Below are positions 1 to 64,000 of a DNA stretch of 64,000 bases, in pieces. The notes beneath the pieces are model-generated. The model was given only the letters and a program-made list of their open reading frames with translations. It was not told where the DNA came from and did no database searches. Location: assembly GCF_037975245.1 (NCBI RefSeq), contig NC_092570.1:18923418-18987417 (forward strand), written 5' to 3'. Both the position numbers and the translations under genes were made by a program. Within the stretch, counting starts at the first letter, position 1, and every line of letters starts with the position of its first letter. Source of the DNA: Apostichopus japonicus (taxonomy: Eukaryota; Echinodermata; Holothuroidea; Aspidochirotida; Stichopodidae).

Positions 1-174
1 GCAAGGTTGATTCACCAATATCAGAACCGAATCAAGCCTTTCTAGCGATTACACCAGTAGGATACAGTTCAGTAACATTACAATGTACTAACATGTGTAC
101 CAAACTTAACACTAGGACAATTTAGACTATGGTATGTGCTGGATATCGAAACCGATTTGCAGCAAGTCTGTCTA

Positions 175-211
175 TCACGTGACCGTTTCCATGTCCTCGT
201 TTGTAAACAAA
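175..211. promoter_or_regulatory. Candidate E-box (TCACGTGA) next to forkhead-like site (GTAAACA)
   Basis: TCACGTGA at 175-182 is a palindromic E-box of the USF/MITF/TFE type. GTAAACA at 203-209 fits the forkhead core. They lie about 750 bp before the ERICH6-like start codon. Forkhead factors such as FOXJ1 drive motile-cilium and sperm genes. Such short motifs also occur by chance. Confidence 0.2.
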
Positions 212-414
212 ATGCATGATTAAAATTGTTGAACACCTTGACCTGTAACGTTTCGTATCATTATTGTAATATTTTTTGTATAATTTATGCAGAAATACTT
301 AGGGATATAATAGATAATTCTTTGCGATAGGATCACAATGACGTCTTCACTACGTATTCAACTGGAACAGTGAAAACAGGCAATTTGAGTTCAACTGTAA
401 CGTTGTTACATGTT

Positions 415-435
415 ACTTGTTAGTAACTAACAAGT
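415..435. repeat. Perfect palindrome, 10-bp arms with 1-base spacer
   Basis: ACTTGTTAGT (415-424), one A, then its exact reverse complement ACTAACAAGT (426-435). It lies in the upstream flank of the plus-strand gene. No function is assigned. Confidence 0.7.
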
Positions 436-956
436 AGTAACGATAGAGACGATCCTATCACATATCGAGATCAGTAATATGCAGGTAACGATAGGATAGG
501 GGATAAGGCAAAGCCCTTTGCTCTTTTAATGCCTAGCCTAGGGCATATCTTGGCTCCAACATCAACTTAAGATTCCTGATAAATGTCCTGTTTGTTTCTT
601 TGTGTAGCTTATGGTAACTTAGTTAGACCAAGGCCTATGAGACATATTTTGGAAAGCCGATTAATTTCCATTCAGATATTATGAAACAGTCTCAAACTAT
701 TCTATGTTCCAAAATTTTGGCATCAAAGTAAATATCTCATCACAGATTTTGGACTAGAAGCTTAACTTGTTTCATAATGTTAATGCTACACTGCTAATTC
801 ATATAACATCAGTGTTGTAAATATTAAATGTTACAGCCATGAAATCCTAAATATGACTGCTACCAACTTTGAAGCCATCTTGCAACATCACAATTGTTAT
901 CTATTGTCACTTGCTTTCATCAGATGTCACTGAGTTAGCAAACAATAAATAGAAAA

Positions 957-1464
957 ATGGAAGAAGATGATCAAATACAAGAGAAACAAACATTCCATGA
1001 GGATCTACAAGATGATGCACAATCTGACATTACATCAGTCACACAGCAGAACGAGGTACCTTCACGACCAACTGTCAGGAGATCAAGTTCTAATTTAACC
1101 ATCGAAAATCTCCGTCGTCATGAAGAAGCCATCATTAGAGAAGAGAAAGAACAGTCTCTGAAAGGCAGTTCACAGTCGGGCAGAGGGACACCATTGGATG
1201 CATTAAGGACTGGTAGCCCTCTAGTACCTGTACAAGCTCAGAGTAGACAAAGTTCTGCTGGGCAAAAGTCTTTAAAGGATGATGTTGATATAGCACTAAC
1301 ACCTGGAGAATCCCTCAGGACTGGAAGTGGTAAACCTCTCCCTCCAATTGGTGTCGAAAGATCAGAAGATGAAAATGCAGTGGAAGAAGCAGATATCCCT
1401 GATAATGTTCTGAGGGAAGACTCCATTGCTAGAGAGGATTCAAGTGCACTTAAAATGAAATCAA
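957..1464 (+). CDS. ERICH6: ERICH6-like exon 1 (first coding), residues 1-169
   Basis: Starts at ATG 957 and ends at donor AAATCAA/GTGAGT, phase 1. Contains RPTVRRSSSNLTIENLRRHE and many Ser/Thr/Arg clusters; predicted disordered. The open frame runs past the donor to 1640, but joining to 1768 at phase 1 restores a long open frame, so the later part is intron. Confidence 0.75.
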
Positions 1465-4400
1465 GTGAGTCTCAATTAAAAAAAGCAATGAAAGTAGCAT
1501 CTGCAAAAAAAGAGTTTTATGTTTATAATTATCACATGAACCTACAATCAAACAATAGTAGTTCTTTTCAACTTTTTCATGATAAAACACACACAAACGC
1601 TTTTGGTCATTTTTATAATGGAACGCATAAATGGAACTAATAGCAGATACTTTGTTACCTTCAGAAATTCTGAAATGTTTCTGAGTTTTTTAACCAAAAG
1701 AAAATTTATTTACAAATGCTGTCATGATAATTTTAAGGAATTATTTGCTTTGCTTTTATTCCGTCAGGTCACCCATCGATATTACAACGTCCATTTAGAC
1801 GAGAATCAAACACCACCGAGGGAGTAGATAGGGAAACACTTCTATCAGCTAAGTCAGTTAAATCTGCGACGTCCAGATCGGAGAGATCTGTCTCTTTTAA
1901 GGATCATCCAGATAGGTAAGGACTATCATTGTGACATTAGGTAGCTCGAGTAACTCTGTATCGATAAATAAGGAGCAGTATTGTAATATTGAGGTACGGA
2001 AGATCATAAACATTACGTTAGGTAAGAGGTATATGTTGACATCGTAATATTTATTAGACAGAGTATCATTTCAGTAGAGTATATTAGTCAAGAGGGATAA
2101 TCGGCCTGTATCAAAGTAATATATTTGCAAAGTTAAGGCATATCGTTTTCGATTAAGTTTTCCAATCATCTCTCAATTTCATTAATGCCTACCACTTCTA
2201 CTTCCCCTGTGGGAATAATGTTGCTCCCTTGAAAATATTCAAAATCTGGTGCTAAGAGAGTATCGGCAGCTCAAGTTTAACATGTAATTCTATCATAGGG
2301 GAGGTTCAGCAAAACCTTTACAGCAGTCTATTCGGCTGGCCGAATCACCAGCTGTAAGAGAAGTCCACCGCCATCTTGTGCACGGACAGGAGAAAGTGAG
2401 TGTTTCCATAGCAACTGAGACAGAATGGAGCTGGTTGGAAAGTCTGAAGCTTGCAGGTCTAGAAGATGGTAAGTTAATGTTGTGATAAGAATATTCAAAG
2501 GAGAAATTTGAAACTTTGGTAGTCCCAAGTAATGCAAATATGTCTTTGTACATCCTTTGGTACAAACATGATATTCATCTGTGGGGGAGGGGAGTGAATA
2601 ATGCATTGCTTAAGGTAATTGGGTAGGTATTGGAGTGTGCACCTGAAAAATGTAAACTGCAAGAGTGGTGTAACAAGTCTGAACCTAGATTCATACATAG
2701 ACTAAAATAAACAAACACTGTCTTGTCAAAGGTCTTTAACTTTAAACATAGTCTCTCTAACATTTGCTTTTGAGTATAAATATCAATGCCACCCATGACC
2801 CTTGATGATGTAACAGCCTCAATCCATACAAGAATCTGACATTTAAGTCAGAGAAGGGATGAACAGACAGAATTGTGTTGTCATATTGCTAAGGACATGG
2901 TAAACGATTCATTTGTTGACATTTTTGCACCATTTTACGACTAAACACAGGTACTCAATTACCACCGTCCAGTGCAGGCAGTTTATCACAAAGAAGAAAA
3001 AAATCGCTCTCGACACCGAGCCACGACTCGAACTTCTCTGATATGAATGAAGGAGACGAGGAAGAAGATAAAGAAACAGCGGGAGAGTCCGAAGATGAAG
3101 ATGATCAGGAGGAAGTTAAAAGGAGGGTGCCACCTCTGCAAATAGATGCTGATTCTGAAGTAAATTTTGTCTTTTTTTTCTTACTTAATACTTTTTATCT
3201 ATAACTTAAATAGACATTTGTCATTTGCTTCCTGGGTAGGTACATGGCCTCTATCTCTTTCTACCAACAAAGTGTCTTATGGAGAGTGAATATTAAACTT
3301 TGAGTACTCCTTGCATCTATGTCAATAGAGAGTTTCTTTCTCGAAACATTTAAAGATGTGGTGTTTGCACAAAAGTTGGACAAGGGCATGTGATTGTTGC
3401 AAGTTGCTTGTTTACAGCTATATCATGTGGAAGTGTGTTACTCATTGAGAATTTTCAAAGAGGACATCAGGTTGGAATGTTTTTTTTGTGTGAATTATAA
3501 AAACATATTTGAAGTGTAGTATTCGGTGAATAAACAGAACCGTGAAGCATCCACAAGTATTTATCAATCCCTGTTTACTCCTTTTGATGCAAGTTTGATT
3601 TGTTTCGAGCAATACAAAATGAAAAAGAACGCAAGTAAGGTGATACAGAGCAGAGATCCCTGTCTGAGCGGAATGGAAAACTTTTGAATCGTTTTCTTCG
3701 GGACAGACGTAGTAAATTTCCTATCGATGAGCGTTCTAAGGTCTTCATTGACACATCTTTACATATAATATGCATTATGGTGGATAATTTTGCTACCTAC
3801 TCATCCCAAGTCATCAAACTAATCTTATTTAATTTCAATCGTTGACATCGTTCTAGGAGTCTGACACGGAGGCAGCCGACAAAGACAACTTAATTCCGAG
3901 TATAGGCCCTCCTCGCATCATCCAGTATCAGAGAGAAATGGAACGGCCGTATCCAAATCAGGATCTGATGCCTGTGACGGAAGATGAGGATGACCTCGGC
4001 CCCATCCAGGGCGTCAGCGACGTTAGTCTGCCTCTCTCAGAGATACGAGAGGAGAGCGCCGTCTGTGAATTCTGCCATGGAGAAATCAAACAGTTCCCTA
4101 CTCCTGAGATGAGGGATAATTTTACCAGCGAAGAGGTTAGTCTGGGTTTTTTCCATTTGTCCTTTTGATCCCCGCCTCTCTCTCTTGTTTTGCTTTGTGG
4201 AGACAAAGATGGTTGCATTCATGTGGACGTGAGAATTAGATTTTGGTGTTATCAGCCTGTGTGAAAATAAAAAATGTGTTTATGGTTATATTATTATACC
4301 AACATAAAAAAAAATCTTCCAAAACATCAAAACAAATCTAGCTGGTTTCACTTGGGGAGTTTTCTTTAAATAAATTTTGGTCTTGGATGTCATACTCACA

Positions 4401-7400
4401 AGACATGCTGCATGAAAGACTCCAAGCCCTGCCACTCTCCCCCCCCCCCCTCCCCATCACCATCTCATTAGTAATGGGAAAAAGTGTCTCATAAATAATA
4501 TCTAAGACTTGGACAGTCCAGTCATTAAGTACAAGATAGTTAACATTGTTCAGTTGATGGAAGATGTTGTTTTGGTTTTCATAGTTATTTTGAGAAATAT
4601 TTCGTTCAGTGTGGTAAAGTGGCAAACAATCTCAGACATTTGCTTGTGGTAAGATCTTTTGTCACCATTGAGAGAATCACAGCAATGATAATTCATGATA
4701 ATGATAATAATAATCATGATAATGATAATTCAAACTACTGGTCTTTTTTTTTGGTTTCTTTTCACTTTTGTGCAGCTGTACTGCTGTCCAGATTATCACA
4801 AGTTTGTGGAGTTTGCCATCACAAACACTCCTCTATCCGCTCAGCCTAGCGACGAGCTGATAGACATCACCCCCCACGCCCCGTACGGCAGCAAGCAGGC
4901 ACGGAGAGCCGCAAAGGAGAGGGCCGCCGCGAGGCTCAGGGAACGAGAGATTGCCAGACAACGGGCCGCAGGAGCCAATCAGGCCAATTTTTATGCGTGT
5001 GAGTAGAAATGATAATGGTTATGAATTTATGTATTTATACAGTGGATTAGAGATGGCTATGTCAAAAATTATGTACAATTTGTTTTTCAATACATGTCTA
5101 GCTGTGATATACTGTGCAGTTAGTAAACAGTTGTGTAGGCTGTGTGTACGTTCATATGAGTGACTGTGAACGATTTGATTTTATATTACACTATATATAT
5201 GTCTTATCTTATGTAATATTAGCAAGGATAAATAAAGACCTTTAGTACTGTAGTAAGAAAATTTGAACAAATATATATTTAGAGCAAAGCACTTTTGGTT
5301 AAGATGGAATTGGAGCCAGTGATGTTAAGTTTAATATGTAAGTCCTATAAGCTCTATAGAACTATTCTAGAAAATAACTGCTGATTAATATTATGATTAT
5401 TATTATGATTTTGTCGTACATCGGAGTCGTTCCTTTTATGGTACATATCGTTTACTCATTATTATAATAAGTGAAATTTCTATTTTCAGTTTTCATGTAA
5501 CAGTACTAGTTTTGATTCAAGTGTACCCAAAAAGACAATTACCTGTTTTATTATTCATTGCTCATTACTAACACTTAAGTGTCAGTGTTAAATGTCATTT
5601 ATTATATTGCTTCCAAATATGCTAGAAAAATAAACTAATGGTCACATATGCTTCCAAGTTCAACAAAGATATTTCTTACACTGAGACATTAAGTTGTCTG
5701 ATTTAACACTCCTCATCAATGTTTGCGAAGAATTTAAGGAACCAGAACCACCACCAAAGTACATATGAAAACATTAAAACAATATTATTTTAGTATGCTC
5801 ACCTTTTGGCTCAATACCGACCTCTGAGCCTAGCATGAGACGACACTTTAAAATCAACAACATCAATAAGGTTTCTTTCATATATTTCACTATTTGATAT
5901 TGAGTAATGTCTTTCATGGCATTTGGCTTAATTTTGTTACATTTTTCATAGAAAATTATGTAAATTGTATGAATAATTTTAATTGAATTTTGCCTGATCT
6001 AACTTTTCTCAATACCTTTTGTTTACTCTTTTTCTTTTGCATGCTTTTACTTCTTCAACCTCGCTCACCCTACAATGTTCCTTCTGTACGTATGGCACCT
6101 CTCTTTATCCTTACCCCTTTTGTTTTCTACAGTGCAAGGTAAGTGTCATCCCTCTTTTAACTCTTTTGTTTCTCACAAAGTGTAATTATATCTTAGAAAC
6201 ATTTAAGTGTATGGAGATAAATATGAGAATTGAGAAAATCATCTGGAAGTACCTCATTTAAATTTCAGAAATTGTAAGAATTTCTTTCTATATATATGAA
6301 ATGCTCCATCAGCTGTGCCCTGCAAAATACCACTTGTCCAATGTAACATGAATGAGTAATTAATGCTTTCTTTTTAATGATTATCTATCTTCAACCATGT
6401 TTGGGAATAAGACACATTTTTGCAGATTTATTGGTCAATAATTTCAAAATTTGCCATTGGCATGGACAAGCTTTAAGTTTACTTTAAAAAATGTACTAAG
6501 CTGTAGATTCATTTAATTTTTTTTTAACCCGGTGAGTGCTATAAGTTATAATTCGTGCATATGTCGAAAGTATCATATTAATCTTTTGTCTTTTCTGTTC
6601 ACAGTTGCCCGTCAGATGAAAACTATCAACTATACGCTCTCCTCTCAGAAATGTCTAGATGAAGGATGGACCTTACGACCAGAAACTCCCGATGACTCGT
6701 CACCCCCACCATTAGCCTATGAGCCGGTCAGATCAACGACCCCACCCTTAAAGCAGACGGTGAGTTTTTTTTTAAATTAGTTCCTTTTCTACTCCTCTCA
6801 TCTAAACATCTTTATCTTTCATGTACCTGCTGCAGGAGAACAAGGGTGTAAGTCTACTGCATCTAAAAGCCGCATTTTGCATCAAAATTGCAACAACCTG
6901 TTATTCCCATATAACCTTCTTTAATAGAAAAGACAATTAATTCCTCTCAATATTGAGAACAATAACAGATAACCTGGACAGGGAATGTAAACACTATGTC
7001 TTGTGTATGCCATGTCTTGTATATGTTATAAAATTCTTGGAATAATGGTTACAATAATAACAACAACAATAGCGCTAAATACAACTCTGTACGAGCAATG
7101 ATATAAAGCGCTTTACAAAAACAGTTACAATTACACTATTACATGTTAAAAACAAAGCCTGATTAAAAAGAAACATCTTTAATTTGTACTTGAAGCTTTG
7201 GTTGCATTGCTTTGTTAGTTTTATTTTGCATATATGATATCTCCATTAATTAGCTGCCGTATAGTAGCCGTATACCTCAACGCAACAAGATTTTACAAAT
7301 GGTTTCTCTATGTTTCTTTTGTTTTTCAGCTTAAAGGAGCTGGACCTAACGAGACTCCCATCATAGAACGGTTTTATCCGAGTGGAGAGAGGTTCATGGT

Positions 7401-10180
7401 TATGTTCGAGGATGGATCAGGGACTGTCTTGTATCCTTTCAGAATTGTTAACCCTGGTAGTGGGGAATGTTTAATGTGTTTATGTTATATTTTACATTAT
7501 AGTCAGTGTATGTTATTTGTATGGTGAGACCTATGCATGATGCAAGAAGTACTTAGTATATTTTAGTAATGTGTTGCTAATATTCTGCTTTATTGTTTTT
7601 AAAGGTCATTTACTATTGGCCCCAAGTTTTACAATGATTGTTAAAAGATTGCTCATAATTGAACATTGACATTTTTAGTCTCTGACCATAACATTTATCT
7701 CCCCTGATTTCAAGAGTGATAAAATAAGTCAATAAAACATTACTGTTGAGGGAAAGTTCTTTAAGGGTGGCAATGAAACAGTTATTGAAAATGTGACCAT
7801 GGGTGACCATTATTGGACTGTCTAGCATATCTGGGAGCAATAACTTTAATTGTTTTTCCTCATTGATCGTAAAACTGCACGTTATGACAGACAACAGAAC
7901 GATCACTACATATAAACATAAGAAGGGCAAAATTTAATATATGTTTTTTATGTCTCTTCTCTTATTTCCTCCTCTCTGGGTATTAGAAATCCAATTTAAG
8001 AAATTAATCAGCATTAATTGTAACTGAAAATCCTACTACGATATTTTATTTCTTTAACTTGGATTGTCACAGTTATGCCAGTGGGAACACAGCACTTCAT
8101 ATTGTGAAGGTAGAGAACGGACAGTTCATTTACATTGCCCAAGATGAAGTCGAGAAGGGTGCCAAAAGGGGTGCTCTCTTAGCCTTGTTTGAACCTCATG
8201 GGAGAGGGACTTGTTATCACAAAAATGGAAATATCAGGTATAATTGCCACATGTTTTAAAAATATAGAAAGAAATTATGAAGAAAAATGTTTATGTAGAG
8301 TTATCAGTTTAGAATGATGTATCTTTTGACAGTGTGATAGTTTAATCTCAGTGTACATTAACACATTTACTAACCTTGATCTTCAGTTAAAGCCAGATAA
8401 ATATGTTTTTAAGACCACTGATAACTATTTTGTAAGATGTACTATAACCATCTAATATATTTCAGAATGCGAAAGAAAAATCAAAAACAGAGAAAAGGGG
8501 AATGCTACTAACAAACTTGAGTCATGGACAGGTAACATTCCCTCACACACTGGTTTGCTGCACCAGTTGCTCCAGTGCATGTGTCAATGCTGCACAGAAC
8601 TTTATGGATGTTTGTTCAGAAGCACTTTATCCTCATTATGAAACAGTGGTCTCATTCATTCCATCCCCCCTCTCCGAAACCCAGTCCAAACTTTCCGGTG
8701 AAACAATTATATATGTTTTTTATTTTCCACTTCATATATCTTTCTCTGTTTCATTGCTCTACTCAGGTTAAACATGGATCAAAGTGAAGGGACATTTGCA
8801 GATTCTAAAGGTGCCTTAAAGAAACGCTGGCACTGGTGGGACCACACCACACACGTCCACGCCCCTCCGTTTCAACCGATATGCTTCGCTCTCAACAGCG
8901 CCCTCAGTGTGAGATGTTTAGCCCAGGATCAAATCTTCCTTAGTTTCTCACAGGACAAGATGAGCCTAAGGTTTAACGTCGGTGTCAAGTTAAAGGTAAG
9001 ACAGAATGTGTACGCAGATATAGAACAGTGAAAGGTCATCATTATCCCCCACCCCCACCCCCCCCCCCCCCCCCCCCTCATCCCTCCACCTTGATGTCAT
9101 CATGGCAAAATTTCTTAAAAGCATTACTTTCATATAATAATATTCATGTGGATTTATCACTGAAACCTGATACACTTTGAATATTTGCATAAATGTCATG
9201 TCAAGTGAGTTTAAATGTTATCAAGAAAAACGAAAACTTTTTCAGATGAATTGGTTTGATAAAATTATTCACCAGGCCTGCTGCTGCCAGGTGCAATTCA
9301 CAAAATACCATCAAATAAAAAAATAAAAGAATAAAAAAAAATTATATCTTAGCCATGCAAATTGCTATTAAGATGTGCATTTGACGTAATGATGCTGAAA
9401 ATAATTTCCAATATTTTTTATCAAGCATTGCCAAGTAACATTTTGTATAATGGAGGATGGGGTACTATCAATAAATACCATTTATTTTTCGTTTCATTAA
9501 TAGCTTGTAGCTCCAGAGAATATTCCTACACCAGAGATAGACGAAGATGAACTTTATCTTGCAGAAGTCAGAGCTTATGTTCAGTGAGTATATTTATTGT
9601 AATCATTTAGTCTGTCACAATTATACTTCATGTAGTGGTGTGACAAGATAACTGCATAACACCTAGCGGTAAGTAGTTTCTGCTTTGGTGCGCCCTTTTT
9701 TCTTTTTTTTTCACTTTACGATAAATCAATCATTCTTTACAAAATTTCCATGTGGTTTGTCATTATTGACCACTGCATTGTTTCTGGTTGTGACCAAGTC
9801 GCGGTTATAAAAATCATGGTTTCTTTGTTCTTTACATTATTTCAAAATTCAGCAATTGTATCTAGTCATTTCAATCAACATAACGACTTAGCCATAAGCA
9901 TTAGAAGTAAGATTCTTAATATTGTATTTGGGTGTATGATACTTTTTAAACTTACTAACAGCAGGCTTTCGTAACACATGCTTTTCTCCCCGCTTCTTCT
10001 TGTAGGCTCGTTGTAGACAAAATCAGTAACCAGCTCCACTTTTCAAAGTCACCGAAACTTGGAGACATTCATCCGCCGAGGAAGCTCAAAAATGACTTCA
10101 TTCGTAACGAGAGGAAGAAACAAGAAAATTGTAGTCGGAAGGCCATGGGAAGAGGAACCACAGTGGTGACTGTTAACTGA
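957..10180 (+). CDS. ERICH6: ERICH6/ERICH6B-like protein (FAM194 domain), 12 coding exons
   Basis: Twelve exons join in frame to 2442 nt (813 residues plus TGA at 10178-10180): 957-1464, 1768-1915, 2299-2468, 2951-3159, 3857-4135, 4776-4998, 6605-6759, 7330-7430, 8073-8237, 8767-8995, 9504-9583, 10006-10180. Every junction is AG/GT with matching phase. Residues 1-300 are polar, Ser/Arg/Glu-rich and probably disordered. About 309-330 is an acidic block. CEFC (415-418) and LYCC (439-442) give a C-x2-C...CC cluster. About 570-755 is the FAM194-type domain, with FYPSGERF, FYASGNTAL and the Trp-rich RWHWWDH. The family is named for glutamate richness and human ERICH6 is testis-enriched; the molecular role is unknown. 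Human ERICH6 is about 660 residues, so this N-terminus is longer. Family assignment is firm; the choice between ERICH6 and ERICH6B is not. Confidence 0.85.
1768..1915 (+). CDS. ERICH6: ERICH6-like exon 2
   Basis: Acceptor TTATTCCGTCAG, donor GATAG/GTAAG, phase 1 in and 2 out. Encodes a basic, Ser-rich stretch ending RSERSVSFKDHPDR. Confirmed by phase match on both sides. Confidence 0.75.
2299..2468 (+). CDS. ERICH6: ERICH6-like exon 3
   Basis: Acceptor TCTATCATAG, donor GAAGATG/GTAAGT. Encodes a segment ending TEWSWLESLKLAGLED, the first compact, Trp-containing stretch of the protein. Phase 2 in, 1 out. Confidence 0.8.
2951..3159 (+). CDS. ERICH6: ERICH6-like exon 4, acidic (Glu-rich) block
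   Basis: Acceptor AACACAG, donor TCTGAA/GTAAAT. Encodes a basic patch (QRRKKS) and then the Glu/Asp-rich block that gives the family its name, about residues 309-330. Phase 1 in, 0 out. Confidence 0.8.
3857..4135 (+). CDS. ERICH6: ERICH6-like exon 5, with CEFC motif
   Basis: Acceptor GTTCTAG, donor GAAGAG/GTTAGT, 93 codons, phase 0 both sides. A second acidic stretch (VTEDEDDLG) leads into AVCEFCHGEIKQFPTPEM, whose paired cysteines continue into the CC of the next exon. Confidence 0.85.
4684..4730. repeat. Imperfect GATAAT microsatellite in ERICH6 intron
   Basis: Repeated AATGATAAT/CATGATAAT units in the intron between exons 5 and 6, ending about 45 bp before the exon 6 acceptor. Simple-sequence repeat. 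Confidence 0.8.
4776..4998 (+). CDS. ERICH6: ERICH6-like exon 6, LYCC and basic helix
   Basis: Acceptor TTTTGTGCAG, donor TATGCGT/GTGAGT. Opens with LYCCPDYHKFVEF and ends in an Arg/Ala/Glu-rich probable helix (ARRAAKERAAARLREREIAR). GC is clearly higher than in the surrounding intron. Confidence 0.85.
6605..6759 (+). CDS. ERICH6: ERICH6-like exon 7
   Basis: Acceptor TCTGTTCACAG, donor CAGACG/GTGAGT. Encodes MKTINYTLSSQKCLDEGWTL, followed by a Pro-rich linker (DDSSPPPL). Phase 1 in, 0 out. Confidence 0.85.
7037..7160 (-). repeat. Degenerate dispersed element with AGCGCTNTT / AAAGCGCTTTA blocks
   Basis: The plus strand shows AATAATAACAACAACAATAG, then AGCGCTAAATAC, then AAAGCGCTTTACAA. On the minus strand this reads as GCGCTTTATA...TAGCGCTATT followed by a (GTT/ATT)n tail, the kind of 3' tail carried by many invertebrate non-LTR elements and SINEs. 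Only a short decayed piece is visible, inside the intron between ERICH6 exons 7 and 8. Confidence 0.4.
7330..7430 (+). CDS. ERICH6: ERICH6-like exon 8, start of FAM194 domain
   Basis: Acceptor TTTGTTTTTCAG. Encodes PIIERFYPSGERFMVMFEDG. Donor GTCTT/GTATCC is weak, but it is the only site that joins to exon 9 to give VFYASGN, the second YxSG motif expected in the family. Confidence 0.8.
8073..8237 (+). CDS. ERICH6: ERICH6-like exon 9, FAM194 domain
   Basis: Acceptor GATTGTCACAG, donor AATATCAG/GTATAA. Encodes YASGNTALHIVKVENGQFIY and then LFEPHGRGTCYHKNGNIR: Gly/Tyr-rich MORN-like strands typical of FAM194. Confidence 0.85.
8767..8995 (+). CDS. ERICH6: ERICH6-like exon 10, FAM194 domain core
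   Basis: Acceptor GCTCTACTCAG, donor TTAAAG/GTAAGA. Carries KKRWHWWDHTTHVHAPPFQP and then SLRFNVGVKLK. This is the best-conserved-looking exon and the longest of the domain. Confidence 0.87.
9046..9078. repeat. Long poly-C tract
   Basis: A run of about 20 C with a CCCCCA lead-in, just after ERICH6 exon 10. It is one of the longest of many C or G homopolymers in the window. Confidence 0.9.
9504..9583 (+). CDS. ERICH6: ERICH6-like exon 11
   Basis: Acceptor GTTTCATTAATAG, donor GTTCA/GTGAGT. An 80-nt exon encoding LVAPENIPTPEIDEDELYLA and then EVRAYVQ. Phase 0 in, 2 out. Confidence 0.8.
10006..10180 (+). CDS. ERICH6: ERICH6-like exon 12 (last), basic C-terminus and stop
   Basis: Acceptor CTTCTTCTTGTAG. 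Encodes LVVDKISNQLHFSKSPKLGD, a basic tail, and TGA at 10178-10180. The ATTAAA at 10456-10461 could serve as a polyadenylation signal; canonical AATAAA occurs only farther on (12804, 13144, 13156). Confidence 0.8.
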
Positions 10181-11024
10181 TCGATCAGAAAGTGACTTGG
10201 AGAGAGATCTAATTGAAACTGTAGATAATGTTAGTCAGAACGTGACTGGGAGAGCTCTTATCGTGTCTATATTTATTGACTTATGTCTTTCTCTGTAACA
10301 TGAGTTCTGCTGTTGTCTGTGTGTGAAGAAATTCTGAAAAGGAATATGAGCTCAACGTGTGCTTTGCTTTCTGCATTTTTTGTACGTCAATCTTATAATT
10401 CTGGTGGGTCTTAAAGGTGACTAGCTTTCACTGAATAGAATATATCTACTCTTACATTAAATTAGAGAGGCTAAGGAAGAGGAAGGGAGGATGGAGAATC
10501 TTTGAAAGAACAAGTGCTCTTTTAAAACCTACTAGTTAAAAGCTAAACTTAAAAAAATAATGAAATCTTTATATGGTCAAATTGAAAACAGCAGGCATGC
10601 AATATGAGCCACAGTGAGTCAATGTGTCAACATACAATATATTTGTATATCACCAGCTTCACATTAACAATGGTGAATGGGTGCTTGTAGTTAGGACAAA
10701 ACCTCACATGGGGAAACTGTGACACCAAATGAATCTACTGGAAAAAATCATTTGAAATTTACTTGTATCCTTGATGATACCTCTCATCATTTTGCATGTT
10801 GCTGGGGGAGGGCTGGGTGTTGCTAGAGGAGGGCATGGGGGGGGGGGGAGGGGAAGTAAGTATTGAATGTTACGTAATCTACCATTTCATTGCTAGCTAA
10901 CACCACATCATCATATCATTACCTGAATTGCCTATGGTGTGTATAAGGAAAGTTTGAGAAGTAGTAACCCTACATATCAGTGAACCTGTGAACTCTGGGT
11001 GTATAGTGCAGGGTTAAAACCGTT

Positions 11025-11640
11025 TTAGAGAACTTGCATGTTCTACCATTTCAAGCTTGCTCTCTAGTAGCTAGCTATGTGGATGTATTCAAATGTGTTC
11101 ATATTTTAAAGTTTTTCAGACAAGGTATGAGAAACATTGTCATTTTCATCTTGAGGTAACATTCTACTATCATCGGTCAACAAATATAAGCCATCCTTAG
11201 GCAGACTTTCAGTTTAACTTTAATCAATATGTGTGCACCTTGGTGCATATATGGTGCTGTGCATGCACTGTTATTGTGTGCAACTTGGTGCTTATATGGT
11301 GCTGTGCATGCTGTCATTGTGCTAGCTTATATGGTGCAGTTAATACCATTTGAAGAGGACCTGTGCTTTCTAAGATGTCAAGCTTGCTCTCAAGTAGTTA
11401 GCAATCTGGATGTTCTCCAAGATTAATCTTTTATAGTTTGTCATAGCCAAGGTATGTAGTAACATTCCCAGAGTAGCTTTAGGTAACATATTCTACTATC
11501 ATCTGTCTACTTCACAAACCAACCTTAGACCTTAGGTGAAAATGTGATCAGTTTATGTGCAGTATGAACGTACTTATGTCACAGCAACATGACACAGCCA
11601 TGGTGTTTATATGGTGCTGTTATACCCAGTCATATATATA
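11025..11640. repeat. Diverged tandem duplication, period ~327 bp, with inner 45-bp repeat
   Basis: TCAAGCTTGCTCTC recurs at about 11051 and 11378; GGTAACATTCTACTATCATC recurs near 11155 and, with a small insertion, near 11482; ATGGTGCTGT follows in both copies. Inside copy one, a 45-bp unit beginning GTGTGCA (11231, 11276) and containing TATATGGTGCTGTGCATGC is repeated about 2.4 times. Confidence 0.75.
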
Positions 11641-12070
11641 TGCTGGCTGATAATGCTAGAACAACATCTGTAACCATGTATATTATAGTGCTATCTCTTC
11701 CTTTCAAAATAGAATTGCTAAACATACCTGTGCTGATATGGTGCATTTTTAACCCTCCATTTTAATTTTTCCCACAATTTTCAAGCAAATCTAATATCTG
11801 CTCTTGCAGTGTGTGTGAAAACTGTGAATAGTAGAGAGAAGACTTGAAAACTCGTCTCCATTTGTGGAAGTAAGTTATTTACCGTGCATTCATTTAAATG
11901 GTGGATTACGTTGATTGTAGATATGAGTTTTGGAAATTGCTCGGTAAAAGGTTTTATTTTGGCTTGTCCTGTGCAATATTTTGGTCAATGCATAATGGGG
12001 AATCACCTGTATCACCATGTCAAGTCATAATTAAAACAGCTAACAGCTTTTTGTCTTGATAAAATGAAAT

Positions 12071-12325
12071 GGAAACATGGGAAAAAGTTGAAGATGCATT
12101 TTACAATGGACTGCAAAGTTTACTTTCAATATCTTACTAAAACAAGGTATGAATAGGAGTCTTTGAAAACTATTCAACAAGTCTTTAAGTGTGAAAACGG
12201 AAACATGATCCGAAAAGTTGAAGATGTATTTTACAATGGACTGCAAAGTTCACTTTCAGTATCTTACTAAAACAAGGTATGAAATTACGAATCTTTTGAA
12301 ACTATTCAATAGGTTCCTAAGTGTG
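12071..12325. repeat. Two-copy tandem repeat, period ~130 bp
   Basis: GGAAACATG...AAAAGTTGAAGATG, then TTTTACAATGGACTGCAAAG and TATCTTACTAAAACAAGGTA occur once from 12071 and again from about 12199. Divergence between copies is modest. Confidence 0.85.
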
Positions 12326-14783
12326 TGCATGTCAAAGTAAAGAGAGCTCATTTTCTTAACGTTACACAAATAGATGTTACCAGAACAATTACCAATGCTT
12401 ACCTGTTGTTTTCTTGCAGTGTTTTGTTGTATCATTAATTTAGGATAATGGCCGTCTTAGTAGAGTGTCTACACGATTATTTGGGGAGATTAAATGAGTA
12501 TTTAATGCATATGGTTGTGTATAGCCAGTGGGACAATTTACTAAAGCTAGTACCACTATGTACTGTACACCGCCCTCATTATGCTTTCAAAGCAACAGTA
12601 AGGGACAGTATAAAGAGTTCCAACGCCCCCCCACCCCTCCTCTCGAGGAATTCTAGGTCCACCACTGGGTACTGACACTTACTGTGAACAAATCTTAAAC
12701 CCAACATGAGGAATACAACCCAATTGTCAGAACTGTATCTTCTCAATTATAACCAGTAATATTTGTGACAGAAAAGGATGGAAGATTATAAATTAAGAAG
12801 ACTAATAAAAAATAATGATAAAGTCACAAGAAGAATAGTTTGCTAACGTAACTTAAAAGCCTTCAGGCCATTTATTCTCTCATTTAGTACAATAGTCATA
12901 TTACAAGTTTATACACTGATAATACAGACACATTTACAACTATTTGCAAGAACTTTTGTTTCTTTATGTATTTAAAAAAAAACAAAAAAATGTGAAGAAA
13001 AAAAAATGCTAAAAACTTTCTCTCCTTCCTTTTTTTTGTTTTTTGTTTTGCTTTCTGCATGAATGGTTAAATTTTGAATTAATTGGCTTTAATGAGCCAT
13101 ACTTTTGTTTTTTAAAGATAAGGCTTTGTTTTATTACAGACATAATAAAGAAATGAATAAACCTTGAAACTTAAAAAAAAGACTACATCACATATACACG
13201 ATAATATTAACGAAATATGCACACTTAATAAGTGAGGAGGGGAATACATTACACTTAGATTTTAGCTAGGCCAAACCTCCTCAGAAATTGTTATCTAGTT
13301 TCATCAATATAAATATGATACATTATCATATAATACTCGTGGCATGCAATTGTCTAAGCAAGAAGGATTTACGGTGAAGGGTTAAGGATAAAGGAGGAAT
13401 TTGTGAAGTGGGTATTTCTGCTAAGACCTACAGACCACCATCATGTTTTAAAACAAGAATGTCTCTCTAATACAATGGGGGATATAGGTGGGGGGGGGGG
13501 GCTGTAGGAATACTCCCATTGTTTACCAATATGAACCATTCTTGTTCTCTACCTACAAACAGCTTTTGATTTGATCTCAATTTCGTGCAGTTCCATTTTG
13601 GTTAAATGGAAATAACATGACTCAAGAGTGTGTAAACAGAAGATCATAATTAGACGAAAATTCTACAATGTGTAAGATCCTGCTAGGATCGAAACGTCAG
13701 GCCAACTTACTTTTACACATTCTCCTACACAGGCTCTCTAGTGGATAAGCAGTTTGCTAACAGTTTTGTTTTATTTTGAAACTTCTATAAGTTTGAAGCT
13801 AGTGCAACATTTCAGCACCAAAGTAGCTTATGAGACATTAATTAGTGATTTATATAATTGATGAATGCCAAATGCGTTCCAATTTAAAAAAAAAAATTGT
13901 CAACCAGATACATTTTTGCAGTAGTAGTGTAGTAACGATATGCAAATAGTGAATATTTGAAAAAATCTCATGCGAAGCATATGAACCGCATTTTTAACAT
14001 TTTTAGGTCTGAATATTATTGAAATTTGACCCCCAATAAAAGAAGTCTCTTTAAAAGACAGGCTGTTCTTCACAACCAAGAGACATAAATCGTTCTCTGT
14101 TCATTATCACCTTTCCACATGGTGATATAAAATGTCAAAAGAATTTGTGCTTTTGTTTTCTTTGACTTTTAAGGGATTAGAGATTCATTCCTTGAAATCT
14201 AACCCTAACAAGGGTGGGTTGAATCAACGAACCAATCCAAACTAACTATTTCAAACCAAAGGTTCGATTTATTAACACTTCTCTGCATCTGAGGAACTAA
14301 TCACAAACCCACAGGGTGAACCTCTTACTATGAACCTACCCTGGGATTATAACGACATCTTTTCGTAATTACTGACACACGAGGGAGGAAAGCGGGCAGG
14401 ATTGTGTTTAACATGAAAATGACCAAACTCCTCAATTATAGTACTTAACAGTTAACAACAACAATTAAATTGCATAGTCTCCAGACAAGCTACATCTCTC
14501 AGTCTAACCTTAAGTAACTTAATCAATCATGAAAAAATATATGAAAACCAAATTATACATCTTTTTGCTTCCTATGTTAATTACACACATTTGGCAGTGC
14601 ATTAAATATCATTTTTCATCACTAAATTACTTACCAATTAATTAAGAACTTAATAAGAAACATTAGACTTGAATAACATCAACATGGCACTTGATTCCAG
14701 GAGTGCCTAATACGATACCTTCATCTGAATAACATCAAGAGCGGATAAGTTTCATAATGAAGATGCCTTGGCCAATTATATAT

Positions 14784-15138
14784 TTAACACCTATTATTAA
14801 AACACCCATTACTGTTTAACACCGTTGAAACACCCACTGCTGTCTTTACACCTTTGAAACACCCATCGCTGTTTTAACACCTATTAAACACCTAATGCTG
14901 TCTTAACACCTATTAAACACCCATTGCTGTTTTAACACCTATTAAACACCCATTGCTGTCTAAACACCTATTAAACACCCATTGCTGTCTTAATACCTAT
15001 TAAACACCCGATGCTGTCTAAACACCTATGAAAACACCCATTGCTGTCTTAACACCTATTAAACACCCATTGTTGTTTTAACACCTATTAAACACCCACT
15101 GCTGTCTTAACACCTTTGAAACACCCATTGCTGTCTTA
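14784..15138. repeat. 28-bp minisatellite, about 12 units
   Basis: The unit approximates AACACCTATTAAACACCC followed by ATTGCTGTCTT. Units differ by point changes (ATTGTTG, CGATGCTG, TTTGAAAC for ATTAAAC). It is intergenic, downstream of both genes. Confidence 0.9.
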
Positions 15139-17399
15139 TTTTCCCATATCCTTAAGTGTTACATCAAAGGCGACATCTGTTCAGGAAAAAGTGAGACACA
15201 TTTAAAAGTCACATCTATAGCGTTTTCAATTTTGCCCAACAAGTGAAGCTATAAATGTCAAAAGAGTAGGTAGCCAGGCTACAGCTAAATCTGAATATTT
15301 TCACACAAGTAAAATCCCCAGAACAAAATAGAGTAGAGGCGTTCCAAGTAGTCCCCACAACCATACATACATGGTAGAGGAAAAGTGGGTGGCATGGGGG
15401 GGGTGGTGGTGCATGAGGCACATTACAGCCCACTTTAGATTATCAGATGGGAAATTTGTCAGTAACTTATGATAAAACCAAGCTATGTAAATGCCCATCT
15501 GATTTTAGTTTAATTCCTCATACTTTGTCTAGTAATGAGAAATACTTAAATTTGACATATTTCCCTAATGTTTAACATAAATTAGCATATCTTTCAATGA
15601 TATACTGCCATACCTTCTGCCAAGATCACCCTAAATCATATTTTTTCCTCATTTTTTTGGTTGTTGTATTTGGCGTATTGTTTTAGTAGTTCAATCCAAT
15701 TTCTACATCCATCGCAATATTCGAAAAAAAGTCCCCAAAAGAAACCAAACCGTAAGATACCAGCATTCAACGATCAAGTATGTCTATGATAAACTCTGAA
15801 ACCAGAATGATTGGCCACGACAGTAGGCAGAATCGGCTTTTCTTCTTGAACCTTTGAATCTAAAGAACTAATGCTTTCTGTGATGACGCTACGATACACT
15901 TGCGGAATTAATGATACCGCAATAGCTAATTAATCAGGAATGTTAATTTTTGTGTACTTCTCTTAATTAAAGGGTCATTTATCTTTGCACTGAAGAGCAT
16001 CTCTTACCTTTGGTGAGGGTAATTTATTCGGTCGAGCATGTGCAGAAAATCTTAAGAACCTTTGGTGAGATATCTTTCATCATTTTATGATTTAAAACCT
16101 TTGGTAACAAATATATCATTTTTCTCAAATACATTATACGTCATCTATATTTTTACAAAATCATCGATACTGCAGACTTTCTTATGATGATGACGACATA
16201 AGTTTAGTCTCCTTTCTGGCAACGGAAGAAAAATATGATTTTTCACATCGCCGTTAACCTATGATTAGCATAATTCTCGAACTGTTTTTACAATTTTGTA
16301 CTCTAAAAATTATTACAGGCACATGTTATACACCATTAAAAAAAAAAAACTCAAGCTAGTATTTATTCCGTTTAGCTCAATTCTTGCCTAAAGCTATCCA
16401 TGGATTCATCACAAAGAATACCAACGTTGCTACATAATGGGCTATTATGTTTTCACCCTTACAGTATAGCACGCTGACCATTATCAGGAAAAAAGGGGGA
16501 CCCATCAAATAACATTGCAAAGATAATTTTGTTCACCCACTTTCAGCCTCAACTTTGCACCACATGGTAGTAAATGTCATTACCAATGGATTACCTGGTG
16601 TCCCACCCCTCATTCCTTTATCCCTCTTCTTGTGAACTGACATTTTGATAGAGCAAAACTCAATAATTCAACATTTTCTGTCAATTAAATCTCTTTGACC
16701 ATTCATTCATTTTGAAACTGTCACAAGACCAGTCCTTTCCTTTTTCAATGTGGTTAGTTGCACAATACCATAACAAACTTGTCTTTAACTTGGAATAATT
16801 TTGTTCTAATGTCATAAGAGGCCAGTATGAGAATAGTGTTGTTTGTGTTGTCATATACACAGCACTGTAGCACTTGTAGGGATTAACCTGAGCCTGTTAC
16901 AGCCTATGACACTGTTATTTGGGAGTTATCAATTGTAACAGAATAGTTTTTCATCTGGATTTAAGCTCTTATTATGCAGGTTTCTTGTTTTTTGTCTTTC
17001 AAGTATCGCAGCACATAAAGCTGTGTAGTCTCTTTCACTTTAACGATGACAACATACCACGATATACTACCATACCCGGGACAACCATGAAGAATGTAGC
17101 TATATTTGAAATCTTGAGTATTAAACTGAGAATGGAAGCAAGGAAAAAGAATATCAGGTCTCTGTGAGCAACCTTATTATGAGGAAAGACATGTAACGTT
17201 AGTGCACATTATAAATGCATGATGCTATATAACACGACGCTATGCAAAGTGCTATCTATACAGGCTTCAACGAGGCTGAATTAATACACATTAATAGTAA
17301 AGCTAAATAGTATCACACACTGATATATATAAAACTAGTCAATGATTTTTCATTTACAAGTTGTTGTTTTTTTGAATAATTTTTTTCAAGTCATAGAAC

Positions 17400-18220
17400 C
17401 TGCATGTGTGACCTGCATGTACCTGCAGCAGAATCCAAGCTGATATTACATTCAAAGTGTCAATGTTCTAGGCTGCTGAAGTGCCTGTGTGTAGACTCTT
17501 TAATACAGATTTAAAAAAAATACAAAAAAAAAGAATACAAAAGATCATGCTATATTAACTTTACACCTGCAACTATCTTGCAGGTCCATCAAACTCTATA
17601 ATTATTCACCTGCAGATATCTGCAGATGTATCCAAGAGTTCTTAAACTGTTATGTCAGATCCTACACCTGCATATCACCATAGTTGAACATACCTACATT
17701 GAACAAATAGGTACAAACTTCCCCGCAAAATTTCAATTCTTATTAAATCACACAATTTAATGACACAATTTATGTGATGAAATGTGTCACAATTTACCTT
17801 TATGTAAACATTTTTGGGCTAGATGCCTGCAACTAACCTGCATGTGCAAAACAGTGTCCATAAAACATCTCACCTTTAATATGCATTTTAACTGGTTCAA
17901 CCTCCTGGACAATTAACAAATTATTCCCAAGGCAATAGATTCATTTACATTTACCTACTGATAATATAAGACAACTTGTAGCAAAGAACACACGCATATT
18001 TACCAATCACTTCCACTAAAACTTTCAATTCACAAAAATAGTTGATCTACCTCTTTGCATGCACGGTTAAAAATAACTCCGACGAAAGTTTGACCTTAAA
18101 CCAAATCCATGCCCAAAATTTACGAAACTTCTACTGAAAAATGAAACAACTGATCAAATCTAAAATGAATAAAGTTATTCTTATGAGGTATTTATCAATT
18201 ACCTGCATAGCATGCATTTA
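17400..18220. repeat. Stretch enriched in ACCTGCA / TGCAGGT motifs
   Basis: ACCTGCA or its reverse complement recurs many times (for example near 17410, 17420, 17565, 17580, 17610, 17668, 17838, 18203), sometimes as small inverted pairs such as CACCTGCAGATATCTGCAG. Spacing is irregular, so this is not a simple tandem array. Confidence 0.4.
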
Positions 18221-18389
18221 CCAGACTGACAATATAAACTTTCTATCGTTAACGGTCACGCATAAAACAGAATCTTAAAAGCCTTGGAATTTTTCTATTC
18301 GCAGCGCACGGAGGCAACGCTATTGATTCTTGCATATTCTTACGATTAGATACGATTAGAAAGTGGACCAAAGAGCAAAGAATTTATGA

Positions 18390-18560
18390 CCGTGTAGTGA
18401 GTCACGAGTTGTGACAAGTCACGTCATTTTGAGTTCGAGTCGATTCGATTTTCCACGACCAGATTGGAATCGCCGTACTCAAGTCACCGCATTATCTCTA
18501 CGGGGAAAATGGTTGACGGACTTGTCCAAGTTCAATCGCATTTGAGATTTAGGTGACTTG
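18390..18560. repeat. Repeat-like block rich in GAGTC/GTCAC words
   Basis: GAGTCACGAGTTGTGACAAG, GAGTTCGAGTCGATTCG and CAAGTCACC form a CpG-containing island unlike the flanking AT-rich DNA. The word structure resembles dispersed non-autonomous DNA elements, but no terminal inverted repeats or target duplications were found. Confidence 0.25.
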
Positions 18561-19465
18561 GGTCATGATATGATACAACACTGGTAAGAGTCCATATTAG
18601 ACTTCAATTATTTTTTATTTCTCATAGTTTGAACAAAATAAGAACAGGAAGAAGAGGATGGGTATTTTTACTTCCTGTAAGCTTGGTTAATATTCGGGTT
18701 CGTGAGACTATGTATTACTTTACTATACTAAACAGTGTCGTATGTTAACCATTATACCTTACTGAAACACGCCATGAATTAGCTATCTTGGATAAGTGTC
18801 GATCAGGAAATATGAAATGCGAACTTTAATAGAGACACTGCTTCCTGTTACGTTTGCAGTTTTACCTTTAAACGGTCTTGGGGGAAAGCAGTGCAGAATA
18901 ATGGAACGGAACGTCAAGACTGTTAATAGGAAATCCTCATCAGATGAGCTCTGAGTGAAGTCAGGCACTAAACACATCTGTGTCTCTCTGGTGGATTTAG
19001 AAGGCTATATGTGTGTACTATCAGGGCTGGTAGAGGACAGTAGAGCTTAGAGGTTGTCCAAGGGTTGAAGAATATAACTGTTATATACTTCAAATTAATA
19101 GTGAAACAAGAAAAGTCCACATCCCTGGTAGGGAGATACGGGCCACTTGTGACAATCACAGCTAAGATACCGTCCAATCACAGCTACATTTCATATCTAA
19201 CAACATTCTCACAAGGTATTGGGTACAAATCCATTTTTGAGATTCAATTTTTACCTTCACGATTTCTTAGTCTCATATAGACCGCATTGCTAGTGACTTG
19301 GAAATAAGACCGTTAGAATTTCAAGGTATTTCATGAGAAGCTAAAGGCAGCCATGCGATGCAACCTTCATGAATTGAAGCGGCCCTCAAAGAGAAGAGGA
19401 GCAGACTTCATTCGCTCCTCTCTACCTCTGACCTCGACGCGAGATTAAACGGAAAGACGACATTG

Positions 19466-19585
19466 CTATGATGCATTCATGGACGACCTACTCGAGCTGT
19501 GCATCTGCATTAAGGCAATTATGGTAAGGGCCACTTTTGCTAAGCCTTTCCCTTCCAGAATGTCTCCTGAGGTGCAAAGCTTTTC
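19466..19585 (-). CDS. LRCH: LRCH last exon, end of CH domain and stop
   Basis: Acceptor TCTCTTGTTCAG. Encodes EKLCTSGDILEGKGLAKVAL and TIIALMQMHSSS, the last CH helices, then a short Ser-rich tail and TAG at 19468-19466. No transmembrane segment follows. Confidence 0.9.
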   Translation of the reverse strand, partial: EKLCTSGDILEGKGLAKVALTIIALMQMHSSSRSSMNAS

Positions 19586-22500
19586 CTGAACAAGAGAGAA
19601 AGACAAACAAACATTAGATTTATAAAAAGACTTAAAAGAAATGAAGGGAAAAAAAAAAGGGAAAAAAAATTGCACATTGAAACAATAAACTTAACATAAG
19701 AATGACATCTCTAAAACTGCCTGTAAACCCCCATGCCCCATCCCTCCCTCCCACATACACCCAACCACAGAAACTAGAATCACACAGACATGAATCAAGT
19801 TTATCACTACCTCCCCCTCCCCTACCATCCCCTCCCCCTTCCTCCTCCCACCTATCTCAAAAATTGGTTGCTTCTGATTAGCCTGTGATAGACCAACGAT
19901 CACAACATATGACATCCCGGCAAGATGTTTGATGATTTTGAATTTTTCAAAACAAATGCAACCCAGGATGTCACAATAACAGAGGGGAAAAAAGAGAAAT
20001 ATCTTGTGTCATACTATCAATGTTGTGTCAGCTTGACAGTGTTATTTTTTGTCACAGAATGGAAACCACATTTCCTGTTTTTCAGTTATCAAACCTAAAC
20101 ATAAACATGCTTAAGAAGTTTTAGTTTATCAAATTCCTAGAAGAGAGAAATATTTGCCAAGATAACAGGCAGGAAATAACCCTCACCTTAGGAACTCCAG
20201 CCATTTGGCAAGACTTTACGAAATTATCTACATTCCTTCTGCATTTCGCTGCTGTTAATTTATTCTGAAACAAAAAGAAGGAAGAAGAATGAAAAGGTAT
20301 ACAGAGGGAAAAGTGTTCAGTATTTATCTGTACTCAGCAAAGAAAATATATAACTTATAGATAGTATTTTCTTCCACAAGTGGACTTTTTTTCCTTCATT
20401 AGTTAAAATGAAACTTGACTAGTCAAGAAGGTAATTAATAAACTACACTGCCCCCCCCCAAAAAAAACACCTTAGTATAAGAAAATTTTATAAATAAGAA
20501 ACTTTATATAAGAAAACTAATATAAGAAACTTGTATAAGAAACTTTATCAAATTCAACTAGAGTTATAAAAGCTGCTGCTTTTGATGAAATCTCTTCTAG
20601 AGTCCTATAGGTTTTACTACTCACAGATCCAGCTGGTAAGTATATAGTTGAGACTGCGTGAGGCCGCACAATGTTGATGAGATGACAGAGAACCACACCA
20701 TTCATCAGTTCTCCCGGTATATCCTCCGACAACTTCATCTTCAGTTTCGTCTCTATGTGCTACGAAAAGGAAAGGAAGACAATTAATATAAAATAGCGAA
20801 AAACAGACGGTGACCAGAGGATGAAGATAGACAGCCTTTGCAAAATGAGTTCTTTGTCATCCAGAGGTGTCCAATTATTTCCAAAATTTGTAATTATTGC
20901 ACATTATTCTTAAAAGAATTAAAAAGTATCACAGATCTTTCAATGTTCCAAGCTTGCCGCAATATCACCCGATTATTATCTTAAAGCCAGTGGCAGACTG
21001 ACGATTTGGACCCATTATTGATTGTTTTAATAACTAATGTTTACAGTTGCCAGGATACCTTTTCCCTTTTCACCCTACAATTTTGGTTTGGCTGTATCCA
21101 CACCTGCCTTTTCCCATATTGTTAAGATCTAATTTACACAAATCCAACATCATTTGTTATTATTAAAGCAATATTTGAGAGTCATTTGGGATATTTGTTT
21201 GTGCGTGTGTGCGTAATTTTAGTTATTTTGAGTAGTAATCAGAGGGCTTGGCAAATGAAAGACCAAAATTTAAAAAAACAGTTGCTTTATAAAAAAAAAG
21301 GCCCTCTTCAATTTTCCATCTGGATTTTTGGCCGAAAAATCACGTCTCAATTTGAAGACCAGATGTTCAATCATGTCAACGGGAACAATCCAATCCAAAT
21401 GAATTACTATGTTGCAAAGTGAATATTTCACCCTTTCTGGTGATGTTAACCACATTTGTGATATTTTATTTACCATGGATTTTTAAAGGAGACCTGTAAT
21501 GATTTTACATACATACTATGAACATTACTTCAGGTTGCTTTCGCCTAAGAGGCAAAGACTGGACCCAGAAAAAACCGCCTGTAGTGGTTTTAATTTGAAG
21601 CTTATGAAATTTATATCAGGCCCTTATGGCTTTATGGTTACTGATATAATCAACATTTGACCTGTACCTTTATTTCCGCCCCTGTGGGTCTTACTGTCAG
21701 TGGGCCAACCCACCTTACTAAGACAGAAATGATTTCTAACTTACAGCTTACCATAGTATACACAATCATGTTATCAAGAACATTTAAAAATTTCCAAAAG
21801 AAATATCTGATTATTTCCAAATCATTATGTTTGATGAGGCATAAAACACACATGCAATAAAATGACAGAGAAAATTGCAAGAAAAGTGGCAACAAATTTA
21901 AAACATGATAAATAATGAAATGGATGAAAGCTTCACACCACCAAGGAGCAAAACAATTTCTTAAAAAATATGTGAATGGGATTAAAATTAATTCAAAAGA
22001 ATAAAAATATCAAATAATGTATTGTTGTGACAGCGAAATATTGAGTTAAATTTAAGCTTTAGGCCAATGCATTAGGAGTGCTGTTGAGATAGTTTTCAAA
22101 CTAGGTAAACCATCTTAGCGTTTGCCGTAAAGAAACCCTACAACTTAAATGTTATTAAATATTATTCTTCATAGGTTAAATTGGCTTCAAAATATCTCTC
22201 ATCAATATTGTCAATTGTGATTCTTAAACAAAGAAAGCAGTTTCATGAATCTGAAGTCTTAACTAAGATATTAATAAAACAATGGAAAAGAACAAAAGGC
22301 CTTTGTACAAAACATGATGGACGGTGGCAAATAGCTGTGTATGATAGTTTAAAATGTGTAACATGTTTGTTTTTCTTAACATTACAAGCTTAATCCATGC
22401 AACACTTCAGAAACTACAGGTGAAGAGCAATGTGTTCCATTACAAACAGCAAATATGAACACTCATTTCCAACCAAAAAAAAAAAAATTGCCCTCAAATA

Positions 22501-25500
22501 ATAACTCTTTATTGTTGGGTGGTTTAGTACCTTCCCGCCTCTCTTCTCATGCCCCTTATTTTCTCCTCCCTTACCCACACCTCTGCCCTCTTCTCAATCC
22601 TCTCTTCACCTATCCTTCCCCCTCTTCACCCTCTCCCAGTCTGATTCTTTGGGGAAAAAAACGAGCATGAAATTAACGAGCATGACAATGCTGAATGTTC
22701 AACCAAATTACTATCTTCAGTGTGGGACTTTGTATTCCATACAATCGTTGAATTATTCTGCTTTGTCCTTCCACTAAGGTCACCTAGTTCAACTATTATT
22801 CTGCAACTGGACTAATAGACTAATAAAAAACTGGTTATTATGTAAGGCTGACATTCCAAGACAAGAGTAATGTGTACTAAAAGAGAGACACCACTTGTAT
22901 CTTGACTTGATGACAGATCAAACAAATGCTATATTTATTTCTAATGATAAGAAACATCTGCTACATTACTGAATAGCTGTTAAGAAAGAAAATATCTGAA
23001 TATACACTTTGCAGAGCAAGAAGCCAAATTTTCAAAGACGTTAACAGAAATGGAAAGTGGCCAAACCAGTGCAAAGTGCTGACCGATCGCAAAGGGCGAT
23101 CCAATTGCTCGCCCCAAAGGGTTCTTTAGTTTAATAAGAGTGCACTTAAAACCAGAGAGACTCAAGACCAGCTACCGAGACAGAACGAGATATATAGAGG
23201 AGAAGTGAGGAGGCAAGAAACCTTTCAAGATCAACCCACCCTTCATTCAATTTTCTTTCGAGAGAGAAGAAAACGAAATAGGGGTGGGGGTGTCAAGTGC
23301 CATAGAGATAGAAAAATCCAGAGAAAAAGGAAAACACAAAGGAGGACTTCACGCCAAAATCCTTTCGCAAGTTTCAGAGAACACGTGCAGACGAAAGTAC
23401 TCTGTGGCAAAGGTCGAAGGTCAATTATAGTAACAATCGTCAAAACCGGACTTCATGCAGAAGTGACTTAGCACTCGCTATGTAGATACACCAATGCTAG
23501 TTGGGGTGGGTTTTATATTATGTCGGTTTGAATACTAGATGGAGTACCATCTGATTTATTAGTGGAGACAGCTTGTCCTCTGTTGCACTGTTCTTTACTA
23601 CATACAGAGCATTGATTCTGGGGGTTGAGTCCAACTTCCAAGCAAAATTAACAGCTTTTTCTGCCCTATTCTTCATATGTAAATTATTGTAAGAAGCAAA
23701 ATTCATTTTCTCTATGTTACTTCAGAGGTCTATTTCTTGGAAAAACCAAGGAACTAAGAGACCTCTTTTTTTTCAAGTTTTGATAGTATTAAAAAAGGAG
23801 TCATATAGCAACATGGTATCATCTTGTCTAAATTTTCTTGAGATTTTCACAAATTTTGGAAATTTTTGTAATGCTAGAGTATTAGAATATGCTCTTGACT
23901 TACAACATGTGACTGCACATTATACTTCTAAAATATGGTTACCTTTAAAATCTTTCTAAATGCAACCCTATATCTCCTTCACCGTTAGTTTAACTCAAAA
24001 CTAGTTTTAACACATTAACTGTGGGTAACTATTGCCAATCAGGCCCAAAGAACACATCATTTGGCTATGCTTCTAAAATATTGAAATTTGAAAGCACTGG
24101 GCTGAAATATTTTCAGGAATTCTGTTTTCTTCTACTTTTCTGGGAACTGAGCCAATATTCAGATTGGCAGTGCAGTAAAACTTTAGATTGATTTAATCCT
24201 TTTAGCGTGGAATGTTCAATCTATAGAGACAAAGTTAACAATGGCTTGGATACTCTGGGTGGGAATTTGGCAGACACGATTTCTCAAAAACTTGAGAGAT
24301 GTAAAATAATCATGTTTGTGATATTCATTTTACATCAATGAACAAAATACACTCGAGGATTGAACACTATGGTTAACAAAACTTCCAACCTCCCCCTGCC
24401 CCCCCCCCAAAAAATATCTTTTGAGTATAATACTGGTTTTAATCTTACTTCTGCACATTCAAGATGAAGTATAATATTCCCCAAAACACAAGAGAGTATC
24501 CATGAGGGTGGGGGGGGGGGGAGGGTAGGTTGAACATCTAAAACAGGATGAAAGACAGTCTGGAAGAAGCTGGATAAGTTAGAGGAAGCTCTCTAGCTAC
24601 AAAGAAGCAATATGAAAACCATACAGGACGACTTCAAGCAACATAGAGAGAAAAAGGCCACAACACATGCAATATCAATATTCATGGCATACATATGGAT
24701 GAAGGCTAATAAATGTTCATTAGCAACACAGTTTTTTTTTTATAGTTTTTTTTTACCTTCTTCATCTGTTGTACTGATTTTACGTCCTCTGAAGAAACCA
24801 CATTACTTAAGATGTTAGACTGCTGGGACTGAGGTGTAAAGTGTTGAGGAGACAAAGATAATAAAAAGTGGACAAAAGATGGCAAATGGGTGAGACAACG
24901 ATGACGTAGATCGTGGAGAAGAAATGGTCAACTTATCGTGTGTCACAAAAAAAGACAAATGTTGAGGTTGAAATGATCACCAATGAAAAAAATAATTAGA
25001 GTCAGGTCTGCCTAATTCTCAAATCCTCCAAGAGAAAGAGAAACTTTCTTTATATTTTGCTACACTTAATGGTGTCCGTTTTGCTTTATAGCTAGAACTT
25101 ATGTACAAGACTAGCTAGGCATTCATTGGTGCAATATGGATCACTTTCCAATCATAGTCCCCCACCTACCCCCCCCCCCAACAAAAAGTGCTTACCAGTT
25201 CCGTTTGAACCTGTTTGAACACTGATAGATATGAGAACATGAAACTCTACGATACCTATTCTAAGAGTGTTCTCTCACCTGTTGTCATAAGTAATTACCT
25301 CTTGTCGTCACAAACAATAGTTATGACCTAATTTATAATAAATTTATGTTGCCAAGAAATGTGCAATATCTCTTTGGACATATTACTTTGTGGCAAGGTC
25401 CATGAAATACTATAATAACAAGTTGTGTGACATACTTTCAGGCAGTTTTCATCTTGATATTTCGTAGTCATATTTGACAGCTGGTTTAACAAATCTAAAG

Positions 25501-28500
25501 CTGTTACACTTTTCAATATATTCAGATTTGAAAATCTGCTTTTTCTCTGGTATGCTCCTTTAAGACTAATGACGTGAGCTCCTCAGTGCAGGACTAAATG
25601 TTAATGTTTACCCATTTTTAATTTGTTTGTTTGTATAAATACCAATAAACTCAACCTAAAAAATATGTTCTTTTTAACTTTCTGAATGGTTTACAACAAT
25701 ATCATCAAAATTAATTTTTGTGCCATTAAAAGTCATCTTCTTAGGAAATGCGCTAATCTTTTGTATTCAAGTAATACTGAGTTCTCCTCTGGAAAGCAGT
25801 GCTTCTGCACTGAGAAGGACTACCCTCATTAAAGATGACAATAATAAAAAAAAAATTAAAAAAAAAGTCTAAGTATGCAAAGGCACCGGTGAGAGAAATA
25901 ATCAGGAACCCCAAAAATATATTATATTTCAGAAGTTTTGACAACAGCACCATTTCAATCTCAGGCTTTCACCACACTCTACACAAGATTGAGATCGGGC
26001 AGGTTGACAGAAGAAAACCTTAATGACCCCTAGGTCGTGACCCCTGACCTTTTCTTCCTCCTCCTGGTATCTATATTTCTCACCTTTTTGAGTTGATCTA
26101 TCCTGTCCATTTCCTCCTTCAGTTGCCTCATTTCTCTTTTCACAGTAAAGTTTGATGACTGTTTTTCCGTCGCAGACTTATTGGTTGAAATACTGAAAGC
26201 TATCAAAATGAAAAACAAAAAAGTAATAAAAAACAGGCATTTTTATAATCATTTTATAACAAAATTTATACCGAGAAGCGGAAAGCTTTTAAATCACTGT
26301 TCATCCGCTAAAATGTGTGTGTGGATGTACCATTTATAAATAATGGTAACAAATGAAGTATAGTATCATATATGAATGTTAATATCATACTACATTATAA
26401 TGATGGCTAATAAAAGTTTCATGCAAAATAAGTTTTGGCTAGGAGGATTAAAATAAGAACACAAGTCAACATTTTTGTTCCTGTGTTTAACATTGTAAAA
26501 AAGGCGTTCCTCTGTAAAGAGGCATTATATACCATATCAGATATTATAAAAATATTTTAATACTTAAAAGTAAACAAAAGTTGACTGAAGAACTATATAT
26601 GAATTTGAGAGCAACAGAAATGCAATGCTAAATCTGATGTGATAGCGTAAGCTCATTTTTCCAGTGCTTTTGTTAATTTGTTCTCTATGTATATAATCAG
26701 AAATGTACACTTAATATTAAAAATAAACATGAAAACGTAAAGATCTTAAAACAAACAAGCAATGCCTGAAACTAAAAACCTCTGACCTTTTTGAATGTGT
26801 TTATATATTTTTGTGGTTGTTATCATTAATGAACTGGTTTGTTGTATTAAATTAGCCATAAATAGGTGTGAGATATTTTATAAACAAGTAAAATGAACTA
26901 TGAAAATAATCCATCATCACTGGGTGTATCTGTAACCTGAAGGAAACCGTCACAAACATCCTTTCCTTGCAAATCGAGAATCTAACTCCATTTCACTCAC
27001 AAACCACATTCCTACGAGTGTTGCATCTGTAATTCACACCAACTACTAACGCATTTGCACCATTGAGTAGGTATAATTATCCTACCCAGTTAATGGACAG
27101 AGTTACAAGAAAAAGCAATAAAAACCTTGGTGAAAATCAAAACTTTGTCTTACTTAATATTTGTGTCACATTTCCACCATGCAGTATTTACAATTAATTC
27201 CTTTTCTATCAAATTTACATCATCACACCTCACATAGTGGCACCAATACTTAACCCAGTATCACATTACCAAAAGTTTCCAAATATTGATTCTGTCTCAA
27301 CCATATCATCAACCATTATCTCAGTTCAAAAACATTGACCATCCAAAGGCCTTTTGTTTCTTTTTTAACAAACTTCAAATCCTGGTACTTTGAATAATAT
27401 ATTTTGTTTCTTTTTTAACAAACTTCAAATCCTGGTACTTTGAATAATATATTTAAGTCCAAACTCACAGGAACAGGAAACCTGCAGCATTTATTACCAC
27501 CGGATTATGAGAGAACCCATAACCACCATATTTTGAATGTTATTTCCCCCCCCCCCTACCCAATCCCCTATATTTCTTTCTTTGTTTCCTTCGGATCCCT
27601 TTGGTTCCGTTTGGGTTCCTCATTTCTTTTTTCGTGCCTAGGTAGAAACTAATGCTCACCAGATCTGGGTTTGATGCTACCAAAGGCAGAGTCAGCGTAA
27701 GTTTGAGACGGAGGAGGAGGGTTCCGAGAGGATGATGGGTTTGATGACGCAGAAGAGGCGGTTGAACTCCGGCCAGAGGACCGGCCTCCCGAGTTCCTCC
27801 TCTCGTTCGCTATCGATGACTTCGGAGCGCCCGTGGTGGAAGCAGGGGGTCCTGTTTTAGTAGTTCGCTGTAAGACAAGAGAACACGATTATAATATTTA
27901 GAATGCATATCGAAATAGAATAATATAATTTACACAATGAATCAATTGTAAATGCAAACGTCAAAATATTTTTTTAGATGAACCTTTTGTAGATAAAGAA
28001 GAACCAACATCTAACCCTTCAAACTTACTTCAACATATTAAGGTTGGTTTAATTCCAGAGGATGAGATTTCAGTTTTTCATGGAAGGAGTGGCAGTATAA
28101 GAGGTACCGATGTGCTACACTATAGTCAAGAACATTTATATCAGTTTTTTTAATTTTAATTTTTTTGACTGTAGGATCCCTGGACATGGCTCTCATGCAG
28201 TCATTGCAAACAAGTTTAAAGATGCAACAGGGTTGTAGGTTAAAGTTCATCGGGTTCAAAAGTGGTACGTCCATCTCTACTTTCCCACTGCGACACCGCA
28301 ATATATTCCTCATACTTATTGTGCCAGAGTATTAGATGCTTGCCATATTAAACAGGTTTGTTTACCCCTATATTCCCCCATTTTGAGGTGGTTAACTTCC
28401 TCCAGTATCTAAAGTACTTCATTCCTCCAAACATTCCCCTATAACACCAATTGGTACATCCCATCTGTAGCAACGTTTGTGGCAAAACAGGTTTTGTTTA

Positions 28501-31500
28501 CCCGCATATAATCCCCCAGTTTTGAGGTGTTAAATTCCTCCAGTATCTAAAAATCTTCATTCCTCCAAACATTCCCCTATACCACCAACATCATCCCACC
28601 TGTACCAGTGTTTGAGGGAAAATTCCGCCTCACGCCCCATCCCACCCCACTATACCTTGTTACACAATGGTACATTCTTGATGCTAAGTATTAAAGGTTT
28701 GTACCTTTACATAGATTATAACTTATAATGGTACCTTCATGTTGCTAAGTATTAAAGGTTTGTATAATGGTACATTCTTGTTGCTAAGTATTTAAGGTTT
28801 GTACCTTTACATAATTTATAACTAAAAATGGTACATTCTTGTTGCTAAGTATTTAAGGTTTGTACCTTTACATAATTTATAACTTATAATGGTACATTCT
28901 TGTTGCTAAGTATTAATGGTTTGTACCTTTACATAATTTATAACTTATAATGGTACATTCTTGTTGCCTTTACAAAGTTTATAACTTATAATGGTACATT
29001 CTTGTTGCTAAGTATTTAAGGTTTGTACCTTTACATAATTTATAACTTATAATGGTACATTCTTTTTGCTAAATGTTAAAAGTTTGTACCTTTACATAAT
29101 TTATAACTTATAATGGTACATTCTTTTTGCTAAATGTTAAAAGTTTGTACCTTTACATATTTTATAACTTATAATGGTACATTCTTGTTGCCTTTACAAA
29201 ATTTATAACTTATAATGGTACATTCTTGTTGCTAAGTATTAAAGGTTTGTATAATGGTACATTCTTGTTGCTAAGTATTAAAGGTTTGTACTTTTACATA
29301 ATTTATAACTTATAATGGTACATTCTTGTTGCTAAGTATTAAAGGTTTGTACCTTTACATAATTTATAACTTATAATGGTACATTCTTTTTGCTAAATGT
29401 TAAAAGTTTGTACCTTTACATAATGTATAACTTATAATGGTACATTCTTGTTGCTAAGTATTAATGGTTTGTACCTTTACATAATTTATAACTTATAATG
29501 GTACATTCTTGTTGCTAGGGTATTAAAAGGTTTGTACCTTTACATAATTTATAACTTATAATGGTACATTCTTTTTGCTAAATGTTAAAAGTTTGTACCT
29601 TTACATAATTTATAACTTATAATGGTACATTCTTGTTGCTAAGTATTACAAGTTTGTACCTTTACATAATTTATAACTTATAATGGTACATTCTTGTTGC
29701 TAGGGTATTAAAAGGTTTGTACCTTTACATAATTTATAACTGCATCTTTCTGTTGCTGTTTGACCTTCTGTTTCTCTTCTTCCTTCTTACGTCTCGCCAG
29801 CTGGGCTTCGTGTCTCTCCAGGCTGACTGCGCTGCCACCTATCGTCCCTTCCGAAGACTTTCGCACCGGTCCGTTGGGCACAGATTTGGTAGGTCCGCTG
29901 GAGAAACATTAAAGTCGACATGGATGAAAAGATATTCGAAAAGAACGATAATGAAGAAAAAAAAAAAAAAAAGGACAAATATCAGATGATATCACTGTAA
30001 TTTTATCTCTAGGTCAGGGAAACACCTTTAATGATAAAAGGCCAAAGGTAAAGTGGCTGCGAATTCAAGCAAAACAGAGCACATTTTGGACAGTATTGTG
30101 ACTTGGATGATCTTTCGCACACGCTGTGAACACCATGCAAAGATGTACTTCATAAACACTGGCATCGCTTCATATGCATTGTACGTTTCTCAATGTCGTG
30201 GTCTGTTTTAGCAAATCTAGAAAATTTTTGTGAGTGACTGACTGGACAGTCTCATTAACTTCCCAACCAGGTGAAAAGCATAAAACAGTTACAGTGCAGA
30301 GATTGGTAACTTGGGTGATGGATGCTTGGGCTTGCAAATGTAAAAGAGAAGACTGGCAACATTTTCAAAGTGAGTTTTCAATTTTAGCATTGTCTCTGCA
30401 TTCTTAAGATGACAGTGCAGTAGGCGAAGCATCTTTGGCTTTAGACAACAAGCTCGGCAGATATTTTCATACATTGCTACAATCACCACTGCTCTTGATA
30501 ATTACCGAAACACCTAACTGATACTAGCATGCATAAAAACAAACATGGACTGAAGAGCGTTCTCTAGTCCCAGGCACTGGCTTTAAAATTCCACGTCAAA
30601 TGAAACCCCAAAAGGTAGCTAGTTGGTCGTCAAAGATTCAAGTAGCTGGTTGCGTTCGTAACCTGACATTACGTCAACATTATGTGAACACCACTACAGT
30701 TAAAGTTTGGCCACATTGTCATAACACCCATTTCCTAGTTCTAGCCTACTTTGCGTATATGAATCAGGGCTAATTTGTATATTTCACTAACTATCTATAA
30801 CTTATCAGCTACCTAACCTTCCCGTATCAGAAGCAATAAGTTATGGCATTTTTGGGGGGGGGGGGAACCAAAAAAGCACACATGCAATTTTGGTTGAGTC
30901 TGATAAAAAGGACAATTGAAAAGCAGGAGACACTCTTTGTAAAATACGAAACATCCTTAACAAAACCAAGCTTTAGACATTTTCAGTGCAAGACTGTAAT
31001 TTGCTGCAAGCACTCAACCAACGGCCTCACCGAAGGAAGCAGTCAATGAAAGAGACTGAGTCACACTTATTATTAGTAATTAAAACCACATGAGAGTTTG
31101 GGAAGATATGGAATAAAGTGTTTAGCATATCTTGTTTGACGTCAAACTTCGTGGGAAAGGGTAAAGAGAATGAGGAAGGGATGGAGGGGGGAGGGAAGGG
31201 GGAGGGAGGGAGGAGGAAAGAGTTTGAGTGGAATAGTAAGTAAAACTAAGAAGGGGAAACTAACTTCTGGACTGGATCTCGTAATGATGATGTTGAAGTT
31301 GCTCTTCTACCTTGATTCCTCAGTTGACTGTTTGGGAGGTTGGAAAAAGAGGATTGTTATTAAAAACCGAAACAGGGATAAAGAAATATCAAAATAAAGG
31401 AATAAATAAGAGGTGAAGAAGGAGGAAACTGATCTCCCTATCAGGAGAATAAATAAGGAATTTATGACAATCTTTAGAGATTTGGAAATGAAACAAAGTG

Positions 31501-34500
31501 CTCCATTTCATCAAATTTGTGGTTTCGGCATTAGATTTGATGCTTACTTGCTTAACTTGTTGACAAAGAGTCTTGGAGTTGCTGTAATTGCATAGAACAT
31601 CTCAACATCCCAAATTTTACTTCAAAATGAGGCTAAGCCACCAGCCAATGCAAGATGCAACTTCTTGAATAACACTTTTAAGTTCAATTATTTTTGAAAA
31701 GTGGACACTTCCTTCCTATTTTGGTTACCTAGAAGGCCACTGGGAATGGAACTATGATTTTAATATTATTCCTTTGTAAGTTTTACATTAACTTAACTAC
31801 TTATGATTTCACTTAGAATAAAAGCTATTTTTAATATATATACATATATGTTATTTTGCTAATATCTGACTTTCTTTTCAATTTCAATGTAATCATTACA
31901 CTACTGTTATCGTAGTTTGTCAACTGCGAACTCTATCGGAGTTGTGTCAACTGCAAGTTTGTTGGGCGGTGAATGTACTCTTGCTTTGTGAATCTTATGG
32001 ACAGAGCTTTGGAAACAGTTTAAAAATATTGCGAAATGCAAAACGCCTTAACTTGCTTAAAAGCGGGGATTTCCCTCTGTATTATCATGAATTAAAATGA
32101 TTTGAATCAATTCGAATATTCTAAAAGAAATCATCAATTGGAAGAACAAGTTCTACCGATTGAAGATTTATCTTACAGAACACAAAAAGTAGGAACATTG
32201 TTGAATAAAAACGAACCTAAATAGTTTCCATACATTTTTCTTGATAAATTATTCTAAAGAATTCTGTTGAACTTTCTTAACAATCTTAACATTAAATAGG
32301 TTAGAGTTGAATGTTTGGCCTTAGTTATATGGAAACATGGTGTTCTCTGAAATTTTAGTTAATGGTAGGAATAAATTGGTGATGGCATATAGAGCAAATA
32401 TTAAAGGATTTCAAAAATGGATATGGAAGGGTTCAAATTTATAAAGAAGGAGGGGGGAGTGGGTATGACTGAGGTTGAGAGAATACTACAGATTTGATTA
32501 GAGTTATAACGTTATGCTGGCATAATGGGATATAATAATATTCACTAAACAGGATAAAAGTGTGGTTAAAAATTCAACTAGGAAGAAGTGCAAGTGATTA
32601 CTAATTTGCAAGGTTAGGTAAATGGAAAGTTGTAAAAAGAGTTTTATGGTGATTGAAAACGGAACTACGAAATGCTGACTAAGTAATGGAAGGCAACTCG
32701 ACTGTATTTGAATAAACAAAACGCTGTAATCAGAAAGATTACAGCACACTTCAATGTGATAGATAACATGATAGTGGCTCAACTGAATACTGTAGCATTG
32801 CATGTGTGCACGTTTCATAGGTAAACGCTATCTTTGATTCTTCTCTACATGAAAGAAATCATCAAAAACAGATTCAAAGAGACAGAAATGAAGTATATAA
32901 AGAGTACATTTGAAATGTCATCTGCAATACAGCATGCAGAAGTGGCTAATATTTCCTTTAATGGTGATCTCGTTTTTGGTCAAATGTGCACTAGTCATTA
33001 TGAGTTCAACCTAATTAGCCCTCGCTTGGATTATACCCGGATAAAAAACGATGATTGTCCGGGTATCACATGATCTACAAAGTAACCAAAGCTGTCTTCC
33101 TTATCTTACTCCTGGAGCTCTTTTGTGAAGGTTTGTTCCTGCTGCAGCTGCTTCATTAACTAAGATGAGGAAGACAGCTTTGATTACTTCCTAGATCGTG
33201 TGATACCCGGAAGATTGCCATTTTTTGGGGGGCGGGTGTAAACCAAGCGAGGGCTAACCGGGTTTGAACTCGTAATGCAAACTTTATGAAATGACAAGTC
33301 AATACACTAATACCGTCCTAACAGGAACAATTTCAGACAACCTATCAACGGTTGTAAACGTTAAAATAAACCATGTACATTAGTCCAACAGTAAACTCCA
33401 TTGCTGACCAAACAAAAGCAAAAGGAGGGTTTGTACAGAAATTTCAGGAAATACCTACTTCCCCCTCCCCCTCCCTCCAAACCAGCCACCCCCCATCCAA
33501 CGACCCACATTCACAAATATTTTGACCATTCCATACATTTTGTAATTTTCCCATCCACTTTCATCCCTTTTCTACAATTCCAAAAGGTCAGCTGTTTTTT
33601 CAACCATTGCTTGAAACATCTCTCAAGGCTTTCAAGAATTAACAATGCAACACTGATTTTAATTCACTGCATCACCAACCACTACATTGCAAAGCAGACA
33701 TTCCTTTAACAACATCGTAAACACTGTCAAGTCCCATAATCCAGAATTACAACCTATTTTTTACAGAATATTTTAAACCAAAATAATTTTTTCCCCCTCC
33801 TATTCTATGAATTTTTGTTTTTTTAAACGTAACTAATGAACTTTTTTTTTTCACACCACATTTCAAGAAATGAGATAAAATTGTCAAAAACTTCTCAAAA
33901 ACTGTCAAACTTTTTGACATGTATTCAATACCGATGACAATTCATCTGTACCTATAAACAATTGAAGATGAAATTGATTAATTGGTAATGAGGCATTAAT
34001 CATATTAATAGGTATTTGATGTTCATGAGATGACAAGACCTAGGAATATTTATATACCATTTGACCATTGCTATCCAATTTGTGCCACAGCTGCCATCCG
34101 TTGATTGCAATAACTGCATACCTACCATAACAAACCCCAATCTGTTTCTCCTCTGGTCTGACTTTTCAGTTTTTGGAATAAAAAATTACTAGGGATTAAA
34201 ATTACTAACACTTCAATTCTCTCCTACAGATTATTTTGAAAATAACTGCTCCTAATTGGTTCTGTTAATAACACCTCTTTGCAAACAATATAACATACAG
34301 TATCATGGTTTACCTCACAAAGTAAGATTCCCGAGTTCTCTTATCGGTAATCATTCGTAAAGTTTTCTCTGGTAGCTAAAATAAATTTCTTTTGTAAATT
34401 TCTACATTAATGAGGTATTCAATAATCATCACAAATTGGCTAATACATAAGTTAAAAATGAAACATTACGAGCACCGAACAACATGTGTATGGTGCAAGT

Positions 34501-37500
34501 ATCTAAACAACATACTTTACATTCCACCAGTTTTGAAGTAACAATCGTCATTCTACCCTGTTTCCATATATAACCGTCACGCAACCAATGAGAAATCCCT
34601 TATACCAGCTGAACATCTCACCAGATGAATTCGAGTATACAGTATAATAGCCATGAATGAAACTTATACAGAACTTCTTCCAAATGAGCCCAAAATAGAA
34701 ATATATAAATGGTCTTTGACCAATCAAAATTTCCATGACCATATCCAGATGCGCACCTCCATACAATGCCCCAAAAAAAGGAAGAAAAAAAAAGAAAGAA
34801 GTTTTTTCCAACTTGAAGATCTTTTTCATCATAAGGTATGAAATTTTATAGCGTAACATGACTTAAGAATGCCAGGACTTGACTTGCTGGAGAGCTGGGT
34901 ACTTCATTGCTGCTTTGTGGATTTCTGTAATAATACAGAGGAATACAAAATGGGAGGCAGCAGAGGCATAAGCAGGATACTGTGTAATGAAGTAATAAAG
35001 CAGCTACGGAAGTTGAAGCTTCAAAGCAATAAGTAGATTGACATTTTGTGAAACTGGAGCAAGCTGTAAAAAGGAGAACTAAATTACCTTTGCACAAAAT
35101 CTGTTCCTATTTTAGTCTAGTATTGTATTATTACTTGGCAATGTAACTAAGATGTAGAAGGCAAACGGACGAAGATATGTGACTTATCTTAATATTCAAG
35201 ATGGAGACCACAACCTGAAATTTCTTCAAGTTCAAGGTTTATTGTAATATTTCTGTCAAAAAGATTCTCACTACACAAGCACTCTGTTTTGTAAACACTG
35301 TTTTGTAGACCTTTTTAAATAATTGCACAGGGTTTGCTCATCTTTGTAAGTTTATTCTGGGTTTTACAGCAAATATTTAGGGTTACTAAAATACCAGCGG
35401 CACATGGAGGTATTTTTTCAGTTGGGGGGAGGGGGGGGGGGGGGTGAGTTGTGGCTTCTTTGAAAATGAACTTGGCAATGTACATGTAGCTGGTATATCT
35501 TAAAGTAAATCTAATAATTAATATGAACTCAACTCAAAACTTTTCCCATGGAAATGCTGCAATCATCCATAAGAGAATTCCTTAATCCAAATGGGAAAGC
35601 TTAATTCCAAAAGCTTAATCCCCAATGGAAAAACTTAATCCCAAAGGAAGAGCTGAATTCCAATAGCATAATCTCAATGACTTTTAAGATGCATTTAAAT
35701 AAGAGATTGTAGATTGTTTCATTTTACTTACAATGAAACATCCCGATGAGAGTGCGGTTGCTCCATGATCGATCAGAACTTTGTTTAAATATCTATTTTT
35801 TGAGAATTCTCATGAGAGCAACATCATGCACTTCCTACTAGCAATTCCCCCAAAAATGTAGATATTTTCTGGCTACCATTCTAGTCACTGTACTTTATTG
35901 TTTACAGTATATAGAGCATAATATATGCATGCAATGCAATTATCATAAATGTTGGAATATAACTGCATAGCATCCGAGGCAGAGTTAAACAACCATTCTA
36001 TATACTGAAACTATTGCAACAGATTATCTAAACAATTGGTTTTCCACAGTTTTTATTTCTTTCATTTGTTTCTGCTCTTAACGACCACAAATAAACCTCT
36101 GATGAAGAATATTTTGTTTAATAGACATAACTAAAAGTTTTGCATTGTATAGGTTTTCTTGTGAAATGATCTATGCCACTTTCCCTGAGTCAATGCATTG
36201 AAAAGCCGTTACCTCTTTTTTAAGCTTAGGCACCAATTTCTCATATAGCTTGAAGTATTAGGCTACCAAATTTTCCACTATACTTTTGAACTAAAATAAA
36301 GAAAAGCAATCCAGTTTCTTTGTGGAAAGGATACATGAAATCCCTGACACTTGCCATAGATTTCATTTAAGATCACTTTCACACATTAACCAGCAAGCGA
36401 AGATGAAGGGGAAAATGAGATTATAAGTTTGAGCAAGTTGCCTAAAATGGAATTGATGAAGGATTCTAGTTCAACTGTTTTATTAAATTTTCAAAGTAAA
36501 TTTTTATAACCATCAGGGTGAGCATTCTGCTATAGGCATTTATCGCCATCGATGATATTACTTCACTTATTCATCACCAGCCATGACAGTTTGGAGTCGA
36601 GGTTACAACTTTGGATATGATGACAGTTTTAGTCGACGTAAAACTGCAAGGAGGGGGAGGTGGGCTATAAAGCAATCTCACTTCCACACAGCTATTACAA
36701 TTTATTTCTATTCTCAGCATCCTGTACGTCTACAGGCTCAAATCCATTTCCTACTGGACTACATAAAAAATACACAGAAAAGGATGCAGCAATATATAAC
36801 TGAGTGAGTATGGCTGGGGATGCATGGATATTACAGAAAAAGAGAGAGAGAGACATGAACAGAAGAGAAGGAACAAATATGTCTTGGGAGTTCTAGCAAA
36901 ATAAAACCCCTTCCTCACGTTAGCTTAGAATTCTTGGCTTTGTTGGTGGAATCTGTTGGCGTTACGCCAACTGTACCTCTCCGGACGACCTTCTTTCCAC
37001 TGAAACAGATAAAGAGGTTATTTTACATCATGCACGATTATGAAGTGAGGACTACGACTGTAATGTTTGACTTTTGCTGAGGTTGACACCATAAGGTTGC
37101 CAAAGCTCATGTATATGTAAAATCAACCATAATGAATATATTTGGTTCTTGGTAAGCGTGGGCTTCAGAGATACAACGATACCGGTGGGTAATAAGATGT
37201 TATGTTTACATATTTTGTAGTTTCACCTGTAAACATGCAGGTTAATTGACTTATAAACACCAACAACTATATATTATTTCTGTAGTGTCATACAAATCAC
37301 CTGATGTCACAACTCTTGGTTTTAATTTCTTTTCTCTTTTACCCTTTGTTAGTTTGCTACTGTTTCGTTATTCCTTCTGTTGTTTACCCCCCTTCTCCCC
37401 TCTCCTCCTTTGTTTGTCTTATTTACTTGGTTTATTGACAGTCAGCTTTGTTACCTGTCTCCAACCAGTTTTCATTCACATATAGCGAGTGTCACACCAT

Positions 37501-40500
37501 CGCATTATATCCCATCTCCTTTTCATTTTATTTTTCGATTTTTTGTTGTTGGTATAATCCTTTCTAGTTTTCTTTCAATTCTGTTTTTCAACCATGTTTT
37601 AGTTATTATAAAGTTATGTTATAGTACTATATTATTTGAATATAATTATATATATAATTGTATTAATATGATAATACTTTCTTATTTATTTATTTGGTTT
37701 ATAGACAGGTCAGTTGTGAAAGTTTCTTTACAATCTGGCTAGTTCAGTCTATGCATTAGACTTGCCTAAGTCGTCCAAACTATACAAAGATCATACCATC
37801 TACATTCAACCTTCAAGTTTACGTAAAATGAGCAGACACTTTTGTAAACTTCCATGTTCCAATCGACTGCTAACTTTTTTTTTCTTGGCAATTCTAAACG
37901 GCAACTTTCTTCCTCTTTCTTTCCTTTCTGCTTTCTTTGTTTTTTTTGTTTTGTTTTGTTTTGTTTATTTGTAGCTGTCTGAAATTTCCAGGAGATGAAC
38001 AATAGTTCTTGAAATTTAACAAAGAAACACAAATCAGAAATGATTCGACCATGAAGCGGTAGCCACATCAAGCATGAAGTCTAAACAGATAACAACACAA
38101 CCATCACTATGACACAACTTGACACAATGAAGAGTATACAGAATTGTCTACAAATATGGAAGCGAATTGAACACTGGTCACTTTGGTTCAAACTTAAACA
38201 AGCATTTTGTTGTCACCCCATATGTTTATATTTTCTGAGCCATCCTCTTCCTTTTGCCTAAAACTTAAAACACTTCCCCCAATGTTTTAGAACTAAGTTA
38301 GCGAGTGAGAGCGAACCTCCAGTACAGAGCTTTTAAAAACTTTGAGCAATTTTGTTACCATGCTAAAAATGTGGTTGTGAAGGAAGTTGTGATAATGATT
38401 TCAAAGGTCATTTGAGCTAAAAGAGAAAATTACCATGGCTTCAAAAGTTTCCTAGAAGGCAAAACTTTGCTTGCCTTCAAAAGTGCCTTTTCAAAATTAT
38501 GATAATCTTCCTTTCCAAGCTGCTTTTTTAATGCAATTTTGGCATGTCAATTTCAAACTCTTCAAATACTTCTACGAGCAAATGAGATGCTAGCTAAATG
38601 CATTTCACTTGTGTCTGCAAGCAAGTTTTAATTTTTGATGTCTGAAAGATTAAATCATAAAAATAGAGCAGCAGTTTTAGAATAGCACTGAAAAGTGGAT
38701 ATATGACAGAATGAATGGCTTAATTTCAATAGCTGTGGTTTTTTATTCTTCTCATCTACTTCTTCTTAATACGGACCAAGTCTATCGGTAACCTTAGATT
38801 TTTGCTTTATAGAGTAATCAAACTAGGCCGATTGCTTCAAAGAAAAGTTTTGCAAGAAAAGGATTCGTAGCAAATCGCCATAAAATCTAATACCAAGAAA
38901 ACAAATTGATGGGGGCCCAAAAAAAGGGAAGAAACATTAAAAATATATACAAGAATATAAATGATAACATAAGAAGCACTGGGGGAAGCAAAATAAATGT
39001 TGGAAAAAGCTGTAAAATTGAAATGAAACATTGCGACAATTAAAAATGTGTACAAGAAGTTTATGATGAAGCAAAATTAGAAATATTGAAGACACACCTG
39101 TATTGGTAGTGCAAACCGTAGTTGAAACTTCAAACAAAAGAATATTTTTTGATGTTCAAAATTTTTCAAAACAGAAAATGAGTAATTAATGCTTGACAAA
39201 GAAACATTTTTAGGCTTTAAGCAAAAAACTGAAATATCAGTTTTTAGTAAGACACAACATAAATGCACACTCTCCTTGTGTTTAGTATGAAGTGTTATAT
39301 ATACAGTGCCACCAGTAAAACCCTTGAGTGTGCTAGAAAGTCATATAAATGGTCACGCCTTGACAGCATTTTACTGCCAATTATAAAATAAGTTGGCCAG
39401 ACACACACACACTGTGACATTTTAATCTCGTTGAGATTTCTAAATGTCTGTGGATATGTTCGAGGGTCCGAACTGCCAGGAACATGCTCTCATCGGATAG
39501 TTCGTAATCAAAATTTTGGGACGGTATTCATTGACGTCTATCGGTGGGAGATTGTTGGTTGTGCAATCCTTTGAACTGTTCACTGTACAATGGATGATGT
39601 CGCTGCAGACAACTTTACAGTGATTTCAACAATCAGAATGAAACACTTTTGGTGGTCTTTGAAGCTGCTGATCTGCACTCAGGCCAGTGCAAGGTACAGA
39701 TTTGGCTTAAAGCTACCCGATACAGAGTTTGTGTTGTCGAATCTGTCAATCCCCCAACCTTTTAAAGAATTTTTTTTAAGGGCAGACCAACTATGTTCAA
39801 ATTAATGACCTGAGGTGTTCTCGTTACATCTGCCACACCCTTGTCATGACTGAAAAAGAATTCTTGAGCTACTGAGAATTTTTAAGTTGACTCTTTGTCA
39901 ACAAAATGACTTACACACCAGGTTAGTAACGTTATCTAATTCTTTATAATATCTAGTTTGATGACATCATGACGTTTAATCTTGAACGGGTAAAAGATGA
40001 CAAACAAAAAACTGTGAGAGAGCAGTCTGTTGGAAAATGATTGGGGTTGGTGACCTCAGATATCCAGAGATCAGTGGAAGGAAACTTAAAACATGAACTT
40101 GACTCGTTTCCAACCGAAACTACCATATCATGCTGTAGACTTGACTGAATAGGTCGAATTATAGATAGATGTACTAGCTGTCATTCTGGACACGTTCTGA
40201 AATGTAACATTCTATGATGATTTAATATTACAATCAGGCCAAGAGTTTCAAAATTTTAGGGCACAATGCCAGAGCATAAATATTTTGCTGACTAAAAAGC
40301 AACTTTGTACTTTCCTTGAACTAATACGAAAGTATCATTAATTTGCAGAATTTTTTTTTCTACCAGCAAATGGCAATATCCTCTGGCATTTCGCCAGTAT
40401 ATAGCTTTGATTCCAAGGCCTGACAAAGCTTACAAATGCAGCCCGTCAAGAAAGTGATTTACGCCCGAGTTGAGAAGATTTTCATTATCAGTGCTCATCA

Positions 40501-43500
40501 GTGGGTGCAGTGAAAAGCTTTACCAGATCTGAAAGGATGTTTTAATATCTACAAGTAATTAAAATTTGTCATCCATTTTCCATTTTATATCAGTGTTAAT
40601 GGTGATGTCTGTTTACCCGAAGGGGACCCAAATGGTCTTAAAGGTTTGTGACTTTTTTCAATACTTTCAAAATTTCTCATTTTTTTTTAGAAAAAAAAAA
40701 ACATTTGTATCAGAGCAGAAAAACTATTTTTAATACTTTCTCATACTCACTTGGATGTAGTGTTTCCTTTCGCAGTTTGGTCTGATGAAACTGAAGGTGT
40801 AGAAGCCGTTCTCCTGACACAAAGGAAGAATAAAAGCATGTACTTTACTTAATAAACTACTGAAATCATCCAAAAGTAACCTTTCTGAATCATTTCCGTT
40901 TTTCTCTTCCACATGCACCGTTAGTCATCAAACATTAGTCTGTTATTACTCTCTCTCTCTCTCTCTCTCTCTCTGTGACTTGAGTATTTTTTGGACAATT
41001 CATTGAAAATCTGAAAAGCACTTATTGACTATTTTATTACAGTTTAAATTTTGTACGTTCAATTCTTCATCCCTGCTATCCTCCTTTCAAGAAAAGGTTA
41101 ATAAAAGTACAAAGTTTTTGGTGACAATTAAGGCCTTCTCACACGACTTTTACATTGTCAGTTAGCCAAAGAAGTATTCATTGGTCCAACTTTTCATCTT
41201 TCTACTTATCATGTCTACTTTTTCTCTTTGTTTCTTCTAGCTGTTTCTTTCATTCTACAAATTAAGACCCATTTTTGAGCAAGTTGATGTTCTTGTTACT
41301 TCACAGATAAGATTTCTGAAGGAAATTACAGCTTCAGGAAAAGTGGACCACTATGACATGTCTTTCTTCTTTTAAAATGTAACAACTTGAGAGTGATTAA
41401 ATAACAAAGCTATTATATCAAATAACTAGTAATTAAATAACGAAGCTAACAATTTCATAGGTCATCTTCTTTCGACAATGACCAACAATTCTGCATTCCA
41501 ACCAATAACCTTTTATAATCATTTCTGAGTGACACTGCGTCACACTGTGACCACCCGGCCGACCTACGTACCTCTGAGCCACGCTGTTACTCCTTAAGGC
41601 ACCGTTGGTCGTTCCGTTCGCTTGCTTGGTGACCGCCGTTCTGGAAGAGTCCGTTCTCCGCCTCTCACTTAAAGGTTTACTGTTCGCCTCATTTGCAGCA
41701 TTATTGTTCACCACTACAACAGCTTCTTTCACCACTGTCGTGCTAATCACTGGCATATTCTGTGGGTTATTGGGAGGGGTCCTCAGTGGGTCGACACTTT
41801 GCCCATTATTAACTTGTCCATTGGTCGATACGCTTGTTGGACCATTAGGTATGGAGCCATTGGGTGTGGTAACAGGCCCATTCATGTGGACCGTTGGAGG
41901 TGCCGCTGAGGGGCTGTGTACACCGTTCACGTGCGGCTGTATGTGGCTCACAGGGTGCGGAGCTAAATCGCCCCTACAAGGGGATAAATCGCCCCTACGA
42001 GGGGATACCTCGCCTCTGTGAGGAGATACCCTTTGAGGTGATTTGGCTTCCTCCATTTCCTTCCGTAATCTTTCCTCCCGGGCTCTTCTCTTTTGGTCTT
42101 CGTAATTTGTTTTCTGTCTCAATAACTCCTGTATGGGTCAAAAATTAAATACTTGATTTAAAATAGAAGGGAAAAATGTTAGATTTAGTCAAATTATTGA
42201 CCTGCTAACCATGGTTACTCACATGCACAGAGGATTTGGTAAAACTGTGAGAAAGAAGGACTCTTCTTTTCAGTTTCCCTACAGTACCATCTAAACTGTG
42301 CCAGTATAACACTTGTATATCTGTTCCTTTCAAAGACCCCCTTAACACCCCCCCCCTCCACCCTCCCCAACTTCACTCACACACCATCCATACCAACTCC
42401 TTTCCCAACCAAAATTTTGTTCAAATTAACTTATATCCGTAAAAGAAGTCCTGATATGAAAACATTCGGGGGGAAATAAAAAACAATTATGCCCTTTCTT
42501 AAACTATTTGTATTCATGTTTAGCTTTAAAAAACCTGTATTAAGTATGGCTTTATCTAATACATGGTGGCACTCTTCAGCATTTTAACTTTGGGAACACT
42601 CTTGCTTATATCTGTGGAGGGATCAGAAGAGGGCAAACAGTACATGGGTGGGGGGTGTAGGGTTAACATTCGGAAAATGACAATGGTTGAATCTAGACGC
42701 AAAACAAAAACAGACAGGACTTGAAGACAGGTCTTCAAAACAATGTACCACTATTTTAAACTGGGCGAAATGAATGTGGATATTAAATGCATTACAGATC
42801 ACAAGATGGAGCAAATGTGTCGTCCGAAATTATAAGAAAAACAACAAAATGATAGGGATCACATTTTTAACTGTGTGCTCTCTTCAGAGGAAAGAAGAAA
42901 GATGGGAAGTTGTACGGTGGATGGGCAAACAGATGGTGACACAACACGTTTTGTTTTAAGAAGTTTGGTTTATATCATCCGATCCTGAACGTCAGAATTA
43001 CTGACTGCTCTTTTTCTTATTTTTCACTTGTGTCAAAATTTTGTATTCAGGAGAGAAAATTTTAACAAAAAAGTACTGAAAAACCCCAAAACTAAAAAAA
43101 TCTGAATCCGTCTGACACCAAATGGTACTAAAAACTTTCAAATGTTAGTTTGTTTAGAACAAAAACTGCTTCCCTATTAAACTGATCACATCTGTTTTAA
43201 CAGTTACATTAATGACACCTAGCATATGATATACATAAACAGCAGTCAAGACTCAAGCAGTCTGGTGAAATGGCCTGACTTGGCTCGAAGGTTACACTTC
43301 ACTTCAGGCGATAATACGGTATGTATCTCATTTAGAATTCATGAGAACTTTCCAACTTTCTAATTAACCGTTCTCTCGTCATGACAGAATATAAACAGAC
43401 GCATCCTCGTATGATGTGAGACTCGACATAGAAACCTTGAAATCTTAAATAATGGGTAATGATTTAGAAAAACAGAGCATCACCATGGTGATGTAAACTC

Positions 43501-46500
43501 TACAGAGTAAAAGGTGAGATGCGGTTATGGCACAGGGGTCTAGCAGGCGTGTGAGTAACGAAGAGATGAATAAGAGATGACATTACGTGTTGACAACATT
43601 CTCATGCCAAAAGAGCAAACCCCCCTCATCATTCTATGCATCTATGCAATGGCAAGACACACCTCTCAGGCAAGACAAAACACATGCTGTACCTAATATA
43701 CAAACAGTACTGCTTGAAACAGGGCACTAAACAAGACAATGGGCATTGAATACGACGGGATGTGGACTAGACTGTAAACCTGTAATGGGCGTGGTTGCTT
43801 ATGAAGGACGGAAAGAGGCTTTGCTAATATGCATGTTGATGAATACATGTAATGGGTTTTATGCCACGGTCTAGATGAATGTAGGAATCATATTTGTAAA
43901 ACTAGAAATGGACATGGCGAAAAATGGCCATTGATGAAGACATACAAGCCCAGGTAGAATCAAATGGGTACCCTACTTGTGAAGTCTGAAGGCACCACTA
44001 AAATGGATAAGAACTCTTTCAACCAATAAGGCAGTGAATTGGAAGTTTTGATAGTTATGGTTAGAAACCCAATCAAGATATATTAACATTTCATATCTGC
44101 TGTTAAAATAAATAGCCAAATTATGCAACACAAATAGAAAAAAAAAAATAACTCCATAGAGCAATATAACTGATTACTAAAATGAATTCTCATCTCCTTT
44201 TCCTCAATTTCTACCATTATTCCCAACAAAATGTTACAAAACAGGGTCAGCAAGTTAGTAAGACAAGGATAGAACCATGACCATAATTTGCTTTATATTA
44301 TTTGACTTAATTTACATTATTTTTACATAATTTTTACTTACATCCCAAAGACAAACATGACTTAACATATTGTACTACTAACACATGGTAAGTGTGCAAT
44401 AGGTACTAAAGCTAACAAACTAAAACTAGGTTTTAAGCCTATATCTACAAAGTTATACAGGAAGTGAAAAGTGAAAGATGTGGTTTCTTCACTTAAACAT
44501 GACAATATTTTGTGTCAATGGCATTTGATGACATTTCAAAATCATATTTCACCAAATTTTCCCAGCTTGCCGGGATTCTTTGTACTTCCTTATGTTTTGG
44601 TTATTTTTCTTTCCTTTAGGTGGAAACACAGTTCCATGGTACCAGCAAAGAGAGACAAAATGCTTTTGTCATTTCCATGTTTTTTTTCAGCACATCAGCA
44701 TATTATGCTGATATTTATTTTTTGCAAAACTTGTCGCCCTTTAAAGGGGGTTATTTCTGATCTTTATTTTAAGTTTTGAAAATCTGGATTCACTATTATA
44801 TTTGATTTTGACCAGCTTGAAATATCAAAAGCTTGTGAAGAAAACGAATTCAGCTTTCACTTCCTTTCCACCTAACATTAATATTCTAACTGACTAAAAG
44901 TTAAATTAAACAAGTAGTAAAGCTAAAGGTCATGAATATTCATAAAAATCCCTTTCCATGCACCAAGAGGCATATATGCAACTCAAACCTGCACGACATT
45001 TTCAAATGCAAAAAGGGTAGGAAAAAACCTTCCACTCAAAACATGAGCGAAAGATCAAAGGACCCCTCCATAATGAATACCCGACAACCTGTACAAAGAT
45101 GTAGCAGTGAAAATGGTGGACAAAGCTGGATAACATTGCTTTAAAATACGTTTTAATTATCAGAATGACTAGATAATATGACTGAAGTTAGAATAGCCAG
45201 TAGAACAGGAAAATAGCATAGGGATAATATCATGTTAAGAATAATGTTGGAATACAATGACTTTGGTTATTGTAATGCTATATATGCATTTGACCAGCAA
45301 ACTTTGCATAAAAAGACAGATACATGGGTGATGAAATGTAACAGTGAACCAAGCATAGACCATATTTCAGGAGTTCTAACGTAGCTTTTTTGAGTTCATT
45401 CGGCAATTTGTTTTACCAAAGCCCACACTGTATTATTATTCAATGTGAGATTGCAACTGATCACAGTAAGATGCTTTTGAGAATATTTCAGATTATTTCA
45501 CCAAATGAAGGTTCATGAGGGAAATAATTAATGAATTTTCTATTCCATATTCGACACTTTGTTGCCCAAACGCTTTTATATAGTATTATGCAGAGTTTGA
45601 AGCAAACTGTAAACTTTTAGATTATATGTCAGCATCTCCAAAGTGACAGAGGGTGATACAAATATTTCATTTCATCTATTTGGGGGTAGTTAGTTACAAT
45701 GCATTTCTGTTTCGACCTGACCAACTACAGTATTGTTTGTTCGAACAGAAATTTGGTCGACCCGGACGACTTGACGAAAATGAAAAAATTTGCCTTGCTC
45801 ATATCTGTATGATACTGTTTCCCGAGTTGAGTTCAAACCTGTTCTTTTCACATGAGGTCAGCTTTTTTTTTCTCAAAATAATGTAACACCTGAAAACACA
45901 ATTGTTTTCAACATTTCCCTCGTTTATTCTACTTTTGGGGGGGGGGGTGAAGGGGGGTGTCCAACATTTTCACTGCCAATCAATGAGACATGACGATACA
46001 TTTATCGATCAATCGTCACCACCCAATAATGATTCTTTATGAATATTCATGGCTACATTACTTGCCTTTTGACTCTAAGAGAGCATAGCAACAGCATAGC
46101 TTCATGTAACGGAGCAGCGTTATGACATCAGCATTATTTTGTGCACGGCATTCAAATCGAGGGGGGTGCACGATAGATTGAAATGATACATACTTCGGTA
46201 TTTGTGTTCACCTTTGTAAACGGATCCACATCGCTCGTGGGCGTGGTGATGGGCGTCGGCCTGGGGGTGACCGTAGGCGACTGCACCGGCGTGGGCTCGT
46301 TCTCGGATGTCCTCTCCTCGATCCCGGCTGCAGTGGCGGGGGCGTCGATGAAGGTGATGCTCTCCGATGGCTGGTAACTCCTGGAATCTATGATCTTCTG
46401 CTGCCAATCGCCTCTTTGCTGTCTGTGTTCTTTCTGTTGTGAAGCTCTCTCTGCTAACTGTCTGGCCTCCTCATCCTCATTGCTAGCCTAGATCGATGCA

Positions 46501-49500
46501 AGAAAATAAATGTAGAGGTTTTAATCAATGTATCGACAGAGGATGACAAACTTAATGATATATGATGTGACAGTTCATTGAGACAGACATCATCTTACTG
46601 ATTTTTGAAGATTCAATAATCCCAATATGGCTAGTTTTCTCTCAAAGCTAAAATGGCCAAAACATCTCCTCTTTGGTCTGGAAATGTTTGCAAAGCCTTC
46701 TTTAACTTTGCACTAAATTTCACGACCCGCAGGCTGTACAGCCACTGCCCGTAGGGAGGACAAGGTCAAGGGTCCGTTGACTGAGGTCATGGATAGGCAT
46801 ACATTACTGAACGGCTACTGATAACAATTCAGTATGAAGGTGGGGGAATGTGGGATAAGTCTATCATGTCCCCCCCTCCTCCACTCTCCCTTAAGGAACA
46901 AAGATCATGGAAAGTAAGGTTTATATTTACACAAACAGACAGAATTCTCCTGCAGTACCATACTGTAGACTATGGTGATCACACGTTACCTTATACATAC
47001 TGTACCAGGAATCTATCTCTGTAACCTCCCACCCACACCCACACCCATGAACCCCCACCCCTCACCACCACTTCCTCTCTCATTTCAGACATTCATGAAA
47101 CACCTTAGGTCAATTAAGGTCTTTTTTATACTGAGTGAGTATAGTACTCACGGTTGGACATTTGGCCAATAAGGAGCATGCCGGGGGGTGGGGGGTAAAA
47201 AGGCAAAAGGCCAGATGGGATGAAAACCCACGAAGAAACAAGTTATGGATGATCATGAAAAGAAGCCAATGTGCACAAACATGTTGCTGTGAATTCACCC
47301 CCTCGTATAATATCATACCTCTGAAGATGACCACCTCTTGTCCCCTTCAATGTATCCCGAGTCTGCCCCTGACATCCCCCTCCTCAATTCGCCCATTCTG
47401 TCATGTACGTACGCCAGCTCATCTGCCATGCTGGAGGAGCAGAAAAAAGAGGGAAAGTGCATAATCCACAAACTGAGGAAGAGTTTTCTCAAGAGGATGG
47501 ACTCGATAAAAATAAGACAGAAAAGAAAATACTCCCCCCCCCCCAAACTATAACAAAATCTATGACCTTTTCCTTGCTAATTGAAAGTTGTTGTGTAGGA
47601 ACTTGATTTCCTCAGGGACTTTGAAACATTGGGAAGCAACTAGTTAACAACATGAACATGCTTAAAAACATGCCAATCGACTTAATCAGAAATTAATTTA
47701 GGTTTCAAAATTCTTAACAACCACCACTTAAGTCCCACTGATGGTAAAATGGAGGACTTAAAGCAGTACCCTGATTTTCAAATGAAAATTAACAACAATT
47801 TTAAAATTTTTTGTCTTTTTTTTGGAATGTTATATATGTGACATGATAAGAGTGGAAATGTCTGCACTGGAACATCTGCATTTAATATTTTGGTAAAAGA
47901 AATGTTTTTTATGTCAAATTTGGACAAATTACAAATGGATCATGACATCTTCTCGCTTAATAGTCGGACAATGTACTCCGATCCCCAACTCTCTTCCCCT
48001 TGCACCTTTCTCGAAGCTAAAGTAACCAACGAGAAAGAAACTTGTGCCATGAACTTCACAAACCCTCAACCTATGTACTAAGTTCCTCATGCAAGTCTCC
48101 TGCAAACTATTTGTGCCGCTTTATAGTACAATATTGCAATATTTCTGATGTACCGATGTAAAGGTTTCTTTGTCAAATTAGCAAAAACTATTCTTGGACT
48201 GTTTGAGACAAAAAGTAGTCAAGTATCACCTAAATCTTTGTATTACACTCAAAGGTGAATAATGAAAGAGAATTTCCCATCAAAAGATTACTCAAGGAAT
48301 TGTGAACTGAAACACATTTATAACTACCTTGCTTTTATCTCTGGCTCTTAGCAAGTTAATATTACAGAGTTCTAAGTTTTTGGTGTTAGCCAATGAAAAT
48401 TTAAATGAGGGATTTATTAAAGTTATAATCCTCTATTTTATCATTGTACAGTATTACTTTATGACAAAAGTCTTCAGAAGACATTGAAATGACCGCAGAA
48501 GCCACAATCTGCCGTAAAAATTTAAAAAAAAAAAAAAGCTGGAGTGATGAATTTGACCTCATCAAGCTTGTTAAGTATGGAGAAAGTATCACAGCAAGTA
48601 AATAAATTGGCAAAACAAATCCTGAAAGCAAACATTTTATAAATATAAAATATTTTAAAAAATGTTAAAAACATAAGCTGTTATAGAAAATCAAAACACT
48701 ATTACATGTGCAAAAGCAAAAAGATAATGGATCTTTGTAATAGAGCAACGAGACAGAAGAACATTTACCACAAGAAAAGAAAAATACCAAAGCAAAAACC
48801 CAAAATGCATTCAACATTTGTGGTTATTCATTTCCCATCTGTATGCAAATCCTCTCCTCAACCTTTGTGCAATACCTAATACCACCTCAATATTCTATAA
48901 TTTACACTTTTTTCAAACCTTGTCGTATTTCTCAAGTCTAGCAAGGATATTTTTGGCTCATTAATTATGCTAACTAATTATGCACATAATTAAAAGCACT
49001 GTTCTGTTTCAAATTTATGATCAAATGGACTACAACAGACAAATGAAGTGTGTCACTTGGTGTCCACTATCTGTAAATGAATTTCAGAGCTACGAACAGT
49101 TCAGATCACATGATGATGCTGGTATGGATTTGTGCTGACAACATGTGAGTATCAAACATCATTAAAAATAGTGATAAATTTGTCAGATTAGAATACAATC
49201 ATCTAATTATTCCATAACTAAGCAACCTTTCACTTAACCAAACCAGGAATATTTCATAACTACTGGAGATCAATTCCAATTGTATGTTGATGTTTGATCA
49301 AATACTATGTATGGTTTAAAATGCTGCAAACTTGCCACCAATTGCAAATGATGTCTCCTGGAGCTGTGAAATTTTGAAGAATTTCAAGAAGACAGAAGTT
49401 CTGTCGTATATTATAGCACCCAACGTGTATTTTCCTTTTAGATATACCGCAGGTTTCGGGCCGTGCAAAGTGACAATTGTGATGAAGATCATGAATATAC

Positions 49501-52500
49501 AAATATAATGTACAAACTGGAATTGAGAGGAAGACACAGAAACAGGTCAAACAGCAGCCTTGTTACCAAAAAAACCCCCCCAAAATACAGCAACTCGGCC
49601 AAAAAACCTTTCAATCAGCACTTAGGATGCACCCACAGAAAAGGAAAGAAATTCCTCAATTGGACATCATACATTCAAAAGAGGTTGCATAAATGGGCAT
49701 AAAATTTCAATTAGGGGCACCAGACGAAACAGACACAAATTGAAAATTGGGTAACATGCGCCCCCCCCAAAAACATAAAGGAATTGGGCCCACCATGTAC
49801 AAACAACACTCTTGTGGAACACAAACTCACAGATTATTGTTTGAAAATTTGAAGGAATTCTCGTGGATAGACTCGTAACTGCAAGCTTTAGTGTAATGTT
49901 GTGCAAAAGTGTAATGTAACAGTTATGTTCACACATTCATACAGCAACAACTATGCATGCTCTTGAAAATTGTATACACAGTACATCAAACTGATATATA
50001 TATATGCAAATCACTACAAAACATTTACAAATTGTTCTAGAACATAGGCCCTCAGACTCCTCGTCCAGGTGGTTAACCAAACTATCCAAACACTGACAGC
50101 AAGCAACCCCACTTCCCTGACAACCTCACCACTAGTGTGTTGATAATAGTAAAGCATCCTGACTACTCTTTGGGGAATCTTCAAACCATGAAACCACAAG
50201 TGTCTATTAAAACTAATCAAGGGAAGTAAGTCATCTAATCCTCTAAGTCATCTAATCCTTTCTCCTCTCCTCTCCCTGCCCACCCCCCTTTTTTCTTTCC
50301 CATCTTTTCAGCCAAAAGTGCATACATTGTATACTATCAGCAATTGCACACCCTTCGAAAATTAAGAATATTAACAGTTCCCACTTTTGGCAGACTTTGA
50401 GGTTTTGTTGGTCCCTCCTTTAAATCCGCTTTTATTGTTGCATTTCACACAGTAACTGTTCCTGTATCAATTCTTGCCATCATCTCATGCGGAAACCATT
50501 CTTACGAGTATGCAAATGAACAACGGACCACGATCAAGCGGATCAACGACTAAATGGTTGGGGATCACACAAATAGAGTTATGGGGAACACATGGAGAAC
50601 GTTATGAGGAACACACAAATAGGGTTATGTGATACCTAGCGATAGAACCCTTCTCTGGAGGAGACCCAGGAGGGTAGAACAGACTGTTCTGTTCGGAAGT
50701 AATTTCGGGGAAAGTACGAGATTTCACTGTGAGTGATGGAGGACCCTCCGAGGGCGGCTTGATGAAGAGCCAGTTTGGTCTTGAAGTAGAATGCAGAAGA
50801 TGAATTAGAAAGAGAAGGAAGAGAAAAAATAATTGAAAGAAAAACTAGAAAAACCAAAAGTATATGTAATACTGGGAATGGTTTTTAGATGTGAATTATT
50901 ACAGCGAAAGGAGAAAAAAAAAAGGCCAAAGTTGTAAAGTTATGACTAGACAGCATGAATCTGCATACCGAGATACAAACACAAACACATCCATTGTACA
51001 AACAGATGTAAGCATGAATTTCATAAATAGCCTCAAACGAAAGATAAAATTATTTTACATTTAGAACCCCTTCAGAGTTACCCAATTTATTATTTTTGTA
51101 GAAGGTATCAATCTACACTCCTGGAACTGGTAATAGTCAATAAAATAAAAAAAAGTCTCAAAAAAATAAAAATAAGAAGCAGGTAAAAATGTTGAAGTCT
51201 TGTACAAGGTCCAAGGCCGCCTCACACAACTTTACAACACTTAACCTACTGATCATTGGTAACTTGTCACACCCACACACCAAAGTGTGCACAATTCAAA
51301 CATTCGCTCCCAGTCGCAACATTTTTACAAGTTACCCCGCAGCTCCCCATTTATTCACCTGGGTAAAGAGAGGCAGTGGAGCAAAGTGCCTTGCCCAAGG
51401 ACACAACGTATTGATCTGGCCAGTACTCACACACCTACCAACCTTAGATCACCGATCCATTGTCAATAACCGCTTGACCACTCTTCTTGTGACAGCATTA
51501 CCACACACATGGTTACATTTGGACTGTGGACCATGTTAATATGAGGATATTTGTGCCTAGTGCACTATCTGGGCCTGGTTTCTTTTTTTTTGTCTTTTAA
51601 TGAACTAATTACACTCAACTGAAAGTGTAACACCTTTCGGAAACCTCGTTTTTATACTGGTCGCACTTATTTCTGAGCTACTTTTGCAGAGTTTATCTAA
51701 TGGTCCAAGTTGACAACTTTCACTACCCAAAAATAAGTCCCTCTGTTGGCCTTTCTACCGAAGATCCACCTTGGTGAACATCAACTTTGTTGTTCTTAAA
51801 GGGGAAATCCAGTTTAATATGAATCAATCATTTTTCATGAAAAAGATCTCACATGATCTCATGAAGAAAATCTGCTGGTTAGGGAAACAGGTGTATTCAG
51901 GAGAATTTGCTGCTACATTGAATGCTAATACAGTATTAGTCTTTCACAAATATATGTAAACTCCATCAGTTTAAAACTTACAAACTAAATGCTGTTTGTT
52001 GTTATAATCCCTCCCCCCCCCCCTCTGCCTTCTCATCCTTCTTTAGTTAACCCACTGCCTCATGATACTACTATCAACTAATCACACATGGAAACATTTC
52101 TGCAAAATCTCAAAAATCATTTTAATCAAGATTTATTTTTTAATACCAGGCAAAGAATTTTTCTCTGAAGGCAGAAAGAGTTTTCATCAACATCCTTTTG
52201 GCACTGCCATATTTTCTTTGCCAAAGTTTGCATTTTTATGAAATACCCCCCTGCCCCACCCCCGTTCAACCCCCCCAAAACCATGTCTACATGTAGTACA
52301 TCGACCTGTAACTTCTACACTAATGGATGCTCAAAAGTTAAGGCATCGTGACTACCCCCCCCCCCTTCTCCCCTGTGTCCTCCTATGCATCACCAGACAA
52401 AAGACAGTTCTATATCATACATTCTTTCTCAGCACTAGGTTTAATTACCAAACCAAAAACTCTTTTCTATTTCCAATAAGAGCTAATAGTTCCACCATCT

Positions 52501-55500
52501 TACTCTGCTGCGGTAACTCACAATTCACACGATTCATTTGCTACTGTATTTCAAAGGCAACTTTAGCAAAAAAAATTAGCAAACAAAGGATTAATCTGTT
52601 CTCTTCAAAATGATTTAACGCACTGTTGCATGTCAATAAAAGCCACAGGGTTAATCACCAAAAAATTACTACAACGGCTTTTCCACAGATACGCTGTGCA
52701 TTTTGTTAATATGCTTAATGATAAGGTGTCCCAAGCAATTTTGTGGGAACACGGGTTAAGTTTAGTAGCTTTTGGAAAACTTTTCGACGCTCACTGTTAA
52801 TAGCAGCAAATAATTGGAAAATGTGGGAATTTCACATCAGCGTAATGAAATTAACGGGCATTTTTTAAATTAATAATTTAGTAATATTTTGCTGTCACCT
52901 AGTGTTCAATTGGGAGTATTTACATATCTTCATGATATTTCATTCATAAACTTGACAAAAAAGCAAAATCAGAATACCATTCTCTTGAGATCTTGTTTTA
53001 TCTCCACTTCCCCCCCCTCCTTTTTCCCCTCCATCTTCTTCAGATCAAGTCTTTTGATTTAAGGAAAAATAACATTAACTCTACAAACAAGAGCCCAAAC
53101 GAAAACATTTGTAGAATAAGAACAAGTGTTTTGTTTACCAGCTACTTAATGATGAAATCTTTATATCTGCAAAGACATCTTTTTTCCCTCTCTTTTGTTT
53201 TGTAAATTCTTTGCTTTTGAATATAACAAGCACCTTAGAAGTAGCTTCCTGAGTTTGGTAAACAATTTTACCAGAAGTACTGTATGAAGCATTAGATAAA
53301 ATTGCCATTGATTGAAGGAAAAAAAAAAAAAAAACCTGCTGGATTTTTGTTCACAGAATGAGGCAGTCAGTCAGTGATGAAAGAACTTGATATTCAATCA
53401 TTAACATTTCATCACCTAAAAACTTTTTATAGAAGGGATAAATTACTCTTTAAGAGAATACTAAAAATCCCCCCCCCCAAAAAAAACCTTAAAAACCTGC
53501 ATTGTTATGCGATATTAAGGTTTGACAAAGCATCAAAACCTTTTATTAATATCAACTCAGAAACCTGCTTTAACGGAGACGGTGGATGGCTGAAAATAAT
53601 AGTGTTTGCGATTATTGTGCGTCATGTTAATTAACGGTGGACTGCCATGCAAGTTTTCCCCCTGAGTTTCACACTCGGTTTTGAACAAAAAAACATGCAA
53701 ATTAGGTATTTAACCAAGCTTTTTGTGGATAATCGTTACAAAAGCAAAGAAGCCAACCTTCTCACTTCTTCTTTTCTCCTCTTTTAACTAATGGGGGGAT
53801 GTTTTAATAAAGTGAAAGAAAGAGGGGTGCTGACTTATTTTCTACTTTTCTTTCCCATTTTTTCTTTTGGTTTAGCATTTCACATTCTGCATCTCTTCAA
53901 GCACTAACTTACTTGTCTTCAACTTCAGTCTCTGTTTGCACTGAAACATGTTCCTCTTTCGTAACCACCTCTGGCCTGAATATTTGACCAGAATAAAAAA
54001 AGGATGTTAAGGATCAAAAATGGTAAAGATACCCCATTTGTATATTCCTAGGGGCAGCTGTAAAGACAAAACTGGATTCTGAATGCTAATCTGCTTCCCA
54101 AAGAGTCTCAAACTGCTAGATTTACTTCATCAAACTTTGTTGCCAGCGAAGCCCTTTGTTATCTCTGCATGTGATGATTTTCTAGACAGTGTCCATCCAG
54201 TTTTGTAAGCTGGCTATCCTTTTTTCGTTGTTCGCTATGGAGTCTCTGTATGTAATCTTATTTCCTGCAAAGCTTTATCACATTTGTAGCCACTGGAAAA
54301 GTGGGAATCCAAATTTTTTGGGATAACAAAAAAAAACCTTTTTGTTTTTGCACATGGCTTAATAACAAGAAACTAAAACAATTGATTGTATGATTATTAC
54401 TGGGGAGTTTTTGATACTATTACTTGAGAGAATTGATATGACAAACTGTCACAGAAGTTGAGCATCTCTGGAGAGGAATTTAGAAGGGTTATATAAACTG
54501 TAGACTTCTTGCACATATCACAATAAAAAATAAAATAGAAACTTCAATTATTTACAGAAGTTAATCATTATATATTCACAAGGGGAAGACATGAAGTTTT
54601 TTGGGAACTTTCAAATATATTATCTAGACACATATTTGCTTCTTAAATAGTTATGCATAACTAGGTTTGACCAACTGAGAATAAAGGTGTACTGTATGCT
54701 CTTAATATTACAGTAAGAAAAACACAATGATGAATTGACCATCCGGGCATAACTGCAACCACCGTAACAATATGGAGTTTTCAAACGTTGGATAAAACTA
54801 GAGCAGGAACTTGCAAATTAGTGGACTATCTGTGTATCGAGAAGAAATAACACTTCACTCCTCTGAGAAGTGACACTTTCGAGATGAACATCTCTTAAGT
54901 ATGTCGCACATCTTTGAAGGAAATCTCTCTCTGGCCTACAAACCCCCTTGTTTTTTTATATTTCCAGATGGAAGTGTCTGATAACAGGGGCCCCAACCTC
55001 ACAGACAGGATAAAGGTAAACGAAACTGTGATAAAATGTTGAAATTTTTCAAAAGAAGGCGCAAGAAAATGGGTCAATTATTCTCACCTGGCCGCTGGTG
55101 GTTTTTCTCAATAAAAAAGAGACGATGTTTTACATTATAATCAGCATGGAAGGCAGTTAGTGTTATGACACTAAGCAGCCAAATGCATGCCTGTAAATTA
55201 CACTTCTATCCCGGTGGCTATCCAATTTACAGGTCTATCTCATTTTGGGTTTTTTTTTCTTTGGACCGTTCCAGATGGGAAAACCCTGGAGTTTTTGCTC
55301 GATGAAAAAAAACACCTTACTTTCGTCGGCCGGGGATCAAACCATGACCTCCCGCTATATTTACATCATTGAAACTATTACCACGCCAGAAGTAAATGTG
55401 GTAAAGTAGTTGAAAGTACCAGTGCTGTGAGAAAACATATTTCAAATGGAGGACGGATATAAACACGCACCATCTCTGAGCTCAACAGAAAAGTCTCTCT

Positions 55501-58500
55501 GATGATTTTCAACCAATAAGGATTCGTAAATTTACGAGGCCTCATCACGTTAATGCTCTGTTGGAAGTTATCAATTAGAGTTTGAGCTATTCAGGTAACC
55601 CAAAGAGGAAACAACTTCCAAATAATGACTTCTGAAGGAGTGTTTACTAAAGAATTATTGTTATATCCCTGTACACAGCCAAATAAATTAGAGTTTCCTG
55701 AAATTCCAACATCAAATATCAGTTCTTATTACCAGGATTTCCGTGGATTTAATAATCCATTTCATGAAGTAACACACATACAAAAAAAAAATTCTAGTAA
55801 AACTAACATGATGATTACAAAAAAAAAAATTGAAATATTACAACAAAAGGAATCCCATGCACGTGAAAGAGATGACTGGCCAGGTAAATGTGATCCGCAG
55901 AAGTGAAAATAAAAAGAAGAGGGCGATGTTCCAGTATGTTGAACACCCACCTTGAGGATTTTCGAAACAGCGTCCAAGATGGGATGCCAAATAGTCTAAT
56001 CGTTTCCATTCCGAATGTAACAATGAAAAATACCAAGGTTTATCCAAATTAGTTATGTACGTGCAAAATGAATATGCGGTTCTTTACTTGATTTTCGTTT
56101 CTATTTTGTCCTCAGTGCTATCTGGCATTTAAGAAAAAAGAAAGCTTCATGGTCCGCATTATTTCATAGTATCGCAATGCATAAAAAGAAATAAATAATA
56201 GACAAACCCATTCACTTAATGCTTAGGATAAATTTTCTAATGAAGGTTGTGTGGTAGGCTACCTGTAGGTTTCTGTAATGATGGTTTATGGTAAATTCAT
56301 GACGGTAGATTTCGAGGAAAGATTGTGAGGGGCAATGACCTCGTGGTGGGTCATTGCGGGTGCGGTGCTAAAAATTTAACCTTTTGTTGTAAGCTGTGAA
56401 GATCAGGACGGGTATTTCAAGGAAAAACTTAGGACAGGAATGTAATCACTTTTAATTGCTGTATGTCACAATTTTCAAGTATTTCCTGCGTAAAACTAGC
56501 ATAAGTGTAGCATGTCCCGGGAAACTTGAACCGATAACGCCCTCCCTCTACCCCTCCCTCAAATACCAACCGTTGGTGATTGAAAGGCGGCCTCCTCTGC
56601 CAATTATTTGTCTCCTGTTGATCGATGAGCCCTCTGTGTTTATCATCTTTCATCGCCTTTTTACTGAGAAACTTGAAAATGTGGATTTTGCCTCTGATAC
56701 AAAGCTAGAAAGTGGGAAGAAAAAAACAAACAGAGATATATCATCTGAAACATGTGCATTTATAGAATGGGACCATTCTATATAAATATAGGAAATAGGG
56801 TTACAATTATCATAAACTGATACAGTCCAGGGGAGGAGGGACAAAGGCCCATCTGACCTGTCCATTCCAGATACTATACTGTACATTCATTTTCCAATCA
56901 TTCACATCTTCAGATTTTAAAGTTACTTAAGTTCGATATCAGAAATGCCCTCTCTCTACAATAGTTTTGGTTTTCTAATTCATGAAGTTTGGTGACATAG
57001 TTCTCACCCCATTACCATGTGAGTCAAAAGGTTAATGGGTTTTTCAGATTACCAAATTTGGAATTCTCCTGGTACAAAGACCCCAACCCAACATACACCA
57101 CATCAGGCTCTTAACATGCAAAGTCTACCCGAAGGTACAAAGAACTTATTTAACAACTGTACTGTAGGTTAAGTACTTGTGGAGTGTCAGAAAAACACTT
57201 TTTTGAGGGCATGTAACCATGGCAACAACATTTATGGAGACCTGTCAAATGTTGACACTAAGTGAACATACCGCCTCACTAATGGAGTTGGTATTTATGT
57301 TATTACATGTTTTTCAATATTCTATCATCTGTAGCCTGCATGTGATGACAGATCTTTTTAATTGTAATATGAATAAAAATAATTGTCATCTGGTTGGTGA
57401 GCAGTATATGTATCACAAAATAGAGCACACATTACTGTTATTTTACAATATAACAAAAGGAGATAACAAATAGATGGGAAAAAGGGAAAAAGGGAGAATG
57501 GGTGGGGTGACATGTGGTTGGGAGGGTCATATCATGGGATACTGGAAGTTACATTCAAAGTCTACTACACCTGTGTACAACCTTTTGAAACTTGTTGCAT
57601 AGCTTGCCTTAAGTTCTTTTAGTTTCCTTGTTAAGTTTCCCCAGCTTAATGCATTGATTGTTTGTAACAAAACAGTTAATTACCGTGACTGTCAATGACT
57701 TTTTTCGGCTATGAGGTAAGGGGTCTAACCGAAACTGCTAACATTTAGGATAATTTCCTTCAAACTGCAATATTACCTCAATGTACAGTAACCATGGCAA
57801 TTAAACCAGGTGGCACATCAAAACCAACCATAAATCTTTGTATGGATCTCCTTCGGACAGGGATACAACAACTTTACAATACAACCAATGTTTTTCTTGT
57901 AAATTCTAACATCGAAAAGAAATGGAATTTAAATTTTGATTAAAAGTTGATTTTTGCAGCGTATTCTCATAACAGTGTCAGGTTACCTTGTTCTGCATGA
58001 GTTTTCAATAAGTAGCATAATTTGAATAATTCCATTTTCAGTTACTTGAAGCAATGTGTTGCAAGATTACTCTGTGTTGAAATGTCATTACCATTGCCCT
58101 TTAAATGTCTACGGACACCTAGGAACAACATTGTTTGGCTCACTCTAATAAGCATCAGAAATGATGAAAATAGCTGCAACTCCCATCAAAATACATCAAA
58201 GATTGACCATTTTACAAGTCTTTTCTTATTCTAGTTTTATTTATGAATAATCATTGGTAATTATGCACATTGATGATGTAAAGGGAGCGACTGCCTAATT
58301 TTCTGTTTTATTTCTTTGTCTTTACAAACTTAGTGTCAAGTAAACTATGGCAGTATCCAAGTACTGTATATATGTGAATATTAAATGACTTGGCCAGAAT
58401 CCCACAATTCAAGTCACTATGCAATGCTAAATATACAGTAGCTTAAATCCCCTATCAATCTTCATATAGATCTATACAATCAAGATATTTGGTGTTTGAA

Positions 58501-61500
58501 GCCATAAATTTCTTTTTTATTGGTTGTGGAGTGGGGTGGGGTGGGGTGGGGTGGGGGGTGGAAGAGAGGGGACTTCAAAACCATTACTGTTATCTTTGCA
58601 AAACTGTATGTAAATTTATCAGAATCCAATGGAATTAATCCAATTGATATAAACTACTTGATAATTAGCCATCTTTGTATGAAACATTGCGGAATATCTC
58701 AGTTTGATAAACAGCAATTCTATACTCCCAATGCTTGATCAAACTGCAGAGATCTAACAATCCAACACAAGATGTTGACATCTAGTAAAAAACAATCCTT
58801 AAGGCACTGAACCTATATTGAACCAAAACACATAAAACCTTGAGGGCAATATCAGGAACAGATGGAATGGGTATTCTATCTGTATAACACTTTAATTGGT
58901 ACAGCACAAGGGCAGTGACACATAAAACACCTTATACCATGGTGAAAAGCCTTTCAAAACCTTTGAAAGGAAAGAGAGAAATAGTAGGTGGCTTCATTTC
59001 CGAATTTGATGACTTGTGGCACTTGTGATATTTAGTCTCGGTGGTATCTATAGACTGTTTCTTCTGCTTAAAGAGATGAGGTTCTCTATTGTGTCCACAT
59101 TTTTATGAACAACTCCCCCCCCCCGCCCCAACCACCTCCTTACCATCCACCCACCACAACCAGGAGACACAATTCCAACATTACCATTATTGTTTAATGT
59201 GATAGAGATAACCGCCATGAACAATTTCAAGAAACAGCTGAGAAAAATCTTATCCTAAAAAATTTGGGAGAAATCACAGATTTAATTGTTCTTCCACACA
59301 CAAGATTCAAGGCTTGATCAAGTCTAAATTTGACATCATGAATCCACATGTGGAAGGAAGGTGTGAGGGGGGGGGGCAAGAAAAACGATGCTGGCTGTTT
59401 GTAAAGTACAATATAATGGCTGAAGGCATCAGTCTTTTATGATTGTTGTTGTGAAGTCTGTAAACATTACGGTGCCAGGATTTATATGTGTCTCCAGTAA
59501 CTTTTCTACCTATTGTCTTATGTCACCGGTAACTGTACCTATTGTCTGTACTACTGTAACCATTGTCTGTGCCACCGGTGACTTCTTGTTTGCTACCTTA
59601 CCTTGGTATGGTTCCATGACCTATTTCCTACAATCACCAAAAATCACTTAAAAACAATTTGGCCATGATCCCTCCCTCTCTCTCTCCTGAGTATAATTAT
59701 TACACATGCTATGAAGTACAATATTAAGTGGCAGCAGTTAACCTTGGGAAACCCTTTAATATGCTCTGACCATTCTTGTCAAAGTGAACACTTCCTTGAC
59801 CTAATTGTTCAGTTAAAAGTAACCTTTTGAGTCAGCATAACCAGCATATAGACACTACACCTACAGTACTATTGACCAGCAAAACTGCTTCTGTATTAAT
59901 AGTGTTGAGAATTACTCTGTATTATAGTATAATACAGTACAGTACACTGTAAAGTCAGTGCAAGAGTACAGTGACTGTAGGGTATATGTGATCAGAGGGA
60001 AACATCTGTTTCTGATTTCACTGCCAATGCATGAATATATTCTGAGTCAGGCAAATAACGTCGGGTCTAATCAGATATTGCTCAAGACGAAGAAGAAGAA
60101 TTTCTCCAGCTTGTACTGTACACGACCAAGTTTGTGCTGCGCATGTTAACATCTGGATGTATAACAACCCTTGGGGAAATTATCGCTTTAGAATTATTTT
60201 CTAACAGATTTTGAAAAGGAGGCAAAACTTCAAAGCATTATAATAATTAACAGAAAGTTTAAAACAATACTAGTATTGTTACCCTCCATGGTCTAATAGT
60301 CAAATGGTTATGGCATCAAAGTCTTTGCTATTGATTTACAGTGTAAACAGTCTTATCAGAAGTTATGTATACAGCAAAATCACAGTCTTAATTAAACATG
60401 AAAGAGGTCATTCTTGGGTGAACCTGACATATCCCATATTCTAGAGCTCAAAAGAAGGTCCCTTTGATCTCCTTGTGGATAAAGACGTCCTGGACATTCT
60501 GTAAAGGCGGTGGCCGGACCATGACTTGTTAGCTATCATTGGGCTCTTTGACACTTACCGTGCGGCTCGAGGAAATACATTGGAAGAGCTCCTAATTGCA
60601 ACAATACTTCACAATCAATACATTACACTGTAAACTGACAACTTTGTTCACGACTTGGGACTCTCGAACATCCCACGCTTATCGTACGTAGTGGCTCTTA
60701 TGTTAATTGCTCAAGTGAATGGCCACTCCTGTTCTATACAGGAAATGTGTCAACTATGGTATGACATCGTAATACATGTTGCACAAAAGTAATACTATAA
60801 AATCAAAACACTGCTTACTCTCCACAGGGATATGATCTAAGTCTGTTATTAGAAAGTTTTTACCATATCAATTAGCCTAGCTCTGACAAAGGCAAACAAG
60901 CACTCAATCTAGAGGAAACAAGATCATACAGAGGGTGCATATGGAATGCCAAAAGGGTCAATTCATATGGGAAACAATATTGTGCTAAGATATCACTGTG
61001 TGGGTACACCATTCTTAAAGATTATTATTGACACCATACTCAGGAGAAGAATATACATATATATCTCCATGCACACATGATAATGAACTAGGCATGACAA
61101 CAGCTGTTTGGGACAATAACATTTCTCTAAAGGGCAAAAAAACAAAAAATCTTTCAAACTTTTGGTTATTTTTAATGTAGACAGAATAATGATCAATTGT
61201 ACAAAATCATTGTTTTGCTATTTCGAGGGTCGCCTTGAATTTTTTTTTTTGCTCAAATGCATAAATTAAGCCAAGGATTCACAAATCATGGTTGCACAAT
61301 CAAGGATTTAATGGTTTTTTCTCCTTTGGTTGCTGAAAACCCATACAAATTAAAGAGCTAGCCTTAGCTCCTTATCATGCAGAATCCTGCACTTATACTT
61401 TTTATGCTTTCTTGTTGTTTTTGTCTGGATTTATATCAAGGTCATCAGTTAAATGCATGTCTCCGGTTTTGCACTCCATCTCTTTATTGGTGAAATTTCA

Positions 61501-64000
61501 CATACACGTACGGACTGCAGAGTATAATACATGAACAGCTATAACATTATTACTAACTTCTCTTCTAATCTGATAGAAATCATCTTGTCTGAATTCCTTA
61601 GAGGACCTTGTTTTCACTTGGTTAACCATCTTGATTAATGTCAGCTGTTCCATGAATAAATTTCGTAATCCATACTCGTATTATATATGCATGATACAGG
61701 GCATCATAACTTCTTTCTAATAATTCTTCTTTTTTTTTTACAAAATCTGACAGGGTGGAGTATTTTGTGTGTTATTTTGCCTTTCAATGGCCTAGAGCAC
61801 TGCACAGACAAACTTTGAGAATGTCAGATTTCACACAAGATGGATTCCTGATAGGAAACATCATTAATGTAAGTGTACAGTTTCACCATTGAAGCAGTGT
61901 TATTGGCTGGGTTGTTCATAAGAAGCTCATTACAAGTATCAATTTTCTTGATTCAGTTCCTTTTGGTGACAAGGTATTTAACTCTCTTCCTTATTTTTCA
62001 GCAGCTAGCATTCTAGCTTTGTCAAAAAGGTCTTGCCAAATTACACCAATCCTGAAACAACTGCATTGGCTTCCTGTTACTTACAGAATTGTCTTCAAGC
62101 TAATTGCTGATTGACTACAAGCCTTTTCACAGTGTGGTGCCTTTATATACATCTATCAGCTTCAAGATTATATTCCACCTCGTAACTTACGTTCAAATCA
62201 TAAGTTTCTTCTCATGGAATCTAAATCCACCCTTCTCGAGGGGGGGGGGGGGGAGAGAGAGAACAGAAGGGGGTATAGAATAGCTTGTTTTCAAGCTGAT
62301 TGCTGATTGACTACAAGTCTTTTCACAGTGTGGTGCTTTTTATATACATCTATAAGCTTCAAGAATATATTCCAACTTGTAATCTTCATTCAAATGGTAA
62401 GTTTCTTCTCAGGGAATCTAAATCCAACCATCTTGGGGGGGGGGGGGGAGAGAAGTTCTTCAGTTGCTGCACTGAGATTGTGGTATATGTAACCACTTGA
62501 AATCAAGATGGCTAAGAGTGTCTCCTCCATTAAAAAGCAGCTTAAAACTCAGGTTATGAGACAAGCTCTCACAGATACTTTACGGGAATTTTGTGGGAGT
62601 TCATTGGTTTTCGCACCTTGAGCAACCCTTTCCTAGATGGATACCTGGGCATTGTAAATCTTTGTTAGTGTTATCATTATTATTTTTGAATGTCTGGTAG
62701 AATTTACAGTAAGTTCCAGTCTGATATGTACAGTATTCCATTTGGCTAAAAGTCCATATTCACCATTTCAAACTTTGAAACTCCAAAACATGTTCCGTTG
62801 GGTATCTATGAAGGACGATACTGACCTGCAAGTGGGTCGATGGGGGCGCTGTGCGGAAAGGTTACCAATTTCGGTACAGTAGGTTGCGGTACACCGAAAT
62901 GAACATGTTGTTTGGAGACAGGTAAGTGAGGAATGAAGTAAATTATACAAGATCCACGGTGCCATGAAAAGTCTACCATAACAAAAGTCTGAAGATATTA
63001 GCTCCAAAATACTGACTGAACCTTCGACAAAAGTTTGAGTGTTCTCAGAATGAGATCAACCGAAGTAGCAGTCCTTTGCAACAGTCCTTGCATTATCATT
63101 TAACCTGTCACACACATGCATGCTATAGTGTATCTAATGCATCTTCTTGCAGACATTCTGCAATTTTATGTTTAGCATATATAGCCCACAATGCCACATG
63201 GGACCATGGATCTAAAATGTGGCTTCCTTTACATAACCCCTTAAAACTTGAACTTACCTGCGCTGGGGGATTCTCTAATGGGTTTTGGGATACATTCAGC
63301 TCCTCTAATGTCTCTATCCTTCTGTAAGACGGCGGTAAAATTGTGATCTTGTTACAGGATAAATCTAATTTGACAAGGTTTAAATTGGAAATTTCTGCAT
63401 GAAGAGAGAGAGAGAGAAAGAAATGGAATGAGCAATAAAAAGACTGAAAGAATCTACTTTATAACTTGAGGTAAAACATAATATATACATCAGAGATCAG
63501 CTACAAGTACACCACAAAGAACAATATCCTATTTTAGTCTGTTTCCATGGTAATGAATAACATGAAAAGCAACTGATCAGGACGGCACACAATGCTTTCA
63601 ATCGCATAAGAAATTACTTAACATGAAACAACAACTTCTTTGATCATCTTTTTCTAGCGTACATTGTATCAATGCTATCAAAGCCATTCAGTGCTGCTGT
63701 GTAAATGTTCACACAAAAATCAGCTTTCAGAAAACATCACACAGTGTCACAAAGTAGCTTAAAGTGTTCTAAAATATCAAAACATAGACTTCATAGAATT
63801 CATTTCAGAAAAAAACTAAGGTTAAAGCCACCATCCACCCACTGTGTGGTTGAAAGGGACCTGTTTTAAATCCAAAGTCACCACTTTGAAAGTCGTGGAC
63901 AGTTGGGCAGCATCTTTACACGCTCACGACCACAAACTCATCAGAAATTTTGGCAGTTTTTATTTAGGACAGATAGTAATATAGGTTCCCTATTACCTTC
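19466..64000 (-). CDS. LRCH: LRCH-family protein (LRR + calponin homology), 3' part of gene
   Basis: Fifteen minus-strand exons join in one frame: 63395-63258, 56704-56571 (3' end tentative), 53975-53913, 50779-50636, 47430-47319, 46487-46212, 42128-41572, 40813-40751, 36999-36919, 29897-29723, 27867-27660, 26199-26084, 20759-20625, 20264-20187, 19585-19466 (TAG). The sum is 2400 nt, 799 visible residues; upstream LRR exons lie past the right edge. Visible order: a last LRR (LVKLDLSCNKI, NPLENPPAQ), the family motif RGKIHIFKFL, the DSGY...GDKRWSSSE motif, a long Ser/Pro-rich linker with two basic helical stretches, FGSIKPRS, a FTVKREMRQL helix, then one CH domain (about 686-795) with GVVLCHLINIVRP and AKCRRNVDNF. 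LRCH proteins are cortical scaffolds: vertebrate LRCH1 binds DOCK8, LRCH3 acts with DOCK7 and septins, and fly LRCH acts at the actin cortex. The C-terminus lacks the membrane segment of some LRCH1 isoforms. The specific paralogue cannot be assigned. Confidence 0.9.
19720..19860. repeat. C/T-rich low-complexity tract beside the LRCH last exon
   Basis: Runs of CCCTCC and CCTCCC (G/A-rich on the minus strand) lie 135-275 bp upstream of the last exon's acceptor. Simple sequence; a possible G-quadruplex former in the transcript. Confidence 0.5.
20187..20264 (-). CDS. LRCH: LRCH exon, middle of CH domain
   Basis: Acceptor TTTTGTTTCAG, donor CCTAAG/GTGAGG, 26 codons. Encodes NKLTAAKCRRNVDNFVKSCQ and MAGVPK, corresponding to the AKCRRNVENFLEACRKLGVP of vertebrate LRCH. 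Confidence 0.92.
20625..20759 (-). CDS. LRCH: LRCH exon, first part of CH domain
   Basis: Acceptor CCTTTTCGTAG, donor GGATCT/GTGAGT, phase 0 both sides. Encodes HIETKLKMKLSEDIPGELMN and GVVLCHLINIVRP, the diagnostic CH-domain core of LRCH proteins. Confidence 0.92.
20760..26083 (-). other. LRCH: LRCH intron before the CH domain
   Basis: Contains the candidate 72-nt exon at 24757-24828, a C/T-rich tract at 22540-22640 and C or G runs at 24403 and 24511. A patch at 22980-23470 is more complex and GC-richer than its surroundings but has no supported exon; an internal promoter there is only a possibility. Confidence 0.5.
24757..24828 (-). CDS. LRCH: Candidate LRCH cassette exon, 72 nt
   Basis: Acceptor TTACACCTCAG, donor AAGAAG/GTAAAA, phase 0 both sides, 24 codons with no stop. 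Begins SQQSNILSNVVSSEDVKSVQ and ends QMKK. Its neighbours already join as QLKK-HIETKL in line with the family, so it would be an alternative insert, not a constitutive exon. Both ends resemble real sites, but no homologue is recognised. Confidence 0.4.
26084..26199 (-). CDS. LRCH: LRCH exon, helix preceding the CH domain
   Basis: Acceptor CATTTTGATAG, donor AAAAAG/GTGAGA. Encodes NFTVKREMRQLKEEMDRIDQ and LKK, matching the FTIRRKMEQMREE...EQLR helix immediately before the CH domain in LRCH1. Phase 1 in, 0 out. Confidence 0.88.
27352..27451. repeat. Perfect two-copy tandem duplication, 50 bp
   Basis: The 50 bases at 27352-27401 are repeated without change at 27402-27451 (unit begins TTTTGTTTCTTTTTTAACAA). 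Identity implies a recent event or an assembly artefact. In the LRCH intron between the exons at 26084 and 27660. Confidence 0.95.
27660..27867 (-). CDS. LRCH: LRCH exon with Ser-rich tract and FGSIKPRS motif
   Basis: Acceptor CTTGTCTTACAG, donor AGATCTG/GTGAGC. Encodes a Ser-rich segment (SSTASSASSNPSSSR), NPPPPSQTYADSAFGSIKPR and S. FGSIKPRS corresponds to the FGLKPRS motif of vertebrate LRCH. Phase 0 in, 1 out. Confidence 0.88.
28350..28617. repeat. Two-copy tandem repeat, period ~134 bp
   Basis: AAACAGGTTTGTTTACCC, CCTCCAGTATCTAAA and TTCATTCCTCCAAACATTCC occur in both 28350-28483 and 28484-28617. Copies are diverged and differ by small indels. Confidence 0.85.
28665..29742 (-). repeat. 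~60-bp minisatellite containing LRCH exon end and splice donor
   Basis: About 17-19 cores of GGTACATTCTTGTTGCTAAG (plus strand), mostly in units near 60 bp, some truncated. On the gene strand each full unit carries GTTATAAATTATGTAAAG/GTACAAAC: the last six codons (VINYVK) and 5' splice site of LRCH exon 29723-29897. The exon end is itself the terminal unit. At least ten copies keep the exon end and GTAC exactly or nearly so. Confidence 0.92.
29723..29897 (-). CDS. LRCH: LRCH exon with charged helix; donor shared with minisatellite
   Basis: Acceptor TGTTTCTCCAG, donor GTAAAG/GTACAA. Ends QLARRKKEEEKQKVKQQQKD then AVINYVK, matching the LRCH segment that ends EAVLDFVK. The last six codons and the donor are the first unit of the ~60-bp tandem array that fills the start of the following intron. 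Reading through the donor meets an in-frame TAA after four codons. Phase 2 in, 0 out. Confidence 0.85.
31170..31226 (+). repeat. G/A-rich tract with G-quadruplex potential
   Basis: GGAGGGGGGAGGGAAGGGGG is followed by AGGGAGGGAGGAGG: more than four closely spaced runs of three or more G on the plus strand, which is the template strand of LRCH. Confidence 0.6.
32996..33277. mobile_element. Foldback / MITE-like element, 282 bp
   Basis: The left arm begins CATTATGAGTTCAACC and continues TTAGCCCTCGCTTGG...ATACCCGG...GGGTATCACATGATCT...AAAGCTGTCTTCCT. The right arm carries the reverse complement in mirror order and ends GAACTCGTAATG. Arms are about 110 bp with small mismatches around a ~50-bp centre. 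No ORF. Long inverted arms without coding capacity fit a non-autonomous DNA transposon. No clear target-site duplication seen. Confidence 0.8.
35575..35690. repeat. Degenerate ~18-bp tandem repeat
   Basis: About six units around CTTAATCCCAAAGGGAAAG, with GAATTCC and AGCTTAATTCC variants, in the LRCH intron. Confidence 0.65.
36919..36999 (-). CDS. LRCH: LRCH linker exon, 81 nt
   Basis: Acceptor TTATCTGTTTCAG, donor CTAAC/GTGAGG, phase 2 both sides. Encodes GKKVVRRGTVGVTPTDSTNK, a basic stretch. Symmetric, so a potential cassette. Confidence 0.72.
37000..40750 (-). other. LRCH: LRCH intron, ~3.7 kb
   Basis: AT-rich with T/G low-complexity sequence (TTTTG repeats near 37938-37970). The 120-codon plus-strand ORF at 37380 is T-rich and hydrophobic by composition. 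Nothing recognisable. Confidence 0.45.
40751..40813 (-). CDS. LRCH: LRCH linker exon, 63 nt, Ser/Thr-rich
   Basis: Acceptor CTTTGTGTCAG, donor ATCCAA/GTGAGT. In the phase set by its neighbours it encodes RTASTPSVSSDQTAKGNTTS. Another frame (ENGFYTFSFI...) is also open but does not match the phases. Symmetric and skippable. Confidence 0.7.
40949..40974. repeat. (CT)13 microsatellite
   Basis: Uninterrupted CT dinucleotides about 135 bp upstream, in gene orientation, of the acceptor of the LRCH exon 40751-40813. Confidence 0.95.
41572..42128 (-). CDS. LRCH: LRCH linker exon, 557 nt, largest exon
   Basis: Acceptor GACCCATACAG, donor GCTCAGAG/GTACGT. Starts with a charged helix (EDQKRRAREERLRKEMEEAK), then three tandem SPxRG[ED] units from a 21-nt DNA repeat (41962-42030), then an Asn/Pro/Thr-rich low-complexity region (NGPVTTPNGSIPNGPTSVST) and a basic end (SERRRTDSSRTAV). 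Probably disordered. Phase 0 in, 2 out. Confidence 0.85.
42129..46211 (-). other. LRCH: LRCH intron, ~4.1 kb
   Basis: No exon or element recognised. C run near 42350 and G run near 45940. ORFs present are short, without splice support. Confidence 0.45.
46212..46487 (-). CDS. LRCH: LRCH linker exon, 276 nt, Pro/Thr-rich
   Basis: Acceptor CGATCTAG, donor ACAAAG/GTGAAC, 92 codons, phase 0 both sides. A Gln/Glu/Arg-rich helix (EEARQLAERASQQKEHRQQR) is followed by a Pro/Thr-rich segment (PTVTPRPTPITTPTSDVDPF). It is markedly GC- and CpG-rich against its introns. The opposite-strand ORFs here are shadows. Confidence 0.8.
47319..47430 (-). CDS. LRCH: LRCH exon with DSGY...GDKRWSSSE motif
   Basis: Acceptor TTTCTGCTCCTCCAG, donor TCAGAG/GTATGA. 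Encodes MADELAYVHDRMGEL and GADSGYIEGDKRWSSSE, which matches the DSG...GDKRWS motif found after the LRRs in vertebrate LRCH proteins. Phase 2 in, 0 out. Confidence 0.85.
50636..50779 (-). CDS. LRCH: LRCH linker exon, 144 nt, Pro/Ser-rich
   Basis: Acceptor TCTACTTCAAG, donor GCTAG/GTATCA. Encodes PNWLFIKPPSEGPPSLTVKS, later LFYPPGSPPEKGSIA. Phase 2 in and out, so also a possible cassette. An alternative frame is open here too, but only this one is phase-consistent. Confidence 0.65.
   Translation of the reverse strand, partial: TKLALHQAALGGSSITHSEISYFPRNYFRTEQSVLPSWVSSREGFYR
51189..51500 (+). repeat. Dispersed-repeat-like segment with AAAGTGCCTTGCCCAAGGAC core
   Basis: A GC-richer block in the LRCH intron between exons 50636 and 53913. 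It contains GAGGCAGTGGAGCAAAGTGC, CCTTGCCCAAGGACACAACG and CCGCTTGACCACTCTTCTTG, words I associate with widely dispersed non-coding repeats in invertebrate and fish genomes. Boundaries are approximate. The long plus-strand ORF over it (51189-51539) is a by-product. Confidence 0.45.
53913..53975 (-). CDS. LRCH: LRCH linker exon, 63 nt
   Basis: Acceptor AAATATTCAG, donor GACAA/GTAAGT, phase 2 both sides. Encodes PEVVTKEEHVSVQTETEVED, an acidic stretch. Symmetric length means it can be skipped without a frame change. No family homologue recognised; support is splice sites and phase. Confidence 0.65.
55250..55400 (-). mobile_element. tRNA-derived SINE-like fragment
   Basis: Read on the minus strand: TGGCGTGGTAATAGTTTCAA (A-box-like), GCGGGAGGTCATGGTTTGAT then CCCCGGCC (degenerate B box, GGTTTGATCCC), followed by a non-tRNA body (ACTCCAGGGTTTTCCC) and an A-rich end near 55250. 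The order of tRNA-like head, unrelated body and A-rich tail is that of a SINE. Not a functional tRNA: no acceptor stem or anticodon arm can be folded with confidence. Confidence 0.5.
56571..56704 (-). CDS. LRCH: LRCH exon with RGKIHIFKFL motif
   Basis: Acceptor CTTTCTAG. Encodes LCIRGKIHIFKFLSKKAM, matching the family IC-x-KGKVHIFKYL sequence that follows the LRRs, then QRRPPFNHQ (compare DRRPLGF in vertebrate LRCH). The 5' splice site is uncertain: CAACG/GTTGGT (used here) gives the phase 2 needed by the next exon, but the frame stays open to 56429 and weaker phase-2 GT sites exist farther on. Confidence 0.7.
58531..58560 (+). repeat. (GTGGG)n pentamer repeat, G-quadruplex-prone
   Basis: Five consecutive GGGGT units. 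On the plus strand this gives at least five runs of four G spaced by single T, a strong quadruplex pattern. Confidence 0.85.
60440..60800. other. Unexplained GC-richer island, possible transposon relic
   Basis: Composition changes sharply against the AT-rich intron. On the minus strand one frame reads MVRPPPLQNVQDVFIHKEIK before a stop. On the plus strand, GLFDTYRAARGNTLEELLIA is followed after a stop by further protein-like sequence. Neither has splice sites placing it in LRCH, and I do not recognise a family. A decayed mobile-element gene is the likeliest reading. Confidence 0.3.
62001..62690 (+). mobile_element. 3' end of a CR1/L2-like non-LTR retrotransposon (LINE), decayed
   Basis: The plus-strand frame from 62001 reads ILALSKRSCQITPILKQLHW then LPVTYRIVFKLIAD and a stop at 62112. 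LHWLPVxxRIxFK is the hallmark after the reverse transcriptase domain of many jockey/CR1/L2-type LINEs. Downstream fragments IPPRNLRSNHKFLL, SSVAALRLWYM and SVSSIKKQLKTQV match, in order, the usual P-x-RxLRSSxxxLL, FSVAAPRLWN and SFKKxLKT ends. The tail GGGCATTGTAAATC...TTATCATTATTATT resembles a LINE 3' terminus. Stops, frameshifts and an internal duplication make it a relic. Confidence 0.75.
62085..62450. repeat. Direct repeat within the LINE relic, ~197-bp spacing, with G runs
   Basis: CAAGCTAATTGCTGATTGAC near 62096 recurs as CAAGCTGATTGCTGATTGAC near 62292. Both copies run through CTTTTCACAGTGTGGTGC and TTTCTTCTCA to end in 11-13 G. Only after the second copy does the LINE frame resume. 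Confidence 0.8.
63258..63395 (-). CDS. LRCH: LRCH exon with last leucine-rich repeats
   Basis: Acceptor CTTCATGCA/G, donor GCGCAG/GTAAGT, 46 codons, phase 0. Encodes NLVKLDLSCNKITILP and LEELNVSQNPLENPPAQ, two LxxLxLxxN-type repeats ending in the PPAQ that closes the LRR array in LRCH proteins. At the extreme right edge, GAAG/GTAATAG (donor at 63996/63997) may mark the end of the preceding exon. Confidence 0.88.

Follow-up and report, generated by a model that had tools for sequence, protein, structure and literature searches.

A human minisatellite reportedly provides multiple splice donors to a transcript, in the words of a title by Turri, Cuin and Porter from 1995 (Nucleic Acids Res 23:1854); the transcript is said to be the interferon-induced 6-16 (IFI6), and its repeat unit to be about 12 bp long and close to the donor consensus. 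In human genes within segmental duplications, splicing can be altered by internal tandem repeats that sit at exon-intron boundaries (PMC2812944), and in C. elegans minisatellites are found near alternative exons (PMC4039745). Here we describe a minisatellite from the sea cucumber Apostichopus japonicus, in a window of 64,000 nucleotides, which overlaps the predicted exon-intron donor of an LRCH-type gene: its first unit consists of the last 19 nt of a coding exon followed by GTACAAAC, and the phases fit. Like the minisatellite of the Turri title, the array bears predicted splice donor sites of a transcript, and like the repeats of PMC2812944 it is located at a predicted exon-intron boundary. 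Among the matches listed in a search of the literature on donor-bearing repeats none was this LRCH array, which does not prove absence. The array is most likely a by-product of repeat growth and not a proven splicing switch.

The exon, its gene and the array

The features that define the locus, in window coordinates, are the following.

41572–42128, minus strand: preceding predicted exon, donor CAGAG/GTACGT, phase 2 into the exon at 29897
29723–29897, minus strand: LRCH-type coding exon of 175 nt ending ...DAVINYVK; open frame, acceptor ATGTTTCTCCAG/C, phases matching the neighbours
29714–29725, minus strand: predicted real 5' splice site AAG/GTACAAACC, G+1 at 29722; phase-0 fit to the acceptor before 27867
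28665–29742, minus strand: minisatellite of 19 units, mostly 61 bp, ~1.06 kb
29372–29741, minus strand: two adjoining 185-bp blocks of three units each (29741–29557 and 29556–29372) that differ at 4 of 185 positions
27868–28664, minus strand: rest of the intron, ending CTTGTCTTACAG
27660–27867, minus strand: next predicted exon, phase-0 start (RTTKTGPP...)

Four predicted exons (to 46212; 42128–41572; 29897–29723; 27867–27660) join in frame into 403 aa with no stop, in a chain whose first exon has an uncertain start and between whose members more exons may lie; the frame-check run carried one base extra at the 3' end of exon 27867–27660. That the four-exon chain is open, with matching phases, supports AAG/GTAC as the donor. 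Elsewhere on the same strand, an LRR stretch at 63123–63458 matches PF00560 (LRR_1) with 24.8 bits, exceeding its cut-off of 20.6, and an exon at ~20.5–20.8 kb that codes for half a CH domain reaches 17.5 bits against PF00307, under the cut-off of 26 (E 0.0049). The LRCH family combines LRR with a C-terminal CH (PMC2923620), and the presence of both on one strand fits this family, with a common transcript as the putative source. The genome searches turned up no second LRCH copy, two other matches being at chance level (E 5.4 and 9.5), nor did they reveal a second haplotype of the locus in the one assembly. The exon's own region gave no meaningful match to solved structures or Pfam, and a literature text search for the LRCH motif peptides found no paper. 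A second array lies within LRCH coding sequence, at 41964–42030, where an in-frame 21-bp tandem repeat encodes SPxRGD-like peptide repeats.

When the array is cut at the exon-phased boundary, its units measure 61 bp (twelve), 63 bp (two), 41 bp (two), 39 bp (two) and, at the far end, 59 bp (one); a tandem array with units in the ~10–100 bp range is a minisatellite, and TRF scores for overlapping sub-arrays, which reach 1053, rule out a chance origin. The first unit reads AGTTATAAATTATGTAAAG/GTACAAACC...CATTATA. Its exon part, the final 19 nt of the exon (29723–29741), is common to the array unit, and 44 nt of intron follow, the intron share being 42 nt in the 61-bp units. With the exon itself counted, the exon-derived piece is present in 17 of the 19 units. 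The 22-mer GTTATAAATTATGTAAAGGTAC has 11 exact copies, one at the exon end and ten in the intron, and AAAGGTACAAAC has 14, one being the predicted real donor, with its G+1 at 29722, and the other 13 decoys; since 13 of the 18 downstream units hold it exactly, most units contain an intact donor-like site. The exon piece recurs 16 times downstream: in 13 of these copies AAAGGTAC is intact, in one it is replaced by AAAAGTAC, and in two the GT has gone through a 20-bp deletion. Two further downstream units are without the piece altogether. The original prediction had placed a ~60-bp array of ~1.06 kb at 28665–29742, with the exon end and AAG/GTACAA as its terminal unit, a series of donor copies behind the real donor and at least ten units in which the 22-mer runs into GTAC, and the unit cutting, TRF and exact counts bear out this description.

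The array sits inside a single predicted intron, whose downstream acceptor is an ordinary one, in a gene model built from DNA sequence, and takes up 57% of that intron's 1,855 bp. Its length is likely to be sound if the assembly is the A. japonicus assembly of PMC10344927, because that assembly was made from HiFi reads. The two 41-bp units (29210–29170 and 28986–28946) have in common a 20-bp deletion with a linked A-to-T change, and the two 39-bp units (29249–29211 and 28762–28724) a 22-bp deletion; this pairwise sharing points to duplication of shortened units inside the array. We also considered the 41-bp units as spliced-out units, but their junction is AAAGGCAAC and not AAAGCAAC, and they are thus ordinary deletions. 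The sequence GTGTAACAAGGTATAG (28650–28665), on the array's far edge, resembles the decayed donor part of another unit, a likeness that may be due to chance; the AAG/GTATAG within it scores 0.90, slightly above the array donors, on the matrix used for donors below. Other repeats in the window are a 29-bp tandem array of ~12 copies at 14795–15138 and a 197-bp repeat of 1.9 copies at 62089–62453 with an open frame, which we take to resemble the end of a non-LTR reverse transcriptase.

Probable origin of the unit at the exon-intron junction

The unit looks local, not dispersed. A 202-bp piece of the array, the exon-end 24-mer and a spacer 25-mer were searched against 671.58 Mb in 35 contigs, by a procedure that passes over very common words and reads gaps as N, so that repeats and gaps may have been missed. 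All eight matches of the 202-bp piece fall in the array, as do all 19 of the spacer 25-mer at up to 3 mismatches, for which the control gave none. The exon-end 24-mer has 20 genome matches at up to 3 mismatches, 16 of them in the array (15 of 15 with 0–2 mismatches, one of five with 3); the four outside the array each have 3 mismatches, and the reversed control gave seven matches in all. The flank beyond the array matched only itself. A dispersed satellite or a transposon-carried array was rejected, since these searches found no copies of the unit elsewhere apart from the four 3-mismatch matches of the exon-end 24-mer. With the unit found at one locus, the array comes, as far as the search reaches, from no dispersed family.

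The reading that we favour, with a probability of roughly 0.58, is a local tandem duplication at the LRCH junction that grew to 1.06 kb by slippage or unequal exchange and stayed near neutral, its decoys being rarely used. The initial duplication would have taken in the last 19 nt of the exon together with ~42 nt of intron; unequal exchange or slippage would then have enlarged it to a minisatellite, and this growth, presumably in the direction from exon to array, would have copied the donor 13 times into the intron. The peptide at the exon end, DAVINYVK, resembles what we take to be the LRCH motif DAVLDFVK (EAVLDFVK in the original prediction).

The view that the exon was the seed, which the original prediction had also advanced, is likely on account of frame, phases and the presumed LRCH motif, yet two observations do not sit easily with it. 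Divergence shows no gradient with distance from the exon across the 18 downstream units (Spearman rho -0.04, p 0.89), in a test on raw substitution counts that ignored gaps and left shortened units uncorrected. The 19 shared nt have a GC content of 16% versus 55% in the rest of the exon, and among 1126 windows of that length taken from four exon stretches of LRCH not one has so low a value, a control that includes a few intron bases at the ends near 46.2 kb and 27.87 kb; G/C occupies the third position in one of seven codons of the shared stretch versus 57% of the other 51 (binomial p 0.028). One possible cause of this low GC is overwriting of the exon by array sequence. Because of the missing gradient and the AT-rich shared 19 nt, a simple model of seeding and outward growth fits poorly.

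The two directions may both have been at work, the exon first seeding the array and then being homogenised with it. The unit that adjoins the exon has the same sequence as the fourth, and the spacer type beside the exon is a minority type found in these two of the 19 units only; since the first unit equals the fourth, inside the duplicated 185-bp block, exchange has reached the exon junction.

It is also conceivable, although we judge it unlikely, that the array came first, as an AT-rich palindromic minisatellite in the intron, one unit of which replaced or converted the end of the exon together with its donor. The skewed GC and third-position values just given favour such a replacement, as does the exon copy, which equals the array consensus exactly over 19 nt, and a phase-0 AAG/GTCAAA upstream in the exon at 29764 might be a former donor. 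However, random replacement would not be expected to yield a peptide like DAVLDFVK or to keep frame and phase, and the codons of I, N, Y and K are AT-rich in any case.

Decoy donors, folding and the choice of splice site

Use of any of the 13 decoys would lengthen the message by 63 to 1018 nt and bring in one and the same in-frame TAA, four codons on, which agrees for every decoy with the stop foreseen in the original prediction. Because a working gene needs the first site, some feature must favour the real donor. The ordinary explanation for the choice of an exon-bounded donor is exon definition, and the real donor would win in this way as the sole donor abutting exon sequence. A second help may come from folding, if the decoys fold with an intronic arm just upstream in their own unit while the real donor stands without such an arm. 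Occasional use of a decoy would yield an mRNA with a premature stop, which would be lost, and the array would be close to neutral, tolerated as its decoys are rarely used.

The arm can be seen in a representative palindrome.

29656–29689, minus strand: 34-nt imperfect palindrome GTACC...GGTAC round the first decoy donor

The left arm of this palindrome belongs to the intron and is missing before the real donor, where the exon stands; in the models, a decoy can pair with the GUACC upstream in its own unit. As RNA, the 34-nt hairpin folds at -6.5 kcal/mol (z -2.21, with 7 of 200 shuffles as good), for a stretch that was chosen by eye. Two whole units did not fold more stably than their shuffles (z 0.46 and -0.40). 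A DNA hairpin of the unit was likewise considered and rejected, being no better than shuffles (z -0.27). Among the 14 identical sites, local folding makes the real donor the cheapest to open in nine of 12 settings; in the remaining three it ranks second, fifth and fourth. Placing the unit spacer upstream of the real donor raised its opening cost from 3.46 to 6.26 kcal/mol, and behind 100 shuffled exons the mean was 4.05 kcal/mol (sd 0.44). The real donor, at 3.46, is itself harder to open than the region's median 11-mer (2.55), and three decayed sites (AAAAGTAC, AAAGGCAAC) are more open than it is (2.63, 2.23 and 1.96). Taken as models, these values modestly suggest that the decoys are more masked than the real donor, and that they are harder to open apparently because the units have an upstream complementary arm and the exon has none.

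A reading that we regard as quite unlikely joins the two themes in concerted evolution, whereby exchange among units would extend across the exon boundary and the array would rewrite the last codons of the conserved motif, which are AT-rich and equal to the array consensus, while the self-complementary arm of the same unit masks the decoys and leaves the exon-bounded donor more open.

About equally improbable, in our estimate, is that the array is a functional splicing element whose equal donors provide buffering, a sink for U1 or a poison-exon switch dependent on repeat number. Donor columns +1 to +8 are invariant (0 of 112 cells) over 14 complete downstream units, the four shortened ones being set aside, and variation clusters in the spacer, where 11 of 21 columns vary versus 6 of 42 elsewhere (Fisher p 0.002); the same early stop stands behind all 13 decoys, and the title of Turri (1995) names a human minisatellite with multiple splice donors. 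The column contrast is significant in its raw form, but spacer variants are shared by descent, so that neither cells nor columns are independent, and a by-eye collapse to about six events per region makes the contrast largely disappear. For this reason we make no claim of selection on the donors. The decoys are, moreover, weak sites (0.06), equal to the real one, and the folding models make them less accessible in most settings. The buffering, U1 competition and length-polymorphic switch that the original prediction had offered as roles for the array are unsupported, and folding leans modestly towards masked decoys.

The donor was scored with a simple human matrix, applied here to a sea cucumber gene, on which AAG/GTACAA obtains 0.06, the lowest of six assigned LRCH donors (the others range from 0.81 to 8.89), and the decoys, identical over the 9-mer, obtain the same. 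Nine of 126 GTs in exon and intron score higher, including two inside the exon (GACGTAAGA at 29790, 2.07; CCGGTGCGA at 29866, 1.03); as score alone is therefore insufficient, it is frame, phase and the presumed LRCH motif that single out the predicted donor. The exon site AAGGTCAAA at 29764 (AAG/GTCAAA) scores -0.90. That the exon ends elsewhere, the array being purely intronic and the donor reading mistaken, is the least probable of the readings. These higher scores speak for it, and hand counting puts 29866 and 29764 in phase 0 as well. Against it, a donor at 29790 would not stay in frame with the next exon (again counted by hand), 29866 would leave an exon of 31 nt, all three drop the stretch with the presumed LRCH motif, and the full exon is open with both phases fitting.

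Significance and comparison with splice-boundary repeats

The locus offers a natural test of donor choice by the splicing machinery: the 14 copies are alike over at least the 12 bases AAAGGTACAAAC, and use of any of the 13 decoys among them would introduce a premature stop into the message. Should the population contain length variants, they would amount to a ready-made dose series. The overlap also raises the question of whether coding sequence can be altered by conversion from a repeat array that extends into an exon.

Compared with known systems, the locus looks like a further case of splice-boundary repeats, special in having coding sequence in its unit and possibly masked decoys. Unlike the minisatellite of Turri (1995), which by its title provides multiple donors, the donors here are predicted from sequence; and unlike the unit of IFI6, which is said to be ~12 bp and near consensus, the unit here is 61 bp long, has a weak donor and includes part of a coding exon. 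The repeats of PMC2812944 vary between paralogues and make novel introns, whereas here there is one locus with its copies in one intron. A further parallel is intron gain by tandem genomic duplication (PMC4974935), which likewise involves a tandem duplication within a gene, and the segment duplicated here contains AGGT; unlike in that process, the DNA sequence shows no sign of a new intron, a small one being conceivable, and the copies lie inside a predicted intron.
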